NCBI GenBank assembly: GCA_018457135.1
Contig: JAGGDU010000046.1
Span: 201,516 to 265,515, forward strand
Source: Trichodesmium erythraeum GBRTRLIN201
Lineage (GTDB): Bacteria; Cyanobacteriota; Cyanobacteriia; Cyanobacteriales; Microcoleaceae
Direction: 5' to 3'
DNA: 64,000 bases
Shown piece after piece: positions 1 to 64,000 of the stretch. The position numbers were made by a program, and so were the translations under genes. Numbering within the stretch: position 1 is the first letter of the stretch; the number at the start of each line of letters is the position of its first letter. A model generated the notes under the pieces. The model saw nothing but the letters and a program-made list of their open reading frames with translations. It did no database searches and was not told where the DNA came from.

Positions 1-160
1 CATATTGATAAGCTTGAAACCAGTCATCACGGGTGGTAATATCTCTAACCTCTAGCTTAAATTGACAGGGGTTTTCGGGGTCTTTCAGTATTTCTTCAAG
101 TTTTTCTTGAAGTCCTTCACAAAGGTGACAGCCTGGTTTGCTGTATAGTATCAGGTTCAT
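1..160 (-). CDS. Glutaredoxin family protein (DUF836-like), 5' part
   Basis: Reading leftwards from an ATG at 158-160, the open frame gives MNLILYSKPGCHLCEG and continues without a stop to the window edge. The N-terminal beta strand followed by a CxxC pair (CHLC, residues about 11-14) is the signature of small glutaredoxin/thioredoxin-fold proteins, in which the two cysteines perform thiol-disulfide exchange. About 53 residues are visible, so the C-terminal part lies outside the window. The protein is probably cytosolic, with no signal peptide. Family assignment rests on the CxxC position and the short N-terminus; the exact substrate is unknown. Confidence 0.72.
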   Translation of the reverse strand, partial: MNLILYSKPGCHLCEGLQEKLEEILKDPENPCQFKLEVRDITTRDDWFQAYQY

Positions 161-189
161 AATTTACTAAAAATTTTGAAAAATCTATT

Positions 190-331
190 AGAGTTGTTGG
201 GAATTAAACAAAAAAAATGGCTAAAACCCAAAACAAGTTCATGTTTAAGCATGCTTTGAAGAATTAAAATACTCAAAACCATCAAGAGTAAACTTTTGAG
301 CATTTTTAATTTTCTCACATCAAGCAACTCT
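190..331 (-). mobile_element. MITE-like element, family A copy 1
   Basis: The left end reads AGAGTTGTTGGGAATTAA and the right end reads CAAGCAACTCT, so the ends are inverted repeats of AGAGTTGTTGgg. Next to the right end is a conserved inner block, the complement of AAAATTAAAAATGCTCAAAAG. The same architecture occurs at 352, 8526, 8900 and 37101. The copy is in the opposite orientation to the last three. There is no coding capacity, which fits a non-autonomous transposon. Confidence 0.7.
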
Positions 332-351
332 GTTATATTTATTTAATTACC

Positions 352-495
352 AGAGTTGTTGAGAATTAACCCACAAAAAATGGCTAAAACCCAAAATCAA
401 TCTAGGTTTAAGCATGAAGATTGAGTATTAAAATAATGAAAAGCTTATAGAGTAAGCTTTTGAGGCTCTTTAATTTTCCCACACCAAACAACTCT
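352..495 (-). mobile_element. MITE-like element, family A copy 2
   Basis: This is a near neighbour of copy 1, in the same orientation, separated from it by about 20 bp. It starts AGAGTTGTTGAGAATTAA, shares the inner block ATGGCTAAAACCCAAAA with copy 1, and ends CCAAACAACTCT. Length is 144 bp. The terminal inverted repeats and shared interior support a common mobile origin. Confidence 0.7.
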
Positions 496-1771
496 ATTAT
501 ATAATCCTTATTTTAAATTCATACTTTTTCCATTTATTGAATCTTCCGATAAAATGCAGAAACTGTCTGAGTCATCATATAAAAAAATCCTTAGTTGGGA
601 AACTCCCTAGTCACGTCCTTGTTTTTTTAACCATAAAAAAATTAGTTATCACTCCAGTTTTTTCTAGAAAAGAAGCGATCGCCATAGTCAAAAAAGACAT
701 ATTGAACATCCCTCCCAATTAAAAAACCCTCAAATATACTTCTTAGCTTGCTGAGATTATGTATCCAAGGTATAGATGTAACTACTATAGCTATTTGTGC
801 TAAAAATTTACTTATTTTTTATTCAAAGTATCAACAATATCCCCAAAGGCACTAGTTGTAGTATAAACATCTCAAATAATTACCAAAAACAAACCTTATG
901 TAGCTATACCGCCTAAGTTTTGGGTATTTACTCTTCCTGAATATATCTTTGCAATTATCTATTAGATTTTCCATTTTTTCTAAGACTCCTTCACCTGTTT
1001 ATCTTTGAAATAGTAATCAAGTTCAGTACTCAAGCATCTTATATAATAGACCTACCAACAATTTTTCAAATCCTACATAGTAATAGTAAATAGGTATGAA
1101 CAACAAGAGCAAGGGTAAAATATATTCCCATTGACCCCACCCAAAGATTCAAATAACTACAGATTTTTCAAATCTAGTTAGAAACCGTTACTCTTAAATT
1201 TCTTTACTTTAATTATATTTGCTTTTGGCGGAGCATTCCCTCAACGAAGAGCTGGGAGCCACTTAAATTTAGAAGTAATTAACTTATTATTTTCGTTTTC
1301 TCTAAGACCTTATTTTTAATATTTAACTTAATTTCATAATACAGCAGTAGTTTAGCAATTCAAACTAGCTTGGTCAAGAATATTAGGTTTAGCTTAAAAA
1401 TACCGAATTAAAATCCAACTTTGGCTAAATTATCACTAATTTTATCATTCTACTCAAATTACCAAAAATGATATTTTGACCAAAAAAAACAAGGTCTCAA
1501 GCCTACTTTTTAAGATTCGGAAAAAAAATAAACTTCAGTATTTTAATCTTAATACTGAACACTGCATTATACTTAGTAATTAATAACTAAAACTACTTTA
1601 AATAGATAATATAAAGATTGTAACACAAAATCTTATCTATGGCAAAGGTTGTAATTTTTTTAAATACCCTCTTACTAAAATTGATTTGGTATAATGCATT
1701 CATAAATGTCTTAATTTAAAAGACTTAGTTCCTCACAAACTTTTCCATTATTAAAAGAGGTTTAATAATAT

Positions 1772-2725
1772 ATGAAGTTGAATTTATGGCCAAATCATCC
1801 TTTTTTCAGATATTCGCTCTTTTTTTACTTACTCTTATCTATCAGTACAATCACTGTTAGTTGTACTTCAATTTTACCTCCGCTATTACCTGAACCAGAC
1901 CCACAGAATCCCACTAATCTCTATTCTAGCGAGCCTTTACAGGTAGCAGTGCTGCCTTGGCAAAGTCCCGAAGGGCAGCAAGAAAAATTACAACCTTTAG
2001 CTGAACATCTAGAAACTCTTCTCAAACGCCCAGTTAATTTCCAAATCACGAAAAATTACGCAGAAGCAGTGGATTTGATTGTTAAAGAAGAGGTAGATAT
2101 GGCATATTTGGCAGCTCTTACCTATATCAAAGCTAAAGAACGTAATCCCAATATTAGACCCTTAGTTATGCCCATAAACAGAATTAGTGGCCGACCTTGG
2201 TATACTAGTGTAATTATTGCTAATACTACCAAAAATATTAAAACTCTGGAAGATTTAAAAGGTAAACGTTTTGCTTTTGTTAGTCCATCTTCTACTTCTG
2301 GTTTCCTCATACCCATGAATGGTTTGGAAACTGCAGGTATAAATCCTACAAGAGACTTTTCTAAAATTCGTTACTCTGGCAGTCACGATAAAGCAACACA
2401 AGATTTAGTAGATGGTGTTGTAGATGCAGTCACTAACGATAAAGCCTCTTTCCTGCGGAGTCAAAAATCAGGAAAACTAGATGCTAATTACAAAATTATC
2501 TGGGAGTCAAACCCTATACCTGCACCTCCCATAGTTATCAATGCGAAGAAGTTTACACCCCAAATGATCGTTCAATTGCAAGAAATCTTGATCGATGCTC
2601 CCATAGGTGTTGTAGATGTAAGTGGTACTGAATCTAATGGTTATACTTTGGGTCAGGACGCAGACTTTGAGGAGATACGACAAATCTATACCCGTCTCAA
2701 GTATACAAAAGTGGCGGAAAAATGA
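1772..2725 (+). CDS. PhnD-like phosphate/phosphonate-type binding lipoprotein (sensor partner)
   Basis: This 317-residue protein has an N-terminal hydrophobic segment (residues ~12-30) ending in a lipobox-like ITVSC, so it is probably exported and lipid-anchored. The mature part matches the periplasmic binding fold of the PhnD type: 'LQVAVLPW' opening strand, '[19 protein letters not shown]'-like ligand-lobe region, and '[19 protein letters not shown]', a hallmark of this family. An AAGAGG purine run lies 11 bases ahead of the ATG. Its stop overlaps the start of the following hybrid histidine kinase (ATGA), so the two are translationally coupled. No permease or ATPase gene is adjacent. I infer that it presents a ligand to the kinase rather than feeding a transporter. 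The ligand is unknown. Confidence 0.85.
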
Positions 2726-4974
2726 AGATTCTAACTAAATTTATCCTTTCGACATCAATTTCTTTGGGATTAGTAACTTCTTTACTCGGAGTTAGTAGAC
2801 TTTTGATTGGAAGGACAGAAAAATCCATAGAGAAAGCCCGCAATCATACTAATCAAGCAGTTTATATAACTCATGCACTTATGCTTTCTCTAGAAACACA
2901 AACTTCCTTCCTGAAAGACTATCTTTTGTTTAATCGTGGTGTTTTTTATCTGAATAGCTATCAGCAAGAGAAATTAAAGTTTTTGGCTAGTTTGGAAAAG
3001 ATAAAAGAGCTAATACCAGAATCTCAAAAAACCGAAGTGGTAGGCCGCCGTTATCAACTTCTTGTACGCCTAGCTAATGAGATTATAAACAATCAAGATT
3101 ATTCTACTTCTAGTATCAAGCAAGATATCAAAGCGATCAAGTCATTTGGGGGTGATATTCGGCTGTTTCTCAGCTTCTTGTTGGAGGAAGTCAGGGTAAA
3201 AAATGACCAGAGCCAACAATTTGCGATCCAATTTAAGCAAAATGCAGCTATTTTAACCTACTGTTTAATTTTGGTAGTTTTACTGATTTTTATTGGTGAG
3301 TTTTACCTAACATTGTTACCAGTAATTCGTTCAATTCAAACCCTGAAAACTGCCGCCACCAAATTAGATATCGGTACTTTAAATTATCATTTGGATATTC
3401 AGACTGGTGATGAAATCCAGCAAATAGCTCAACAATTTAACCAAATGGCAGTTAAATTAGCTAATTCTTACTATTCTTTAGATTTTTTAGAACAGAAGCG
3501 ACAAGTTGCAGATGCAGCCAATAAGGCAAAAAGTGAATTTTTAGCTAATATGAGCCATGAACTCCGTACCCCTCTCAACGGGATTCTGGGTTACACTGAA
3601 ATCCTGAGTCGTTCGGAAGCCTGGGGAGAAAAAGAAAAAAAAGGGATTGATATCATTCATCAATGTGGTTCTCACCTACTCACTCTGATTAATGATATCC
3701 TGGATATCTCTAAAATTGAAGCCCGTAAACTAGAATTGCAACCCCAAGCGATTCATCTACCATCTTTTCTTCAAGGAATTGGGGAAATTATTTGTATTCG
3801 GACAGAAAAAAAAGGCGTTGATTTTGTTTACCTACCAGATGCGAATTTACCCGAAGGCATTGTAACCGATCCTAAAAGATTGCGTCAGGTATTGATTAAT
3901 TTACTAGGAAATGCTGCTAAGTTTACTGAAAAGGGTCAAGTGACATTTAAGGTAAGAATTATTGATTCTATGGCAGAACAAAAAAAAGATAAAGCTCAAA
4001 TACCTCAAGATAATGTCAGACTCAGTTTTCAGATTAAAGATACAGGTATTGGCATAAGTCCAGATTCTTTAGAAAAAATTTTCCAACCCTTTGAACAGGT
4101 TGGTGAGGGTAAACGACACTCTGAAGGGACTGGATTAGGACTTACTATTACTGATAATATTCTCAGTCTTATGGGTAGCAATATTCAAGTGAAAAGTGAG
4201 TTAGGAGTCGGCAGTACTTTTACTTTTGAGATTGATTTTCCCTTAGCACTAGAGTGGCAAGATCAGGTTATCACTGACACTAAAAAGCAATTAATTGGTT
4301 ATGAAGGGGATTTACAAACTTTGTTAGTTGTCGATAATAAGTGGGAAAACCGCTCGGTAATTGTTAACTTACTCGAACCGCTCAAATTTAATGTTATTGA
4401 AGCAGAAAACGGGGAAGATGGTTTGAATAAGGCTAATAAATTTCGACCTAACTTAATTATTACTGATTTGATGATGCCAGTAATGGATGGATATGAGTTT
4501 ATGAAGCACATTAGAACATCGGAAATACTTAAGCCAATTCCGGTAATTGTCTCTTCTGCATCAGTTATATCAACAGTTAGACAGAAGAGTTTGGATGCTG
4601 GTGGGGATGGTTTTCTAGAAAAACCTGTTGGATCAGATGAATTATTTAAGCTACTACAAGAACACTTACAGATTACTTGGAAATATGAATCTATTCTTAC
4701 TCCTGGTTCTAGTGATTTGCAACATCAACAAAATAGCAGGAAGCAAAAAACTACTGCTGTAGATGTATTACCCCCACTAGTAGTTCTAGAAGACTTATTT
4801 CAACTTGCTCAACAAGGTAGATTGAAAAAGTTAGTAGCAGTAGCTCAAGAGTTAGAAAAAGAGAACCAAGAATATGGGGCTTTTGTCGATCATATTGTTC
4901 AGCAAGCTAAAGATTTTGAAATTAAAAAAATTACAATCTTTATTCAAGAATCTTTAGAAAAATCAAATAATTAA
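2722..4974 (+). CDS. Hybrid sensor histidine kinase/response regulator
   Basis: The 750-residue membrane kinase has a first transmembrane helix at about 5-28, a periplasmic helical sensor region (~30-172), a second transmembrane helix (~174-200), a HAMP-like linker, a HisKA domain with phospho-acceptor His279 in '[15 protein letters not shown]', and an HATPase_c domain with the N box '[10 protein letters not shown]' and G boxes 'KDTGIGIS' and 'GTGLGLT'. A receiver domain follows, with phospho-acceptor Asp582 in '[12 protein letters not shown]' and the lysine in 'FLEKPVG'. A C-terminal ~80-residue helical tail has no recognised domain. It overlaps the upstream binding lipoprotein by four bases, suggesting that the lipoprotein feeds its periplasmic domain. 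The output partner may be the receiver-kinase gene 143 bp downstream. Confidence 0.92.
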
Positions 4975-5117
4975 GGGCTCAACTGGATGCAACTTTTCCT
5001 AACAAGTGGAAATTGAGGCAGTTATGAAATGAACCTTTTCAGCTTTATACTGAGAAACAGTTATATTTTTTGATCAAGTTATACATCATATAATAATAAT
5101 ATTTAAACTGATAAATT

Positions 5118-6440
5118 ATGGACCATTCAGATTTAATTTTAGTAGTAGATGATACTCCTGCAAACTTAGCAGTTCTTTCAGAAGCTTTAAGTGATGCTGA
5201 CTTTGAAGTGGCTATCGCCACAGATGGTGAATTAGCTATTACTCAAGCAAAATTAAGTTTACCCAGCTTGATTCTTCTTGATGTAATGATGCCTGGTATT
5301 GATGGTTTTGAAACTTGTCGCCGTTTCAAAGCTTGTAACATCACTAAAAATATACCCATAATTTTTATGACTGCTCTTAGTGATTGTATTGATAAAGTTA
5401 AGGGACTTAGTTTAGGAGCAGTTGATTATGTGACTAAGCCATTTCAAGAAGCAGAATTAATTGCCCGTGTGAAAACACAGTTAAAGTTGTACCACCTTAC
5501 TGAAAACTTAGAACAGAAAGTAGCCGAACGTACAGTAGAACTAGAGCAAGCTTTAGAGCAGGTGAAGGAGTCACAATCACAGTTAATCCAATCAGAAAAA
5601 ATGGCAGCTCTAGGACGCTTAGTTGCAGGAGTTGCCCATGAAATTAATAACCCTCTTAACTTTATTTATGCTAATCTCAATTATATGGAGGAATATACTA
5701 CAATATTCTTGGATTTTCTAAAGCTCTATGAAAAAAACTACCCAAATCCTATTGATGAAATTAAAACGCAAGCTGAAGATATAAACTTAGAGTTTATCCG
5801 CTCAGATGTACTTCAAACCCTCGCGTCTATGAAAATAGGTGCTGAACGTATCCGAGAAATAGTATTGTCGCTGCGAAATTTTTCTCGTACAGATAAAGCT
5901 GAATTCAAACCCGTTGATATTCATGAGGGTATTGAGAGCACCCTAAGGATTTTACAACATCGCTTTAAGGTTCAACCTCAAGGGATAGAGATTCAAATAA
6001 TCCGAGAATATGAGAAACTACCTCTTGTAGAATGCTCCTATGGCCAAATTAACCAAGTATTTATGAATATTCTGGTAAATGCCATTGATAGCTTAGAAGA
6101 AGCCAATACCAACCTTGCATACGAACAAACCCAGGATAGACCTAGTTCTAATCAAATCATAATTAGTACATCTGTAATTGACCCAGAATTAGTACAAATA
6201 ACTATCACAGATAATGGTTGTGGTATCCCAGAAAATATTAAAAAGTATATTTTTGATCCATTCTTTACAACAAAACCTATAGGTAAAGGGACAGGTATGG
6301 GTTTGTCTATCAGCTATCAAATCATTACAGAAAAACATCAGGGTCAACTCAAATGTTTTTCAAAAGCTGGACAGGGAACAAAATTTCTCATTCAAATCCC
6401 AATCCATCAGCCTACGATCCTAAAGCACAAGAAAGGGTGA
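5118..6440 (+). CDS. Response regulator-histidine kinase fusion
   Basis: This 440-residue cytosolic protein has an N-terminal receiver domain (about 5-122; acidic pair DD at 11-12, phospho-acceptor Asp55 in '[13 protein letters not shown]', lysine in 'VTKPF'), a coiled-coil linker, a HisKA-type region with His174 in '[14 protein letters not shown]', and an HATPase_c domain ('[11 protein letters not shown]', 'ITDNGCGIP', '[11 protein letters not shown]'). No membrane segments are visible. The order receiver then kinase is common in cyanobacterial phosphorelays. The kinase core is closely related to that of the membrane kinase at 52423-54522. It lies 143 bp after the hybrid kinase and probably belongs to the same signalling unit. 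Its last bases are included in a 110-bp tandem duplication. Confidence 0.9.
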
Positions 6441-6653
6441 ATATTTATTATTTATATTGTGTATAATTTATATTATCTAAAAAATTTAGTTACGATTGGC
6501 AGAAGCCCTTCTATCTTCTCGTCTCTGCCTTTATAACAATAAGAGGGTGAATATTTATTATTTATATTGTGTATAATTTATATTATCTAAAAAATTTAGT
6601 TACGATTGGCAGAAGCCCTTCTATCTTCTCGTCTCTGCCTTTATAACAATAAG
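6434..6653. repeat. Perfect 110-bp tandem duplication
   Basis: Bases 6434-6543 are repeated directly and apparently without change at 6544-6653. The unit begins within the last codons of the upstream kinase gene (AGGGTGAATATTTATT) and contains the stretch GATTGGCAGAAGCCCTTC. Lack of divergence indicates a recent event or gene conversion. Confidence 0.9.
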
Positions 6654-6713
6654 AGAAAGACATTATCTTATATCTAGATCATGCAATGATTATCAGTCAG
6701 TTCATCAACCATT

Positions 6714-6862
6714 AAAAATCAACACCTAAGCTTTACTCCCTGAGTGACTTCTTTACTATCTAAGATTATCTATGGAGATCTACTAAGCTATTAACTTTAG
6801 TTGGATTGCTCCCTTTTTACCACTTAAAGAAGTTTCAGTTTTAGATATAGGTGTTGATTTTT
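6714..6862. repeat. 149-bp segment bounded by 15-bp inverted repeats
   Basis: AAAAATCAACACCTA at 6714-6728 is perfectly complementary to TAGGTGTTGATTTTT at 6848-6862. The interior has no coding sequence. The size and ends resemble a miniature transposable element, but no second copy was found in the window, so a large RNA hairpin is an alternative. Confidence 0.55.
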
Positions 6863-7052
6863 AGTATTTAACGATAATGATACAAGTTTTATCTGACTTA
6901 ACAGAGTTATAGCCTCCTGAGTTGCTTAAATTATTTCCTCTATATTACTACATAAAAATGGAGTAAAACTCAAACACAAACCTAAGAAATTTTTACTCCC
7001 AGATTATTAAATCTTGAGAAAATATTAGCCCCTGACAAAGGAGTAGCTGTTG

Positions 7053-7202
7053 ATGTCTGAACAGAGAGATGATCAATTGATTAAACAGTTTTGTTTGTTA
7101 CCTCCTTTAAGTTATCGCTTGAACTCTTGTACATCTTTTAAAGAAGTCTATTTACTTCTTCATATTTATAATCTATCACTATTAATCAATTATGCAAATT
7201 AA
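7053..7202 (+). CDS. Possible small protein (49 aa), unrecognised
   Basis: An ATG at 7053 is preceded by AAGGAG at 7038-7043 with a spacing of nine bases, an unusually good ribosome-binding site for this window. The product starts MSEQRDDQLIKQFCLLPPLS and has a hydrophobic C-terminal half. No family is recognised. It could be a chance reading frame or a remnant; only the ribosome-binding site favours translation. Confidence 0.25.
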   Translation: MSEQRDDQLIKQFCLLPPLSYRLNSCTSFKEVYLLLHIYNLSLLINYAN

Positions 7203-7707
7203 TGTTATTAAACTTTACTTAGTAACTATTTATCCCTGTTGATATTGTAAATATAGGTTAAATTTTAGTTCGATTTACCATATAAGAAAAAGTTGACTGA
7301 AAGTAAATATTGGTAATAATTTAGTATTTAGGAAAATTAAAATCAATAACATTAATAATTGACAAACTCAACAATTGTCATTATCTATGAAAGAAGCTAT
7401 AAGCTGATGACCTACTATTTATTGGACAATCCTTAATGTGGCCATAAAACTAGAGGTGTCAAAAGTGACTGATTCTTGACTAATATATGTAATTGGACAG
7501 TTTTTAAGGGCATCAACTGCAAAACCAAAATCATAATATTAGAGACTAAGCAAGTAACGGAGCAATTAGTTTAGACTTTTTGCTTTTAGCTCTCTCAATG
7601 AGATAAAATTTTGGGATTGTACTAATACATAAATAAAATTCAAGTAACTATCTCAAATCTCAAAAAGTAAATATAACAATAACTCAATAAACTAGCCCAT
7701 AACAAGA

Positions 7708-8445
7708 ATGTTAAAAACATCAATTCCATCTCAAGGAATTCAACAAAATCCCTTAGTATGCCAACTGGCAAATTCTATAGAGGCAGTTTGGCAGCGATAC
7801 CTTAACCTAGAACCATATTATCTACCTGCAGATCTAGGTTATGTAGAAGGACGTTTGGAAGGAGAAAAACTCATAATTCAAAACAAATGCTATCAAACTG
7901 CTCAGTTCCGCAAGCTACATCTAGAACTAGCAACCATAGGCCCGAAGCTGGATATCTTGCACTGTGTCATGTTTCCCAGAATAAGTTATCCTTTGCCTAT
8001 ATTTGGTACAGATTTAGTAGGGGCAAGAGGCCAAATAAGTGCAGCAGTGGTTGATATATCACCTCAAAGTCAAGATAGAAAACTACCAGAAGTCTATAAT
8101 TATCAACTCCAAGCTTTACCAATAAAAGAATTTGCTCATCCTCGGCAACTACCACAATGGGGAGAAATATTTTCAGAGTTTTGTCTATTTATACGACCAA
8201 CTGGTTTAGAGGAAGAACAAAAATTTATATCAATAGTAGAATCTTACCTAGAAATACATTGCCAACAAGCGATCGCCCAAAAACCTGTTTCTCCAGAACA
8301 ACAGCTTGAAATTCTCAAGGCTCAACACCATTATTGCACTCAACAGAGACAAAATGATAAAACCCGCCGAGTCTTGGAAAAAGCTTTTGGGCCTGAATGG
8401 ACAGATTATTATTTAACAACTGTATTATTTGATAGTCCTAATTAA
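7708..8445 (+). CDS. pcyA: Phycocyanobilin:ferredoxin oxidoreductase
   Basis: The 245-residue product is a bilin reductase of the HY2/PcyA family, which makes the four-electron reduction of biliverdin IXalpha to 3Z-phycocyanobilin using ferredoxin. Phycocyanobilin is the chromophore of phycobilisomes and of cyanobacterial phytochromes. The catalytic residues of the family are all present: Glu73 in 'LHLELAT', His85 in 'LDILHCVMFPR' and Asp102 in 'FGTDLVGARGQ', corresponding to Glu76, His88 and Asp105 of the well-studied enzyme. Length is normal for PcyA. The enzyme is soluble. It stands alone, with >1 kb of non-coding sequence on each side. Confidence 0.97.
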   Translation: MLKTSIPSQGIQQNPLVCQLANSIEAVWQRYLNLEPYYLPADLGYVEGRLEGEKLIIQNKCYQTAQFRKLHLELATIGPKLDILHCVMFPRISYPLPIFGTDLVGARGQISAAVVDISPQSQDRKLPEVYNYQLQALPIKEFAHPRQLPQWGEIFSEFCLFIRPTGLEEEQKFISIVESYLEIHCQQAIAQKPVSPEQQLEILKAQHHYCTQQRQNDKTRRVLEKAFGPEWTDYYLTTVLFDSPN

Positions 8446-8525
8446 TGATTAGAGAACAATTATGGGAGTAAGGTTCATTGGCTAAAGATATCTACACATC
8501 TTAATATCTAGAGCTGGAAAACATT

Positions 8526-8664
8526 AGAGTTGTTGGGTGTGGGAAAATTAAAAATGCTCAAAAGCTTACTAAATAATATTTTCATAATTTTAATGCTCAA
8601 AAGTACCCTAAATGCTGGACTTTTTTTTGTTTTAGCCATTTTTGGGGCTTAATTCCCATACTCT
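8526..8664 (+). mobile_element. MITE-like element, family A copy 3
   Basis: It begins AGAGTTGTTGGGTGTGGG, continues with AAAATTAAAAATGCTCAAAAG, has the second arm with 'GTTTTAGCCATTTTTGGGG', and ends in a degraded CCCATACTCT. Length is 139 bp. Orientation is opposite to copies 1 and 2. Confidence 0.68.
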
Positions 8665-8899
8665 ATTACTGAACCTTACCTGGAGTCTGTTGAATAAATC
8701 TATAAAGATTTTTATGTACTGGGTTTAAATCTGGAGGTAGTGTTAGAAAATGACTAAATCAATATTGAACACCAGGGAAAACTGTTTTTAATGTTATGAG
8801 GAGAAAAACTAAAAAAATGAACAGTAAAACTATTACTCTCCAAAAATAAAGCTTACCTTTCCCCTAAAGATTGTTCTAGCAGGGATCTCTACTTAGCCT

Positions 8900-9040
8900 G
8901 AGTTGTTGGGTGTGGAAAAATTGAAAATGCTCAAAAGTTTGCTCTTGATGGTTTTGAGTATTTTAATTCTTCAAAGCACGCTTAAACTAGATAAGTTTAG
9001 GGTTCAAGGGATTTTTTTTTGCTTAAATTTTAACAACTCT
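8900..9040 (+). mobile_element. MITE-like element, family A copy 4
   Basis: It begins GAGTTGTTGGGTGTGGAAAA and ends TTTTAACAACTCT, length 141 bp. The inner arm GTTTGCTCTTGATGGTTTTG matches the complement of the corresponding arm in copy 1, confirming that the copies are related along their whole length and not just at the ends. Confidence 0.7.
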
Positions 9041-9505
9041 ATTATAATTCTACCTAAAGTCATAAATAAATTATAGCATTATTTTCAGAAATTAGTATAA
9101 CTTAATAGGGAAGGTAAAACTCCAAAATTCTTGTTTGTAAAAAGGATGACCAAGGTATAACCTGTAAAGTCGTAAATTTCAGGATAATTGGTAAAGTTAT
9201 AACAGGGATGTCTACAATTAGTGAAAGGTTAGCAAATGAAATTTTTTTCTGTACATTCGCAGCATGGACTATATTTGAGAATAGTGAGAATGTTCTAACC
9301 GTCCTGGCGACTTCTACGTATTTGTTTTTAGGTTCCCGTTATAATCTATGAATACTATGGAAGAGAACTAACTCAGGTATAGACAAGGTATTTAATTTAA
9401 TTAAGTGGGCTTAATGTTTCGGGCTTGGAACATGAAACGTGCAGTTGTGCAGAACACAAACTAAGAATCCTCGTTTCAGGAAAATCTCCGGGTCTAATAG
9501 AGAAG

Positions 9506-12500
9506 ATGAAAGGGAATAAAACAATATTAACTGAAAATAGCTCCCCCCTGGGAATTTGGGCTAAGGAAGCTTTAGGACTTCCAGAAGTACAAGTACAGGT
9601 AAGATTGCGAGGTAATCATCTACATATTCTCTGTGAAGCAGAAAAATGTCCTGAAATGAGCTTTGCACTTGCCCAGTTTTCTCAGGCACTGAGTCAGATC
9701 AATATAGAATCTTTATTACCTCCTAATCAACCTCGGATTTACCAGACGTTTCTGTGTGGTCGTACTTTGGGACGTAGGCGACCTGACTGGACAGTAAAAC
9801 TTGATAGTAATAAGGTAAGGGCTCAAAGTGGGAGACTAAATTCTCCTATCTTATCTAATGATTCAGAAACTAATTTCGATCCAACATCTACTTCTACTGC
9901 TTCTACTCCTCAAGAATACTCACAAAATTATCATGGCACTGAAGGTTTACCTGAAGAAAAATTCACAAAAATTGGTGTTGGACAATCTTCTGAACTGGAT
10001 ATCCATCGCGATGTTGCCTCTGAATTGCTGTTAGCTCCTGATCAGGATTTTGTCGGGTCTAATGACACATTAGATAATCTCAACTTTTTATCTCCAAAAT
10101 TCGACTCAGAGACTTTTTCTAGTACTGAACCAGAAAAGTCTAAGTTAAAAACGCAGCTAGATAAACTCAAGGAATCAGATATTAATCTGATTAATTCTTC
10201 TTTAACAGTTTCTTCTAAAAGGTTAGCTAAGTATGGTCACCCAGATGCAATTGCTAGTTATCTGAGTGAAATTTTAGGTGAGTTAGGGGTCTGTGTAAAT
10301 GTTAGTGTTAGAGAAAAACAATTTAAGGAAAAATTAACAGAAACAAGTTCACAATTAGAGGATGTTACTAAAAATTTTAAGTTAAAAACTCAAAAAATCT
10401 TATGGGTATCTTGTGAAGCAACTTATAGTCCCGATCCATCTCTGTTAGCTGAACCAATTACTCAAAAACTAAGAGACCTCAAACTTAAAGATTTCCATGA
10501 AGCTTTAATTTCTCTACTTGTTCGAGGTGAAACGGCTCCTGACTGGATGTTGCGAGTGGATCTAACTCCACCCGATCTGATGCTACAAGAATGGGCGAGT
10601 TGGGGGGATGTAACTGCAATTGAACGTTTGCTTAAACAAAAGCTGGCTACCCTGGGAGTTGATATTCGAGGGATCCTCAAAGAATCAACTTTACATTTAT
10701 TTTGTACTAGTACTAATAATTCCAGCCAAGAGTATCCAGATCAACAGAAAACAAAAGCAGCGATCGCTTCTATATTAGCTACAATTATACCAAGAGGTAT
10801 TCAAGCTGCTACCATATACGGTTGTACGGTTAATGAAAGTAACTACAAAAGGAAAGAATTTCCTCGCTGGATAGACTGGTTGAATTTACCGGCATCAGAA
10901 AATCAAGATCTATCTGCTAGTGCTGAGGTTTTGGCAAGTCAAGGAAACTATGAAGCAATTAGTTTTTTGTTAAATAGATTAGTTAATTCTAACCTTGATC
11001 AAAGACTTAAAACAGGTGGTATCCGGGTATTAATATTATCGAAGCAAGAATTATTGCATGTTATGAGCGAAGCTCCTACAAGTCCATCTCAATCTCAAGT
11101 AGGACCATGCATTGCTAATTTTTTGCGTCAACTTCAAATTCCTGGAGTTAGTGGGGTAAGGGTTTACGGTCGTCGTGCTGGTCAAAAATTACCTTTATGG
11201 CGCTACGGTATTAATTTTACTACGAAAAATCGACGATATTCTGAAAAACCTCCAGAGTTTGCTGCAACTGCCGAAATGGATTTTTTGTTGGGTAAAAGAG
11301 CAGATCGTGCTTTCCTCAAGTTAGCACCAAAAATGACTGAAAAAAGTGACTCAAGTCTTTTATATTTTCATGGGTACACATTATTTAAAGGACGTCTGTT
11401 GACAGGTATTCAGCAGTTACTTATTGGCTCGCGTTTATTTATTCCTAATGAAGAAGATTTGACAAAAATAAGTAATTCATTAACATACAATAGTCGCAGT
11501 TATGGTAAATGGTTTGCTGCTATTTCTTATGCTGCTTTGGGAATTTTATTGACGGTTCAAACTGATTTAAAAGTAGATGAAATATTAAAGAAAGTTCCAG
11601 ATGTTTCTCTGTATGGAAATATTTGTCAAGGTCGAAATTGCCAAACTCAATCAGAAGAAATTGTAGATGAAAATCAAGCTTCAGGATTAATGAATTATCC
11701 TAGTTTTAATAGTCCGCAATTAGATGAACAGTTGCTTCGTTATCAACAATATTTAGAAGCAGAAAAAAAAATACCAGATATTTTAATAGTTGGTAGTTCT
11801 AGAGCTTTGAGAGGGGTCGATCCCACGGTGCTTGCTGAAAGTTTGGCAGCTTTAGGATATCCAAATTTCAGAATTTATAATTTTGGGGTAAATGGTGCAA
11901 CTGCTCAAGTAGTAGATTTGATTGTACGTCAGGTTTTACCACCAGAACAATTGCCAAAATTAATTATTTTTGCTGATGGAGTTCGGGCTCTAAATAGTGG
12001 TAGAGTTGATAGAACTTTTGATATTATTGCTGGTTCTGAAGGTTATGATCAAGTAGATGCTGGTTCGTTTATTATTGGGAATAATAGATCAGACTCATCA
12101 GTTAATTATGATTTAAATAAATATAAGCAAATATTGAAAAAATTAGAGTCAAAAGTTAAGAAAATATCAGTGACTTATCAGCAGCGCGATCGCCTAAAAA
12201 GATTGATAGTATCAATTATTAAGAATCCGACAAATTTTGATTTTTTGTCTGGGGAAGGTAACCAGGATTTAGTAAAAGATCATAACCTAGAGTTAGAGCA
12301 ATTTCAAGCAAATGGTTTTCTGCCAATTTCTATTAAATTTAAACCTGAAAGTTACTATCAAAATTATACTAAAGTTTCTGGTGATTACGATGCTGATTAT
12401 GCTGAGTTTCAATTACGAGGAAAACAAACCACTGCACTCAAAAAATTACTACAATATACTCAGTCAATAGGGGTTAATTTTGTATTTGTAAATATGCCTT

Positions 12501-12730
12501 TAACTATAGTATATTTGGATGAAGTACGAACTGTTTATGAACAAGAATTTCAGGAATATATGCAACAGTTATCTGGGGAATATACTAATTTTATATTTCG
12601 AGATTTAGGCAGTGCATGGCCAGAAACTTATGACAACTTTTCTGACCCTAGTCATCTAAATCTTTACGGAGCGATCGCTGTTTCTCAAACATTAGCTGAT
12701 GATCATATTATTCCTTGGCGAAAGCGTTAA
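9506..12730 (+). CDS. DUF1574-type protein with four N-terminal repeats and SGNH-like C-terminal domain
   Basis: About 1,074 residues from the ATG at 9506. The frame stays open back to a TTG at 9425, but the ATG is preferred because the upstream stretch looks unlike the rest. The N-terminal two thirds contain four ~100-residue repeats, each running from a helical 'G(D/N)..AI..LL' stretch through 'L.I(L/W)C.A' to a terminal tryptophan motif ('RRPDWTVKLD', 'TAPDWMLRVD', 'FPRWIDWLN', 'LPLWRYGINF'). A single transmembrane helix lies near 668-685. The rest has 'DILIVGSSRALRGVDP' near residue 760 and 'SDPSHLNLYGA' near 1046, resembling the Ser and Asp-His blocks of SGNH hydrolases or acyl-transfer enzymes. 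This matches the cyanobacterial DUF1574 family. A cell-surface polysaccharide acyl/esterase role is inference. Confidence 0.75.
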   Translation: MKGNKTILTENSSPLGIWAKEALGLPEVQVQVRLRGNHLHILCEAEKCPEMSFALAQFSQALSQINIESLLPPNQPRIYQTFLCGRTLGRRRPDWTVKLDSNKVRAQSGRLNSPILSNDSETNFDPTSTSTASTPQEYSQNYHGTEGLPEEKFTKIGVGQSSELDIHRDVASELLLAPDQDFVGSNDTLDNLNFLSPKFDSETFSSTEPEKSKLKTQLDKLKESDINLINSSLTVSSKRLAKYGHPDAIASYLSEILGELGVCVNVSVREKQFKEKLTETSSQLEDVTKNFKLKTQKILWVSCEATYSPDPSLLAEPITQKLRDLKLKDFHEALISLLVRGETAPDWMLRVDLTPPDLMLQEWASWGDVTAIERLLKQKLATLGVDIRGILKESTLHLFCTSTNNSSQEYPDQQKTKAAIASILATIIPRGIQAATIYGCTVNESNYKRKEFPRWIDWLNLPASENQDLSASAEVLASQGNYEAISFLLNRLVNSNLDQRLKTGGIRVLILSKQELLHVMSEAPTSPSQSQVGPCIANFLRQLQIPGVSGVRVYGRRAGQKLPLWRYGINFTTKNRRYSEKPPEFAATAEMDFLLGKRADRAFLKLAPKMTEKSDSSLLYFHGYTLFKGRLLTGIQQLLIGSRLFIPNEEDLTKISNSLTYNSRSYGKWFAAISYAALGILLTVQTDLKVDEILKKVPDVSLYGNICQGRNCQTQSEEIVDENQASGLMNYPSFNSPQLDEQLLRYQQYLEAEKKIPDILIVGSSRALRGVDPTVLAESLAALGYPNFRIYNFGVNGATAQVVDLIVRQVLPPEQLPKLIIFADGVRALNSGRVDRTFDIIAGSEGYDQVDAGSFIIGNNRSDSSVNYDLNKYKQILKKLESKVKKISVTYQQRDRLKRLIVSIIKNPTNFDFLSGEGNQDLVKDHNLELEQFQANGFLPISIKFKPESYYQNYTKVSGDYDADYAEFQLRGKQTTALKKLLQYTQSIGVNFVFVNMPLTIVYLDEVRTVYEQEFQEYMQQLSGEYTNFIFRDLGSAWPETYDNFSDPSHLNLYGAIAVSQTLADDHIIPWRKR

Positions 12731-13066
12731 ATTTATGCTATGATAGATATAGATTCACAATTATTGTGCATCAAAAATAAAGGTTAAAAAACTAGCTATA
12801 ACTATAGCTTAAATCGAAACCTAGGAAATAGATAAGTTGTTAAAAACTTTAATAACATATTATCAACTTAAAAAAACCATAAAATCCTAACTCTACAAAA
12901 CTTGAACTGTTATTAGTATTTGTGAGAATAGGTAATTTAAATTGTTAAAATCTAAAAAAATATAGACAATTACCCCGTATCCGAATATTTAGGTCAATGT
13001 GATTACAAAATGGGTATATATTTATTGCTAACCTGAAAATTAAAATAAAAATCTCAGGAGTTTGAT
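12731..13066. other. Intergenic AT-rich spacer
   Basis: No gene, RNA or repeat is recognised. It should hold the promoter of the downstream hydroxylase gene, but no promoter elements could be assigned with confidence. Confidence 0.5.
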
Positions 13067-14077
13067 ATGCTTAATTCCATCCAACAATTTATTCAACAGC
13101 TGCCTGAAGTATTAAAATCATTATTTATGGTAGCTTTTCCAGTATTTAACCCTCATCATAAGTTGTATTTTGTCTATACAATAGTATTTATTGTATTTAT
13201 TTTGGGGGTTTATTATGTCCGTGAGTCAAAATCAAATGGTTTTGGCTTGAGAAAAGCATTAGCATATTGCTTTCCCAAATCTCTATATACTAAACAATCA
13301 GCAATTTTAGACTATCAGTGCTACCTGATTAACGGTGTATTGGCAATAATTGTTAGCCTGACTGGTTTTTTTACCCTATCACAAATTACTTCCGATTTCG
13401 TAAATCAGTTTTTATGTGGGTTATTTGGAAAGACTGAAATCCAAGTAGAAATGACTCTTGCTCTCAAAATTGTTTATACAACTTTTGCAGTTTTAGTAAT
13501 AGATTTTGGTGTTTTTTTGGCTCATTATCTTCTACACAAAATTCCAGTACTTTGGGAGTTCCATAAAGCTCATCATTTAGCAGAGGGATTGAATCCTATT
13601 ACAGGCTTTAGATATCATCCAATTGATATAGGATTAAAGCAAACCATGAAAATATTTTTTCTGGGAATTTATATGGGAATATTCGGTTACTTTGTTAACC
13701 AAGAAGTCAAAGCTATTACAATTGCTGGTTTACTGATATCAAGCTTTTTGTTTAGGTTTATTATTCATCTACGACACTCTCATATTTGGGTTTCTTTTGG
13801 TTGGCACTTAAGTCATATCTTCCAGAGCCCAGCTATGCACCATATTCATCATAGCGAAAAAGTAGAATATTATGACAAAAACTTTGGCTTAATATTCTCA
13901 TTTTGGGACTATATGTTTGGTACAATTCACGTTCCTAAAGTCCGCGAAGAGTTAACTGTAGGACTTGGAGAAAGTGATTACCAGAATATTTGGCAACTCT
14001 ATTATGTACCTTTTTTACAAGCCTATAAACTGGTGTCAAAATCCCTAGGTAAAGTAGCTAGTGCGAAGGCTAATTAA
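13067..14077 (+). CDS. Sterol desaturase / fatty acid hydroxylase family protein
   Basis: The 336-residue multi-pass membrane protein carries the histidine clusters of the di-iron fatty-acid-hydroxylase superfamily: 'LAHYLLHKIP', 'WEFHKAHHLAEG', 'HLRHSH' and 'MHHIHHSEK', which bind the two iron ions. Hydrophobic segments are visible near residues 35-50, 90-110 and 140-160, and around 195-235. Members hydroxylate or desaturate lipids, sterols or carotenoid-like substrates; the substrate here cannot be read from sequence. A clear ribosome-binding site (CAGGAG, 13055-13060) precedes the ATG. It is monocistronic, with no adjacent lipid genes. Confidence 0.9.
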   Translation: MLNSIQQFIQQLPEVLKSLFMVAFPVFNPHHKLYFVYTIVFIVFILGVYYVRESKSNGFGLRKALAYCFPKSLYTKQSAILDYQCYLINGVLAIIVSLTGFFTLSQITSDFVNQFLCGLFGKTEIQVEMTLALKIVYTTFAVLVIDFGVFLAHYLLHKIPVLWEFHKAHHLAEGLNPITGFRYHPIDIGLKQTMKIFFLGIYMGIFGYFVNQEVKAITIAGLLISSFLFRFIIHLRHSHIWVSFGWHLSHIFQSPAMHHIHHSEKVEYYDKNFGLIFSFWDYMFGTIHVPKVREELTVGLGESDYQNIWQLYYVPFLQAYKLVSKSLGKVASAKAN

Positions 14078-14236
14078 GGAAAGATGATGAGAAATAAAAG
14101 ATAAGTTATTATTATAATTAATTAAGGGGAGATGGTATAACACAAAAACTATCAAAACCATCTTCCTGAAATAACCAGTTATGAAGAGCGTATCCCTGAT
14201 GATGGGAATCATTCTGGCAAGATTTTATCTATCATT

Positions 14237-14276
14237 ATTTTTGTTGCTTCATTGATATTTTTGTTGCTTCATTGAT
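14237..14276. repeat. 20-bp tandem direct repeat
   Basis: ATTTTTGTTGCTTCATTGAT occurs twice back to back (14237-14256 and 14257-14276). Confidence 0.9.
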
Positions 14277-14636
14277 AGGTTGTCGCCTAAGATTTTCTAC
14301 AAATTTTCGCCCATAATGAGGATCAGAGAAAGGAGGTTGACTATACTTTGGGCATGTCCATATTTAATAATTTTGGTCAACTTTCACTTAGGAAAATTCA
14401 TCTTGACAAACCTAACTTTATTACTTTATTTTGATAAAAAACTATTACGCGATCAGGACTACTTTTTCCAGAGAATCTAGGGTTTGATTAAAAGTTAAAT
14501 ACAATGATATGATTGTTGTCCTAAATTGTTTAAGATATAGGTAAGGTGAAAAAACTTTATCTTGAGTTTCAATAGAAAGTCTCATTTATTTGTTCCCCTA
14601 AATAAGCCGAGATTCCTAGAAAAAGTAGGTCAAAAT

Positions 14637-14863
14637 GAAGTTTCAGCATCTGGTTTTTCTGGGACTTAGAATACAGCATTCCAAATGCTCAAAAGCAAGT
14701 TTCAAGAGATAGTATTGCCAAGATAACTCCCAGGCCCAGAATTGTTGAGTATAATATTAGGATGAATGTTAGCGATCCTCAGAAATTAGAAAAGGATATC
14801 AAAGCGATCGCTGAGTTTCACAAATTTTTTTTTATTGATTATTTATTCATTTCAAAAGTTTTT
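14637..14863 (+). pseudogene. Coding-like fragment, unrecognised
   Basis: Between a TGA at about 14634 and a stop near 14866 the frame reads SFSIWFFWDLEYSIPNAQKQ and later IRMNVSDPQKLEKDIKAIAE. It has protein-like composition and a HIP1 octamer, unlike the AT-rich sequence around it. There is no start codon with a ribosome-binding site, and no family is recognised. It is best read as a remnant of a lost gene. Confidence 0.3.
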
Positions 14864-15430
14864 TGAAATAGTTAAAAATATGATTAAAAAGGGTTGGTAA
14901 TTACAAATAAAAATTAATAAAAGTGAATTTATTAGGCTTTTATCAAAACCATGTTAAGCAAAAATTTAGTCTATCCCAAATAGTAACATTACAAATATTA
15001 TTATACGTGATTCTCAGTACATAAAACTGTACAAATATTAAAATTAAGCAGTTATTTTCTCCTACCAATAAAATTATAAGGTAAGGAAAAAAAGGTACAA
15101 ATATTTTGTGCTTGTAAATGACTTTAGCATAGCTTTATTCTGGTTTCCTGTAGTTAAAAATATGAGTAAAATTTATTCCAATTCACTTCAGATATAGTAT
15201 TAATTTGAGACCGTATTTACTGTTAATATCTTAATCTTTTAATGATTACTGTAGCTTCCAAAAAGATGGCTTTACCTATAGTAATTTAATAGAAAAAAAA
15301 TAGTAATTTTTCCTGTGTTAAAATAATTGAAAGCATATTAAATAATTCTAACCATAGATAGAGAATTCCGTAGTATTTTCTTATCCCATTAGTTGAAAAA
15401 ATATTAAAAACAAGATATATGTTTTGTTTT

Positions 15431-15504
15431 GAGATAAAAAAAATAAACTATCATTAGGATAAAATTTGAGATAAAAAAATAAACTATGATTAGGATAAAA
15501 TATG
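15431..15504. repeat. 37-bp tandem repeat
   Basis: The unit starting GAGATAAAAAAAATAAACTA and ending TTAGGATAAAATTT is present twice with a period of 37 bp, differing by one inserted A and single substitutions. Confidence 0.8.
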
Positions 15505-17178
15505 AGCCACTATCAGAGTTAAAAGTCAATATCGGTGAAGCTAAATTATTATTCAATTAAAAGATTACCAATATGTAATAGGGAATATATAATTTACTCA
15601 ATTATAAAAAACAGAAATATTGTCAAAAATATGTTGCAAAAAAAAATGGTATATTTTGACGAATTTATTATCCGTAGTCAAAGTTAAAAAAAATCTACAA
15701 CCAGAGAATGGGAATAGAAGCAATGTTTAAAGATTATAAAAGCGTTGGTTATAATCTAGAAGGAGCTAATATAATTAAACGAGACTGGATAATTTAATTT
15801 TATTAATAGCTATTTCAGGCAGAATTAGTTATTTTTTATACTAAAAAATAAAAAAAAGAGGTTCAAAATATATATCAATAACTAATACAGAAAGACATAA
15901 ATGAAATAAAAAAATAGTAGCTTTTTTGTAGGATTATCTTGTACTTATTGAGAAATAAATAATAATTTTTTTTTGATTAGTAGAAAATTTAATGAGGCTT
16001 AATCCTCATAGATTTATATATTATTGCAGGGGAATAAAAGCGATAAATACAGTGGTTAATTAGACCATAATTTTTGATTAAAGATAAATTTAAAAGTTAG
16101 TTTTTTTCATAATATTATTCTCTTAACTAGAATAATGATTCACCTTGACTAGGAGATTGTATTGGGTTCGCTCTTTGAACACACTACACTTCAAAATTTC
16201 TCAATAAGGGTTTCTTTTTGTTGAAATATTTTTCAGTCCCTGAAGGCTAAAACATTCTATATATGGTTTTTTAGCTAGCTTGTTACCCCGTGAATTTTTT
16301 TTACAGATACCCTCTAAGGCTTTAATATCAATTATTATGAATTAATACTATTTTTTTGTAAATTTTAAATTATTAATCAAACAAATAATTAGTTAATTTT
16401 TTTGATTATTAGCTAAACTTTTTTTCATGGATTACTAGGAAATTAAATCATTCAATAACATGATAATTGTGAGGATATATTTATGTAAAATCAGAAAAAA
16501 AAATATCTTTTAATTAACCACATTTTTTTTATAGGATGCCTCTGATAATCATAAACCAAAACAAGGGAAAAAGCAGAAAAAATAATATTAAAAATGTTAG
16601 TTTGGAAATAAGAGTAATTTCATCTTTAATATACAAATAAAAATAAGCTGCTAATTATTCTATTTTAACATTTTTTTACAGCCAAGATGTGGCATTTATG
16701 TAGGTAAAGCTATATAGCTACAAAACTTGTTTCATTACAGCTTGATTGTCATGATGAACGAACTAATTACTACTATTTATTGACTCTTTTAGAATCAATT
16801 TAAATAGAAAAAATTGATATTTCTGGTATAATTGAATTATGGCTATTATCAATTTAATAACTGATAAGGTGATAACTAAAATAACTTTTGGTTTTGAGGT
16901 GCAAATCAGCTTGTGAAGTAATCAGTACATCCTGTAATAAGGAAGCTTGAAAGACTCGAATATTTTTTTCATTTCCTATCCGAGGGGAGTATTGATATCA
17001 TATCTCTGTCTTTGAACATGAAAAAAAATTAGGCAATTGAGAATATCGGATCAATTAAAGTGAGAAAAGTATTTTTATTATGGCTAATTAATGAGAGTTA
17101 ACATGAAATTTTATTTTTGGTAAAATCAATAATAAACAATTACAATAATTATAGAAAACTCTGAATATACTAATAACT

Positions 17179-18198
17179 ATGACACCAGCAGTTTTAATAG
17201 AAAATCTTCAAAAAAGTTATGGTTCATCCGTAGCAGTTAAAGACGTTTCCTTTAAGATAGAATCTGGAGAAATATTTGGTTTACTTGGCCCCAATGGTGC
17301 TGGCAAAACAACTACTCTACGCGCTCTATGTACACTAATTACACCAGATGCTGGACGCTTAGAAGTATCAGGTATTTCGGTGGTTGACCAACCAAGAATA
17401 GCCAGACAACGCCTTGGGTATGTTGCCCAAGAAGTAGCATTAGACAAAGTATTAACAGGTCGAGAACTACTGGAACTTCAAGGAGCAATATATCATATCC
17501 CTAGCAAACTGGCCAAAGAAAGAATCGACAAAGTGATTAGTCTTCTTGAGATAAAAGACTGGGCAGATAAAAAAACTGGTACTTACTCTGGTGGTATCCG
17601 TAAACGTCTTGACCTAGCAGCAGGTTTGTTACATCAACCAGATGTCTTAGTTTTAGATGAACCTACAGTCGGTTTAGATATTGACAGTAGGGTAGCCGTA
17701 TGGGATTTTTTGCGTCAGTTACGCGACTCAGGCACAACAGTTTTGATCACTAGTCACTATCTTGAAGAAGTGGATGCTTTAGCAGACCGGGTAGCTATTA
17801 TTGATAAAGGGGTGGTTATTGCAACTGGTACTCCTTCGGAACTTAAAGATCGAGTAGGAGGCGATCGCATCACTTTGCGCATTAGAGAATTTTCTCCTGC
17901 TGAAGAAGCAGAAAGAGCTAAAACATTACTGGCTCCCCTGCCAATAGTTCAAGAAGTTATTATCAATGCTGCTCAGGGCAATTCTTTAAACCTAGTTGTT
18001 ACACCCCAGAGCGATGCTTTAATCAAAATTCAACGATCATTACAAGAAGCTGGTTTACCTATTTTTGGTATTGCTCAAGCACGACCAAGTCTAGATGACG
18101 TTTATTTAGCAGCAACAGGAAAAACCTTAATGGATGCAGAATTAGCTGCTTCTAATAGTCGAGACTTAAAAGCAGAGAAAAAACAGAGCATGCGCTAG
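17179..18198 (+). CDS. ABC transporter ATP-binding protein (DrrA-type exporter ATPase)
   Basis: The 339-residue ATPase has all nucleotide-binding motifs: Walker A 'GPNGAGKTT' (~37-45), Q-loop in 'GYVAQEVALD', signature 'YSGGIRKRLDLA' (~137-148), Walker B 'VLVLDEPTVGLD', and the switch histidine in 'LITSHYLEE'. The C-terminal ~100 residues match the extension seen in multidrug or daunorubicin-type (DrrA/CcmA) exporter ATPases. Such proteins pair with a separate ABC-2 membrane subunit, normally the next gene. Here the next gene is a redoxin, so the permease must be elsewhere or lost. The substrate is unknown. Confidence 0.93.
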   Translation: MTPAVLIENLQKSYGSSVAVKDVSFKIESGEIFGLLGPNGAGKTTTLRALCTLITPDAGRLEVSGISVVDQPRIARQRLGYVAQEVALDKVLTGRELLELQGAIYHIPSKLAKERIDKVISLLEIKDWADKKTGTYSGGIRKRLDLAAGLLHQPDVLVLDEPTVGLDIDSRVAVWDFLRQLRDSGTTVLITSHYLEEVDALADRVAIIDKGVVIATGTPSELKDRVGGDRITLRIREFSPAEEAERAKTLLAPLPIVQEVIINAAQGNSLNLVVTPQSDALIKIQRSLQEAGLPIFGIAQARPSLDDVYLAATGKTLMDAELAASNSRDLKAEKKQSMR

Positions 18199-18210
18199 TC
18201 AAAAGTAAAC

Positions 18211-18389
18211 AGTCAAAACTTAAAAGTCAAAACTTAGAAAAAAATTTAGGAGTCAACAATTCAGCAAGTATTTATAATTAATATTTCACTGAGAATTTGA
18301 CTCCTGATTAACCTAAAAGTCAAAACTTAAAAGTCAAAAGTCAGAAAAAAATTTAGGAGTCAACAACTCAGTAAATATTTATACTTAAT
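18211..18389. repeat. Direct repeat pair (~72 bp, period 107)
   Basis: AGTCAAAACTTAAAAGTCAA starts at 18211 and again at 18318. The following ~50 bases (including AAAAAAATTTAGGAGTCAAC) are also shared with a few substitutions. The pair sits between the ABC ATPase and redoxin genes. Confidence 0.8.
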
Positions 18390-18417
18390 CCTTTTTATAA
18401 TTGTAAAGGATTTCAAT

Positions 18418-19221
18418 TTGATTAATGTCCTAACACCTAAAAATTCTATGAATATATATCAGATCCTAAAACAAAGCCAACGTTTAAGAATTAGTGATGG
18501 CCAGACTGTTCCTATTCTCAGTGGTTGTGAAAATGTTAATCGTCTGTTAGTTTTAATCTGGTCACAATTGGGCGATTTTGATAATCTCGAATATGCTTGG
18601 TGGTTACAACGAGAATCAGCAAAATTGCAAGAATTGGGGATAACACTACGGGCGATCGGTATTGGTAATTACGCTTCTGGTGAGAGATTTTGTAAATATA
18701 CCAAATTTCCCACTGAATCATTATTTGTCGATCCAGATGCCAAATTACATCAAGAATTAGAATTATATCAGGGATTAACCTGGAAATTTCCCTTATTAAA
18801 TAAAGGTCAAAGTGCTTTCCTCAATTTAATGATCATGTGTGCAGGCATTGGTAGTCCAGGCACTTTAAGAGAAGTACTGAGAGGTTATCTAGGGGATAAA
18901 AAAGCACCTCAACTAATTGATGCTCATGAAGTAATTCATGCTAAACCTTTACCACCCCTAAAGGGTTCATTTTTTAACCTTGCAGGTGGAAAAGGTTGTC
19001 AACGTCCTTTTGAACTAGCAACACTCAGGTTAAGAAACATGACCGAAGTCCTAAGTAATTGGTCAACCTATATACCTAATTCTAGTTATTTAACTCAAAG
19101 AGGCGCCACTTTTCTCTTTGATCATCAGGGAAATTTGTTGTACAAACATTGCGATCGCGGCATTCTAGGTTTTGCCGAAGATAAAAGTAACCCTCTATCT
19201 TTTGTTTTAAATAGAGAATAG
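18418..19221 (+). CDS. PRXL2/AhpC-TSA-type redoxin family protein
   Basis: The ~267-residue soluble protein resembles the peroxiredoxin-like 2 (AhpC/TSA antioxidant, PF13911-type) group found in cyanobacteria and plastids: a thioredoxin-fold core 'RLLVLIWSQLGDFDNLEYAW', 'GITLRAIGIGNYASGERFC' and a C-terminal 'RGATFLFDHQGNLLYKH' strand block. The classic CxxC position is not occupied (WSQLGD), so catalysis by that motif is doubtful. The TTG at 18418 follows AAAGGA (18405-18410) with seven bases between. The first ATG is at 18448 but has no ribosome-binding site. The role is presumably redox-related, but this is inference from the fold. Confidence 0.7.
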   Translation: MINVLTPKNSMNIYQILKQSQRLRISDGQTVPILSGCENVNRLLVLIWSQLGDFDNLEYAWWLQRESAKLQELGITLRAIGIGNYASGERFCKYTKFPTESLFVDPDAKLHQELELYQGLTWKFPLLNKGQSAFLNLMIMCAGIGSPGTLREVLRGYLGDKKAPQLIDAHEVIHAKPLPPLKGSFFNLAGGKGCQRPFELATLRLRNMTEVLSNWSTYIPNSSYLTQRGATFLFDHQGNLLYKHCDRGILGFAEDKSNPLSFVLNRE

Positions 19222-19297
19222 GGAATAGGAAAACATTAGGAAAAAATAGGTGTAGGGATATTGTCCTTTCATCCCATTTTCGCCCTTTTGTGGTGAC

Positions 19298-19380
19298 TAA
19301 ACCCCGGATTTATAAAATATTACAACATAAGTGCGGATTTCTATCAGAGCATACGCAACCAAACAAAAAAACCGGGTTTA
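19298..19380. repeat. Imperfect inverted repeat between convergent genes
   Basis: TAAACCCCGGATTT at the left is nearly complementary to AAAAACCGGGTTTA at the right, enclosing about 55 bp. It lies between the redoxin gene and the convergent hydrolase gene. It may be a small inverted-repeat element or serve as a bidirectional terminator. Confidence 0.45.
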
Positions 19381-19492
19381 TTCCCATGACTATTGTTTTT
19401 CGCAATTCGATGGCAAATTTTGTTACCAACCCAGTTCCTACCTAAGTCGTGTCTGTTAAAGTCGATACTGGTCTAGCGTTAGTAAAAATTTC

Positions 19493-20344
19493 TTAATTCA
19501 GCCAGTCAGCGATCGTTCCTATTTGCTCTTTTGATAATAAAGGCGGGTTATGACCACAAGGAAAATGCTTAACATTTATTTGAGGATGAATAGATTGCAT
19601 TTTCTCAATAGTTTTTGGTAACAATAAATAAGATTCTTCACCATGTAACAATAATACCGGACAACTTACTGATGACCAAGTTTGCCAAAAATCAATTGGC
19701 TTAGGTTCACCTACATTAGATCTAAATATATCTATAATGGAAAAATCGTAGTGTAATTGATATTTGTCTTCGGAAGTCTTTTTTACAGTATGTTTAGCTA
19801 TATGTTCCCATTCTGAATCAGTTAAAGCACCATAACCAGAATAAAATTTTTTCACATATTCTGTTACTTGAGTCAAATTTTCAAAATCAGATCTGTCTTG
19901 ACTTAAATATTGTCCTGCCCAACGTCTCAAGTTTTCAGGAAAAATCTCTGGACCAACATCATTCATAACCAATCTGTTAATTAAAGAATTGTTTTGAGAG
20001 GCAATAAACATTCCAATTAAGCCTCCCATTGATGTTCCTATCCAATCAACATTACTTAGATGTAGTTGATTAATTAAAGTTAACATATCTGAGATATAAA
20101 GAGGTAGACCATAATCAGATGAATTGAATAGCCAATCACTTTTCCCTCTGCCTACTATATCTGGGCAAATAACTCGATATTTTTGCTGCAAGGTAGCTGC
20201 TAAATAGTCAAAATCTCTCCCTGTACGACTAAAACCATGAACACAAATTAATACTCTTTTATTTTCAGGATTACCCCATTGAGTATAAGCTATCCGATGT
20301 TGACCGTTTGGGTTTTTACATTCTATATATTCATACTGTACCAT
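19493..20344 (-). CDS. Alpha/beta fold hydrolase
   Basis: The 283-residue cytosolic protein has the oxyanion-loop motif 'VHGFSRTGRDFDYLA' (~36-50), the nucleophile elbow 'GTSMGGLIG' (Ser near residue 105), a strand 'VLLLHGEESYLL' where the acid residue is expected, and the catalytic histidine in 'CGHNPPLLS' near the C-terminus. The acid in the usual position appears to be Glu rather than Asp. Members are esterases, epoxide hydrolases, C-C hydrolases and similar enzymes; the substrate cannot be assigned. An AAGAAAG run precedes the ATG. It converges with the redoxin gene. Confidence 0.88.
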   Translation of the reverse strand: MVQYEYIECKNPNGQHRIAYTQWGNPENKRVLICVHGFSRTGRDFDYLAATLQQKYRVICPDIVGRGKSDWLFNSSDYGLPLYISDMLTLINQLHLSNVDWIGTSMGGLIGMFIASQNNSLINRLVMNDVGPEIFPENLRRWAGQYLSQDRSDFENLTQVTEYVKKFYSGYGALTDSEWEHIAKHTVKKTSEDKYQLHYDFSIIDIFRSNVGEPKPIDFWQTWSSVSCPVLLLHGEESYLLLPKTIEKMQSIHPQINVKHFPCGHNPPLLSKEQIGTIADWLN

Positions 20345-20817
20345 GATCTTTCTTAAAGAGAATTACAATTTTTCTTGATAATATAAATACGCAATATAAA
20401 TTAGGACTTACGCAAAAGCTCTAATTGTAGTAGAATTATATGAATAAATTACCAACAAGACAATACATATAGCTGTACTACGTAAGTCCTATAAATTTTA
20501 TTCTTCAAATTGTGGGAAGGTTGCATAAAACCTCTGTACCTACTCCCCTATTCCTGATCCAGAAACAAAGGAAATCCTGGGTTTCTACTTAGGAGAAAGG
20601 AGAGAAAAAGGTACAAAGTGAACTCAAAAATCGCCATATTCAAGGAAGTTATAGCGATCACTTTTCAAACTTAACTGTTAATTTTTAAGTTACTCCTGCA
20701 TAGTAATGATTAATTCATAAGAACAATGCCTAGCAAGGGAGCAAGATACTCCAACTGCCCTTCGTATTGACCAAAATCATTACGATAGACCACCACTACC
20801 ATGAACAACCGACACTT
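20345..20817. other. Intergenic region with a small inverted-repeat element
   Basis: The gap holds the 90-bp element at 20402-20491. The remainder has no recognisable gene or RNA. The purine-rich GGAGAAAGGAGAGAAAAAGG around 20591-20610 is only a local composition feature. Confidence 0.5.
20402..20491. mobile_element. MITE-like element, family B copy 1
   Basis: TAGGACTTACGCA at 20402-20414 is matched by TACGTAAGTCCTA at 20479-20491 as an inverted repeat with one mismatch. The same type of end (TAGGACTTAtGCA) bounds the element at 45816-45915. There is no coding sequence inside. Confidence 0.6.
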
Positions 20818-21435
20818 TTAGCTTTCGGCAGGATCTATCATAATCTTGAGGTTATCAAAACTCATATTTAAGAACTCACCTTTCACAGGCGCATCTATTA
20901 AAAAGCCAATCTTAGACTCCAAGTTTGGATCATTGTCAGCAAAAGTATACTTAAACGACCATTGCTTTGTTTCTCCCCATGCAACGCGAGGCTTTGAACT
21001 AGATGTTTCAATAGCAGTAGTAAGCAATGTGCCAGGATTATCTTTATTCCCTCCCACAGTCAGGCCAATGTAATCAGCATGAGCAAGATCTGCTGATACA
21101 CCGTCGTCGTTCTTGGGTCCATCGAAGTTGCAGACATCAATAGTTACAGCATATTCCCCAGGAACTAAAGGAAAATCGAAATTAATAAAGGCTTTTCCTC
21201 CGTAATCTGGAAAACTATTAGCCATTCCCAGTGTTGTTGAGCCAGCAGTGGCTTTGCAGCCCTCTGCACCATCAGGAAAGAAGTGATTCTCTGAATTTAC
21301 AACCCAATCACCATCGTCTTCAATATCATTTGCAATTAGGAATATCTGTTCTTGGGCAGCGACTATAGTTGGATTCGTGCCTAAGCAAGTTAATACTAGT
21401 AGTACTGAAATTACCCATACTAGTATTGATTTCAT
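20818..21435 (-). CDS. Secreted protein of unknown function
   Basis: The 205-residue product starts with a typical signal peptide (hydrophobic residues ~4-25, cleavage expected after 'IVAAQ' near residue 28). The mature part is rich in Asp, Gly and aromatic residues and looks beta-rich, with 'FDFPLVPGEYAVTIDVCNFD', two visible cysteines and 'MSFDNLKIMID' at the end, as in carbohydrate-binding-like beta sandwiches. No named family is recognised. The ATG is preceded by a strong GGAGGTCC ribosome-binding site. Base composition is richer in G+C than the neighbours, which may mean transfer or higher expression. It lies alone. Confidence 0.7.
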   Translation of the reverse strand: MKSILVWVISVLLVLTCLGTNPTIVAAQEQIFLIANDIEDDGDWVVNSENHFFPDGAEGCKATAGSTTLGMANSFPDYGGKAFINFDFPLVPGEYAVTIDVCNFDGPKNDDGVSADLAHADYIGLTVGGNKDNPGTLLTTAIETSSSKPRVAWGETKQWSFKYTFADNDPNLESKIGFLIDAPVKGEFLNMSFDNLKIMIDPAES

Positions 21436-21700
21436 ATTAGGACCTCCAGTTTTTGTAGTTTAAATAAATACTTATGTAGTTTTTTTTCTCTATGAAAAAT
21501 TGAACAACGCAGTTTTTAGCTCGGTCTGGAGATGAACCCATAAAGAATTATTTACCTTATTCTGATAAATAATAGTAAGAATTTAATATTTTTTTAATAA
21601 GTATAAATGACTATAACTTTTTTATTGTATAGCAATCGAATTAAGATGTGAGAAACAAAAACTTTAGGGTCCTTGTCTTTTCATCCTATTTTGCCCTCTT
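21436..21700. other. Intergenic spacer upstream of the secreted-protein gene
   Basis: This is AT-rich sequence containing the presumed promoter of the minus-strand secreted protein. No RNA or repeat is recognised. Confidence 0.4.
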
Positions 21701-21957
21701 AATATGCTGTTGCTGCACAAGATATAGCAGATTTAGTTTATGAAGCTTTCAGTGATATTGGTAGAGTTAAAGTTTTTACCCCAGATATGATGATAAGTTG
21801 TTTTTGTCTATTAAATAGCGATTTTTGGCTTCTTCCAAACAAACAACAAGAAGATTCAGACCAAACCCTGGAGGCAATTAAGCGTCGTCCGGGTCAAGCT
21901 CAACTGATTATTTTGCTTGATAGTAAAGTTTTCCCAACTATTCCTAGTATAGCGTGA
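21701..21957 (+). pseudogene. Truncated gene fragment, unrecognised
   Basis: An open frame directly after a TAA reads AVAAQDIADLVYEAFSDIGR, then WLLPNKQQEDSDQTLEAIKR and PGQAQLIILLDSKVFP, stopping at TGA (21955-21957). The amino-acid composition is protein-like, but there is no start codon. It is a gene piece in a region full of broken transposases. The family is not recognised. Confidence 0.45.
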
Positions 21958-22005
21958 TTAGAAAAAGTCCCCACCTATACTTATTCTTAGCTAATCGTTT
22001 ATATA

Positions 22006-22170
22006 AATGAGTCGGGTATGAATAGCCAAAACAGTAAGATAATGGATAGATCAAAAAGGAGAACAATTCTACTCACTTTATACAGGGAAACCTCAAGAGC
22101 GTATCAACATGATTGCTGCCCTGTGAATAGGTAAGCCTAAAAGCTACATGGGTGAAAATCTAGCTAAATT
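22006..22170 (+). pseudogene. IS630-family transposase remnant (catalytic-region piece)
   Basis: Two frames carry IS630 hallmarks. 'NESGMNSQ' (22006-22029) resembles the DESG catalytic block with the first Asp changed. After a frameshift, 'DQKGEQFYSLYTGKPQERIN' followed by 'MIAAL' (to about 22132) resembles the family's 'KGERFYALKSGKR..RVSMIAAL' stretch. A TGA follows immediately. Frameshifts and stops make it non-functional. Confidence 0.6.
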
Positions 22171-22371
22171 CTAGTCAGGGCCTTAGCTGCGATCGCTACC
22201 TTCATTCAACAAAGTCCCAGGAACATCTACTTTCCTTCTTTATCCTTACTTCTTCCTTCTTCCCTTTCCCTTCTTTCTATAATCAAGACTCTTGACTAGT
22301 AACTAAGCTCTGGAGACCTTTTATCATAAAAAAAGCGTTGCTGAATTAAGGTATGATTTTAGTCCATAGCG
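22171..22371. other. Pyrimidine-rich spacer and possible IS1 end
   Basis: A pyrimidine-rich tract of C/T runs occupies about 22229-22276. GCGTTGCTGAATTAAGGTAT near 22333 lies just beyond the C-terminal end of the IS1 remnant and may be its terminal repeat. No gene is seen. Confidence 0.35.
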
Positions 22372-22696
22372 ATCGCTATGAATATCTATAAGTAACTGAA
22401 ACATCCCAAAATTGATATTTACTGAACCAGTAAGAGAATTGAATGCTTTAACCTCTCGGAATTATTTTGAGTAGCAAAAAGTCCTTCGATGTCATCTGGC
22501 AAGATAATGCCGAAGTCTAGTATTTTCTTCTTCTACTCTGGTCATATAGGTTTTGCCGATAATTTTATCCCCATAATTAATAGGCCTTGGCATATACTTT
22601 CCATCCATCTGTAACTTAAAAATAACATTCCCCTTTTTTCACTTGTTCCCATAAAGGATAAAATGTTTTTCCACTAGGATTTCCAATAACCCATTC
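22372..22696 (-). pseudogene. IS1-family transposase remnant (C-terminal part)
   Basis: Reading leftwards, 'VIGNPSGKTFYPLWEQVKKG' and 'VTDGWKVYAKAY', then in a shifted frame 'GKTYMTRVEEENTRLRHYLA' and 'FCYSK', match the C-terminal catalytic half of IS1-type transposases (DGW.VY ... YMTRVEGENTRLRHYLARLHRKT.CYSK). At least one frameshift and several in-frame stops are present. The N-terminal half is missing, replaced abruptly by IS630 sequence. Confidence 0.7.
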
Positions 22697-22959
22697 TAAA
22701 ATTCCTTATGATTAACTCCAAATTTTTTAGCTCTGTCTGCCAATTTAAACTATGGATTTAGTTTGACATCTTTTTCTAATTCTTTCAAATCTAATTTTCT
22801 GCGACGACATTCTACCTTAGTTGCTTCCAATTTTGAGCGAGATAACCATCTACATATCGAAGCTATTCCTATCCCAAATACATGAGCTACTTCGGTGAGT
22901 TTACTACCATTTTCTACAAAATTTATGACTTTTTGTATGAAGTCTAAACTGTAAAGCAT
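22697..22959 (-). pseudogene. IS630-family transposase N-terminal remnant
   Basis: The frame begins MLYSLDFIQKVINFVENGSK and contains the helix-turn-helix 'VFGIGIASICRWLSRSKLEA' and 'RRRKLDLKELEKDV', the typical N-terminal DNA-binding region of IS630 transposases. A TAG stop at about 22750 is followed in the same frame by 'FKLADRAKKFGVNHKEF', again IS630-like, before the sequence switches to IS1. The DDE catalytic domain is absent here. Confidence 0.72.
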
Positions 22960-23035
22960 AGTGAAAAATAATTTATAGTTGACTTAAAATTATTCTTCTC
23001 AATTTTTCTCTTAATCTTAATTAAAACAACTATAA

Positions 23036-23206
23036 ATGATTTTATTGTTACAGAGCTAGATTTTGCTTCTCCCGGTTTAACTACGCTAATGGGTGATTTT
23101 GTGACTCCACAACCAGGTATTACTGAACTTACTCCATCTCCTGTCATCTTAGAACTACTCCCGGAAGTAGTGGGAAATGTTGCCCCTTCTGTAATTGAGT
23201 GATTCG
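23036..23206 (+). pseudogene. Possible gene fragment, unrecognised
   Basis: A frame without a start codon reads DFIVTELDFASPGLTTLMGD and LELLPEVVGNVAPSVIE, ending in TGA near 23204. It is protein-like in codon use but has no recognised family. The opposite strand is also open in places, so the coding strand is not certain. Confidence 0.25.
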
Positions 23207-23209
23207 AGT

Positions 23210-23614
23210 ATATTTGTGAATGTAGAATTATGAGCACATTTTCATGTTGCATTTCCCTAGGGCACAAAAGTCTCACCCACCCATTTCAAAAGATTTTTTG
23301 GAAGAAATAACAGCAAAATTTAAGCCCTTTTCCATAATAGGTAAAGAGTCATGGTTTCCTGCTATCTAGTAATTAGGAATATTGAGGGGACTAATTAAGG
23401 AAACCAGACATTGGTATGCTCCGAGGCTTTCATCCTTGACAACGCCCCTGGTCAATAGCAGTGCATCTAGTTGAGGTTGTAATTGTCCCAGTTTCTCTAA
23501 AAGCTTCAGGAAAGAGGTTTGGCCAGACACTCCATAAGTTTTTCCCAAAGTTAGGTCTGTAAATAGATGGGTGTCAGTCATTTGAGTAACAGTGATAGGA
23601 GATTTAGAAATCAT
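23210..23614 (-). pseudogene. Degraded metallophosphoesterase (CpdA/Icc-like cAMP phosphodiesterase)
   Basis: The frame starts at an ATG (23614) with MISKSPITVTQMTDTHLF, the first metal-binding block (D.H) of CpdA-type 3',5'-cyclic-AMP phosphodiesterases. 'LDALLLTRGVVKDES' replaces the usual 'LLLTGDLSQDES', so a metal-binding Asp is lost. A TAG stands where 'IPNYW' would be expected, after which the same frame continues 'IAGNHDSLPIMEKGLNFAVI', preserving the GNHD block, then 'SFEMGG', a TGA and a shift to 'LLCPREMQHENV'. Two nonsense changes and a frameshift mark it as a dead gene. It ends in the transposon-debris region. Confidence 0.72.
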
Positions 23615-23866
23615 GATTAATTAGAAAATTTTGATACAGCAGTTTGAAAAAATATGTGGTGTACGTTTTAAACTCAAACCCTAGAATATAAAAATCTTGC
23701 TAGCTACGGTTATAACTCACTGATATAAAACACCTTTTATTGATAGCTTCAAGTATTTGTCCATATTGCTTGAAAAACAAGGCCATCAGTAATTTAAACC
23801 TCGTTTAGTTTGAGGCTTGCTATATTTTCTGGAATAGTGTAAGATAAAAAGTAGTTTAGTAAGAAC

Positions 23867-23938
23867 GGCGGCATGGCCAAGTGGTAAGGCAAGGGTCTGC
23901 AAAATCCTTATTCCCCAGTTCGAATCTGGGTGCCGCCT
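23867..23938 (+). tRNA. tRNA-Cys (GCA)
   Basis: A 72-base cloverleaf: acceptor strand GGCGGCA pairs with TGCCGCC, the D arm is GCC..AAGTGGTAAGGC, the anticodon loop is CTGCAAA with anticodon GCA, and the T arm is CCCAG-TTCGAAT-CTGGG with the invariant TTCGA. The CCA end is not encoded; TTTA follows the acceptor end. Confidence 0.95.
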
Positions 23939-24373
23939 TTAAGTTTAGTTGTAACCTATCAATATTAATTAATCTATTGAGCAAAAAATCAATAAATAAG
24001 GTTATAGGTTTTTAGGTTTTTCTCTTTTTAGAGGTTGAAAAAAATCAGCTTTAATATTTCTAGAAAAATAATAATTGATAGCCCTCTTTTGTAAGTAATA
24101 AGTTATTAAAGATAGCTGATAGCTGAGGGCTGAAAGCCGAGGACTTATGACTCGCTTCTAATACTAAGCGTGAAAAAAAGAATGTTACAAATAATCTGGG
24201 TACAAAAAGAAAATTTAAAAAGAAAATTTAATCAGATTTCCCTTGAATTAAAAAGAAATTTTTCAACTAATATAATGAGATTTAAACTATTTATTCTGAC
24301 TCCTTAGTACTTTATCCTAAATCTTAAATAGTAGACTAAATATTTGTAGCAAAAGTTTATTTTTCTGTTATAA
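23939..24373. other. Intergenic spacer after tRNA-Cys
   Basis: AT-rich. AGATAGCTGATAGCTGAGGG (from 24112) is a short repeated GCTGATA motif that also occurs at about 28800-28822. No gene is recognised. Confidence 0.5.
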
Positions 24374-24979
24374 CTACTTTTCTAATGATGGTAGGTAACT
24401 AACTTTAGCCCATGCAGCAATAATATTACCTAACCATTGAATATTGTCATAAGACTGATAAGCAAGGAGTTGATAATCTTGATGGGTAGTTTTGATTAAT
24501 AAACCCCATGATGATAATCTATTTCTTTTAAAACCGCTAGTTTTAATTTGTTGTATATATTTAATTTTTGAGCGTCTAATTTCGTGTTTTTTTTCTTTAA
24601 AATTACCTAATTTTTCATTGAAAACCAGGTAGTCAAGTCTTAAGTCAAATCTAGCTTTTGCTAGAAAAAAATATATGATTATATAGACTTGATCAACAAT
24701 TTTAGCAACAAAAAAATACATCACTAAAGGAATAAATAAAAATATAAAAGTTAAAATAATAATTAAATAATCTTGAATCAGGAGAAATGAAGTTATTAGC
24801 AATATAGCAATAAAAATACAGAATAGTAGCCAAGCTAAAAGGCGTATCATTGAGAATATTATTAAATATCTCATGCCATTTGGACGGTAAACTAATAGAA
24901 GCTCACTGTGAGAAGAGTAGAAGATTTTAAATCCTTTCGGAGGTGGAATAATCGGTAACATAATAGGAGCAAAGATCAT
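24374..24979 (-). CDS. Membrane protein of unknown function
   Basis: The 201-residue protein has two close transmembrane segments (about 41-68 and 71-105) and a basic, probably cytosolic C-terminal half containing 'RLDYLVFNEKLGNFKEKKHE' and 'SKIKYIQQIKTSGFKRNRLS'. The shape resembles PH-like or stress-related small membrane proteins, but no named family is recognised. The very low G+C and Ile/Leu/Phe bias follow the local composition. It is monocistronic on the minus strand, about 400 bp from the tRNA. Confidence 0.6.
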   Translation of the reverse strand: MIFAPIMLPIIPPPKGFKIFYSSHSELLLVYRPNGMRYLIIFSMIRLLAWLLFCIFIAILLITSFLLIQDYLIIILTFIFLFIPLVMYFFVAKIVDQVYIIIYFFLAKARFDLRLDYLVFNEKLGNFKEKKHEIRRSKIKYIQQIKTSGFKRNRLSSWGLLIKTTHQDYQLLAYQSYDNIQWLGNIIAAWAKVSYLPSLEK

Positions 24980-25290
24980 TAAAGATTTTCAATATTTGTT
25001 GCTAGGAAAAAAAATTAATTATACTAAAGATAAATTTTTTTTCATAAAGAAATTCTCAACTTAATTTTTTCTATAAGTTTTTGATAATTGGCATTAATTA
25101 GGTTCAGATCAATAAAGTAGACATTTGGTGAGCAAGGTACCTACACTATAAATATTTAATCAGAAAAGTTGGTATTTGTACCCATTGTCTATTGTCAGAG
25201 AGCATCCTATTTATATCAATTACTAACTAATAATAGCATTAGCATAATTATTAACTTGTTTCCAACTAAAATTTAATTTATTTTTTTCTT
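24980..25290. other. Intergenic spacer
   Basis: AT-rich; nothing recognisable beyond the likely promoter of the membrane-protein gene and the 3' end of dacB. Confidence 0.4.
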
Positions 25291-26754
25291 TTAACTGCAA
25301 AACTTTAACTGAGTAAAAAGCAAAACAATTTCATCAATAGCATTTCTTAAATATTTAGTTTCTAAATCAGATTGATTAACAATAACACTAAAAACTAAAG
25401 GTTCAAAATTAATAGGTTGCACATATCCTGCCAAACCAGAAACCCCACTAATTGTTCCTGTTTTTGCTTGTATATTTCCGGTAGCAAAACTATTTATAAA
25501 ACGCCGACTTAATGTACCACTGACACCAGCAATAGGTAAAGAATTTCTATAAGCATTAGCCCAGGGAGAATTAGCCATAATTCTGAGAGTTTGTACCAAA
25601 GCCTCCGGACTAACTAAATTATGACGAGACAAACCAGAACCATCATTTAATCTAAAACTATTGGGAGTAACTCCTAACCTAGTCAAAATTACTTTTACCT
25701 CCTCCAAACTTTTTGCCAAAGTCTGATAGTCAGATTTTTTATTAGGAACTAATTTACTCCTAACCCCTAGTTGACGTAATAAAGCTTCTGCATAAACATT
25801 ATTACTTTTTTTATTTACTTCCTCTATTAGTTCTCCCACCGTAGGAGACTCGACAAAAGCTAATTCAGTCAAGTTTAAATTAGAAGTTATTTGTGAACTT
25901 TTAACTATTCGAGAAACACTAATTCCTTCTAACTCTAAAACCCGACGAAAATTATTTAAAAAATTATCGGCTGGTTCCACAACTGCCACATAAACAGGTT
26001 CCGATGCCGAGCCAATTCGGAGTTGCCCAGATATACGAATTATTGGTTGAATAAAATCTCGCCCTACTTCAACAAACTCTTTTTTATTTGTCGCTACAGT
26101 CACCGAATTATTTTCAATTTGCCATTTTTTACTTTCCGCCGGATTAACAAAAGTAACTTTTAAAGGTTGACCATTACCTTGAGGCGATAAAACTAAATCT
26201 ATAGCATTTTGATTAAATATTAAACTATTAATTGGTGCCCCATAACCAGCTTGGACATCTTCCCATTCCCAATTAGAATTAACTGCCATTCCTTGAAAAT
26301 AAGTATCATCAGAAATTAGTTGATTAATATTTTCTATACCCCCCTCTTTTAGTTGTTCAGCCAAACTTTTTAATTGAGTTTCTGCTAAACTAGGATCTCC
26401 TCGTCCCACAATATATATATTACCTTTCCCATCACCATAAATAGAAGTTCTAATTCTAAAATTAGGTTTTAGTTCTTTTAATACTGCTGCAGTTGTTAAT
26501 AGTTTAGCTGTAGAGGCAGGGGTAAAATAATATTCAGCATCTCGGCTATAAATTTTCCTTTTTCCAGATAAAGTTTCCACTAAAATTCCCCACCGAGAGC
26601 GATTAAATATTGGGCGATTTATTATAGAATTAATAGCATTATTTAATTCTATCGGACAAATTTTTCTAGTCGTTTCTTGGCTAAGTGCTATTAATGAATT
26701 TATAAATATGATCAAGAAAGTAATTGTAATTTGTTTAAGGAAAATTTTTAACAT
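25291..26754 (-). CDS. dacB: D-alanyl-D-alanine carboxypeptidase/endopeptidase (PBP4, S13 family)
   Basis: The 487-residue product begins with a signal peptide (hydrophobic ~8-25) and has the three active-site motifs of penicillin-binding proteins: Ser81-x-x-Lys84 in 'TPASTAKLLT', S-x-N in 'KKSNNVYAEALL' and K-T-G in 'IQAKTGTISGVSG'. The long insertion between the first two motifs is typical of class C PBP4/DacB enzymes, which trim peptide stems and cut cross-links of peptidoglycan in the periplasm. The 5' 267 bases of the gene and ~500 bp upstream are duplicated in tandem immediately upstream (26488-28017), so it may now have two promoter copies. Confidence 0.93.
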   Translation of the reverse strand: MLKIFLKQITITFLIIFINSLIALSQETTRKICPIELNNAINSIINRPIFNRSRWGILVETLSGKRKIYSRDAEYYFTPASTAKLLTTAAVLKELKPNFRIRTSIYGDGKGNIYIVGRGDPSLAETQLKSLAEQLKEGGIENINQLISDDTYFQGMAVNSNWEWEDVQAGYGAPINSLIFNQNAIDLVLSPQGNGQPLKVTFVNPAESKKWQIENNSVTVATNKKEFVEVGRDFIQPIIRISGQLRIGSASEPVYVAVVEPADNFLNNFRRVLELEGISVSRIVKSSQITSNLNLTELAFVESPTVGELIEEVNKKSNNVYAEALLRQLGVRSKLVPNKKSDYQTLAKSLEEVKVILTRLGVTPNSFRLNDGSGLSRHNLVSPEALVQTLRIMANSPWANAYRNSLPIAGVSGTLSRRFINSFATGNIQAKTGTISGVSGLAGYVQPINFEPLVFSVIVNQSDLETKYLRNAIDEIVLLFTQLKFCS

Positions 26755-28017
26755 TTGCTATCTACTAAAAATAGAGTATAGTACTAAGCTTTCTGAGCTT
26801 TTACTGCATTTTTTAATTTATAATTAGAGAAGTAAGGGGGAAGTAAAAATAAAAATAAAAATAATTAATACTAATTAGCTCATAATTATTAAAATATTGT
26901 TCGGCATAATTTAATTATTTAATGATTGAGTTTTTACCTAAGTAAATAATTCTTTTTTTTGCCCTTTTTATAACATTTATTTCACTGGTTTTCAGACAAA
27001 ATAGAGTTTTTAGACTCAGCTATTTGTATAATCTATAAATTAAGAGAATTTATAAAACTGGTTGATAACAATAATTCTAATATATTAAGAATATTCTGGT
27101 TAAATGTAGATTTTTACTTATATTGATTTCCAGTAGAAAAAAAGCTGATTTTCTCGTTAGGCATTTACTTATCAGAAAATTATAGCTGATTTTTTGGTTA
27201 TACTTATTCTCAAATTAAACATTTTTAAACTCATAGAAAATGATGATTCAATTGCAGTTGTTAATAGTTTAGCTGTAGAGGCAGGGGTGAAATAATATTC
27301 AGCATCTCGGCTATAAATTTTCCTTTTTCCAGATAAAGTTTCCACTAAAATTCCCCACCGAGAGCGATTAAATATTGGGCGATTTATTATAGAATTAATA
27401 GCATTATTTAATTCTATCGGACAAATTTTTCTAGTCGTTTCTTGGCTAAGTGCTATTAATGAATTTATAAATATGATCAAGAAAGTAATTGTAATTTGTT
27501 TAAGGAAAATTTTTAACATTTGCTATCTACTAAAAATAGAGTATAGTACTAAGCTTTCTGAGCTTTTACTGCATTTTTTAATTTATAATTAGAGAAGTAA
27601 GGGGGAAGTAAAAATAAAAATAAAAATAATTAATACTAATTAGCTCATAATTATTAAAATATTGTTCGGCATAATTTAATTATTTAATGATTGAGTTTTT
27701 ACCTAAGTAAATAATTCTTTTTTTTGCCCTTTTTATAACATTTATTTCACTGGTTTTCAGACAAAATAGAGTTTTTAGACTCAGCTATTTGTATAATCTA
27801 TAAATTAAGAGAATTTATAAAACTGGTTGATAACAATAATTCTAATATATTAAGAATATTCTGGTTAAATGTAGATTTTTACTTATATTGATTTCCAGTA
27901 GAAAAAAAGCTGATTTTCTCGTTAGGCATTTACTTATCAGAAAATTATAGCTGATTTTTTGGTTATACTTATTCTCAAATTAAACATTTTTAAACTCATA
28001 GAAAATGATGATTCAAT
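26488..28017. repeat. 765-bp tandem duplication of the dacB 5' end and upstream region
   Basis: Bases 26488-27252 recur at 27253-28017. The only difference I could see is GGGGTAAAAT versus GGGGTGAAAT. Each copy includes the first ~89 codons of dacB (minus strand) plus about 500 bp of upstream sequence. The junction lies at ATTCAATT, present at both copy ends (27246-27253, 28011-28018), which suggests a short-homology duplication. Near-identity implies a recent event. Confidence 0.95.
27172..27519 (-). pseudogene. Truncated dacB copy
   Basis: The first 89 or so codons are those of the intact dacB, including the signal peptide and the SxxK nucleophile block (STAKLLTTA). The frame then crosses the duplication junction into duplicated non-coding sequence (IESSFSMSLKMFNL) and stops after 115 residues. 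It lacks the SxN and KTG motifs and cannot be an enzyme. It keeps the intact gene's original start region, so a short exported peptide might still be made. Confidence 0.85.
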
Positions 28018-28858
28018 TCTACAGAAAATAATAACAAAAATAGTCTCGTCAGTATTAGCAGTTAAAAACTATTTTCACTATACATCAATACCTACAATAG
28101 TTTGATATTGTTAGTAGGAATTAAACTATTGACTGACTTATATTTTATACTAAAACTCACATAATAACTATCATATTTTTTGTGTTATAGTTGCAGTTTT
28201 GATAACTAAACTATCAGGAATTAATTTATAAACTATTCGTAATGATTCAGATATTATGTAAAAGCCTATAAATATTGACGGTAACAAAATAAATATGATG
28301 TAGTAGTGATAGTGAAATGTTCCAAAAACGAGCACCCTAATTTTACACTAATGATACTATCGGACATAATATAATTATTGCTTAAATTACTAAAACATAT
28401 TCTAGTATAAAAAAGCCTAAATTTGAGTCTAGGAAACGGAGTTACTTTAACACTATAAAAATGCATTTCTCAAGGTAATTAAGAATTTATATTTGTTTTG
28501 TGTAAATCCCAATTCATCTCCTAAAATTAATCTAAATAGAAATAAAGCTTATAGTAATCATGATTGTATCTAACTCAGATAATATAATTCATCTTAGGAA
28601 GATAGTTGACAAAATCCCTAAATTATAAGCAAAAAACATTATTACAAAAAGTATAGATTTAACAGTACTATTTTGGAAGAGTATAATTTTAAAATTGCAA
28701 AACAAAAAGAAGCAATTAAGCCTTTAGAAAATAATTTAGTGCGGGCATATTGCCCGCGTACCTGTACCTTATAACAACAGAAAGCGCTGTATGTCTCAGA
28801 AGCTGATAGCTGATAGCTGGCTGCTAAATGCTTAGGAAATATGGTCAAACATATTACT
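28018..28858. other. Intergenic region downstream of purB
   Basis: AT-rich without a convincing gene. It includes a perfect hairpin at 28741-28757 and a GCTGATAGCTGATAGCTGGC repeat near 28802. Short open frames at 28266-28466 and 28642-28848 have no family resemblance and are not called. Confidence 0.5.
28741..28757 (-). terminator. Possible terminator hairpin after purB
   Basis: GCGGGC-ATATT-GCCCGC forms a perfect six-pair stem. It lies about 100 bp downstream of the purB stop. On the purB strand it is followed by ACTAAATTATTTTC, a weak U-rich tail. GCGGGC-type palindromes are also known as dispersed repeats in filamentous cyanobacteria, so terminator function is a guess. Confidence 0.4.
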
Positions 28859-30154
28859 TCAAATACCTAATCTTTGATAGACATCATCTAAATGTTTTAA
28901 GTGGTGTTTTGCGTCAAAACAAGCTGTAATTTCTACCTCAGATAAGTGACTTTTAATCTGTTCATTTTGACTAATTAAATCTTGAAAATTACCATTTGGT
29001 TGATTCCATGCTTTATGAGCACAAGACTGAACAATTTTATAAGCATCTTCTCGGATCATGCCTTTTTCTACTAAAGCTAAAAGCACTCGTTGGCTAAAAA
29101 TTACCCCTCCATAAACATTCATATTTCGTTTCATGTTTTCTGGGTACACTAACAATTTCTTGACTAACTCAGTAGTTTCTTTAAGCATAAAATGAGTCAA
29201 AATACAAGCATCTGGTAAAATAACTCTTTCTACTGAACTATGAGAAATATCTCGTTCGTGCCAAAGGGCAACATTTTCCAAAGCAGCAACAGCATAACTG
29301 CGCACAATTCTTGCCATTCCTGTTAACCTTTCCGAACGGATAGGGTTACGTTTGTGAGGCATGGCACTAGAACCTTTTTGACCTTGAGAAAAATATTCCT
29401 CAACCTCCAATACATCTGTGCGTTGGAGGTTTCGAATTTCCACCGCAAAACGCTCAATAGAAGCAGTTAGCAAGGCGAGGGTTTGTATATACTCAGCATG
29501 ACGATCGCGAGAAATTACCTGAGTAGAAGCTGTATCCGGTTCAAGTTCCAATTTTTGACAAGCGATCGCCTCAACTCGTGGATCAATATTTGCATAAGTT
29601 CCCACTGCCCCAGAAATTTTCCCCACAGCAATATTCTGACGTAGTTGTACTAACCTCTGACGATGACGACAAACCTCTGCCAACCATCCTGCTAATTTAA
29701 AACCAAACGTCATTGGTTCTGCATGAATACCATGGGAGCGCCCAACCATGACAGTTTTCCGATGTTGTTGTGCTTGATAGCGAATTGCTTGTCCTAATTC
29801 TTCTATACACGACAACAACAGATCAAGACTCCCTATCATTTGTAATGCCAGGGCAGTATCCAAAACATCAGAACTTGTTAAACCCAGGTGAATATATCGT
29901 CCGACATCACCAACATATTCATTAACATTTGTTAAAAAGGCAATCATATCATGGCGGACTTCCTCTTCAATTTCCAATACCCGCTTTAGGTCAAAATTAG
30001 CCTTGGCCTTAATTTCTGCTACGGCCTCAGCAGGTATATAACCAAGTTCTGCCTGAGCTTCACAGACAGCTATTTCCACTTGTAGCCAAGTTTTTAGCTT
30101 GGTATTATCAGTCCAAAGTTCACCCATTTCGGGTAAAGTATAACGCTCTATCAC
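28859..30154 (-). CDS. purB: Adenylosuccinate lyase
   Basis: The 431-residue product belongs to the fumarase/aspartase superfamily. It catalyses two purine steps: cleavage of SAICAR to AICAR plus fumarate, and of adenylosuccinate to AMP plus fumarate. The family signature loop 'GSSAMPHKRNPIRSE' (~260-275), the catalytic histidine region 'TSSDVLDTALALQ' and 'GRSHGIHAEPMTFG' are all present. Full length and cytosolic. The upstream Nudix gene is separated by 122 bp on the same strand, so co-transcription is possible. Confidence 0.97.
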   Translation of the reverse strand: MIERYTLPEMGELWTDNTKLKTWLQVEIAVCEAQAELGYIPAEAVAEIKAKANFDLKRVLEIEEEVRHDMIAFLTNVNEYVGDVGRYIHLGLTSSDVLDTALALQMIGSLDLLLSCIEELGQAIRYQAQQHRKTVMVGRSHGIHAEPMTFGFKLAGWLAEVCRHRQRLVQLRQNIAVGKISGAVGTYANIDPRVEAIACQKLELEPDTASTQVISRDRHAEYIQTLALLTASIERFAVEIRNLQRTDVLEVEEYFSQGQKGSSAMPHKRNPIRSERLTGMARIVRSYAVAALENVALWHERDISHSSVERVILPDACILTHFMLKETTELVKKLLVYPENMKRNMNVYGGVIFSQRVLLALVEKGMIREDAYKIVQSCAHKAWNQPNGNFQDLISQNEQIKSHLSEVEITACFDAKHHLKHLDDVYQRLGI

Positions 30155-30276
30155 ACTCTATCTGTAACTCAAACAACCGTTACATTGTACTACTGAGGAC
30201 TAGGTATTATATCATTTTAAAAAATGATTATTACAAGGTATTAAGTGTTAGGTTCTAGGTTTTAGGTTTTAGGTGT

Positions 30277-30732
30277 TTAGTACTCCTGATTTTTGGCCAC
30301 ATAACCTTGTGTATTCATAAAATCTAAGAGAATTTTTTGATGAAATTCACCAAGCGATCGCTCCATTCCAGCATTTTCAGAATAAGCTTTACCTGTTTTA
30401 ATTTCAGTGGGAGTTAATAGCCCCATATCCCAACCTTCTCCCAAAACTAAATCTTTTAATTCCACAGTTAAAGGAGCATAAAATACATGACGAACAACAT
30501 TCGTATCATAGTAAACACCAAACTCCCAAATCATATCAGGTTTATAACCTATTTCTTCAACTAATTCTCGTTTTATAGCCACCTGTGGTATTTCTCCCGG
30601 TTCTATATGACCGCCAAAAAAAGCCCATTGACCAGGGTGAGCAATACCGGGAATATCGTCTCGTAATTGTAGGAGAAATTTCTCTTCTCGGTAAAGAATA
30701 GCGATCGCCACATGAGGTATATTATTATTCAT
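30277..30732 (-). CDS. Nudix hydrolase
   Basis: The 151-residue protein contains a complete Nudix box: Gly-x5-Glu-x7-Arg-Glu-x2-Glu-Glu-x-Gly in 'GHIEPGEIPQ' followed by 'VAIKRELVEEIGY' (~40-64), which binds the metal and performs pyrophosphate hydrolysis of nucleoside-diphosphate-linked substrates. 'WAFFGGHIEPGE' is the typical entry. The substrate cannot be told. Its start overlaps the end of the upstream lipoprotein gene by eight bases, so translation is probably coupled. Confidence 0.92.
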   Translation of the reverse strand: MNNNIPHVAIAILYREEKFLLQLRDDIPGIAHPGQWAFFGGHIEPGEIPQVAIKRELVEEIGYKPDMIWEFGVYYDTNVVRHVFYAPLTVELKDLVLGEGWDMGLLTPTEIKTGKAYSENAGMERSLGEFHQKILLDFMNTQGYVAKNQEY

Positions 30733-31099
30733 AATTCTCTTCTTCTATTCGTTCTAACTCCTCTATATAAAAATCTCCAACATCCTTATTTCCTAATTGG
30801 GGGACCACAATACTTTGATAATGTATTTTTCCTTTAATTGTTATTTTTGCTCCTATCTTTGGTAATTCTGCTCTAGTAAGTATCCAAATACTACCTGTAC
30901 TATCTGTTAACTCATAAGCACCTGTTTCTAAGAATGGAGCACGGCCCTCTACAACACCTTTTAAATAAACTTGATTATCAATTTTACCCTTTCTTTGAAT
31001 TTTCCCAATCCAACTTACATTAAGATTTAATTTAATAGCTGTTTCTGTAATTTGATTACAACCAATTAGTCCACTCACCAAAAATATAATCAAAATCAT
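30725..31099 (-). CDS. Small lipoprotein of unknown function
   Basis: From the ATG at 31097-31099 the protein has ~124 residues and begins MILIIFLVSGLIGCNQ, a compact lipoprotein signal with a lipobox cysteine at residue 14. The frame stays open upstream to 31195, but that extension would place the signal 30 residues inside. The mature part contains 'GKIQRKGKIDNQVYLKGVVE', 'YELTDSTGSIWILT' and 'ITIKGKIHYQ', a pattern like an OB-fold (tRNA_anti/YdeI-type) domain. The role is unknown. It overlaps the Nudix gene. Confidence 0.68.
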   Translation of the reverse strand: MILIIFLVSGLIGCNQITETAIKLNLNVSWIGKIQRKGKIDNQVYLKGVVEGRAPFLETGAYELTDSTGSIWILTRAELPKIGAKITIKGKIHYQSIVVPQLGNKDVGDFYIEELERIEEENYE

Positions 31100-31195
31100 T
31101 CTGAATTGAACTAAAAATTGATTTAATAAAGAAGAAGTAAACAGTAAAACATTAGATAAAAATCTATGGGATATTAATATTTGTATGTAATTCAT

Positions 31196-31575
31196 TCCTC
31201 AAACTTTTTTCCCTATTTACATACATAATAATTTTCTAATTAATTATTACTATAGCAATTACAATTAGTAACATAACCTATGCACGCAAACCCAAAAATC
31301 TAGTTGTTTTCTTAGATGTCTATTATTAAAAACAAATATTTATCTTCAAACCGGGAGCGACCATAGGTAAGTCCTATATTTAAAAAATTACAAAATATAC
31401 TTTTATATACTGATAATAATACTATTATTATTTATCTTATTAATAAGATACAGCAGATTCCATATAAGTGAGGTCAAATATTAAAATTAAAACCTCTAGT
31501 ATAGACAGGATAACTGCTAGTACTGAACTGAAATAAAATTTGCCCTTGGTTTTAAAACTCAAACATAAAATAACA
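31196..31575. other. Divergent intergenic region upstream of folD
   Basis: Non-coding between the divergently transcribed lipoprotein and folD genes. It presumably holds both promoters. GTAAGTCCTATA near 31362 resembles one end of inverted-repeat family B without a partner. Confidence 0.4.
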
Positions 31576-32439
31576 ATGACAAATAAATTAGATGGTAAAG
31601 CATTAGCCAAAAAAATCAAAGCAGAACTCCAACAAAAAGTTCAATCTCTACAAATCAAGATTGGCCGTCCTCCTGGTTTAGCAGTATTAATGGTCGGAGA
31701 TAACCCTGCCAGTGGAGTGTATGTCCGCAACAAAGAAAAAGCTTGTACCCAAGTAGGTATTACCTCCCTGGGAAAACATTTTCCTACCCAAACTTCTCAA
31801 GCTCAACTAGGCCAAGTTATTCAAAAATTAAACCAAGATCCACAAGTAGATGGTATTCTTGTACAGTTACCCCTACCAAAACATTTAGACTCTACTTCAT
31901 TACTCTATCAAATTGACCCTAGCAAAGACGTAGATGGACTCCATCCCATGAATCTTGGACAACTGCTCCGTGGTGAAAAGGGTTTACGCAGTTGTACTCC
32001 CGCAGGAGTGATGCGTTTGCTACAAGAATATAAAATTGAATTACAAGGAAAACATGCAGTTATATTAGGGCGAAGTATTTTAGTAGGCAAACCAATGGCG
32101 TTAATGTTACTTGAGGCTAATAGTACAGTAACTATTGCTCATTCCCGGTCTAAGAACTTGGAAGCCATTACTAAAAAAGCAGATATTCTGATCACTGCGG
32201 TAGGTAGACCAAAGATGATTTCTGCTGAGATGGTCAAACCAGGAGCAGTAGTAATAGACGTAGGAATTAACCGAGTTATAGATGAAGCGGGTAATAGTCA
32301 GTTAGTAGGAGATGTTCAATTTAACTCTGTGGCACAAGTTGCAGAATATATTACACCTGTGCCTGGTGGAATAGGCCCGATGACCGTAGCAATGTTATTA
32401 CAAAATACTGTAGAACGTTGGAGTACTTTAGTGGAATAA
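31576..32439 (+). CDS. folD: Methylenetetrahydrofolate dehydrogenase/cyclohydrolase
   Basis: From the ATG at 31576 ([15 protein letters not shown]) the protein has 287 residues; an upstream TTG extension adds 12 residues not typical of the family. FolD interconverts 5,10-methylene-, methenyl- and 10-formyl-tetrahydrofolate with NADP. Seen are '[14 protein letters not shown]' with the catalytic Lys, '[12 protein letters not shown]', the nucleotide-binding '[16 protein letters not shown]', and the C-terminal signature '[19 protein letters not shown]'. It is followed by crtE and a DUF212 gene on the same strand, a recurrent arrangement in cyanobacteria. Confidence 0.97.
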
Positions 32440-32699
32440 CTTAGTAAGAAATAATTGTGTTTTCCCCCATTCCCTACTCTTTCTTAATCTATGTGTAACA
32501 AAAACTAAAGTAATCAAAAACCTTTTTTATCCTACAAATTAATAATAATATTCCCTATTACCTTCTCAAAATATTTTTTTTCTTTTTTTATTGCTACTGA
32601 TTTATTCTCTTAGAATTATAGTAACGATCTTTGTAATAAATATATTGTTTCTTAGCTTATTCCCTATTCTCTATTATAGAAAACAATAGTGTATAATCT

Positions 32700-33650
32700 A
32701 TGATGCTAATGCCAAATACTGGCAATCTAATTAATCCCATGCTCCCTCAATTTCAAATAGATACAACTTTTGACCTATCTAACTATTTAGTAGAGCGAAA
32801 AGCTCTCGTTGAAAAAGCTCTTGACAATTCTATCAAAATAGTTTATCCAGAGAAAATCTATGAGGCAATGCGCTATTCTCTATTAGCAGGCGGTAAGCGC
32901 TTACGTCCAATTTTGTGTTTAGCGACCTGTGAATTATCAGGTGGAAATATAGAAATGGCAATGCCTACTGCCTGTGCATTGGAGATGATCCATACCATGT
33001 CCTTGATCCATGATGATTTACCCTCAATGGATAATGATGACTATCGCCGAGGCCAACTTACAAATCATAAAGTTTATGGTGAAGATATCGCAATTCTTGC
33101 AGGAGATGGTTTATTAAGTTACGCTTTTGAGTTTGTAGTCACTCAAACTAAGAATGTACTACCAAAACAAGTTCTACAAGTTATTGCTCGGTTGGGAAAA
33201 GCTTCCGGAGCAGCAGGCTTAGTTGGAGGCCAAGTAGTGGACTTAGCTTCTGAAGGTATTTCACAGGTATCTGAAAAAACCCTACATTTTATCCATACTC
33301 ATAAAACAGGAGCTCTTTTAGAAGCTAGTGTAGTCTGTGGAGCAATACTTGCGGATGTGTCCCAAGCTAATTTATACAGACTTGAACGCTATGCTCAAAA
33401 TATTGGTTTGGCTTTTCAAATAGTTGATGATATTCTCGATATTACTGCTACAACAGAAGAGCTAGGGAAAACTGCTGGAAAGGATATTGAAGCTAAAAAA
33501 GCAACCTACCCGGTCATTTGGGGATTAGAAAAATCTCGGTTTCAGGCTCAAAAACTAGTTGAAAAGGCCAAGGCAGAGTTAGAAGTTTTTGGAGACAAAG
33601 TAATGCCACTAATAGCCTTAGCAGATTTTATTATCAGCCGTAGTAACTAG
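32700..33650 (+). CDS. crtE: Geranylgeranyl diphosphate synthase (polyprenyl synthetase)
   Basis: The 316-residue protein carries both aspartate-rich motifs of trans-prenyl diphosphate synthases: '[17 protein letters not shown]' (~93-109) and '[16 protein letters not shown]' (~240), plus '[22 protein letters not shown]'-region residues GKRLRP. It condenses isopentenyl diphosphate with allylic diphosphates to make geranylgeranyl diphosphate for carotenoids, the chlorophyll phytyl tail and quinones. The [10 protein letters not shown] form fits the cyanobacterial CrtE/IspA type. Start codon choice among three nearby methionines (residues 1, 2, 4) is uncertain. The next gene begins nine bases later. 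Confidence 0.95.
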
Positions 33651-33659
33651 GGGGATAAT

Positions 33660-34115
33660 ATGCAGAATATTGCTGAAATAATGGACAATTATGTTCTATG
33701 GGTTGCTCTCGTGGCTTGTTTGATGGCTCAATTTTTGAAGATAGTGGTAGAGTTAGTTCAACATCGCCAGATTAATTTACGAGTTTTATTCACAAGTGGA
33801 GGAATGCCTAGTGCCCATTCTGCATTTGTGGCAGCATTAGCAGTAGGAGTAGCTCAGACAAAAGGCTGGGGTTCTCCAGAGTTTGCCCTGGCTTTAGTAT
33901 TTGCAATTATAGTCATGTATGATGCAGCAGGAGTTCGTCAAGCAGCAGGGTTACAAGCACGAATTCTTAATCAAATTATAGATGAATTTTTCCAAGAAGA
34001 CCATCACTTGAATCAAGACCGTCTCAAAGAGTTATTAGGTCATACTCCTATGCAGGTAATAGTAGGTTTTTGTCTAGGAGTGGCTGTGTCTTGGGTGGCT
34101 AGTTTCAATTATTAA
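33660..34115 (+). CDS. Divergent PAP2 family (DUF212) membrane protein
   Basis: The 151-residue membrane protein has about four hydrophobic segments and the family blocks 'AQFLKIV', 'GGMPSAHSAFVAALA', 'YDAAGVRQAAGLQA' and 'GHTPMQVIVGF'. These resemble the acid-phosphatase/PAP2 core motifs but are the DUF212 variant. Members may act on lipid or isoprenyl phosphates, which would suit its place directly after crtE (nine-base gap, GGGGGA ribosome-binding site), though activity is unproven. Co-transcribed with crtE. Confidence 0.93.
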   Translation: MQNIAEIMDNYVLWVALVACLMAQFLKIVVELVQHRQINLRVLFTSGGMPSAHSAFVAALAVGVAQTKGWGSPEFALALVFAIIVMYDAAGVRQAAGLQARILNQIIDEFFQEDHHLNQDRLKELLGHTPMQVIVGFCLGVAVSWVASFNY

Positions 34116-34211
34116 TTGCTGACAACAATTTTGCCGTTTTAGAGGTACAAAGTTTAACGAGTTTAGGAAGATGGGAAATAGAGATTGATATTAAACTGTA
34201 CCTCACTATCC

Positions 34212-34892
34212 TTAAAATTTCTGTAGTTTAATTCTAGGACTAATTAATGTCACCTTACTACTATCTACCATAAAAGCTAAAAATCCGCGATTGCTTAACT
34301 TAACCATACTATTTGTTGCGGCTCCAACTCTATTTGTATAAGTTACTAATAAAAAAGGTTTTTGCCCATAAGCAGCTAAACCTACGTTACGCCCTAAGCT
34401 TCTTTGTAATTTTAAAGCTACTTCTGGTTGATTATTATAATCAACTAAAACAGCAAAACCATTACCTAAAGGTTGAGGGTTATAGCCTGCTTCTGGAAGT
34501 ACTGGTAAAGATTCATTACGTGATGTTTTCTCTTCCCTTGGTTTAACGACATAAGCAGGAAATCCTAAAATGTCTTGAATGTAGCTAGCCCAATCATTAG
34601 CCACATCTTCGTCATCAAAGCCTCGGATACTACTAACTGTCTGGTCAATGTAACTACATATATCTATTCTAATATCTTCTGGTAAACTTTGGCGAAGAAT
34701 ATCTTCATTTACTGTTGTCTCTGTAAGTATTACTAATAAGTATTCATTACTAGCAGGGGATTGGCAATCATCAATTGCTTTAGCATATTTATTCTCAATT
34801 GTCAAAAATGATAAGAATAAAAAAGTTAAGGCGATCATTGTTGTTAGCTTCCCCAACCAAGATCTATTCAATTGCAGTTGAGTATTTATCAT
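34212..34892 (-). CDS. Exported protein of unknown function
   Basis: The 226-residue protein begins with a positively charged stretch and a hydrophobic helix (~17-33, 'MIALTFLFLSFL'), consistent with a signal peptide or anchor. The mature part has 'DDCQSPASNEYLLVILTETT', 'GFPAYVVKPRE', 'GNGFAVLVDYNNQPEVALKL' and 'GQKPFLLVTYTN', resembling two SPOR-like repeats, and a final 'GFLAFMVDSSKVTLI'. It resembles conserved cyanobacterial hypothetical proteins, but no function can be given. It is convergent with the DUF212 gene. Confidence 0.7.
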   Translation of the reverse strand: MINTQLQLNRSWLGKLTTMIALTFLFLSFLTIENKYAKAIDDCQSPASNEYLLVILTETTVNEDILRQSLPEDIRIDICSYIDQTVSSIRGFDDEDVANDWASYIQDILGFPAYVVKPREEKTSRNESLPVLPEAGYNPQPLGNGFAVLVDYNNQPEVALKLQRSLGRNVGLAAYGQKPFLLVTYTNRVGAATNSMVKLSNRGFLAFMVDSSKVTLISPRIKLQKF

Positions 34893-35541
34893 TGCGAAAG
34901 AATGGTTAATATTGACACCCTCCCCAGCTGTTGGGCAGGAAGATTACTACTAGGCTGAAGCTCTTCAGTGGGTTCAGGTTTTGTTTACTCATGAGTTCCA
35001 CTAATACAGAGTAATGCACCAACCTCAACTCATCCCCTTAAGGAAGTGGGTTGAGTATTATGGTGCTGGTGATGCTTCTCTCCACGTCCATTTTTTGTCT
35101 CCCTTGAGCTTCCCTACATAAAAAGTAAAGCTCTTCGGAAAGAAATATGTCCAAGGATTAACTAGTACATTTATTTATAAAAGCAAGCTTGAGATATTAG
35201 CTCCCATCTATATAAATAATTACTATAAAATCACAATCATATTTTTCTGCTTTTCCTTCTAGAAATCTGCCTATGGGCTGCCAACATAGCCTACTAATTT
35301 CTGGATAATTTACGGTATTTTGGTGTGAACTCTCTTGCGAATATCATCGTCCTAGAGTTGTACCACTTTTTTTATCGTACCACTTTTTCATTATTCCATG
35401 AACATTCAAATCTTCCTTTACAAATTTGGTTTTCATTAATTATATTGGTTCATAATTTATGCAAAAAGTCTTTTCTCCTATCTCTAAATTGACCATAAAA
35501 TTTCGCAATTTTTAATCTGGTTTTTTCATATGGTTTAGAAC
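34893..35541. other. Intergenic region with hairpin-rich possible IS605-type end
   Basis: 34910-35110 is less AT-rich than its surroundings. It starts GACACCCTCCCCAGCTG, and includes an imperfect palindrome CTCAACTCATCCCCTTAAGG..GTGGGTTGAG (35024-35055). Such sequence is reminiscent of the end region left by IS200/IS605 tnpB elements, but no transposase could be read. The rest is AT-rich and empty. Confidence 0.35.
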
Positions 35542-35883
35542 TTAAGAATTTTTCCCAGAAGCTGTTATACTAGAAGCTAAAGGTTCAGGAATAGTTTCTG
35601 AGGGTGCTTGAAATGCTCCTGTAATTACAAACTCTAAGCGTAATTTTAACCAATCAATAAATTGACGATTAGTAGAAATAATTGCTGCTGCTGGTTGAGG
35701 GCATTTTTCTTTGATGTTAGCTAGATCAGAAGCTTCTAAAAAAGCAGGTTGAGAAACTAACCAAAAATCAATTTCTTTTTCCTTCTCATGATAATCTCTT
35801 GTACGCTCTCTGAGTACTTCTTCTAGGGGTTCTTCCTCAAGTAAAAATTTTTTACTAGCTAAGACGTAATAATAAGTTTTCAT
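35542..35883 (-). CDS. ycf54: Ycf54 family protein (Mg-protoporphyrin IX monomethyl ester cyclase subunit)
   Basis: The 113-residue protein (MKTYYYVLASKKFLLEEEPL) matches the Ycf54 family over its length: 'EEVLRERTRDYHEKEKEIDF', 'WLVSQPAFLEA', 'CPQPAAAIISTN', 'FIDWLKLRLE'. In Synechocystis Ycf54 is needed for the aerobic cyclase that forms ring E of chlorophyll, as a partner of the di-iron AcsF/CycI protein. The ATG at 35883 fits family N-termini; an in-frame ATG six bases upstream is possible. pdxJ ends about 33 bases upstream on the same strand, so the two may be co-transcribed. Confidence 0.94.
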   Translation of the reverse strand: MKTYYYVLASKKFLLEEEPLEEVLRERTRDYHEKEKEIDFWLVSQPAFLEASDLANIKEKCPQPAAAIISTNRQFIDWLKLRLEFVITGAFQAPSETIPEPLASSITASGKNS

Positions 35884-35916
35884 TTGCATCAATTTTTTAT
35901 AAATTGAAATTAGTAA

Positions 35917-36639
35917 TTAGAACTTGCCATTAATAGCAAGCTTCATTTCACGGACAGCTCGCTCCATACCCACGAGTACCGCCTTAGAAACAATTGTATG
36001 ACCAATGTTGAGTTCTTCCATGCCTTTTAGACAAGCAACTGAATAAACATTCTCATAAGTGAGGCCATGTCCAGCATTTACCCGAAGACCATGATTAATA
36101 GCTATGTTGCATCCATCTGCCAAAATAGTTAATTCTTTGTGGCGTGTGGCCTCATTTTTAGCTTCAGCATAAGATCCTGTATGGAGTTCAATAAACTTGG
36201 CCTCAATTTGGGCGGAAGCTTCTATCTGTAGTCTTTCGGGATCAATAAACATACTCACAGGAATACCCACTCCTTGTAACTGGGCTACAACTTTCCTCAT
36301 TTGGGAGAGATTTCCTGCTACATCTAAACCACCTTCTGTCGTCACTTCTTCTCGGCGTTCTGGTACCAGAGTAATATAGTCCGGTTTAATTTCCAGAGCG
36401 ATCGCCACCATTTCATCAGTAGGGGCCATTTCGAGATTCAAATGAGTCTGCACTGTTTGTCGGAGAATATGGACATCTCGTTCTTGAATGTGGCGACGAT
36501 CTTCCCGTAGATGGACAGTAATGCCATCAGCACCAGCTAGTTCAGCTAAAACTGCTGCTGCTACCGGGTCAGGTTCTACAGTTTGTCGCGCTTGTCTAAT
36601 TGTAGCAACATGATCTATATTGACGCCAAGAGTGGGCAA
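35917..36639 (-). CDS. pdxJ: Pyridoxine 5'-phosphate synthase
   Basis: The 240-residue TIM-barrel enzyme performs the last ring-closing step of the DXP-dependent vitamin B6 route, joining 1-deoxy-xylulose 5-phosphate with 3-amino-1-hydroxyacetone phosphate. Family blocks are clear: '[17 protein letters not shown]' at the N-terminus, '[16 protein letters not shown]', '[16 protein letters not shown]', 'IELHTGSYA' and 'GHGLTYENV'. Length is normal. Cytosolic. It is followed by ycf54 on the same strand. Confidence 0.97.
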
Positions 36640-37309
36640 TTTTTTCTTCTCCTGATTAATTTAAGCATCATATCCCTATTATATAAAACATCTCCCAAAA
36701 TACCTATTTAGGTACAGCGGTGTAAGGGGTAAGGGAACCTTTTCTGGATCGGTTGAAGCGAGTGCGTCGGCGCAGCCACCGGAAGAAGTCAAATCTGTGT
36801 GTGTGTAAGTCTTACTACAAGCTTTCTGAGATTTCCCAAGTTACAGAAACTGAGGTAGTTGGTGGATAATCTTAATAAGTTCTAATTAAGGAATTTTGAG
36901 TATCAAGCCTGCCCCTAGTCTTGTAGTTTGCTCTTGAAGAGTAGGCTGAAAATTATTAGAATATTTTAAAAGCCAGGTTCATAAATTTAGTTCAAACTAA
37001 AAACTACTTGTTTTTGGTAAAATCTGGAAAATACTTTTTCTTAATAATTAAGACATTGAAATGAAAAATATAGCTATAGCTAATTAACATTTTTATTAAT
37101 AGAGTTGTTTGGTGTGGGCAAATTTAAAATGCTCAAAAGCTTACTATATAAAGTTTTTATGATCTTGGATATAAAAGTGCTATAAACTTTAACTGATAAG
37201 GGTTTTAGCTATTTGTTTTCCAAAATTACCAATAACTCTAATTATGGTATCAAAGCTTAATAATTAATAAAAATGTTAACTATTTAGTTGTAAATTAGGA
37301 ACTGTAATT
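36640..37309. other. Intergenic region with one MITE-like copy
   Basis: The gap contains family A copy 5 (37101-37239). A less AT-rich patch at about 36715-36815 (AGTGCGTCGGCGCAGCCACC inside) stands out and may be a transposon remnant, not identified. No gene is seen. Confidence 0.45.
37101..37239 (+). mobile_element. MITE-like element, family A copy 5
   Basis: It begins AGAGTTGTTTGGTGTGGGCA, contains AAAATGCTCAAAAGCTTACT (shared with copy 3), and ends CAATAACTCT. Length is 139 bp. It lies just upstream of the intron-split lysozyme gene. Confidence 0.68.
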
Positions 37310-40184
37310 ATGCAAGTCTCACAAAATTGCCTAGATTTAATCAAAAAATGGGAAGGATTTTCTCTGAATGCTTATATAGATCCAGTAGGAATAGCAACTA
37401 TTGGGTATGGAAGCATTCGTTATCCCAATGGAGAAAAAGTTCGTCTAGGAGATAGAATTTCAGAAAGAGATGCAGAAGGATATCTGGGTTTTGAATGTAA
37501 GAAAATAGCACTAGAAATTTCTAAATTAATCAAAGTTCCTGTTAATCAAAACCAATTTGATGCTCTAGTATCTTTTTCTTATGTGCGACTCGTTGGCTAG
37601 TAAAAACTGCTTAAAAGCAGCTATAGCAAGCCTTCCAGGTTTTTAAATGAAGTGAGTAACTTCAACCTGTGAAAACTCTTATGTCCTTAGTGGTGAAATT
37701 CCACCGCCTTGTTGTTGGGTAGAAAGCATAGGCCACGGAGTAGAGACTGAACATCAATCTCCGAAGCTGGCTTAAATGCGGGAAGATAATAGTTGCCAAC
37801 GAAAATACCGCTAGCAGAGACTGACAAGTGGACGAATAGGAAGGTAATAAAACTCTCGTAAAAGATGGCCATTCCGAAGGTAGCTATGGAATGTAGGACG
37901 AAAGTTAGAGGGTTAATGGGTATAGATATATAAGAGTCTATATCAACAACCAATACGCACCCTCCGGGAGATTTTACCCCACTAAATCAGTTGTAATAAA
38001 GGCATAAGGGAACGAGAAAACCTCCCCAAGACACCTAAGAATATGGGTCGAGAACTTAGGAAGCCATTCAAGGTTAATCTACGCACTTAGTCGTAGGTCT
38101 TAGGGAGAGTAGGATTGGGTAAAAAGCATATCTATGCAGACGTACCCACTGTTAGACGTAATGTGAGGTAACAACTAGCAATGAATAAAGCTAAAACACT
38201 AAAAAGACATAATGGTAATCCTAATCTCTTTTTAAGTGTGGCATGGGATACAGACGATACACTGTCCCAAATTAGTATTAATCCTAATTTCAGCTGGAGA
38301 GATATTGATGGGAAACGGGCCCAGAAGAATGTATCTAAGTTGCAAAAGTTAATTTACATAGCATCCAGCCGTGGCAAAATCCCCAAGATGCGTAAATAGC
38401 AAAAACTTCTGACCAAAAGTTATTACTCCTTGTCCCTAGCTTTTAGGCCCGTGATACAGGTAGACCCGGGGAAGAAAACTGCTGGTATGAACTGAATTAA
38501 AAAGCTTCCTCCAATGCAGAGATTTAACTTGGTTGATTCGATTAGCAGAATTAGTAAATATTCTGGTGTAAGGAAAGAAGTTACGATGCTGTTAAATTGG
38601 CAAAAGAATAAATGCGCATCTTATGGATTAACTTTTAGACCAACTGACCTAATTGAATTGGACTATTTAATGCTTATTAATGTTTAGGTCTAAAGGTGGT
38701 GACAATATATAGAGGAATAAACAGTTGTTGCACCGACATTGTCACGATACTAAAACTGCTTTAGACAAGAAAACATATTTAAAAACAAGGCTACAGGAAT
38801 TACTTGATGATTATCTGTGGGTTGACAATATGTTGGCGCTAAGGTGGGGATGTACCTTTTAATTGGGGCGTTTAAGAGAGGAGCCGTGTGAGGTGAAAGT
38901 CTCACGCACGGTTTTGAAGACCAGCAGACACTATAAAGAGTGATCGGAAATGGGTTTGCTGAGTTTAACAATGTAGGAACTGGCGCATTTCAAAGTAGTA
39001 CCTTATTAAAAAAACTAAATCAAGGAGATTATCAAGGAGCAGCTAATGAATTTTCTCGTTGGGTAAATGGGGTGGTTAATGGTGTCAAGCAATCACTACC
39101 TGGTTTAGTATCTCGTCGTGCTGATGAAAAGAGGTTATTTCTTAAAGCTGGAGGAGAGAAAAAACCTTTAGAAGATGAAATTTCCAAACAAGATAAAGTA
39201 ACTTGGTTAGAAGGATATCGTGATGAAAATAAGAAAACTGTAGTTGTAGCTTGGAATGGGGGTAAAGTAGAAGAAATTTTAACTCTAGAAAAGTTTAATA
39301 AAGAGTTATTGGCTAATGTTTTTCCTCAGTATAAAAATGCTAGGTATTATGTCACTGCTCCTGGTAATAAACGAATTCCTCCTGGTGAAAGAATTTCAGT
39401 TTTTGAAATTTCGGATATATATAATTCTGATAAACTTCCAAAACTCAATCGTGTACTAGTGCGAGGGAGTGAAGGTAGTGATGTGAAAATTTTACAAGAG
39501 AGATTGAAGGATTTAGGTTATTATCTAGGAGAACTTGATGCTATTTTTGGTAGGCAAACTGAGCTTGCAGTTATTGATTTTAAAAAAGATTATTTTGGAA
39601 TCACAACAGATAATGCAACAGTAGAGTCCATAACTTGGAAAAAATTATGGGGAGATCCTCTACCTAAACCTCCCGTCTTACCACCCACGTCAAAGAAAAA
39701 TTATCTACTATTAACAAAGACAAGTCGTAAAGATAGATATGGATGTTATGTACTTCACTTAGACTATTTTAAAAGTGGCAAGCTAGAGGACAGGTTAGAA
39801 GTTTGTTGCGGTGCCCCTGGAAGGCAATTTTTCCGTACCGCTGCTCGGAGTCGGGCAATGACTGGAGAACCATTACCAGAGGGAAAGTGGTACATTAATG
39901 ATATTATTTGGGCTGATGGTCAAGATAATTATTATGGTCAAATTTTTCAAAGTGGTATTGGCCCTGTAACAGTTCCCTTAGACTATATAGAACCTGGCAC
40001 AACTGAAAGAAGCGCGATTGAAATTCATATTGACTGGAATCGAAATTATGGTTCTCCTGGTACTGTTGGTTGTATAGCTACTTACAACATAGCTGATTAT
40101 AAAAGGTTTATTACTTGGTTAAGGGATACAGATCCACGGGATCTTTATGTTGACTGGAAATTAGGGACTTCTCCTAAACCTTAG
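37310..40184 (+). CDS. Intron-split lysozyme / peptidoglycan-binding / L,D-transpeptidase-like protein
   Basis: Two exons (37310-37582 and 38970-40184) give a 495-residue protein when the group II intron is removed. Exon 1 ends 'DALVSFSY' and exon 2 resumes 'NVGTGAFQSSTLLKKL', restoring the T4-type (GH24) lysozyme fold at the codon boundary. The catalytic block 'KWEGFSLNAYIDPVGIATIG' (~14-33) contains the Glu, Asp and Thr of the family. The lysozyme part ends near residue 140. A peptidoglycan-binding domain follows ('LVRGSEGSDVKILQERLKDL', ~260-320), then a C-terminal domain with 'AIEIHIDW' and 'GSPGTVGCIATYN', resembling the His/Cys active site of YkuD-type L,D-transpeptidases. No signal peptide is visible. 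It could be phage-derived or a cell-wall remodelling enzyme. Unspliced, it stops soon after exon 1. Confidence 0.88.
38181..38872 (+). pseudogene. Decayed group II intron maturase (LtrA-like), RT core deleted
   Basis: The frame opens MNKAKTLKRHNGNPN and contains 'WRDIDGKRAQKNVSKLQKLI', the typical N-terminal RT0 region of intron-encoded proteins. After TAG (38398) the same kind of sequence goes on as 'LLTKSYYSLSLAF' and 'DPGKKTAGMN', again with a stop. It then jumps to the C-terminal HNH part: 'NKCASYGLTF', 'DLIELDYL', and 'LLHRHCHDTKTALDKKT'. The reverse-transcriptase domains 1-7 and the maturase X domain are missing, and several stops are present. About 0.69 kb remains of an expected ~1.7 kb gene. 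The protein is certainly inactive. Confidence 0.88.
38881..38914 (+). ncRNA. Group II intron domain V
   Basis: The 34-base hairpin has stem strands GAGCCGTGTGAG and CTCACGCACGGTT around GTGAAAGT, with the GAAA tetraloop and the conserved catalytic pattern of domain V. It is the ribozyme's active-site element and appears intact. Confidence 0.92.
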
Positions 40185-40194
40185 TTAAGATTAT

Positions 40195-40221
40195 GGTGCG
40201 TTACGCTTGGCGCTTCGCACC
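40195..40221. terminator. Hairpin between convergent genes
   Basis: GGTGCG (40195-40200) pairs perfectly with CGCACC (40216-40221) around an inner TTACGCTTGGCGCTT. It lies between the stop of the lysozyme gene (40184) and the stop of the convergent SPFH gene (40239). A role as a bidirectional terminator is likely by position; it also resembles a dispersed cyanobacterial palindrome. Confidence 0.5.
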
Positions 40222-40238
40222 TCGCTTTTGAGTTGATA

Positions 40239-41048
40239 TTAATCAACTTTTTTTAGTTCTATTTCACCATCATCAGGATATTCTCCAATTAATTCACCCA
40301 CTCCTTCTGACATAGTCCTCGGGTGCATAAATACTACTTTAGAATTAGCACTTTCACTTAATTTATGATTAATTTCTATGTATCTTTGAGCAATCAGAAA
40401 TTTTATAAATTCCGGACTGTCTGGAGACAAGTTTAAAGTTTCAGAAAGAAGCTTGATAGACTCTGCCTCTGCTTGAGCTTTAGAAAGAACAGTTTGCTTC
40501 TGACTTAAAGCTACTCTTTCCGACTCCATCGCTATTCGCAATTTTTCAGGAAAAACAATATTCTGAATCTCAACACGAATCACTTTTACCCCCCAGTTAT
40601 AAGTTGCTTCATCTAATTTTTTCAGCAAGGCTTTATCAATATCATCTTTTGTAGACAAAACTTGTCGCAATGGCAAGCGACCAATTTGAGAACGCAGAGA
40701 AGTTAAAACAATTTCTTGAATAGCATTTTCTACATTTTCAATTGCATAATACGCTCTCTCTATGTCTATGATCTGCCAGTACAGTACTGCATCTACTTTC
40801 AAAGTCAAGTTATCATTAGTAATAACTGACTGCTCAGGAATATCCAAAACTCGTTCACGAATTGTATCAACATAAGTTATTCTCTCTACTAGGGGTACAA
40901 CAAACTGAAGTCCTGGCTTTAAAGTACGTCTATATTTACCTAAGCGTTCTACTAACGCTTCATCCCCTTGGCTAATAACTTTTACTGAGGAGTTAACTGT
41001 ATAACTAACAATTGCGGTTGCTATCACAGGAATAATATATTGGAGCAT
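40239..41048 (-). CDS. SPFH/band 7 (stomatin-like) membrane protein
   Basis: The 269-residue protein has an N-terminal membrane segment (~2-20) followed by the band 7 domain: 'VKVISQGDEALVERLGKYRR', 'LKPGLQFVVPLVERITYVDT', 'RERVLDIPEQSVITNDN' and 'VDAVLYWQI'. After it comes a coiled coil with 'AMESERVALSQKQTVLSKAQ' and 'AEAESIKLLSETLNL'. Such proteins oligomerise in the membrane and scaffold proteases or lipid domains. The partner often encoded next to it (NfeD-type) is absent here. Start codon ATG at 41048; single gene. Confidence 0.93.
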   Translation of the reverse strand: MLQYIIPVIATAIVSYTVNSSVKVISQGDEALVERLGKYRRTLKPGLQFVVPLVERITYVDTIRERVLDIPEQSVITNDNLTLKVDAVLYWQIIDIERAYYAIENVENAIQEIVLTSLRSQIGRLPLRQVLSTKDDIDKALLKKLDEATYNWGVKVIRVEIQNIVFPEKLRIAMESERVALSQKQTVLSKAQAEAESIKLLSETLNLSPDSPEFIKFLIAQRYIEINHKLSESANSKVVFMHPRTMSEGVGELIGEYPDDGEIELKKVD

Positions 41049-41937
41049 AATTTAGGGTTGAGAATAATGGTTAATTTTCTTAATCCTAGCATTTTCTTGA
41101 GACTAGGAAGTAGAATTTTAGAGACAAAAATTTTTCCCTATTTGTAAAGGAATTGTTAAAAACGTTGCTTTTAGCTCACATCTCTTTGAATAACTACCCC
41201 GGGAAAATTTTAGGTACTGGGGAAAAAGGTAACAATTGATGGGAGAAAAGCATTTTTATTATTACTAATTAATGGGCAGTAATTAGGCAAAAACAATATA
41301 TGTAGCGTAGTAATTTGTGGCTATACTAGAGAAATTAGATATAATTTGCTGCTTTCGGTAGTTCAATATGACTCCCATTCCAGTGACAATATTTCTATGA
41401 TTTTTTCCAATCTAAATTATGATAAAGTGTAATGATTAACTACACAAAATATTTCAATTATTAGAGAATCAAATTATTCTTTAGTATTTGGAAACAATGA
41501 ATTTGAATTATATTGGTTCTTGTCAGTATTTACTCTCATTTTACACAAATTTTACTATGACAAATTTGGCTAATTATCTGGAAAAAGTGAGTTCTGATAC
41601 AATTAATTATTTGAAGTTTTGAAACTTTGAAATCGCAAAATTTATGGTTAAATGCCCAAGAATAAATTGTTAATAAAACAGGAAGAAGTATATCTAATTT
41701 TTGATGATACAGTTATAGTGATCGCTCCCCGTGGTTTTAGCCGTATCCCATAAAGCAGATAATGAAGATAGTCTAATTGGTCATACCCTGTATATATTAT
41801 CTTTGCATAAGTCCTGATGTATACACTACTTTGATATCCATCTTAATTAGTGTAATTTAAAGCATTGATAAATAGATTTTCAAGGGTTATATAGTAAATT
41901 TATATGGGGTTCTATTAATCCATCCTACCTTTAATTT
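41049..41937. other. Intergenic AT-rich region
   Basis: No gene or RNA is recognised. TGCATAAGTCCT near 41806 is a lone copy of the family B terminal motif without a partner. It should contain the SPFH gene's promoter at the left and the 3' flank of hppD at the right. Confidence 0.45.
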
Positions 41938-43005
41938 TTAATTTTTTCTTAAACTACCTCGTTTCATTTGTTCCCTTTCAATAGCTTCAAATAAAGCTTG
42001 AAAATTACCTTGACCAAAACCTGGTGTCTGAATTTGTTTACCATTTACCCAAACAACTTTACGTTCAATAAACTCAAAAAATACTGTTGGTTGGTTAAAT
42101 ATTGGTTGTGTAAAAATTTGTAGTAACATTGCTCCTGGTATTTTTTCTTGCCAGTCTACCAAAATTTGACAATTTTGAACTTTCTGCCAGTCAGTTTCTG
42201 ATAGATGACTTAATGCTTCTGTTTGTAGACTATAGTAATATGTTTTTGGAACTTGTAAAAAAGGTAAACCAAGCGATCGCAACTCTCCGACCACCCCCAA
42301 AATATTTTCTGTATGTAAAGCAATGTGTTGTATTCCCGCACCAGAATTAGCATCCAAAAATTCCTGAATTTGAGAACTATCAGATGTAGGCTCATTAATA
42401 GGAAATTTGACTTCTCCCTCTGGGTGTATCATCACTAGACTACGCAAACCTGATTTATTTGTCTGAATGTCAAAATTTTGATGGGGTTGGAAATTGAAAA
42501 TTTGATGATACCAATTGAAAGCAGGTTCTAAATTGTCTTTAGCTACATTTAAAACTACATGATCGATCACCATAAGATCCGTAGAAAGTTGAGAAGTAGA
42601 ATTCAAAATTTTTGCATCATCAATTTTTTCTATCAAAGTATGAGTTAAGTCTCCCCATCCAGAAATTTTCGCCCATTTTAAACCGTTTAAGTTTTCCTGA
42701 ATAGGTTGCAAAATTTCTGCTCCATTAGCTGCCGCATTTGCCACAACTGAGGTAATATCTCGAACTCGAAAAGCTACATCAGCGACTCCGGGAGGATGTA
42801 AGCTCAGAAAATTGGTAACAGGACTTGCTGGTGTGATGGCAGAAGATAAGGCAAAATATACTTGACCCCTGTTAATAATTTCCTTCTGGGTATGTTGACT
42901 GGTTTTAGAAGCAATGGCTTTAAAACCTAATTTTTCTCTAAACCAGTCTCTGGACTCTATAGCATTTTCAACGTAGAAATGAATGTGATCGAACTGCATA
43001 ATCAA
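41938..43005 (-). CDS. hppD: 4-hydroxyphenylpyruvate dioxygenase
   Basis: The 355-residue protein consists of two VOC-fold halves. Iron ligands are recognisable: His in 'MVIDHVVLNVAKD', His in 'GIQHIALHTENI' and Glu in 'FFEFIERK' near the C-terminus. It converts 4-hydroxyphenylpyruvate to homogentisate. In cyanobacteria homogentisate is the head-group precursor of tocopherol (plastoquinone takes another route in these organisms). The N-terminal 'FDHIHFYVENAIESRDWF' domain is typical. It is soluble and stands alone, with >600 bp gaps on both sides. The first two codons (M-I-M) leave the exact start uncertain. Confidence 0.93.
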   Translation of the reverse strand: MIMQFDHIHFYVENAIESRDWFREKLGFKAIASKTSQHTQKEIINRGQVYFALSSAITPASPVTNFLSLHPPGVADVAFRVRDITSVVANAAANGAEILQPIQENLNGLKWAKISGWGDLTHTLIEKIDDAKILNSTSQLSTDLMVIDHVVLNVAKDNLEPAFNWYHQIFNFQPHQNFDIQTNKSGLRSLVMIHPEGEVKFPINEPTSDSSQIQEFLDANSGAGIQHIALHTENILGVVGELRSLGLPFLQVPKTYYYSLQTEALSHLSETDWQKVQNCQILVDWQEKIPGAMLLQIFTQPIFNQPTVFFEFIERKVVWVNGKQIQTPGFGQGNFQALFEAIEREQMKRGSLRKN

Positions 43006-43689
43006 CTTTTATTATTCAATCAAAATATTATTTGGAGAAAATAAATATTGTTACAAGTATAGCGCTACCTGCTAACGTTATGACATTTTGAGATTCCTCA
43101 ACAACCTTTTTGGAGAATTAAAAGTTTTCAAGTGTCCCAAAGTCTTTTTGTACTGCTATATTAGGTAAGCTGTTAACTATTTAGATTCCTTATTCTAATA
43201 ACAACCAATTAAAGCGAAAGTTTTGTACAGTAAGGATTTATCTATTGTCCTAAAATTTACAATAAGTTGTTTAAATGCTTAATAGTTTAATAGGTTTTAA
43301 GTAGTAGTTGAGTAAAACGGCTAAAATCTTGGAATAGTAGGGGGTGGGTTTATAATTCAAATAAATAAGATTGAACTAATAGATTATATGAAACCGCTCC
43401 CAAGGATATAATGCCAAAACTAGTTGTATTAGTCCAGTAGGTAAATCCTAAGCAAAGGACAAAAAGCTTGACTTTCAGAATAAGAGAAGGTTTCATAGAA
43501 CTTAAAAACCATAATGTCCATGAAATATGAATATCAATAATATTAAAATAACATCATTTTACTACAAAAAACTTCTAAATTACAACTTTTCTTGCCATGG
43601 AGCCAGAATCAAATTTATCCCTTTATTTATCTAGGCCATATTTCAAGTCAAAAGTATTAACCAAGTACAAATAGCAACTTCATTCTCAT
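43006..43689. other. Intergenic AT-rich region upstream of hppD
   Basis: No gene, RNA gene or repeat is recognised. It lies between hppD and a transposase graveyard. Confidence 0.4.
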
Positions 43690-44112
43690 CTAATGCTCAA
43701 GTAAGTTCTAATTACAAACCATTACCAAGGTTGTTCCCTCACTTTGACATAGATACCAGAGAGTTCCTCCAGACTGTAATTGCCATTATGAACTGCTCAC
43801 AAAAATGGGTTTTGAGTAATTACTGAACTCAATGGCAGCTTGGAAAACATAGATACAACATTCTGTTGTTAGGAATTGTTGCTCAGAGCTTGGTAATTCC
43901 GATAATTTGGGATATTTTGCTGAAAAAAGGAAATTTCCAAACTACTAAACGAATAGATGTAATGGAGAAATTTTCTGCCTTATTAGGTAAGGAGCGAGTA
44001 GCATACCTAACAGGAGATAGAGAATTTCTAGGTAAACAATAGTTAAAATATCTTTCGTTTAATTGGGAGCTTCCTATCACCATTCGTCACACAGACTTAA
44101 TTGGTAATGGAT
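43690..44112 (+). pseudogene. IS4-family transposase remnant
   Basis: A frame with in-frame stops reads 'SNYKPLPRLFPHFDIDTREF', then after a TGA 'TQWQLGKHRYNILLLGIVAQ', 'SLVIPIIWDILLKKGNFQTT' and 'FSALLGKERVAYLTGDREFL', then a TAG and 'LKYLSFNWELPITIRHTDLI'. This is the order of the IS4-type DDE domain (DR.NW..GK..N.L..G, P..W..L.K.GNS.T, F....ADREF.G). The N-terminus and C-terminus are missing. Stops make it inactive. Confidence 0.7.
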
Positions 44113-44420
44113 AATTATTTACCTTTAAGGGTGATTTTTAAGGAGTTTAGCTGTTTTACAACCACCATAGCCATATACCTCCCCCTTTTTGCTGTTGTTT
44201 TTACTCTATGAGAATCAACAACTGCTGCAGTAGGTTCCTGATGTCGTGCTTCTTTGACTCTTCTCTCTTGCCGTAGAGTATTATTAATTTGTTCCCAAAT
44301 ACCATATCCGTGGCATTTACGAAATTTTTTTGACACAGTTTGCCAAGGTAGTAGCTTCTGGGAGAAAGAACCCCAATGATAACCAGAGTAAAGGATCTAG
44401 GATATAGAATATACTATTTA
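44113..44420 (-). pseudogene. IS5-family transposase remnant
   Basis: Reading leftwards, 'HWGSFSQKLLPWQTVSKKF', then 'GIWEQINNTLRQERRVKEAR', 'EPTAAVVDSHRVKTTAKRG', and after a frameshift 'YGYGGCKTAKL', match the IS5-type (IS427/IS1031-like) pattern PPWQTVY..F..W...G.W..IN..LR....EPSA.I.DSQSVKTT..GG..GYDG.K. Only the first half of a transposase remains. It abuts the convergent IS4 remnant. Confidence 0.68.
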
Positions 44421-44842
44421 CTACTTCTGTGAGATTAGTATTTGCTTTGGGCCCTGGTTGAGAGAAGTTTCGGTAGCAGAGGTTCGAGTAGTTCCCAGTG
44501 GCGGTGGTTTAGAGCCCTGGCTAAGTTTTTTTTATTTTCCTACCTTCAATACTTCTTCATGGGCATCTTTAGCTTTTTTTTTACAAACAGTCTCTAATTA
44601 GATAACGATTATTAGGATAAAAACTTAATTAATTTTTAAGGATTCGGCGATCGCGATTTTTAAGCGGTAATGACAAACCTGATAGTTCCTTGTACGCAAA
44701 CTTAAAAAATAAATAGCTTTTAAAAATATCATAAAAAACTTTTATAATAGGAATTTTATGAACATATTCTATATAATCTGAGAAACCGGCCGTGGGAGTC
44801 CGTAAGTTCTAAATATCTTATTCGGTCATTTACTCCCTACTT
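44421..44842. other. Intergenic region
   Basis: No gene is recognised. The left part may include the other end of the IS5 remnant. A GCGATCGC octamer lies near 44647. Confidence 0.4.
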
Positions 44843-45769
44843 TTAATTCACTAAACAAGCTTCTATTGTTTCTAATACTGACTTAGACAAACTGGGTAAG
44901 TCATAACCACCTTCTAAACCAAATAATATCTTGCGGGTTATTTGCAAACAATATTCTGTAAATAATCTATAGTCTTCTGGTTGTAGAGAAATACTTGCTA
45001 ATGGGTCGTCATGGTTAGCATCATAACCAGCACTAACAATCAATAAATCTGGTTGAAAATTAGCTAAAAAGGGGATGACTTTTTCCTTGAAAGCCCTTTG
45101 ATAATTAGCTATTGTACTACCTGGCGACATAGGCAGATTTAGTACATTATTGTAAAAACCATGTTCCTCAGCAGACCCTGTTCCAGGATAACAGGGATAT
45201 TGATGCAGAGAACAGTAAGCTATGTTCTCATTAGTTTCTACAATTTCTTGAGTACCATTACCATGATGTACATCCCAGTCGAGAATGGCAACTTTGTTAA
45301 TGTCTAGTTTTTCTAGGGCATAATGAGCGGCGATCGCAGCATTGGAAAATAAGCAAAAACCCATGCCCCGTCTGCTTTCAGCATGATGTCCAGGTGGTCT
45401 TGCCAAAACAAAAGTAGGTTTCCTATTTGTTAATACCAAATCTACTCCATCTAACCAAGCACTTACCGCTAACAATGCCACATCATAACTTTTAACAAAA
45501 ACTGGTGTATCTGTATCTAAAAAACCTCCACCATGATCAGCTATTTCTGCCACTGCTTTAATATGACTACGAGAATGAACTTTTTCTAGCAGTGTCATCA
45601 ATAATGAATCACGCTGTTGTACTGGGGTAGGTGAGTGCCATTGCAGTTGGCCATTATCAGGAAAGGCTTTGAGAGCTGTCACAATTGCAGTTAAACGTTC
45701 TGGTCGCTCTGGGTGTAATATACCAGTTTTATGTTCGAGAAATTCATCGGAGTAAATAACAGAAACCAT
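44843..45769 (-). CDS. Histone deacetylase family protein (AcuC/HDAC-like)
   Basis: The 308-residue soluble protein carries the zinc deacetylase pattern: 'HPERPERLTAI' (~20-30), the catalytic His pair in 'RPPGHHAESRRGMGFC', the zinc ligands in 'AILDWDVHHGNGTQ', 'LIVSAGYDANHDDPLA' and the terminal 'GLEGGYDLPSLS'. The family removes acetyl or other acyl groups from lysine, acetylpolyamines or small amides; bacterial substrates vary. Monocistronic, upstream of a MITE-like element. Confidence 0.93.
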   Translation of the reverse strand: MVSVIYSDEFLEHKTGILHPERPERLTAIVTALKAFPDNGQLQWHSPTPVQQRDSLLMTLLEKVHSRSHIKAVAEIADHGGGFLDTDTPVFVKSYDVALLAVSAWLDGVDLVLTNRKPTFVLARPPGHHAESRRGMGFCLFSNAAIAAHYALEKLDINKVAILDWDVHHGNGTQEIVETNENIAYCSLHQYPCYPGTGSAEEHGFYNNVLNLPMSPGSTIANYQRAFKEKVIPFLANFQPDLLIVSAGYDANHDDPLASISLQPEDYRLFTEYCLQITRKILFGLEGGYDLPSLSKSVLETIEACLVN

Positions 45770-46123
45770 AATTTAATTTTAGATATTAGAAATTGTCCCA
45801 TTTGATGAAACCTTGATAGGACTTATGCAGAAACTGAGTTGATTTACAGAAATTTCTTAAAAAATAGTAATCAAGGCAATAAGTCCGATTTTTTGTTTGG
45901 GTGCATAAGTCCTATTTTATTGTAATCATATCAAGATTTAAAATTAATATTTAATTAAAAATCTTGAAATATTTCTGATAAATTTTATGAAAAGATGCAG
46001 ACAAAATGTGCTATAGTTTTAAATATAAAATAACTTTCTAAATATATCAAAATTAATCGAACAAAATTAGATTTTTTTGGTTTATTCCTAGTTAATTATA
46101 AATTTAATGGAGTTTTTCATTAT
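45770..46123. other. Divergent promoter region with MITE-like element
   Basis: The region between the divergent deacetylase and gyrA genes contains family B copy 2 (45816-45915). The remaining ~200 bp is AT-rich and presumably carries the gyrA promoter. TGGAG lies 11 bases before the gyrA ATG. Confidence 0.45.
45816..45915. mobile_element. MITE-like element, family B copy 2
   Basis: ATAGGACTTATGCA at 45816-45829 and TGCATAAGTCCTAT at 45902-45915 are perfect 14-base inverted repeats bounding a 100-bp segment with no coding sequence. Ends match the element at 20402-20491. Confidence 0.7.
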
Positions 46124-48781
46124 ATGACTACTTCTGAATCACGAATTGTACCAACAGATTTGCGCAATGAAATGTCCCAATCATACCTAGAATACGCTAT
46201 GAGCGTCATCGTAGGTCGGGCGTTGCCAGATGCTAGAGATGGTCTCAAACCTGTACATCGTCGCATACTTTATGCTATGCATGAACTAGGTTTAACTCCA
46301 GACCGCCCTTTCCGGAAATGCGCTCGTGTAGTAGGAGAAGTACTGGGTAAATACCACCCCCATGGTGATACAGCAGTGTATGATGCTTTGGTGCGAATGG
46401 CTCAAGATTTTTCAATGCGATCTCCATTAATTCAAGGCCATGGTAACTTTGGTTCTGTAGATAATGATCCTCCGGCTGCGATGCGTTACACCGAATGTCG
46501 TCTGCAAGTGCTAACTTGTGATGCTATGCTGCGGGATATTGATTCAGAAACAGTAGATTTTGCCGATAACTTTGATGGTTCTCAACAAGAACCGTTGGTA
46601 CTCCCTTCTCGTGTTCCACAACTATTTCTTAACGGTTCGTCTGGAATTGCAGTGGGGATGGCAACTAATATTCCTCCCCATAATTTGGGAGAATTGATTG
46701 ATGGTTTGGTAGCTCTAATTCACAACTCAGAAATAACTGAGAACGAATTAATACAGCATATTCCCGGTCCTGATTTTCCTACAGGGGCTCAAATCTTAGG
46801 TAAATCAGGTATTAGGGATGCTTACACCCTTGGTCGCGGTTCCATCACCATGCGTGGTGTTGCTACAATAGAGACTATTGAACAACGAGGTCGCCCTGAC
46901 AAAGAGGCTATTATTGTCACCGAGTTACCATACCAAACTAACAAAGCAGCATTAATTGAAAAAATTGCTGAATTGGTGAATGACAAAAAAATTGAGGGTA
47001 TTTCTGATATCCGGGATGAGAGCGATCGCAATGGAATGCGTATTGTTATTGAACTTAAACGAGATGCTTATCCCAGAGTTGTACTGAATAATCTCTACAA
47101 ACAAACTCCCCTACAAGCAAATTTCGGAGCCAATGTTTTAGCACTGGTAAATTCTGAACCCCAGTTATTAACTCTGAAAAAATACCTAGAAGTTTTCCTA
47201 GAATTTAGGGTAGAAACTATTACTAGGAGAACAGAATATGAGCTGCGAAAAGCTGAAGAAAGAGATCATTTATTACAAGGTTTACTAATTGCTTTAGATA
47301 ACCTTGATGAAATTATTCAATTAATTCGCAATGCTGCTGATACCCCTAATGCTAAAAAAGAATTAATCGAAAATTATGGTTTATCTGAAGTTCAATCTGA
47401 TGCAATTTTACAAATGCAGTTAAGAAGATTAACAGCATTAGAAGCACAAAAAATTCAAAAAGAACATGAAGAATTACTACTAAAAATTGCTGATTTGCAA
47501 GATATATTAGCTAAACGAGAACGCATTCTAGAAATTATCGAAACTGAAGCTATAGAAATTAAAGAACGTCATGCAACTCCCAGAAGAACTGTTATTGAAC
47601 TAGCAGAAGGAGAGCTAGATGATACAGATTTAATTGCCAATGAAAAAGCAATTATTTTATTAACAGAACAAGGCTATATTAAGCGGATGCCAGTTAATTC
47701 CTTTGAAGCTCAAAGTCGAGCAACTCGCGGTAAATCTGGCACTAAAATGAAAGAAGATGATGTAGTTGAACATTTTCTCAGTTGTTATGACCATGACAGT
47801 ATTTTATTCTTTAGCCAAAGGGGAGTTGTTTACTGTCTAAATGCTTATCAAATTCCTATTGGTTCTCGTGTTGCTCGGGGAGTACCAATAGTGCAAATGT
47901 TGCCAATTCCTAGAGATGAAAAAGTTACTTCTATTGTGGCTGTTTCTGAGTTTACTGATGACAAATATTTAGTCATGCTGACTAAGGGTGGATATATCAA
48001 AAAAACAAGTTTATCCGCATTTGCTAATATTCGTTCTAATGGATTAATAGCTATTTCTCTTGGAGAAGGTGATAGTTTAAGGTGGGTAAGGAGAGCTAAA
48101 GTTGATGATAGTCTAATTATTGGTTCTAGTTATGGAATGGCAATTCACTTTAGAACGGATAATAAACAGTTGCGTCCTTTAGGTAGAAATACTAGAGGAG
48201 TAAAATCTATGAAACTTATCAAAGGTGATGAGTTAATTAGTATGGATATTTTACCTAGTTCAATAGTAGAAAATATTGCTGATATAGATGAAGAAAATTT
48301 AGAATTAGAAGAAGAAGAGTTAGAAATAGAAACTGATGAAATAGAAGAGGTAGAAAGTGATGAATTTACTGCCACTAACAATATAGGATCTTGGGTATTA
48401 GTTATTACTACAAATGGTTATGGAAAGCGAGTACCAGTTTCTCAATTTACTTTACAAAATAGAGGTGGCAAAGGTCGTATTGCTACTAAGTTTAAACAGA
48501 AGAAAAAGAAACAAGACCAAGTAGCTGCTTTGCGAGTAGTAAATGAGTCAGAAGAGTTGATGATAATTACTGCAAAGGGAATTATTATTCGTCAAGCAAT
48601 AGATGCTATTTCTATTCAATCTCGTAGTGCTACAGGAGTTAGAGTACAAAAACTTGATGATGCAGATGCTATAGCAGAGGTGGCTTTAGTTCCGGCTACG
48701 GAAACTGAAGAAACAATAGAAATAGAAGAAGGTATAATGGAAGCAGAAGTAGTGGAAACAGAAGAAGATATGGAAGAATAA
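46124..48781 (+). CDS. gyrA: DNA gyrase subunit A
   Basis: The 885-residue protein is the breakage-rejoining subunit that supercoils DNA with GyrB. The catalytic Tyr122 lies in '[11 protein letters not shown]'. The quinolone-determining stretch '[20 protein letters not shown]' has Thr83 and Asp87 (E. coli numbering coincides). The C-terminal beta-pinwheel follows from about residue 500. At the usual GyrA-box position it reads '[20 protein letters not shown]', not QRRGGKG, while '[14 protein letters not shown]' occurs in a later blade. An acidic insertion (~712-750) and an acidic tail (~855-885) are unusual. Its neighbours are unrelated. Confidence 0.95.
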
Positions 48782-49126
48782 ACATTTGTTTGTAGTTGGG
48801 TTGGCACATCAAGATACATCTTTTGCAATTTAGCCATTCAGGCATTAGCTGTTAGTCTGTCAGCCATTAGGCTAACAGAAACAGCAAATTATAATCTAAA
48901 TTATACTGTTTTTTTAAATCAAGTTGCGATAGTTTAATTACCTATAATTACCTAATTAAACTGATTATATTAAGTATCATTAATTAGTCATAATAAAATT
49001 ATTTTCTCCCATCAACTGCTCTAAATTACCTAAAATTTACTAGCAACATTTTAATTATTCTTTTGTTTATTACAACCTGCTGAAATTCCATAGAATTTCC
49101 TTGCCTATTCCTCAGATAATTTATTT
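48782..49126. other. Intergenic spacer between gyrA and lnt
   Basis: CTGTTAG (48849-48855) pairs with CTAACAG (48872-48878) in a small hairpin about 70 bp after the gyrA stop. It lacks a clear T run, so it is only a weak terminator candidate. The rest is AT-rich. Confidence 0.4.
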
Positions 49127-50881
49127 ATGTTTACCTACTTATTTATAACATTTATTAGTGGCATTCTAATGGGAATGACCACAGCACCTATTGGTGCATG
49201 GTTTCTTGGATGGGTAGCTTTAGCTCCTCTCTGGGTATTAGTAATTCAACAGGAAAAACCTTTTAATAAATTTTTATTAGGTTTAGCTTGGGGAATAGGT
49301 TATCATGGTTTAGCTTTGTTTTGGATAACTGGAATTCATCCTATGACTTGGTTAGGAATTCCTTGGTTAGCTAGTCTAGCGATCGCTCTATTTTGTTGGA
49401 TTTTTATCACCCTTTGGGGAGCAATTTTAGTTGCTATTTGGGCTTATTTATTTGGATTTTTAGCTCCTATATCTTTCTCAGATAAAATATCCTCATTTAC
49501 TAGAATTTTATTAAGTATAACTATATGGTGTTGTTTAGAGAAAATTTGGAGTTTAGGAAATCTTTATTGGACTTCTCTAGCTTTTACTCAGAGCAATCAC
49601 AATTTAGTAATTTTACACCTTAGTAGATTATCAGGGCCAATTACAATTACTGCAGCTATTGTAACAGTGAATGCTTTATTTGGGGAAGCTTTTATTAAAG
49701 GAAAATTACGTCAAAATTCCCCAAATTTTCAACAAATTATGTTTGGTCAAATTATGTTTGGTCAAAAACAAAATAATTCAGAGCTACCAAACTTATTGAC
49801 TAAGTTTCCCTTTTTATACCAAATCTGGTTATCAAAAGGTAAATTTTTTAAATCCTCTTTAACCATCTCCGGAACCCCTCATATCTCAAGTTCCCTATAT
49901 GATCAAAAAATGCTCCATAAACAGGATTTAGTATCCCTTACTCCTTCTTACTTTTTCCTGGTTCCAATAATAATTTTAATATTGTTCCATATCATAGGGT
50001 TTGGTCTATATAATACTCCTTTAAATTCAGAATCAACAGCAGCTTTAAAGGTGGGAATTATTCAAGGAAATATTCCCAATGAAATTAAGCTTAATTCCGG
50101 AGGTTGGTATCATGCTTTAGAAGGTTATACTCAAGGATATAAAGAGTTAGCAAAGGAAAATATTGATGCTGTATTAACTCCAGAAACAGCTTTACCTTTT
50201 TTATGGACAAATCAAAATAATCCTAGATTCCTTTCTTTTTATCAAGCAATTTTAGAGAAAGGAGTAGTAGTTTGGGTAGGAGGTTATGGCAAACAGAAGA
50301 ATAATCTGACAAATAGCTTATTTACTATTGATAGTAAAGGAGAAATATTCAGCCGTTATGACAAAATCAAATTAGTACCTCTAGGAGAATATATTCCTTT
50401 TAATAAAATGTTAGGAAAGTTAATAGATAGACTCTCACCTTTAGATGCTAATTTAGTACCAGGAAAAATAGACCAGATATTTGACACACCTTTTGGAAAA
50501 GCTATAGTCGGAATTTGTTATGATTCAGCTTTTTCCGAAGTATTTCAAAGGCAAACATTAGCAGGAGGAGAATTTATTTTAACTGCTGCTAATAATGCTC
50601 ATTATAGTTCTACAATGCCAGCTCAACATCATGCTCAAGATGTAATTCGAGCTATAGAAAATGATAGATGGACAGTACGAGCAACAAATACAGGTTATTC
50701 TGGAGTTGTAGATCCCCATGGTAGAACAATTTGGCTATCAGAAATTAATACTTATGTAACCCATACAGCTAGAATTTATAGGCGCAAGACCCAAACTTTA
50801 TATGTCAAATTGGGTGATTGGTTGACACCACTATTGGTCTTAGGAGGAGTATTCACAAAAATAATTATATGGTTAAAATAA
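49127..50881 (+). CDS. lnt: Apolipoprotein N-acyltransferase
   Basis: The 584-residue protein has an N-terminal multi-pass membrane half and a C-terminal nitrilase-fold domain. The catalytic triad of the family is visible: Glu in 'VLTPETALPFLW', Lys in 'RYDKIKLVPLGEYIPF' and Cys in 'VGICYDSAFSE'. Lnt adds the third acyl chain to lipoproteins in the inner membrane. The window contains several lipoproteins that could be substrates. It is longer than the enterobacterial enzyme (~510 residues) because of an insertion around 190-250 with a short duplicated 'QIMFGQIMFGQ'. The next gene starts 115 bp downstream on the same strand. Confidence 0.95.
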   Translation: MFTYLFITFISGILMGMTTAPIGAWFLGWVALAPLWVLVIQQEKPFNKFLLGLAWGIGYHGLALFWITGIHPMTWLGIPWLASLAIALFCWIFITLWGAILVAIWAYLFGFLAPISFSDKISSFTRILLSITIWCCLEKIWSLGNLYWTSLAFTQSNHNLVILHLSRLSGPITITAAIVTVNALFGEAFIKGKLRQNSPNFQQIMFGQIMFGQKQNNSELPNLLTKFPFLYQIWLSKGKFFKSSLTISGTPHISSSLYDQKMLHKQDLVSLTPSYFFLVPIIILILFHIIGFGLYNTPLNSESTAALKVGIIQGNIPNEIKLNSGGWYHALEGYTQGYKELAKENIDAVLTPETALPFLWTNQNNPRFLSFYQAILEKGVVVWVGGYGKQKNNLTNSLFTIDSKGEIFSRYDKIKLVPLGEYIPFNKMLGKLIDRLSPLDANLVPGKIDQIFDTPFGKAIVGICYDSAFSEVFQRQTLAGGEFILTAANNAHYSSTMPAQHHAQDVIRAIENDRWTVRATNTGYSGVVDPHGRTIWLSEINTYVTHTARIYRRKTQTLYVKLGDWLTPLLVLGGVFTKIIIWLK

Positions 50882-50995
50882 AATAATCTACTTCTGCTAA
50901 AATACAATAAATATAGGCTTAATAGTTAATTAAATATTAAATCACAATACTAAACAAAAAGTGAATAATATAACTGAAATATTTGAGAAAAAAAT

Positions 50996-52393
50996 ATGAT
51001 TACGAAGAGTAAATTATGTAAATTAATTGGGTTATTTATACTTGCTTTAATATTAGTTACTTGTAGGGTTAATCCAAATAAGGATAATATCCAAAAGCCT
51101 CAATCAGATCAAGTATTAACAATTTGGTGGAATCGAGGATACTATCCGGAGCAAGAAGAAGCTCTTAAAAAAGTAGTTGTTGACTGGGAGGAAAAAACAA
51201 ATAACAAAGTTAAACTTTTGTTTTTCAGTGAGGATGATATATTACAAGCAGCTATTGATGCTTTGGAAGTAGGTAAAACACCTGATATTCTCTTTTCCGA
51301 AAGAGCAGAGTTTACTTTAATTCCCCAGTGGGCTAGAGAAGGAAAATTAGTAGATGTTTCAGATGTAATTAAGCCTGTAAAAAAATCCTATGATACAACT
51401 GCACTGAACTCTTCTTATTTGTACAACCAAGTTAAGTCTAAATCTTCTAATTATACTGTGCCAATAATGCAGCAAACTCTCCATGTTCATTACTGGCTTG
51501 ATTTAATTAGTGAAGCTGGTTTGGGTGAAGAAATACCAGAAGAGTGGGACGATTTTTGGCAGTTTTGGCAAAAGGCACAAAAAGTTTTGCGTGAAAAAGG
51601 TCAAGATAATATTTATGCTTTAGGTTTGCCTATGTCTATTAATAGTACAGATACTTACATTATATTTAAACAAATCTTGGAAGCTAACAATTTACAAATA
51701 GTAGATAAACAGGGAAAATTACAAGTCGATAAACCAGAAATAAGACAAAAAATTATTGATATTTTAGACTGGTATACTAGCTTTTATAAAAATGGGTATG
51801 TGCCACCTAAAGCAGTTAACTGGAGTAATTCTGATAATAATATTAGTTTCCTCAATCAGAATACTTTAATGACAATTAATCCAAGTATGTCAATTCCTGG
51901 TTCTCAACAAGAAGATGAAGAAATTTACTTAAATAAAATGAGAACTATAGAGTTTCCGAATAATCCTAATGGAGGTGCTCCAACATATTTAGTATCTGTC
52001 AAAGAACCTATAATTTTTACATCTTCTCCTAATCCATTATTGGCGAAAAATTTTCTTTCATACTTAGTAAAACCAGATAATTTAGGACCTTATATTAAAG
52101 GTGCAAAAGGTCGTTATTTTCCAATTATGCCTAAGCTCTGGAAAGACCCTTTTTGGAGTAATATAAAAGATCCCCATATTTCTGTTGCTTCTCAACAATT
52201 TACTAAATCTCAGACTCGTTTACTTCACAATTCTATCAACCCAGCTTATTCTCAAATAGATTCAGAAAATATTTGGGGAAAAGCCATGGCAAAAGTGTTA
52301 ATTGAAGGCTTATCACCAACTGCTGCAACAGACCAAGCTATTAATCAAATTAAAGAAATATTTGCTCAGTCAAAAACTCAGAATGAAAGGTAA
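50996..52393 (+). CDS. Extracellular solute-binding lipoprotein (family 1) linked to a histidine kinase
   Basis: The 465-residue protein begins with a signal peptide ending in a lipobox-like 'LILVTC' (Cys ~23). The mature sequence has the sugar-binding fold of family 1 ABC binding proteins: 'LTIWWNRGYYPEQEEALKKV', 'GKTPDILFSERAEFTLIPQW', 'YTVPIMQQTLHVHYW', and a C-terminal helical lobe. No permease or ATPase is nearby; the next gene, 29 bases on, is a sensor kinase. I infer a ligand-presenting role for that kinase. The ligand, perhaps a sugar or another organic solute, is unknown. Confidence 0.88.
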   Translation: MITKSKLCKLIGLFILALILVTCRVNPNKDNIQKPQSDQVLTIWWNRGYYPEQEEALKKVVVDWEEKTNNKVKLLFFSEDDILQAAIDALEVGKTPDILFSERAEFTLIPQWAREGKLVDVSDVIKPVKKSYDTTALNSSYLYNQVKSKSSNYTVPIMQQTLHVHYWLDLISEAGLGEEIPEEWDDFWQFWQKAQKVLREKGQDNIYALGLPMSINSTDTYIIFKQILEANNLQIVDKQGKLQVDKPEIRQKIIDILDWYTSFYKNGYVPPKAVNWSNSDNNISFLNQNTLMTINPSMSIPGSQQEDEEIYLNKMRTIEFPNNPNGGAPTYLVSVKEPIIFTSSPNPLLAKNFLSYLVKPDNLGPYIKGAKGRYFPIMPKLWKDPFWSNIKDPHISVASQQFTKSQTRLLHNSINPAYSQIDSENIWGKAMAKVLIEGLSPTAATDQAINQIKEIFAQSKTQNER

Positions 52394-52422
52394 TATAGTA
52401 AAGCTAAAAATTAGAGTATTAA

Positions 52423-54522
52423 ATGATGCACTTTTGGAAAAAAAGCCTCTTGATCCAAATTGTAGGTTCTTTTTTAATATTGTCATTAATGACAATATCA
52501 ATTGTCGGATATACAACTTTTAGTCAAGCACGAGCATCTTTAAAAGAATCAGTGTTTGATCGCCTTAATTTTGCTGTAAAACTTAAGGAAAATGAACTTA
52601 ATAATTGGATATTAGATCAACGTAGAAATATTTTGGCGATCGCCGACTTGCCAGAAATTAATAACCAAGCAAAAATATTGTTAACAAGCCAAAAATCTAC
52701 TCCAGAATATAAGTCAGCTCAAACTTTACTATATGCTTCTTTAAAATCTTTTGTCAGTAATCTTAATAACTTGCAAGAAATTTTTATTTTAAGCAAAAGT
52801 AGTAGAATTTTAGTTTCGAGTAATTCCAATAAAGTAGGAAAATATCAAGCCCTAACTCAATATAGTCCAGTAACAAGATCTCCCACATATAAGTTAAGAT
52901 CAAATCTTTACCGCAGTGCTGAAACAGATAAACCCATAATTACCTTTGCTATTCCTATTCTTAATGAAAATGGTAAACAATTAGGAATATTAGCTAGCCA
53001 TCTTCGCCTAGAAAGAATTGATTCTATTATTAGAGAACAAGCAGGGTTAGGACAAACAGCAAAAATATATTTAGTAGGTAATATTGGTAATAGTTTTTCG
53101 AGGATAAATGTATTTGTTTCAGCTACGGAATTTGGTTCAAAAGAATTTCCTAATGGTATTAGTAGTAAAGGTATTAATGATGCTATTAATCATAAAAATG
53201 GTGAAGGGTTGTATCGAAATTACAAGGGTGTGCCAGTCATTGGTGTTTATCGGTGGCTAGAATATAAAGACTTAGCATTATTAGCAGAAATAGATCAAAC
53301 AGAAGCATTTGCATCTGCTCGTCATCTTGCTAGTTCAATTTTGCTAGTTGGTTTGACATTAGCTTTAGTAATGGCAGTAGCTATGTTGTTATTAGGCCGT
53401 CAAATTGTACGGCCAATTTTAGCTATCGCTCATACAGCTAGGTTAGTAAGTAAAGGTGATCTAACTCAAAAAGTGCCAGTATTAACTAAAAACGAAATTG
53501 GTTTGTTGGCTAAAACTTTTAATGAAATGATTAAACAGCTAGAAAATTCATATCAGGAACTATCTAATTATAATCAAATTCTTGAGGTAAAAGTTAATGA
53601 AAGAACCCAAGAATTAAAAGAAAAAAATACATACCTAGAAAAAACACTTTTTAAGTTAAAACAAACTCAATCTCAATTAATTCAGGATGAAAAGATGGTA
53701 GCTTTAGGTCAATTAGTTGCTGGGGTAGCTCATGAAATTAATAACCCTATTAACTTTATATATGGCAATGTTAAACCCGCCAGAACTTATACAAAAGATT
53801 TATTAGATTTAATCAACCTTTATCAGCAATATTATCCAGAACGGGCATCTGAAATTTTAGAAATAGAAACGACAATAGACCTAGATTTTATAAGAGAAGA
53901 TTTTCCTAGTTTGCTTGATTCTATGGAGGAAGGTTCTAGAAGAATTAAAGAGATAGTTTTATCCTTGCGTAACTTTTCTCGCCATGATCAATCTAGCCAA
54001 AAACAAGTTAATATTCACGAAGGTATAGATAGTACTCTACTAATTTTGCAAAATCGCCTTAAACCTAGGGTAGGATATCCAGAAATTCAGATAATTAAAG
54101 AATATGGTAAGCTGCCATTGGTAGAATGTTTGGCTAGTCAAATTAATCAAGTTTTTATGAATCTTTTTGCTAATGGTATTGATGCTTTAGAAATGTCATG
54201 GGAAAAATCTAAATCGAAGTTTTTTTCTATTAAACCCCAGATCATAATTAAGACGAAAACTCTCAATAAAGACTATATATCTATCCATATTATTGATAAT
54301 GGTCTAGGAATACCAGAAAAAAATAAAAATAGAATATTTGAACCCTTTTATACAACAAAACCTGTAGGAAAAGGTACGGGTTTAGGATTATCCCTTAGTT
54401 ATCAAATAATTGTGGAAAAACATGGAGGTAATTTTTACTGTAATTCTTTGGTAAACGAAGGTACAGAATTTGTAATTGAATTGCCTATTTTGTATAAGTT
54501 CTCATCAATGAGTAAAAGTTAA
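52423..54522 (+). CDS. Membrane sensor histidine kinase (dCache-HAMP-HisKA-HATPase)
   Basis: The 699-residue protein has a first transmembrane helix (~10-32), a large periplasmic sensor region (~33-300) of the double-Cache type, a second transmembrane helix (~302-326, 'SILLVGLTLALVMAVAMLLL'), a HAMP domain ('IVRPILAIAHTARLVSKGDL'), a coiled coil, a HisKA-type region with His437 in '[14 protein letters not shown]' and an HATPase_c domain ('IIDNGLGIP', 'GKGTGLGLSLS'). It has no receiver domain. The kinase core is very similar to the cytosolic receiver-kinase at 5118-6440. The upstream lipoprotein ends 29 bases before it, an operon-like arrangement. Confidence 0.92.
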   Translation: MMHFWKKSLLIQIVGSFLILSLMTISIVGYTTFSQARASLKESVFDRLNFAVKLKENELNNWILDQRRNILAIADLPEINNQAKILLTSQKSTPEYKSAQTLLYASLKSFVSNLNNLQEIFILSKSSRILVSSNSNKVGKYQALTQYSPVTRSPTYKLRSNLYRSAETDKPIITFAIPILNENGKQLGILASHLRLERIDSIIREQAGLGQTAKIYLVGNIGNSFSRINVFVSATEFGSKEFPNGISSKGINDAINHKNGEGLYRNYKGVPVIGVYRWLEYKDLALLAEIDQTEAFASARHLASSILLVGLTLALVMAVAMLLLGRQIVRPILAIAHTARLVSKGDLTQKVPVLTKNEIGLLAKTFNEMIKQLENSYQELSNYNQILEVKVNERTQELKEKNTYLEKTLFKLKQTQSQLIQDEKMVALGQLVAGVAHEINNPINFIYGNVKPARTYTKDLLDLINLYQQYYPERASEILEIETTIDLDFIREDFPSLLDSMEEGSRRIKEIVLSLRNFSRHDQSSQKQVNIHEGIDSTLLILQNRLKPRVGYPEIQIIKEYGKLPLVECLASQINQVFMNLFANGIDALEMSWEKSKSKFFSIKPQIIIKTKTLNKDYISIHIIDNGLGIPEKNKNRIFEPFYTTKPVGKGTGLGLSLSYQIIVEKHGGNFYCNSLVNEGTEFVIELPILYKFSSMSKS

Positions 54523-55854
54523 TTCTTAAGGGAGTAGGGAATAAGAAATATAAAAAAGTTGTGCCTCAAGGGTTGGATAAATGGTATATAAATACGATTA
54601 AGTAGTGGCGCAAAATTAATTATACATTTATATAAGCTGCATTTTTTACATTCTCAAAAGCAAAGATAATTAAAATAAGTAAATATTTTTTTCATGGTAC
54701 TTGATAAGATAAAATGTGCAAATTAAAATCCTGTATATAAATTTGTAAAATATGTGTTTTTTTGTTTGCAGTCTATTACTAAACTTTCCCAATAAATTCA
54801 CCTTTATTACTTCTATACCTCGTTTTTTTATCAGCTAAAAATTAATGGCTTTAAGCAAATTAAATTATAATATTTTTGATAGAATTGAATTCTACTCAAA
54901 AAAAGTAGATAATAACTAGAATTGTAAAGATAAATCTGTATTTTAATACACGACAATATATCCCTATTAAAACTTCAAAAAAATTCTCTCTTTTTTATTT
55001 GTTCAATATTTTGTCTCCCGGATAAAAACTATCCCCCTAAAATTCTGTATGTAGCACTAGGAATTTAGGAGACGGATAACTACTATAATAGTATTATTTA
55101 TTCCCTGTGATTTTTATAAGTATAGGTTGTTCAGCACAAGCAAGTTTATGTAATGAATTTATTTGGCATAAATAATTACCAACTGTGATGAATGTTTATT
55201 ATAAGTTATAGAAGCAAGAAAAACTAAAGTTGAAATAGTAAAGTTGTAAGTACATCTTAAAATCAAGGGATATTAATAGAGATAACTTTATTAAATTAAT
55301 TAGAGATGATATTTTTCAGCTACTATAATCAAGATTAACTAAAGATTGTCTATTATTTTTTTTTCACTCTTAGTATAAGACAAATTCTTATTAATTAGTC
55401 AGAATAAAAATGCTTTTATGAAATTAATTGCTCCCAATTCCCAATTCTTAATTCCCAATTCCCTAAAATTTTCCCACCGTGGTTATTCAAAGATATCTGA
55501 TGTTATAATTTTTTTTTACTTTTGATTTTTTTTTCTGAGAAGGTAGTAGCAATTCCTATACATTAATACTAACTTTTGATCAAACTTTAGTTGTTAAATG
55601 ATAAACACAAAGGGAATAACTTTTTTGCATAATGAACCCTAAATTAATGTTGATTTTATCAAGACTTTTATAAATATTTTACGGATTTTGTATTCAACGT
55701 CCCTATCCCTACTCCTCAAGGTTCGGGGTTAGGATCAAAATGTTAAGTTGAAAAGTATTTGAGAAATGGTATAAGAGGAGTTAACTTTTGACTTGCCCCT
55801 AGTGCTCACGTAGCGCTATACTCAATCATTAATAATTTAAATAATTAATTAATA
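54523..55854. other. 1.3-kb AT-rich intergenic gap
   Basis: No gene is recognised. A short array of AATTCCCAATTC-type repeats occurs at about 55428-55465 (GCTCCCAATTCCCAATTCTT). The remainder is AT-rich with many stops. It contains the presumed promoter of recJ. Confidence 0.5.
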
Positions 55855-57960
55855 ATGCAAAACCAACCTCATTCCCAAATACAACAACAAAAATTACCTA
55901 ACCAAAGGTGGTTGATACATCCAGAAAAACCAGAAATTACTAACAATTTAGCTAAAACTCTAGAAATATCACCCTTAATAGCTCAGAGTCTTATTAACCG
56001 CGATATTTCTACTATCGAAGAAGCACAAGTATTTTTAGACCCTGGGTCAATAAAACTACCTTCTCCAATACAAGAATTTCCCGACTTAGAGATCGCTCTT
56101 AACTTATTACAAACCACAATTTCCCAAAAGAAAAAAATTGCTATTTGTGGTGACTATGATGCAGATGGCATGACTAGCACTGCTTTATTATTGCGGAGTT
56201 TTAAACATTTGGGAGCAAAAGTTGACTACGCTATTCCCAGTAGAATGCAGGAAGGTTATGGTATCAATGAACGCATTATTGAAGAATTTCATCAAGAAGG
56301 AGTCAGTCTCATCCTGACTGTAGACAATGGTATCTCTGCATATAAACCTATCGCTAGAGCTCGGGAACTTGGTTTAAATGTTATTATTACTGACCACCAT
56401 GACATTCCACCTGAGCTACCACCTGCTAACGCTATTCTTAACCCCAAACTCATTTCCGAAACTTCTCCTTATCAAGGTGTGGCAGGTGTGGGAGTTGCTT
56501 ATATTTTGGCACTATCTCTGGCAAAACGTCTCGACAAACTTTCAGGTTTAACTGACCCACTTTTAGAATTATTCACTTTAGGTACTATTGCTGACTTGGC
56601 ACCTTTAACTGGAGTTAACCGTCGCTGGGTGAAACAAGGGTTGCAACTTTTACCCCATTCCCAGTTAGCGGGGGTACGAGCATTAATTCAAGTATCTGAT
56701 GTTAAAGCACAAGCGCAGGGAAATTTGAAAGAAACTAAGAATCAAAAATCTCTGAAACCAGATGATATTGGCTTTCGTCTTGGTCCCCGTATTAATGCAG
56801 TGGGACGCATTGCTGATCCACAAATTGTTATTGAACTTTTAACGACGGATGATAAAGAAGTGGCGGCAACAAGGGCGAAACAGTGTCAAGAAATTAATCA
56901 AACACGGCAGGAGTTATGTGCAGAAATTGAACAACAGGCGATCACTTGGTGTGAGGAGAGTCAGATAAATTTTGAGAAGGAAAGGGTGTTGGTCGTTGTA
57001 CAACCAGGATGGCATCATGGGGTTATTGGTATTGTGGCTTCCCGGTTGGTGGAACGTTATGGGGTGCCTGTTTTTATTGGCAGTTATGAGGAGGAGCAAG
57101 GGCCAGATGCAAATTTGGCAAGTTCTCCAGGGGTTATGTTTGCTTCATCTGAAACAACTTATACAATTCGGGGTTCTGCTCGCGGTATTCCTGAGTTTCA
57201 TGTTTTTGAAGGGTTACAATTTTGTGATGACCTATTAGGAAAATATGGTGGTCATAAAGCAGCGGGGGGTTTTTCTTTGCCTGGAAAAAATTTAGATGAG
57301 TTTCGCTCCCGTTTGAGTGAGTTTGCTCATCAATGTTTAAAAATTCATCACTTAAAACCTTTAATTACTATTGATGCTGAAGCCGAATTTAAGGAGCTCA
57401 ATTTTGACCTTTATCATCAAATAGATTTACTTCATCCCTGCGGAATTGAAAATAGATCTCCGATTTTTTGGACTTCTAATGTCCGAGTTGCAGAACAGAA
57501 AATTGTTGGTGCAGGGCATATTAAATTAACTTTAATTAAGTCAGAAATAATCAAGGCGATCGCTTGGCGTTGGGGAGATTATTTTCGTTTACCAAGCTTA
57601 GTTGATATTGCTTACAAATTGCGTGAAAATACTTTTAATGGTCAAACTTCTATTGAATTAGAGTTAGTTGGTGTGCGTTTACCTCAGAAAGTTTATGCTA
57701 ATCAAAAATCGTCACATTTACCCCCAATTAAAAAGTTTTATTATCGCAATTGCTCTTATACTTGTAGTCTTTATAAAGTTGGAAATTTACAGGAATTAAG
57801 AATCCAAAATTCCCGTGGTGACGTCTTAGCTATTCAAAAAGGGAAAAGAATAGGTTTGTTAGGAAAAAGCCGCAATAATGCGCAACAAGTCGATGTTTCT
57901 AAACCTCACTTTTTTCATTTAATTAAGGCAGCTATAAATGCTTTAAACCTCAATTTATAA
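55855..57960 (+). CDS. recJ: Single-stranded-DNA-specific exonuclease RecJ
   Basis: The 701-residue protein belongs to the DHH phosphoesterase superfamily and degrades single-stranded DNA 5' to 3' in recombination and mismatch/base-excision repair. Visible motifs are 'CGDYDADGMTSTALL' (~98-112), 'LTVDNGISA', 'ITDHHDIPPELPPANAI' (the DHH motif) and 'TLGTIADLAPL'. The DHHA1-type 'GKYGGHKAAGGFSL' near residue 460 and a C-terminal OB-like portion follow. It is longer than the E. coli protein (~577) by a cyanobacterial C-terminal extension. Single gene. Confidence 0.95.
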   Translation: MQNQPHSQIQQQKLPNQRWLIHPEKPEITNNLAKTLEISPLIAQSLINRDISTIEEAQVFLDPGSIKLPSPIQEFPDLEIALNLLQTTISQKKKIAICGDYDADGMTSTALLLRSFKHLGAKVDYAIPSRMQEGYGINERIIEEFHQEGVSLILTVDNGISAYKPIARARELGLNVIITDHHDIPPELPPANAILNPKLISETSPYQGVAGVGVAYILALSLAKRLDKLSGLTDPLLELFTLGTIADLAPLTGVNRRWVKQGLQLLPHSQLAGVRALIQVSDVKAQAQGNLKETKNQKSLKPDDIGFRLGPRINAVGRIADPQIVIELLTTDDKEVAATRAKQCQEINQTRQELCAEIEQQAITWCEESQINFEKERVLVVVQPGWHHGVIGIVASRLVERYGVPVFIGSYEEEQGPDANLASSPGVMFASSETTYTIRGSARGIPEFHVFEGLQFCDDLLGKYGGHKAAGGFSLPGKNLDEFRSRLSEFAHQCLKIHHLKPLITIDAEAEFKELNFDLYHQIDLLHPCGIENRSPIFWTSNVRVAEQKIVGAGHIKLTLIKSEIIKAIAWRWGDYFRLPSLVDIAYKLRENTFNGQTSIELELVGVRLPQKVYANQKSSHLPPIKKFYYRNCSYTCSLYKVGNLQELRIQNSRGDVLAIQKGKRIGLLGKSRNNAQQVDVSKPHFFHLIKAAINALNLNL

Positions 57961-58267
57961 GCTGATATTTATAACCGTGGTGCATTGTATTTATTGCACT
58001 ACCGGATAAGTTATACTAAATCCTATTTATATAGGAAGTTTATTGAAAAGTTCAGCCATAAGGTTTAAAAGAATTTGGATAAAGTGGCAAATTATGAGTT
58101 ATATAGGGTCATAAATGTGTTGACTACATTTTCTTCAATAAGGAAGTAGGTAGAAAGTTTATATGCAACTTCCTTATAGAATAGTTATTCACCACTACAA
58201 CATCTAATTACACCAAGACTATCGAATCTTAATATAAATTATGCTCTCTACCCTTTGCATTTTCCTA
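57961..58267. other. Convergent intergenic spacer with hairpin
   Basis: GGTGCA (57979-57984) and TGCACTACC (57995-58003) form an imperfect hairpin just after the recJ stop, a candidate terminator without a T run. No gene is seen. Confidence 0.4.
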
Positions 58268-61216
58268 TCAAATAAACTTAAAGTCTGAAGAATCAATAAT
58301 AGTATTAATAGCATCAGAAAAAACAGGAATATTATTGATAACTGCTAAATCAAAAGCAGGACTATTGTCGTCCTGAAGATTAGGGTCATATCCTAGAATA
58401 ACTTTGCTATTTAAACTATTATTGACATAAATAAAGAAAGCTGGATTTGTACCAGAACCATTTTGATTTTTCAAAATAGAATTAACTTGCTGTACATTTT
58501 CAAATTTATTCTCAAAAATAATCAATTCTTGTTCGCTAATATTTTGACCTTGTGAACCTAAATTATCCAGAGAAACTATTACACTGAAAAATTCTGTAGC
58601 AGTACCAGGAGGATTAGTTAAATTACCAAAGTTCTTCGATCTAAACAAAAATGCATCTACATTATCCCCATTAAAATCAGTAATCACATCAACTCCTTCG
58701 TTAGGTACTTCAAAGAAGAAAGAATCAGCTCCTTGATTACCAGTTAGTCTGTCAGAACCAAATCCACCATTTAATATATCATCTCCTAAACTTCCATTAA
58801 TAGAATCGTTACCTTCTGTTCCACTTAAGAAATCGTTTCCTTCATTACCGTCAAGAGTGTCAGATCCTGAGCCACCAAACAAAGAGTCATCACCTATGCC
58901 ACCTAGAATACTGTCACTATCAGCACCCCCATTAATAGTATCGTTACCGGAATCACCTCTAAGAGTATCATTTCCTAGATTACCCAATAGGGAGTCGTTG
59001 TCATCTCCTCCAGATAGGGAATCATTATCTGTACCGCCGTCAAGGGTATCATCACCTAGCCCACCTTCAAGAGTATCTTGTTGTTCTGCTCCTAATAATA
59101 GATCGTTGCCACCTTGTCCTAACAAAGAGTCATTATCAGCACCACCATCAAGAGTATCGTCCCCTATTCCTCCAAATAATGTGTCAGTTTCTTCTCCTCC
59201 AAATAAAGAGTCGTTACCAGCTTCGCCTAATAAGATATCTTCTCCAGCTCCGCCATCTAAAATATCATCTCCATTACCACCACTGAGAGTATCGTTGCCA
59301 GAATTTCCTATTAAGTAATCACTTTCTTGAGTACCATTAATGTTATTATTACCATTTCCTCTTTCAATAATATTATCAACCACTCTAATGCTAAAAGATG
59401 TACTGGCAATACTTCCGCCATCACCATCAGAGACAGAAAAGAAAAAAGGAAAATTACCTGCTGTATTACCAGGAGTATACAGAATTAAATTGTTATTAAT
59501 ATCAGCCTGAGAGAAAGTATCATTCTGATTAAGACGTTTATTAACCAATCTAAGATTACCTTGTATTGGTGTTCTAATAAGGTTGTAGGTAATTTCTTCT
59601 ATTGTGTTGTCGGTATCTGTAACTAAAAGATTAGTATTTAATATATTTTGTCTGGCTCCATTTTTGAGAAGAATAATACCTCGGTTGTTTGCTAACTGTG
59701 GTGGATCGTTGACTTTGATATTAACTTGGGCAGTATCAGAATTATTATTCCCGTCACTAATACTATAGCTGAAACTATCATTTCCCTTAAATGCAGGATT
59801 AGGAGTGTATACATAAGTTATACTATTTTCTTTTAGTAACGATCCGTTTTGTGGTCTATCTATAGCTGAAATACTGAAAGGATCTCCTTCTGGATCAGAG
59901 TCGTTTTCTAGGAGTTTTTCAGCAGTAATAGTTAATGGTTCATCTTTATTAGTTATGAAGTTATCATCCTCTGCTTTGGGTGGCAAATTAGAAGGTGTTG
60001 GTGTTGGTGTTGGTGTTGGTGCTGGTGTTGGTGTTGGTGCTGGTGCTGGCGCAGGTATTGGTGCTGGCGCAGGTGCTGGTGTGACCCCAGCACTTATTCC
60101 TAGGGGTATTGATACTGTTACTGTTAATAAGTCACTGTTAGTACCACCTACACTAACAATTGTGTTACCGGGGTTGTTTATGGGTTCTACAATATTTGGT
60201 GTGGGTGCTGGTGTTACGATTGGCGTGGGTGCTGGTGTTACAATTGGTGTGGGTGTTGGTGTAACTCTAGGAGGTGTTGCTCTGGGTAGTGAGACTGTTA
60301 CAAAACTACTAGAGTCAATAGTGCTACTTTCAACTCCTGCTAATACTGCTAGGAAGTCACCATTAGTACCACCTACACTAATAATTGTATTATCGGGGTT
60401 TTCTTCGGATGGAAAAATACTTAGATCTTCAAATGTCAAACCGTTACTAAGATTAATTAAATCTTCATTGCTGAAGTCACTTATAAAGTCTGCACCACTA
60501 ACTCCTGGACTTTCTGAGTTGGGTTCAAGATTAAAAGTATCTTGTCCAATACCACCTGTAAGTGTATCTTTACCAATGTCTCCTGAGAGAAAGTCTGCAC
60601 CAACTCCTCCTTCTAGAGAGTCTGCATCTTTGCCACCAAAAAGTACATCATCTCCTGCGTTCCCTTCTAGAATATCTCTACCTGTTTCTCCAAATAAAGT
60701 ATCTCCACCATCATTTCCTAATAAGCGATCGTCACCTACACCGCCAACTATTGTATCATTGCCAATATCCCCATTAACTACGTCATTGCCTCGATCGCCA
60801 AATAATAAGTCATCCTCTCCACCACCTATAATACTATCATTATCTTTACCTCCAAAAATACTATCGTCACCTTCATTTCCCAATATGGTATCATTTTCGC
60901 GATCGCCAAATAATATATCACTACCACTATTTCCTAGGAAAATATCTAAACCTTTCCCCCCCCGTAAACAATCATTTCCCAGACCTCCGTCGAGAAAATC
61001 ATTTCCGGCATTGCCGTTCATGTAGTCTTGACCTTCACCCCCAAGGAGGGAGTCATTTTCATCTAGAGCAAAAACTGTATCATCTCCTGACAATGCTCTA
61101 ATTAGATCACTTCTTGAACTTCCAATTATGGAGTCGCTCAGAGGAGTTCCCTCTCCCAAACTTTCAATAAAAATTGTTGGTGCTAGTTCGACTTGTTGTT
61201 TAACTGTTTGTGCCAT
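58268..61216 (-). CDS. RTX calcium-binding protein with cadherin-like and CSPG-like domains
   Basis: The 982-residue protein begins MAQTVKQQVELAPTIFIES without a signal peptide. Order: RTX block 1 of GGxGxDxUx nonapeptides (~40-235), a 'ISDFSNEDLINL' transition, a Pro/Thr/Ala linker (~310-410, PTPTPAPTPTPTPTP), a cadherin/Ig-like domain ('AEDDNFITNKDEPLTI', 'GNDSFSYSISDG'), a CSPG/NG2-like repeat ('NQNDTFSQADINNNLILYTP'), RTX block 2 (~615-825) and a C-terminal domain ending FKFI. RTX repeats bind calcium and fold outside the cell after type I secretion; the hydrophobic end fits such a signal. No secretion genes are in the window. TGAGGA precedes the ATG. It is a paralogue of the next upstream gene. 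Confidence 0.92.
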   Translation of the reverse strand: MAQTVKQQVELAPTIFIESLGEGTPLSDSIIGSSRSDLIRALSGDDTVFALDENDSLLGGEGQDYMNGNAGNDFLDGGLGNDCLRGGKGLDIFLGNSGSDILFGDRENDTILGNEGDDSIFGGKDNDSIIGGGEDDLLFGDRGNDVVNGDIGNDTIVGGVGDDRLLGNDGGDTLFGETGRDILEGNAGDDVLFGGKDADSLEGGVGADFLSGDIGKDTLTGGIGQDTFNLEPNSESPGVSGADFISDFSNEDLINLSNGLTFEDLSIFPSEENPDNTIISVGGTNGDFLAVLAGVESSTIDSSSFVTVSLPRATPPRVTPTPTPIVTPAPTPIVTPAPTPNIVEPINNPGNTIVSVGGTNSDLLTVTVSIPLGISAGVTPAPAPAPIPAPAPAPTPTPAPTPTPTPTPSNLPPKAEDDNFITNKDEPLTITAEKLLENDSDPEGDPFSISAIDRPQNGSLLKENSITYVYTPNPAFKGNDSFSYSISDGNNNSDTAQVNIKVNDPPQLANNRGIILLKNGARQNILNTNLLVTDTDNTIEEITYNLIRTPIQGNLRLVNKRLNQNDTFSQADINNNLILYTPGNTAGNFPFFFSVSDGDGGSIASTSFSIRVVDNIIERGNGNNNINGTQESDYLIGNSGNDTLSGGNGDDILDGGAGEDILLGEAGNDSLFGGEETDTLFGGIGDDTLDGGADNDSLLGQGGNDLLLGAEQQDTLEGGLGDDTLDGGTDNDSLSGGDDNDSLLGNLGNDTLRGDSGNDTINGGADSDSILGGIGDDSLFGGSGSDTLDGNEGNDFLSGTEGNDSINGSLGDDILNGGFGSDRLTGNQGADSFFFEVPNEGVDVITDFNGDNVDAFLFRSKNFGNLTNPPGTATEFFSVIVSLDNLGSQGQNISEQELIIFENKFENVQQVNSILKNQNGSGTNPAFFIYVNNSLNSKVILGYDPNLQDDNSPAFDLAVINNIPVFSDAINTIIDSSDFKFI
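59993..60270. repeat. Low-complexity GGTGTTGGTGCTGG coding repeats
   Basis: Degenerate hexanucleotide repeats (GGTGTT/GGTGCT) inside the RTX gene encode the Pro-Thr/Pro-Ala linker on the minus strand. Two clusters are present (about 59993-60082 and 60200-60265). Confidence 0.85.
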
Positions 61217-61623
61217 CTTAATTTTTCCTCATAATTATTTTTGGGAAATCTCTTACATCAATGTGGGATTATTGTAATAGTTTTGTGGAATGAGCATCTT
61301 ATATCATGTACCCTTGAATACTTATACTCTGGATGAGTTGGGCAGAAGAGAACAAAAAGCACTTATGGCAGAATGTTTTTGATCACTTATTACCCCGACA
61401 TGATATTACCAGTTCCTTATATTTTCTGGCGGATAGGATGCTCATCCCACTTGCGTGAAATAGTATAACATCCTTTAATTTAGCAACTCCTTTTTTCGCC
61501 TTTTTGAGAAAGGGAAGGAAGTAGAATGTTTTTAATGACTCGTTGGCCAAGAGCGTGATTACTTTTTCGGTAAAGCTCTAAGTTTTAAGTCCTTAGCATG
61601 AAACATCTCTGCTTATTCTCCAT
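61217..61623. other. Intergenic region between the RTX genes
   Basis: The gap contains an inverted-repeat element (61285-61450). The region next to 61216 holds the ribosome-binding site of the downstream RTX gene. No other gene is seen. Confidence 0.5.
61285..61450. mobile_element. MITE-like element, family C
   Basis: GTGGAATGAGCATC at 61285-61298 is complementary, with one mismatch, to GATGCTCATCCCAC at 61437-61450. The 166-bp segment has no coding sequence. It lies between two RTX genes. No second copy is in the window. Confidence 0.5.
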
Positions 61624-64000
61624 TTATATAAAGTCAAAATCATCTGCCTCAATAATAGTTGAAATTTTATCTTTTTCTGGTTCAATAGATTCAAGGATAC
61701 CTAACTCAAAAGTAGGCAAGGTATCATTAGCCAAACTGGCGTCATAACCAAGAATATATTTGTTACTTTGACTATTAAGGTAAAGAAAGAAAGCAGGGCG
61801 ATCGGCAGATCCATTTTGTACATTTAAGGCAGCATTAACTGCTTGTGCATCATCAAACTTTCCTTCAAAAATAACCAATTTAGCATCAGCAATACTCAGA
61901 CCTTCAGAACCAATATTTTCGTCCTGGAGAATTACACTAGAAAAATCATTATTAGAAAAATCATCATTGTTCAAACCACCAAAGTTAACAGATGTAAACA
62001 GGAATTTATCATCACCTTTACTGTCAAAATCAAGGATGATATCAATACCTTGATCAGCCACCTCATAAAAAAATAAATCATTCCCACCACCACCTATTAA
62101 CCTGTCAGAACCAGAATTTCCAGTTATAGTATCATTGCCAAGACCACCATTAATCCGATCATTGTCATCACCACCTTGGATAGAATCATCTCCTATGTCA
62201 CCCAAAATAATGTCTTGACCAGAACCACCATCTATAGTGTCATTACCATCATCACCTACCATTGAGTCATCACCATCTTCTCCAAATATTGAGTCGTTTT
62301 CTGAACCCCCTAAAACGGTATCTGCTCCACCGCCACTAATAATAGTATCGTTATTAGGACCACCATCTATTAAATCACTACCTTCTCCTCCAGTTACAGA
62401 GTCGTTATCAACTCCACTGCGAATAGTATCATTACCTGTATTCCCAGCTATACTATCTTGTCCATCTACTCCCAGAATAGAATCGTCACCTGCTCCTCCA
62501 ATAATACTATCGTCACCATCTCCTCCTACTAAACTATCGTTATCTGCCTCCCCAAAGATACTGTCATTTCCTTGACTTCCCAAAATACTATCATTACCGC
62601 TACCACCAAAGACACTGTCGTTACCATCTCCCCCTATCATAGTATCTTGTTGAGTTCCACCAGATAGACAGTCATCACCAGAGTTACCAAAAATAGAATC
62701 ATTTCCTTCATCACCACTAATATAGTCACTGTTATCCCCACCATCAATAATATCATCTCCTGCTAATCCGAAAATGTTATTACTTAGGGCAGTACCAGTG
62801 AAGTTATTAGCTTTATTAGTTAATGTTCTAGTATCATCAGCTATACCGATACTGAACGAAGTTAAAGGAACTTTACCACCATAAGTATCAGAAACGGTAT
62901 AGCTGAAAAAGTCATTGCCTGCTGTATCATCGGGAGTAAATTGTAGTAAGTTACTATCAATATCTTGTTGAGTGAAAGTATCTTCTTTTCGTAACCGGGA
63001 TGATCCTTTTCTGAGAATACCTAAATCTGGAGCATCTTCTATTGTATAAGTTAAGGTTAAATCATCAGGAATATCATCAGCATAAGAAACTTGCAAATTA
63101 TTGGAAGTAATGAAATTTATACCTGAATCTTTTTCTATCACTATACCAGTATTTTTAACTAGCTCTGGTTTTTGGTTCACTGTAATTGTTACATTAGCAC
63201 TATCACTTCCCCCATCGCCATCACTAATAGTATAGCTGAAACTATCAGAACCAACAAAGTCAGTATCTGGAGTGTACTCAAATATTCCATTGCTTTTCTT
63301 CACTAACTCTCCATTGGAAACCGTACCAAAATCAGTTACTGTCAGTGGTTTTTCTTCAGGGTCAGAGTCGTTTGTTAAGACATTGATCTCTACAGATATA
63401 TCTTGACTAGCTTCTAGCTCATCATCTTGCGCATTAGGTGAAAGGTTGGGAATAGGTGGAGCTGTCGGTGTTGGTGCTTCTGTCGGTGTTGGTGTTTCTG
63501 TGGGTGTTGGTGCCTCTGTGGGTGTTGGTGCCTCTGTCGGTGTTGGTGCTTCTGTCGGTGTTGGTGCTTCTGTCGGTGTTGGTGCCTCTGTCGGTGTTGG
63601 AGTAGGAATAGGAAACCCACTAGCACCAATAAAATTACCAGAATTAATACTATTACTATCAACTCCTACTAAAATAGCTAAGAAAGGACCATCAGAACGA
63701 TTCTGAATTATTGTATTACGGCCTTCTAACGTAGGACTTTCATAAATAACTAAATCGTTAAAACCAAGACCACCTCCTAGACTAATTAGGTCTATATTAT
63801 TGTTAAAGTCGGCAATAACATCTGCGTCAAAAACTTCCAAAGCACCATTTTCAGGACTAATAAAAAATGTATCATTACCCTCACCACCTATCAGAGTATC
63901 TGTGCCTAAACCTCCCCCTAAAGAGTCGTTGCCAGAATCTCCTTGAACTTGGTCGTTACCATCTCCACCATTTATAGTATCGTTATCTTCGTTGCCACTC
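61624..64000 (-). CDS. RTX calcium-binding protein, second paralogue (5' end outside window)
   Basis: The frame is open from the right edge of the window; the sequence beyond 63840 reads 'NDTINGGDGNDQVQGDSGND', continuing an RTX block, so the true start lies outside. About 790 residues are visible. Order: RTX end, 'VIADFNNNIDLISLGGGLGF', a (PTEA) linker coded by an 18-bp minisatellite, a cadherin/Ig-like domain ('AQDDELEASQDISVEINVLT'), a CSPG-like repeat ('RKEDTFTQQDIDSNLLQFTP'), a long RTX block (GGDGNDSVFGGSGNDSILG), and a C-terminal domain ending in FDFI. The architecture and C-terminus parallel the gene to its left, indicating gene duplication. Confidence 0.9.
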   Translation of the reverse strand, partial: SGNEDNDTINGGDGNDQVQGDSGNDSLGGGLGTDTLIGGEGNDTFFISPENGALEVFDADVIADFNNNIDLISLGGGLGFNDLVIYESPTLEGRNTIIQNRSDGPFLAILVGVDSNSINSGNFIGASGFPIPTPTPTEAPTPTEAPTPTEAPTPTEAPTPTEAPTPTETPTPTEAPTPTAPPIPNLSPNAQDDELEASQDISVEINVLTNDSDPEEKPLTVTDFGTVSNGELVKKSNGIFEYTPDTDFVGSDSFSYTISDGDGGSDSANVTITVNQKPELVKNTGIVIEKDSGINFITSNNLQVSYADDIPDDLTLTYTIEDAPDLGILRKGSSRLRKEDTFTQQDIDSNLLQFTPDDTAGNDFFSYTVSDTYGGKVPLTSFSIGIADDTRTLTNKANNFTGTALSNNIFGLAGDDIIDGGDNSDYISGDEGNDSIFGNSGDDCLSGGTQQDTMIGGDGNDSVFGGSGNDSILGSQGNDSIFGEADNDSLVGGDGDDSIIGGAGDDSILGVDGQDSIAGNTGNDTIRSGVDNDSVTGGEGSDLIDGGPNNDTIISGGGADTVLGGSENDSIFGEDGDDSMVGDDGNDTIDGGSGQDIILGDIGDDSIQGGDDNDRINGGLGNDTITGNSGSDRLIGGGGNDLFFYEVADQGIDIILDFDSKGDDKFLFTSVNFGGLNNDDFSNNDFSSVILQDENIGSEGLSIADAKLVIFEGKFDDAQAVNAALNVQNGSADRPAFFLYLNSQSNKYILGYDASLANDTLPTFELGILESIEPEKDKISTIIEADDFDFI
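63464..63600. repeat. 18-bp minisatellite (about 7.5 copies)
   Basis: Units of GTCGGTGTTGGTGCTTCT with small variations run in tandem. On the minus strand they code the linker repeat PTEAPTPTEAP of the RTX protein. Copy number is likely to vary between strains. Confidence 0.93.

Follow-up and report, generated by a model that had tools for sequence, protein, structure and literature searches.

Coding sequence for a lysozyme-type enzyme in Trichodesmium erythraeum GBRTRLIN201 stops and resumes 1,387 bp further on, which raises the questions of what this interval is, whether the cell can still make the enzyme, and what would remove the interval from the transcript. We analyzed computationally the window (the whole stretch of 64,000 nucleotides in which the gene lies), the genome that holds it (7.2 Mb in 241 contigs), and related genomes. 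The interval is a group II intron that splits the lysozyme gene at a codon boundary. With high confidence, we regard it as a splicing-competent, no longer mobile intron in a chromosomal T. erythraeum gene, spliced with a maturase that likely comes from a sister intron.

A group II intron at a codon boundary of a lysozyme gene

The gene, a neighbor of pdxJ, lies on the + strand, as do the intron and its parts described below, with exon 1 at 37310-37582 (residues 1 to 91) and exon 2 at 38970-40184 (residues 92 to 495 and the stop codon). Exon 1 ends in ...GTATCTTTTTCTTAT at 37582, and the interval opens with GTGCGACTCG at 37583 and closes with ...TTTAAC at 38969, after which coding picks up at AAT GTA GGA (38970), in phase 0. 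Joined in frame after residue 91, the two exons encode a 495-aa GH24 lysozyme that matched the Phage_lysozyme profile over its full length (PF00959, positions 1 to 125 of 125; E = 3.8e-43) and carries a PG_binding_1 domain in the part encoded by exon 2. Taken separately, exon 1 covered positions 1 to 76 of the profile and exon 2 positions 77 to 125. The junction expected after splicing is TCTTAT^AATGTAGG, and the coding capacity of the unspliced RNA is limited to a truncated product of 96 aa.

Orthologues in Trichodesmium MAG_R03 and MAG_R04, Okeania SIO3I5, SIO2B3, and SIO2C9, Microcoleaceae MO_207.B10, Microseira, and others run unbroken through residue 91/92, and the intron is absent from the orthologues of most close relatives. 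A search of the same genome gave no intronless second copy of the lysozyme gene. The sequence-only reading had proposed that a group II intron splits this gene at 37583-38969, and with the join in frame and the intronless relatives unbroken, these coordinates proved exact. Automated annotation is liable to split or mis-call the enzyme.

Both group II ends are present, GUGYG at the 5′ side (GTGCGAC at 37583) and AY at the 3′ side (TTTAAC, to 38969). The Rfam models RF00029 and RF04357 both scored over their gathering thresholds: domain V (38878-38918) reached 58.6 bits with RF04357 (gathering score, 53) within an RF00029 match of 56.1 bits, which covers domains V and VI (38878-38969) and stops exactly at the predicted 3′ splice site. 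Domain VI (38919-38969) contains a bulged A at 38962, the eighth base from the intron 3′ end, which is invariant in 19 related introns and, by its sequence, a candidate branch point. Alignment of the 5′ 600 nt of 22 related introns, taken from the window's genome, Trichodesmium MAG_R02, and Okeania SIO1I7, gave domains I, II, and III with 144 consensus pairs, 51 of them with two-sided changes. The guaB intron (C203) and the C60 intron, whose 3′ ends are approximate, were used solely for this 5′ domain alignment and for the pairing analysis below. In the window, the consensus helices place domain I at 37589-38016 (columns 7 to 459 of alignment A1), domain II at 38022-38107 (columns 465 to 557), and domain III at 38110-38154 (columns 560 to 607). 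These results bear out what had been read from the letters, namely, the GTGCGAC start, the AAC end, a domain V, and a branch-point A.

Within domain I, EBS1 (ATAAGAG, 37930-37936, at intron position 348) sits in the loop capping a covarying hairpin (37919-37944) and pairs with IBS1 (TTCTTAT, 37576-37582), the final 7 nt of exon 1, through six Watson-Crick pairs and one G-U pair. The stem of this hairpin is the most variable helix, where a single pair may show as many as 12 two-sided changes. In a set of 20 intron copies, the pairing of EBS1 with the copy's own 5′ exon had a mean score of 6.1 of 7, compared with 2.7 for shuffled pairings and a maximum of 4.05 in 20,000 shuffles; because the family score lies far above all shuffles, a chance match is excluded. 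In the copies tested, at most 2 of the 7 EBS1 positions were left unpaired with the copy's own exon. For the Okeania SIO1I7 intron at this site, the exon sequence is CTGTTAT and EBS1 is ATAACAG, a matched change relative to the TTCTTAT and ATAAGAG of the window. A candidate EBS2 (AAGATA, near intron position 199) failed to hold across the intron family, and no EBS2 is assigned with confidence.

A decayed reading frame and the likely source of a maturase

Domain IV (38181-38877) holds a decayed IEP, in which the N-terminal residues 1 to ~119 are fused to an HNH remnant (from ~residue 508 on). About 388 codons (approximately residues 120 to 507), comprising the RT core and the maturase domain, are deleted, and the remnant has stops and a frameshift. 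It still matches RVT_N and aligns with an intact 635-aa IEP in two stretches, one of 72 aa (61% identity) and one of 42 aa (67%). Domain IV holds no intact RT/maturase frame of the kind that marks mobile, IEP-bearing introns, and the intron's own maturase gene is dead. Intact IEPs with RVT_1, GIIM, and HNH are found elsewhere in the genome, one of 635 aa in an intron borne by guaB and one of 589 aa in an intron of RIR.

Over 40 other stretches of the same genome are 66 to 84% identical in DNA to the lysozyme intron, and the genome has 24 group II matches over the Rfam cut-off; T. erythraeum IMS101 has likewise been reported to have 24 group II introns (PMC8919778). Introns of the same family, with exons that join in frame, are found in dnaN (four introns), ruvA, tsaD, thyX, RIR, and an allophycocyanin-type gene. 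Since the family interrupts dnaN, ruvA, and tsaD in frame, its splicing must be within the reach of the cell. RIR and thyX each contain an intein in addition to a group II intron.

Because the lysozyme intron's own RT/maturase gene has suffered deletion and stops, its splicing most likely relies on a maturase acting in trans from an intact sister intron, and trans-assisted splicing is, by inference, the likeliest mechanism. The lysozyme transcript would fold into domains I to VI, with EBS1 of domain I holding the final 7 nt of exon 1 and the bulged A of domain VI attacking the 5′ splice site. Exon 1 would then be ligated to exon 2 to give the mRNA for the 495-aa enzyme, with the maturase most likely coming from an intact sister intron, for instance the copy in guaB or RIR. 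Splicing in vivo, the lariat pathway, and the identity of the helping maturase are what we infer from these sequences. In 2005, Meng et al. reportedly found that T. erythraeum splices its RIR and dnaN introns with the protein of a sister intron. The lysozyme intron shares with these two its sequence family, the loss of its ORF, and the likely need for a maturase in trans, but it differs from them in its host gene and in having kept part of an IEP, in which an internal deletion can be identified. Self-splicing in vivo without any maturase, with which the complete and conserved ribozyme core would be compatible, is unlikely, given that heterologous work in E. coli with ORF-less T. erythraeum introns points to trans-encoded splicing factors (PMC4649490) and that intact sister IEPs are present in the genome.

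The lysozyme intron belongs to a well-known class of this species. As summarized in later papers, 17 group II introns in 11 genes of T. erythraeum are spliced in vivo (Pfreundt et al. 2014, via PMC4649490 and PMC5776111), with ten of the 17 being ORF-less according to one of these summaries (PMC4649490). Those introns also lie inside protein genes, and the lysozyme copy may already be among them; a literature search for an intron in a Trichodesmium lysozyme gene, the scope of which lay outside the published in vivo list (Pfreundt 2014, 10.1038/srep06187), returned nothing relevant. The Tery_4732 twintron (PMC4649490) is likewise a group II intron in a T. erythraeum protein gene, whereas the lysozyme intron is single, with neither a nested second intron nor an intact IEP. 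The window's genome encodes the Tery_4732 protein with full identity across the 80 residues preceding the twintron site; the single mismatch in the reported 99% is taken to be residue 81, whose codon the published intron splits. By this match and the count of 24, the host is T. erythraeum or extremely close to it. Domain V of the lysozyme intron matches the family of the plastid ndhA and ndhB introns (RF04357) over its gathering score, and these introns likewise lack an ORF and lie inside a gene. Unlike them, the lysozyme intron resides in a bacterial chromosome and has a recognizable IEP remnant in domain IV.

Repeated introns in lysozyme genes of Trichodesmium and Okeania

Three introns interrupt the MAG_R02 orthologue: the first follows coding base 37, the second residue 91, and the third lies nine codons beyond the second. 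Once they are taken out, a continuous 495-aa frame remains. In the orthologue of Okeania SIO1I7, there are at least three, of which one ends before ~residue 36, one is at residue 91/92, and one is at residue 356. The SIO1I7 intron at 91/92 is probably not an orthologue of the window's intron, since it stands apart in the tree from the other two introns at this site, and forcing the three together gave an AU p value of 0.031. This intron was probably acquired independently, the site having been hit twice. As natural replicates, these multi-intron versions of the gene allow a direct test of how introns are gained, lost, and re-inserted at one site. A single further GH24 gene was detected in the window's genome (G000:C134:14278-21748), and it has three introns of the same family. 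Its exons join in frame to encode a product of at least 466 aa, in which the GH24 domain is accompanied by a C39-type peptidase domain.

Such repeated hits may reflect a target preference or mere tolerance. A broader proposal would hold that, in Trichodesmium and Okeania, introns of this family have repeatedly landed in lysozyme genes, since the orthologous gene has at least five distinct intron positions, with two hits at the same nucleotide for one of these, and the second GH24 gene has three introns, and that splicing efficiency tunes the output of the wall-lytic enzyme; we consider this combination quite unlikely.

The sequence-only reading had further held that production of the enzyme depends on splicing and that splicing could serve as a control step. 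The dependence stands, in that the unspliced RNA yields only the truncated protein; the control step is unsupported, with the same family also residing in dnaN, ruvA, tsaD, and the allophycocyanin gene. A regulatory switch, in which splicing occurs and its efficiency sets the production of the wall enzyme, could draw on this truncation, on the introns that both detected GH24 genes carry, and on the response to iron or dust of some T. erythraeum intron-host genes, a response in transcript level and not in splicing (PMC5776111). However, the presence of the same family in housekeeping genes argues against such a switch, and any such control is not conserved, since the intron is missing in most close relatives, so that we judge it very improbable.

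The orthologous intron of MAG_R02 and selection on the exons

The intron after residue 91 in MAG_R02 is orthologous to that of the window, occupying the identical site with tree support of 100/100. Positions 1 to 600, the ribozyme part, are 94% identical between the two, whereas the decayed ORF (positions 701 to 900 and 1001 to 1200) is 84% identical and has indels (Fisher p = 7e-7 for the contrast between ribozyme and ORF). The IEP deletion in MAG_R02 overlaps that of the window and is 54 nt shorter. Between the two genes, the exons have a dN/dS of 0.24 at a synonymous difference of 23.5%, which indicates, both genes being intron bearing, that the protein was under selection while the intron resided in the gene. 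With the ribozyme conserved, the ORF decaying, and the exons under purifying selection, splicing has probably persisted. The gene tree did not settle whether the window's species and MAG_R02 are sisters, and either gain or loss of the intron is therefore possible in MAG_R03, MAG_R04, and SIO3I5.

These comparisons leave as the least probable alternative that the intron is inactive and the lysozyme gene a broken pseudogene whose good exon fit comes merely from a recent insertion: the dead IEP would suit this, as would the intronless orthologue of Okeania hirsuta, in which an internal deletion has removed about residues 139 to 396, making the gene dispensable in some relatives, but the insertion is not recent, to judge from the orthologous intron and the synonymous divergence since the genes split, the exons and the ribozyme are conserved while the ORF remnant decays, and the splice-site and branch-point bases are intact. 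An intron still spliced with the maturase of a sister intron would make this locus a clear example of a group II intron that is immobile and has no helper of its own, yet stays functional within a protein gene of a bacterium, and whose orthologue combines a conserved ribozyme and a decaying frame. Such a state is the intermediate that has been postulated to link mobile introns of bacteria with organellar or spliceosomal introns.

The host protein has a C-terminal domain (window 39700-40184) that resembles an L,D-transpeptidase (YkuD), with a HIDWNRNYGSPGTVGCI motif and a score slightly under the Pfam cut-off. The same sub-cut-off match was obtained with exon 2 on its own, and a fusion of a lysozyme with a transpeptidase-like domain is possible from the sequence. 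Promoter-like sites were fewer than the shuffled expectation, and terminator-like sites were in slight excess over it. Directly 3′ of the lysozyme gene (window 40194-40228) lies the palindrome-like TGGTGCGTTACGCTTGGCGCTTCGCACC, which resembles a short dispersed hairpin repeat.

Follow-up and report, generated by a model that had tools for sequence, protein, structure and literature searches.

An ORF-deleted group II intron in a lysozyme-type gene of Trichodesmium erythraeum, probably spliced with help from sister-intron maturases

Can a group II intron that has lost its own maturase gene still be removed from the gene that it interrupts, and which protein would then assist it? The question is raised by a locus in a 64,000-nucleotide stretch of the Trichodesmium erythraeum GBRTRLIN201 genome, called the window below; positions given without a locus name are those of the window, and the features at them lie on its forward strand. 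A lysozyme-type gene, with GH24, peptidoglycan-binding and YkuD domains, is interrupted there by a group II intron at 37583-38969. In the explanation that we favor, a chloroplast-like intron belonging to a large Trichodesmium family would have settled in this gene and been deprived of its maturase gene, first through an internal deletion and then through decay, and it very probably still splices as a ribozyme, aided in trans by the maturase of sister introns in the same genome.

The interrupted gene and the ribozyme

Exon 1 (37310-37582, 91 codons) contains the start of the GH24 phage-lysozyme-type domain (Pfam Phage_lysozyme, 1.2e-21). Exon 2 (38970-40184) carries the remainder of that domain, PG_binding_1, YkuD and the stop codon, with Pfam values of 3e-14, 2.4e-9 and 1.7e-4, respectively, that of YkuD being slightly below the cut-off. 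Joining the two exons gives a stop-free frame of 495 amino acids that reads SFSY^NVGTG at the junction. The gene is intact over codon 91 at loci L056 and L058-L064, those with fragments only excepted. When seven Trichodesmium genomes were compared, the gene was whole in three (G002, G004 and G005) and interrupted in two (the window's genome, G000, and G006), and a full copy was not found in G001 and G003. When plasmids were searched for the host gene, three distant matches came up.

The frame-restoring join, the uninterrupted orthologues and Rfam together define an intron of 1,387 nt (37583-38969, GTGCGAC...GAGTTTAAC). The preliminary description had reported a span of 38181-38872, which covers the dead middle part of the intron but falls short of its full length. 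The intron ends, GTGCG and AAC, agree with the group II pattern (GUGYG at the 5' end, AY at the 3' end). Domain V, the catalytic hairpin with its GAAA loop, lies at 38878-38918 (Rfam RF04357, 58.6 bits, E 8.5e-11), followed at 38919-38969 by domain VI, assigned from the Intron_gpII match and its consensus pairs, in which the bulged A at 38962, eighth base from the 3' end, is unpaired in the consensus; Intron_gpII (RF00029) matches both domains at 38878-38969 with 56.1 bits against a gathering score of 40.

The 5' part of the ribozyme (37583-38180, domains I-III and the start of domain IV) was delimited in an alignment of 21 introns, 17 from the window's genome, two from locus L057 and two from locus L072. 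EBS1 (ATAAGAG, 37930-37936), in its hairpin loop, pairs with IBS1 (TTCTTAT, 37576-37582), the final seven bases of exon 1, through six Watson-Crick pairs and one G-U pair. Across the 21 introns an average of 6.48 of 7 positions paired when each EBS1 was matched with its own exon, as against 3.18 when mismatched, and 0 of 10,000 permutations did as well, a result that the kinship of the sequences overstates. RNAalifold predicted 148 consensus pairs in the first ~600 nt of these introns, 54 of them with both sides changed, and the window intron keeps 144 (range 136-148 over all 21); since the structure was derived from the same 21 sequences, this retention is a consistency check only. From domains V and VI, the bulged A, the EBS1-IBS1 pairing and the conserved pairs, the ribozyme looks intact, and excision as a lariat with ligation of the exons is predicted.

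The interruption of a conserved lysozyme-type gene, which the preliminary description overlooked, is the best evidence that the intron must still splice. Compared with the intronless orthologue L056, the window gene gave dN 0.082, dS 0.297 and dN/dS 0.275, and the intronless pair L056 and L060 gave dN 0.093 and dS 0.290. These rates indicate purifying selection of about equal strength on the host gene whether or not it carries the intron, which is the main argument that splicing likely still works in the cell. The intron could instead be dead and the lysozyme gene a pseudogene split in two, since decay is expected once the maturase is lost, and several family fragments of the genome have no match to domain V. 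The selection on exon 1 alone is also less clear against L058, L060 and L057 (dN/dS 0.53-0.59), values that are noisy with 78-91 codons only. Against L056, however, both exons, which are open, gave low ratios (0.33 for exon 1 and 0.27 for exon 2), and the splice sites, EBS1 and domains V and VI are intact, so that we regard a dead intron as very unlikely.

The maturase remnant and its deletion

The N-terminal remnant of the IEP, identified by frame reading, Pfam and its match to a sister IEP, occupies 38181-38536 and includes an RT0-type block (38181-38399; Pfam RVT_N, E = 3.2e-4, under its gathering score) and the GKKTAG block. The sister, C203, encodes an IEP of 635 aa with RVT_N, RVT_1, GIIM and HNH domains, and a sister-IEP query matched amino acids 1-121 of the window remnant at 64%. 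Comparison with the C203 and L057 introns places the deletion junction at 38536/38537. Beyond it, a first frame of the C-terminal remnant (GVRKEV...KCASYGLTFRP, 38537-38687), delimited by comparison with C203, has a zinc-ligand Cys and the HNH His changed when read by eye against that protein. The HNH tail follows in another frame at 38718-38862 (LLHRHCHDTKTALD..., from 38725), found by frame reading, and its 'QLLHRHCHDTKTALD...' stretch matches the end of C203 by eye. Stops occur at 38397 (TAG), 38493 (TGA) and 38685 (TAG), the tail after them is frameshifted, and the longest open frame within the intron is 75 codons.

Both remnants match C203 in its own order, and therefore represent two ends of one ORF; an unrelated origin of the two ends was rejected on this ground. 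Of the C203 intron, 1,161 nt have no counterpart here; they encode RT1-7, domain X and the part that precedes HNH. By its sequence the maturase ORF is dead, through the internal loss of about 1.16 kb and the stops and frameshift that followed, leaving an intron without a usable IEP that keeps its ribozyme, as is typical of ORF-less group II introns. The preliminary description of a maturase gene devoid of its RT core, with the RT0-type block, the GKKTAG block and the LLHRHCHDTKTALD end retained and stops between them, is thus borne out, and the alignment with full-length intron ORFs that it called for has mapped the missing segment. Its internal deletion of about 1 kb holds in that a single ORF lost about 1.1 kb; domain X was lost too, and comparison with L057 points to at least two steps.

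The L057 locus, from Trichodesmium sp. MAG_R02, is likewise interrupted after codon 91 by an intron, which has an overlapping, slightly smaller ORF deletion of ~1.1 kb, and the window intron lacks 54 further nt at that place. In a draft genome of 241 contigs, faulty assembly or sequencing of an intact intron could conceivably mimic such a deletion, but there are several stops and a frameshift in the remnant, and the recurrence of the deletion in a related species, assembled independently, excludes such an error for practical purposes. The window and L057 introns formed a clade in the FastTree tree (support 1.0, distance 0.083; next intron at 0.319), and the first 598 nt of the L057 intron group together with those of genome G006.

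Since the L057 intron is already ORF-deleted, the simplest view is that the first deletion occurred before the two lineages split and that the ribozyme has been kept since; synonymous divergence of the host gene between the two species is ~0.3. Identity between the two introns is 562/598 in the 5' ribozyme and 105/107 in the 3' ribozyme (94-98%), as against 561/655 (86%) plus 82 gap columns in the ORF remnant. The ribozyme is therefore better conserved than the remnant, with a Fisher p of 2e-8 that the relatedness of the sequences overstates. An already deleted intron could have been transferred recently between the species, its low divergence then not reflecting constraint, although divergence was greater in the ORF remnant.

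The L057 gene (L057:179-7188) carries three introns, after codons 12, 91 and 100, the second and third of which are separated by a 27-nt micro-exon. Intron 1 (~216 to 2799) starts with GTGTG and has an open 557-codon IEP in which YADK replaces YADD. Three introns, after codons 34, 91 and 356, also occur in the gene of Okeania sp. SIO1I7 (L072:147-8463). Its codon-91 intron was rejected as an orthologue of the window intron from its tree distance (0.398, compared with 0.083 for L057); as it belongs to another lineage and its EBS1 fits its own exon, the codon-91 site was probably hit twice.

Sister introns and repeated ORF loss

A DNA search of the window's genome gave 53 matches, many at ~80% identity, and 27 domain V matches were found, 24 of them over the cut-off. 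Open IEPs that keep YADD are present in C203 and C134b, the latter without an HNH end. C146b has an open IEP of 591 aa in a ribonucleotide reductase gene (motif YAGN) and C9 one of 668 aa in an allophycocyanin-type gene (motif YVDE); C60 and C184 keep YADD in broken frames. Related IEPs are thus available elsewhere in the genome, and any of C203, C134b, C146b and C9 could act as a helper in trans. The preliminary description had proposed a search for an intron able to supply the maturase, and sister introns of ~80% DNA identity, some with open RT/GIIM/HNH IEPs, answer to it.

The internal deletion in a single ORF and the sister maturases in the genome make dependence in trans likely, in line with one half of the earlier proposal of splicing in trans or without protein. 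The other half, a step towards an RNA-only intron, is unsupported because of the many sister introns, several with open maturase frames, and the published trans-acting help (available part of PMC4649490). Splicing in the cell without protein, which has been proposed for the Clostridium tetani intron C.te.I1, would be compatible with the well-preserved ribozyme core and has that described intron as precedent (PMC4424553, in part). We consider it unlikely, given the open maturase frames just mentioned and the trans dependence shown in related Trichodesmium introns (PMC4649490, in part); moreover, according to the portion of PMC4424553 used here, C.te.I1 stands alone among ORF-less bacterial introns in that its genome encodes no related IEP.

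The IEPs at L040, L041, L049 and L055 of the window's genome have long open frames with changed motifs (YAGN, YVDE, YADH, YGGN and YAFD among such IEPs). In G006, which is 92% complete, none of the four readable family IEPs (at least 60% identity to C203, counted from selected stretches and L057 only) keeps YADD, the motifs being YADK, YAND, YADN and YADE. Judged from the motif, the changed IEPs may have lost RT activity. The dN(RT)/dN(X) ratio was 0.73, 1.02, 0.85, 0.90 and 0.71 for five RT-mutated IEPs and 0.63, 0.64, 0.63, 0.50 and 0.90 for five with YADD, L197 alone having been dropped for its too short frame. A relaxed RT domain beside a constrained maturase domain in the RT-mutated IEPs, seen in a smaller first comparison, is not relied on, as this larger set contains an exception.

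We catalogued 17 introns, namely those with both ends found in the examined stretches, introns cut by contig ends and other subfamilies being excluded. Eleven, the window intron and ten others, are ORF-deleted or degenerate: besides the window, their hosts are dnaN (four introns), a second lysozyme/C39 gene (two), and ribonucleotide reductase, thyX, tsaD and ruvA (one each). All 11 lie in protein genes, as against three of the six full-length introns (Fisher p = 0.03, overstated by kinship and based on few and related introns).

Several of these host genes carry further features. The dnaN gene (replication clamp; L036, G000:C19) holds four ORF-degenerate introns of 978 to 1,835 nt; dnaN introns stand at other positions in related genomes, so that sharing of introns between species is not general. 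The second lysozyme-type gene (GH24 and a C39-like peptidase; L037, G000:C134) is interrupted by three introns, of which one contains an open IEP, and introns seem to target lysozyme-type genes frequently in this genome. The thyX gene (L042, G000:C171) contains an intein in addition to an ORF-less group II intron, and the ribonucleotide reductase that hosts an intron is of the adenosylcobalamin-dependent type.

Relation to known ORF-less introns

The window intron is a further case of a kind already known, as ORF-less introns and trans-acting splicing help have been published for Trichodesmium (PMC4649490, available part). The same source cites Meng et al. 2005 for ORF-less introns of T. erythraeum IMS101 in dnaN, ribonucleotide reductase and other genes; there too, ORF-less introns in protein genes occur beside related IEP-bearing introns, and a trans-acting IEP is reported. 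The window's genome likewise has introns in dnaN and ribonucleotide reductase, and in thyX as well. A lysozyme-type host was not found in the literature searched, which comprised some papers by title and abstract start and Meng et al. 2005 as cited in PMC4649490.

Thermosynechococcus elongatus has ORF-less TeI3 introns in which what is left of the two ORF ends likewise flanks a deletion in domain IV, and sister IEPs help in splicing (PMC2882425, in part). Unlike those 17 introns, which according to the same account share one deletion and then multiplied, no two of the 11 ORF-less introns here have the same gap ends, and a single deletion followed by multiplication was rejected for this reason. 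ORF-less introns in conserved genes alongside open, RT-mutated maturases recall plant organelles, with MatK and the nuclear maturases; in contrast to these, the IEPs here are still intron-encoded in the same genome, some of them RT-competent (PMC4424553, in part). The possibly new element is an ORF-less intron common to two species, beside open RT-mutated maturases as in plant organelles.

With repeated ORF loss in housekeeping-gene introns, probable inheritance of ORF-less introns between species and open IEPs that keep a maturase domain but would have lost the RT active site, the whole Trichodesmium group II family may be shifting from mobile retroelements to splicing-only introns, as in plant organelles, a suggestion that we make tentatively and hold to be somewhat less probable than its contrary. 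The available text of PMC4424553 states that nonmobile derivatives seem short-lived in bacteria. What makes the locus interesting, as far as its sequences tell, is the persistence of the intron across species, together with the RT-mutated IEPs. Spliceosomal introns are proposed to descend from group II introns, and a central step in that account is for introns to abandon their own maturase and share one. With an ORF-less intron common to two species, persistence, the number of separate ORF losses and what becomes of the RT domain could be counted in living bacteria.
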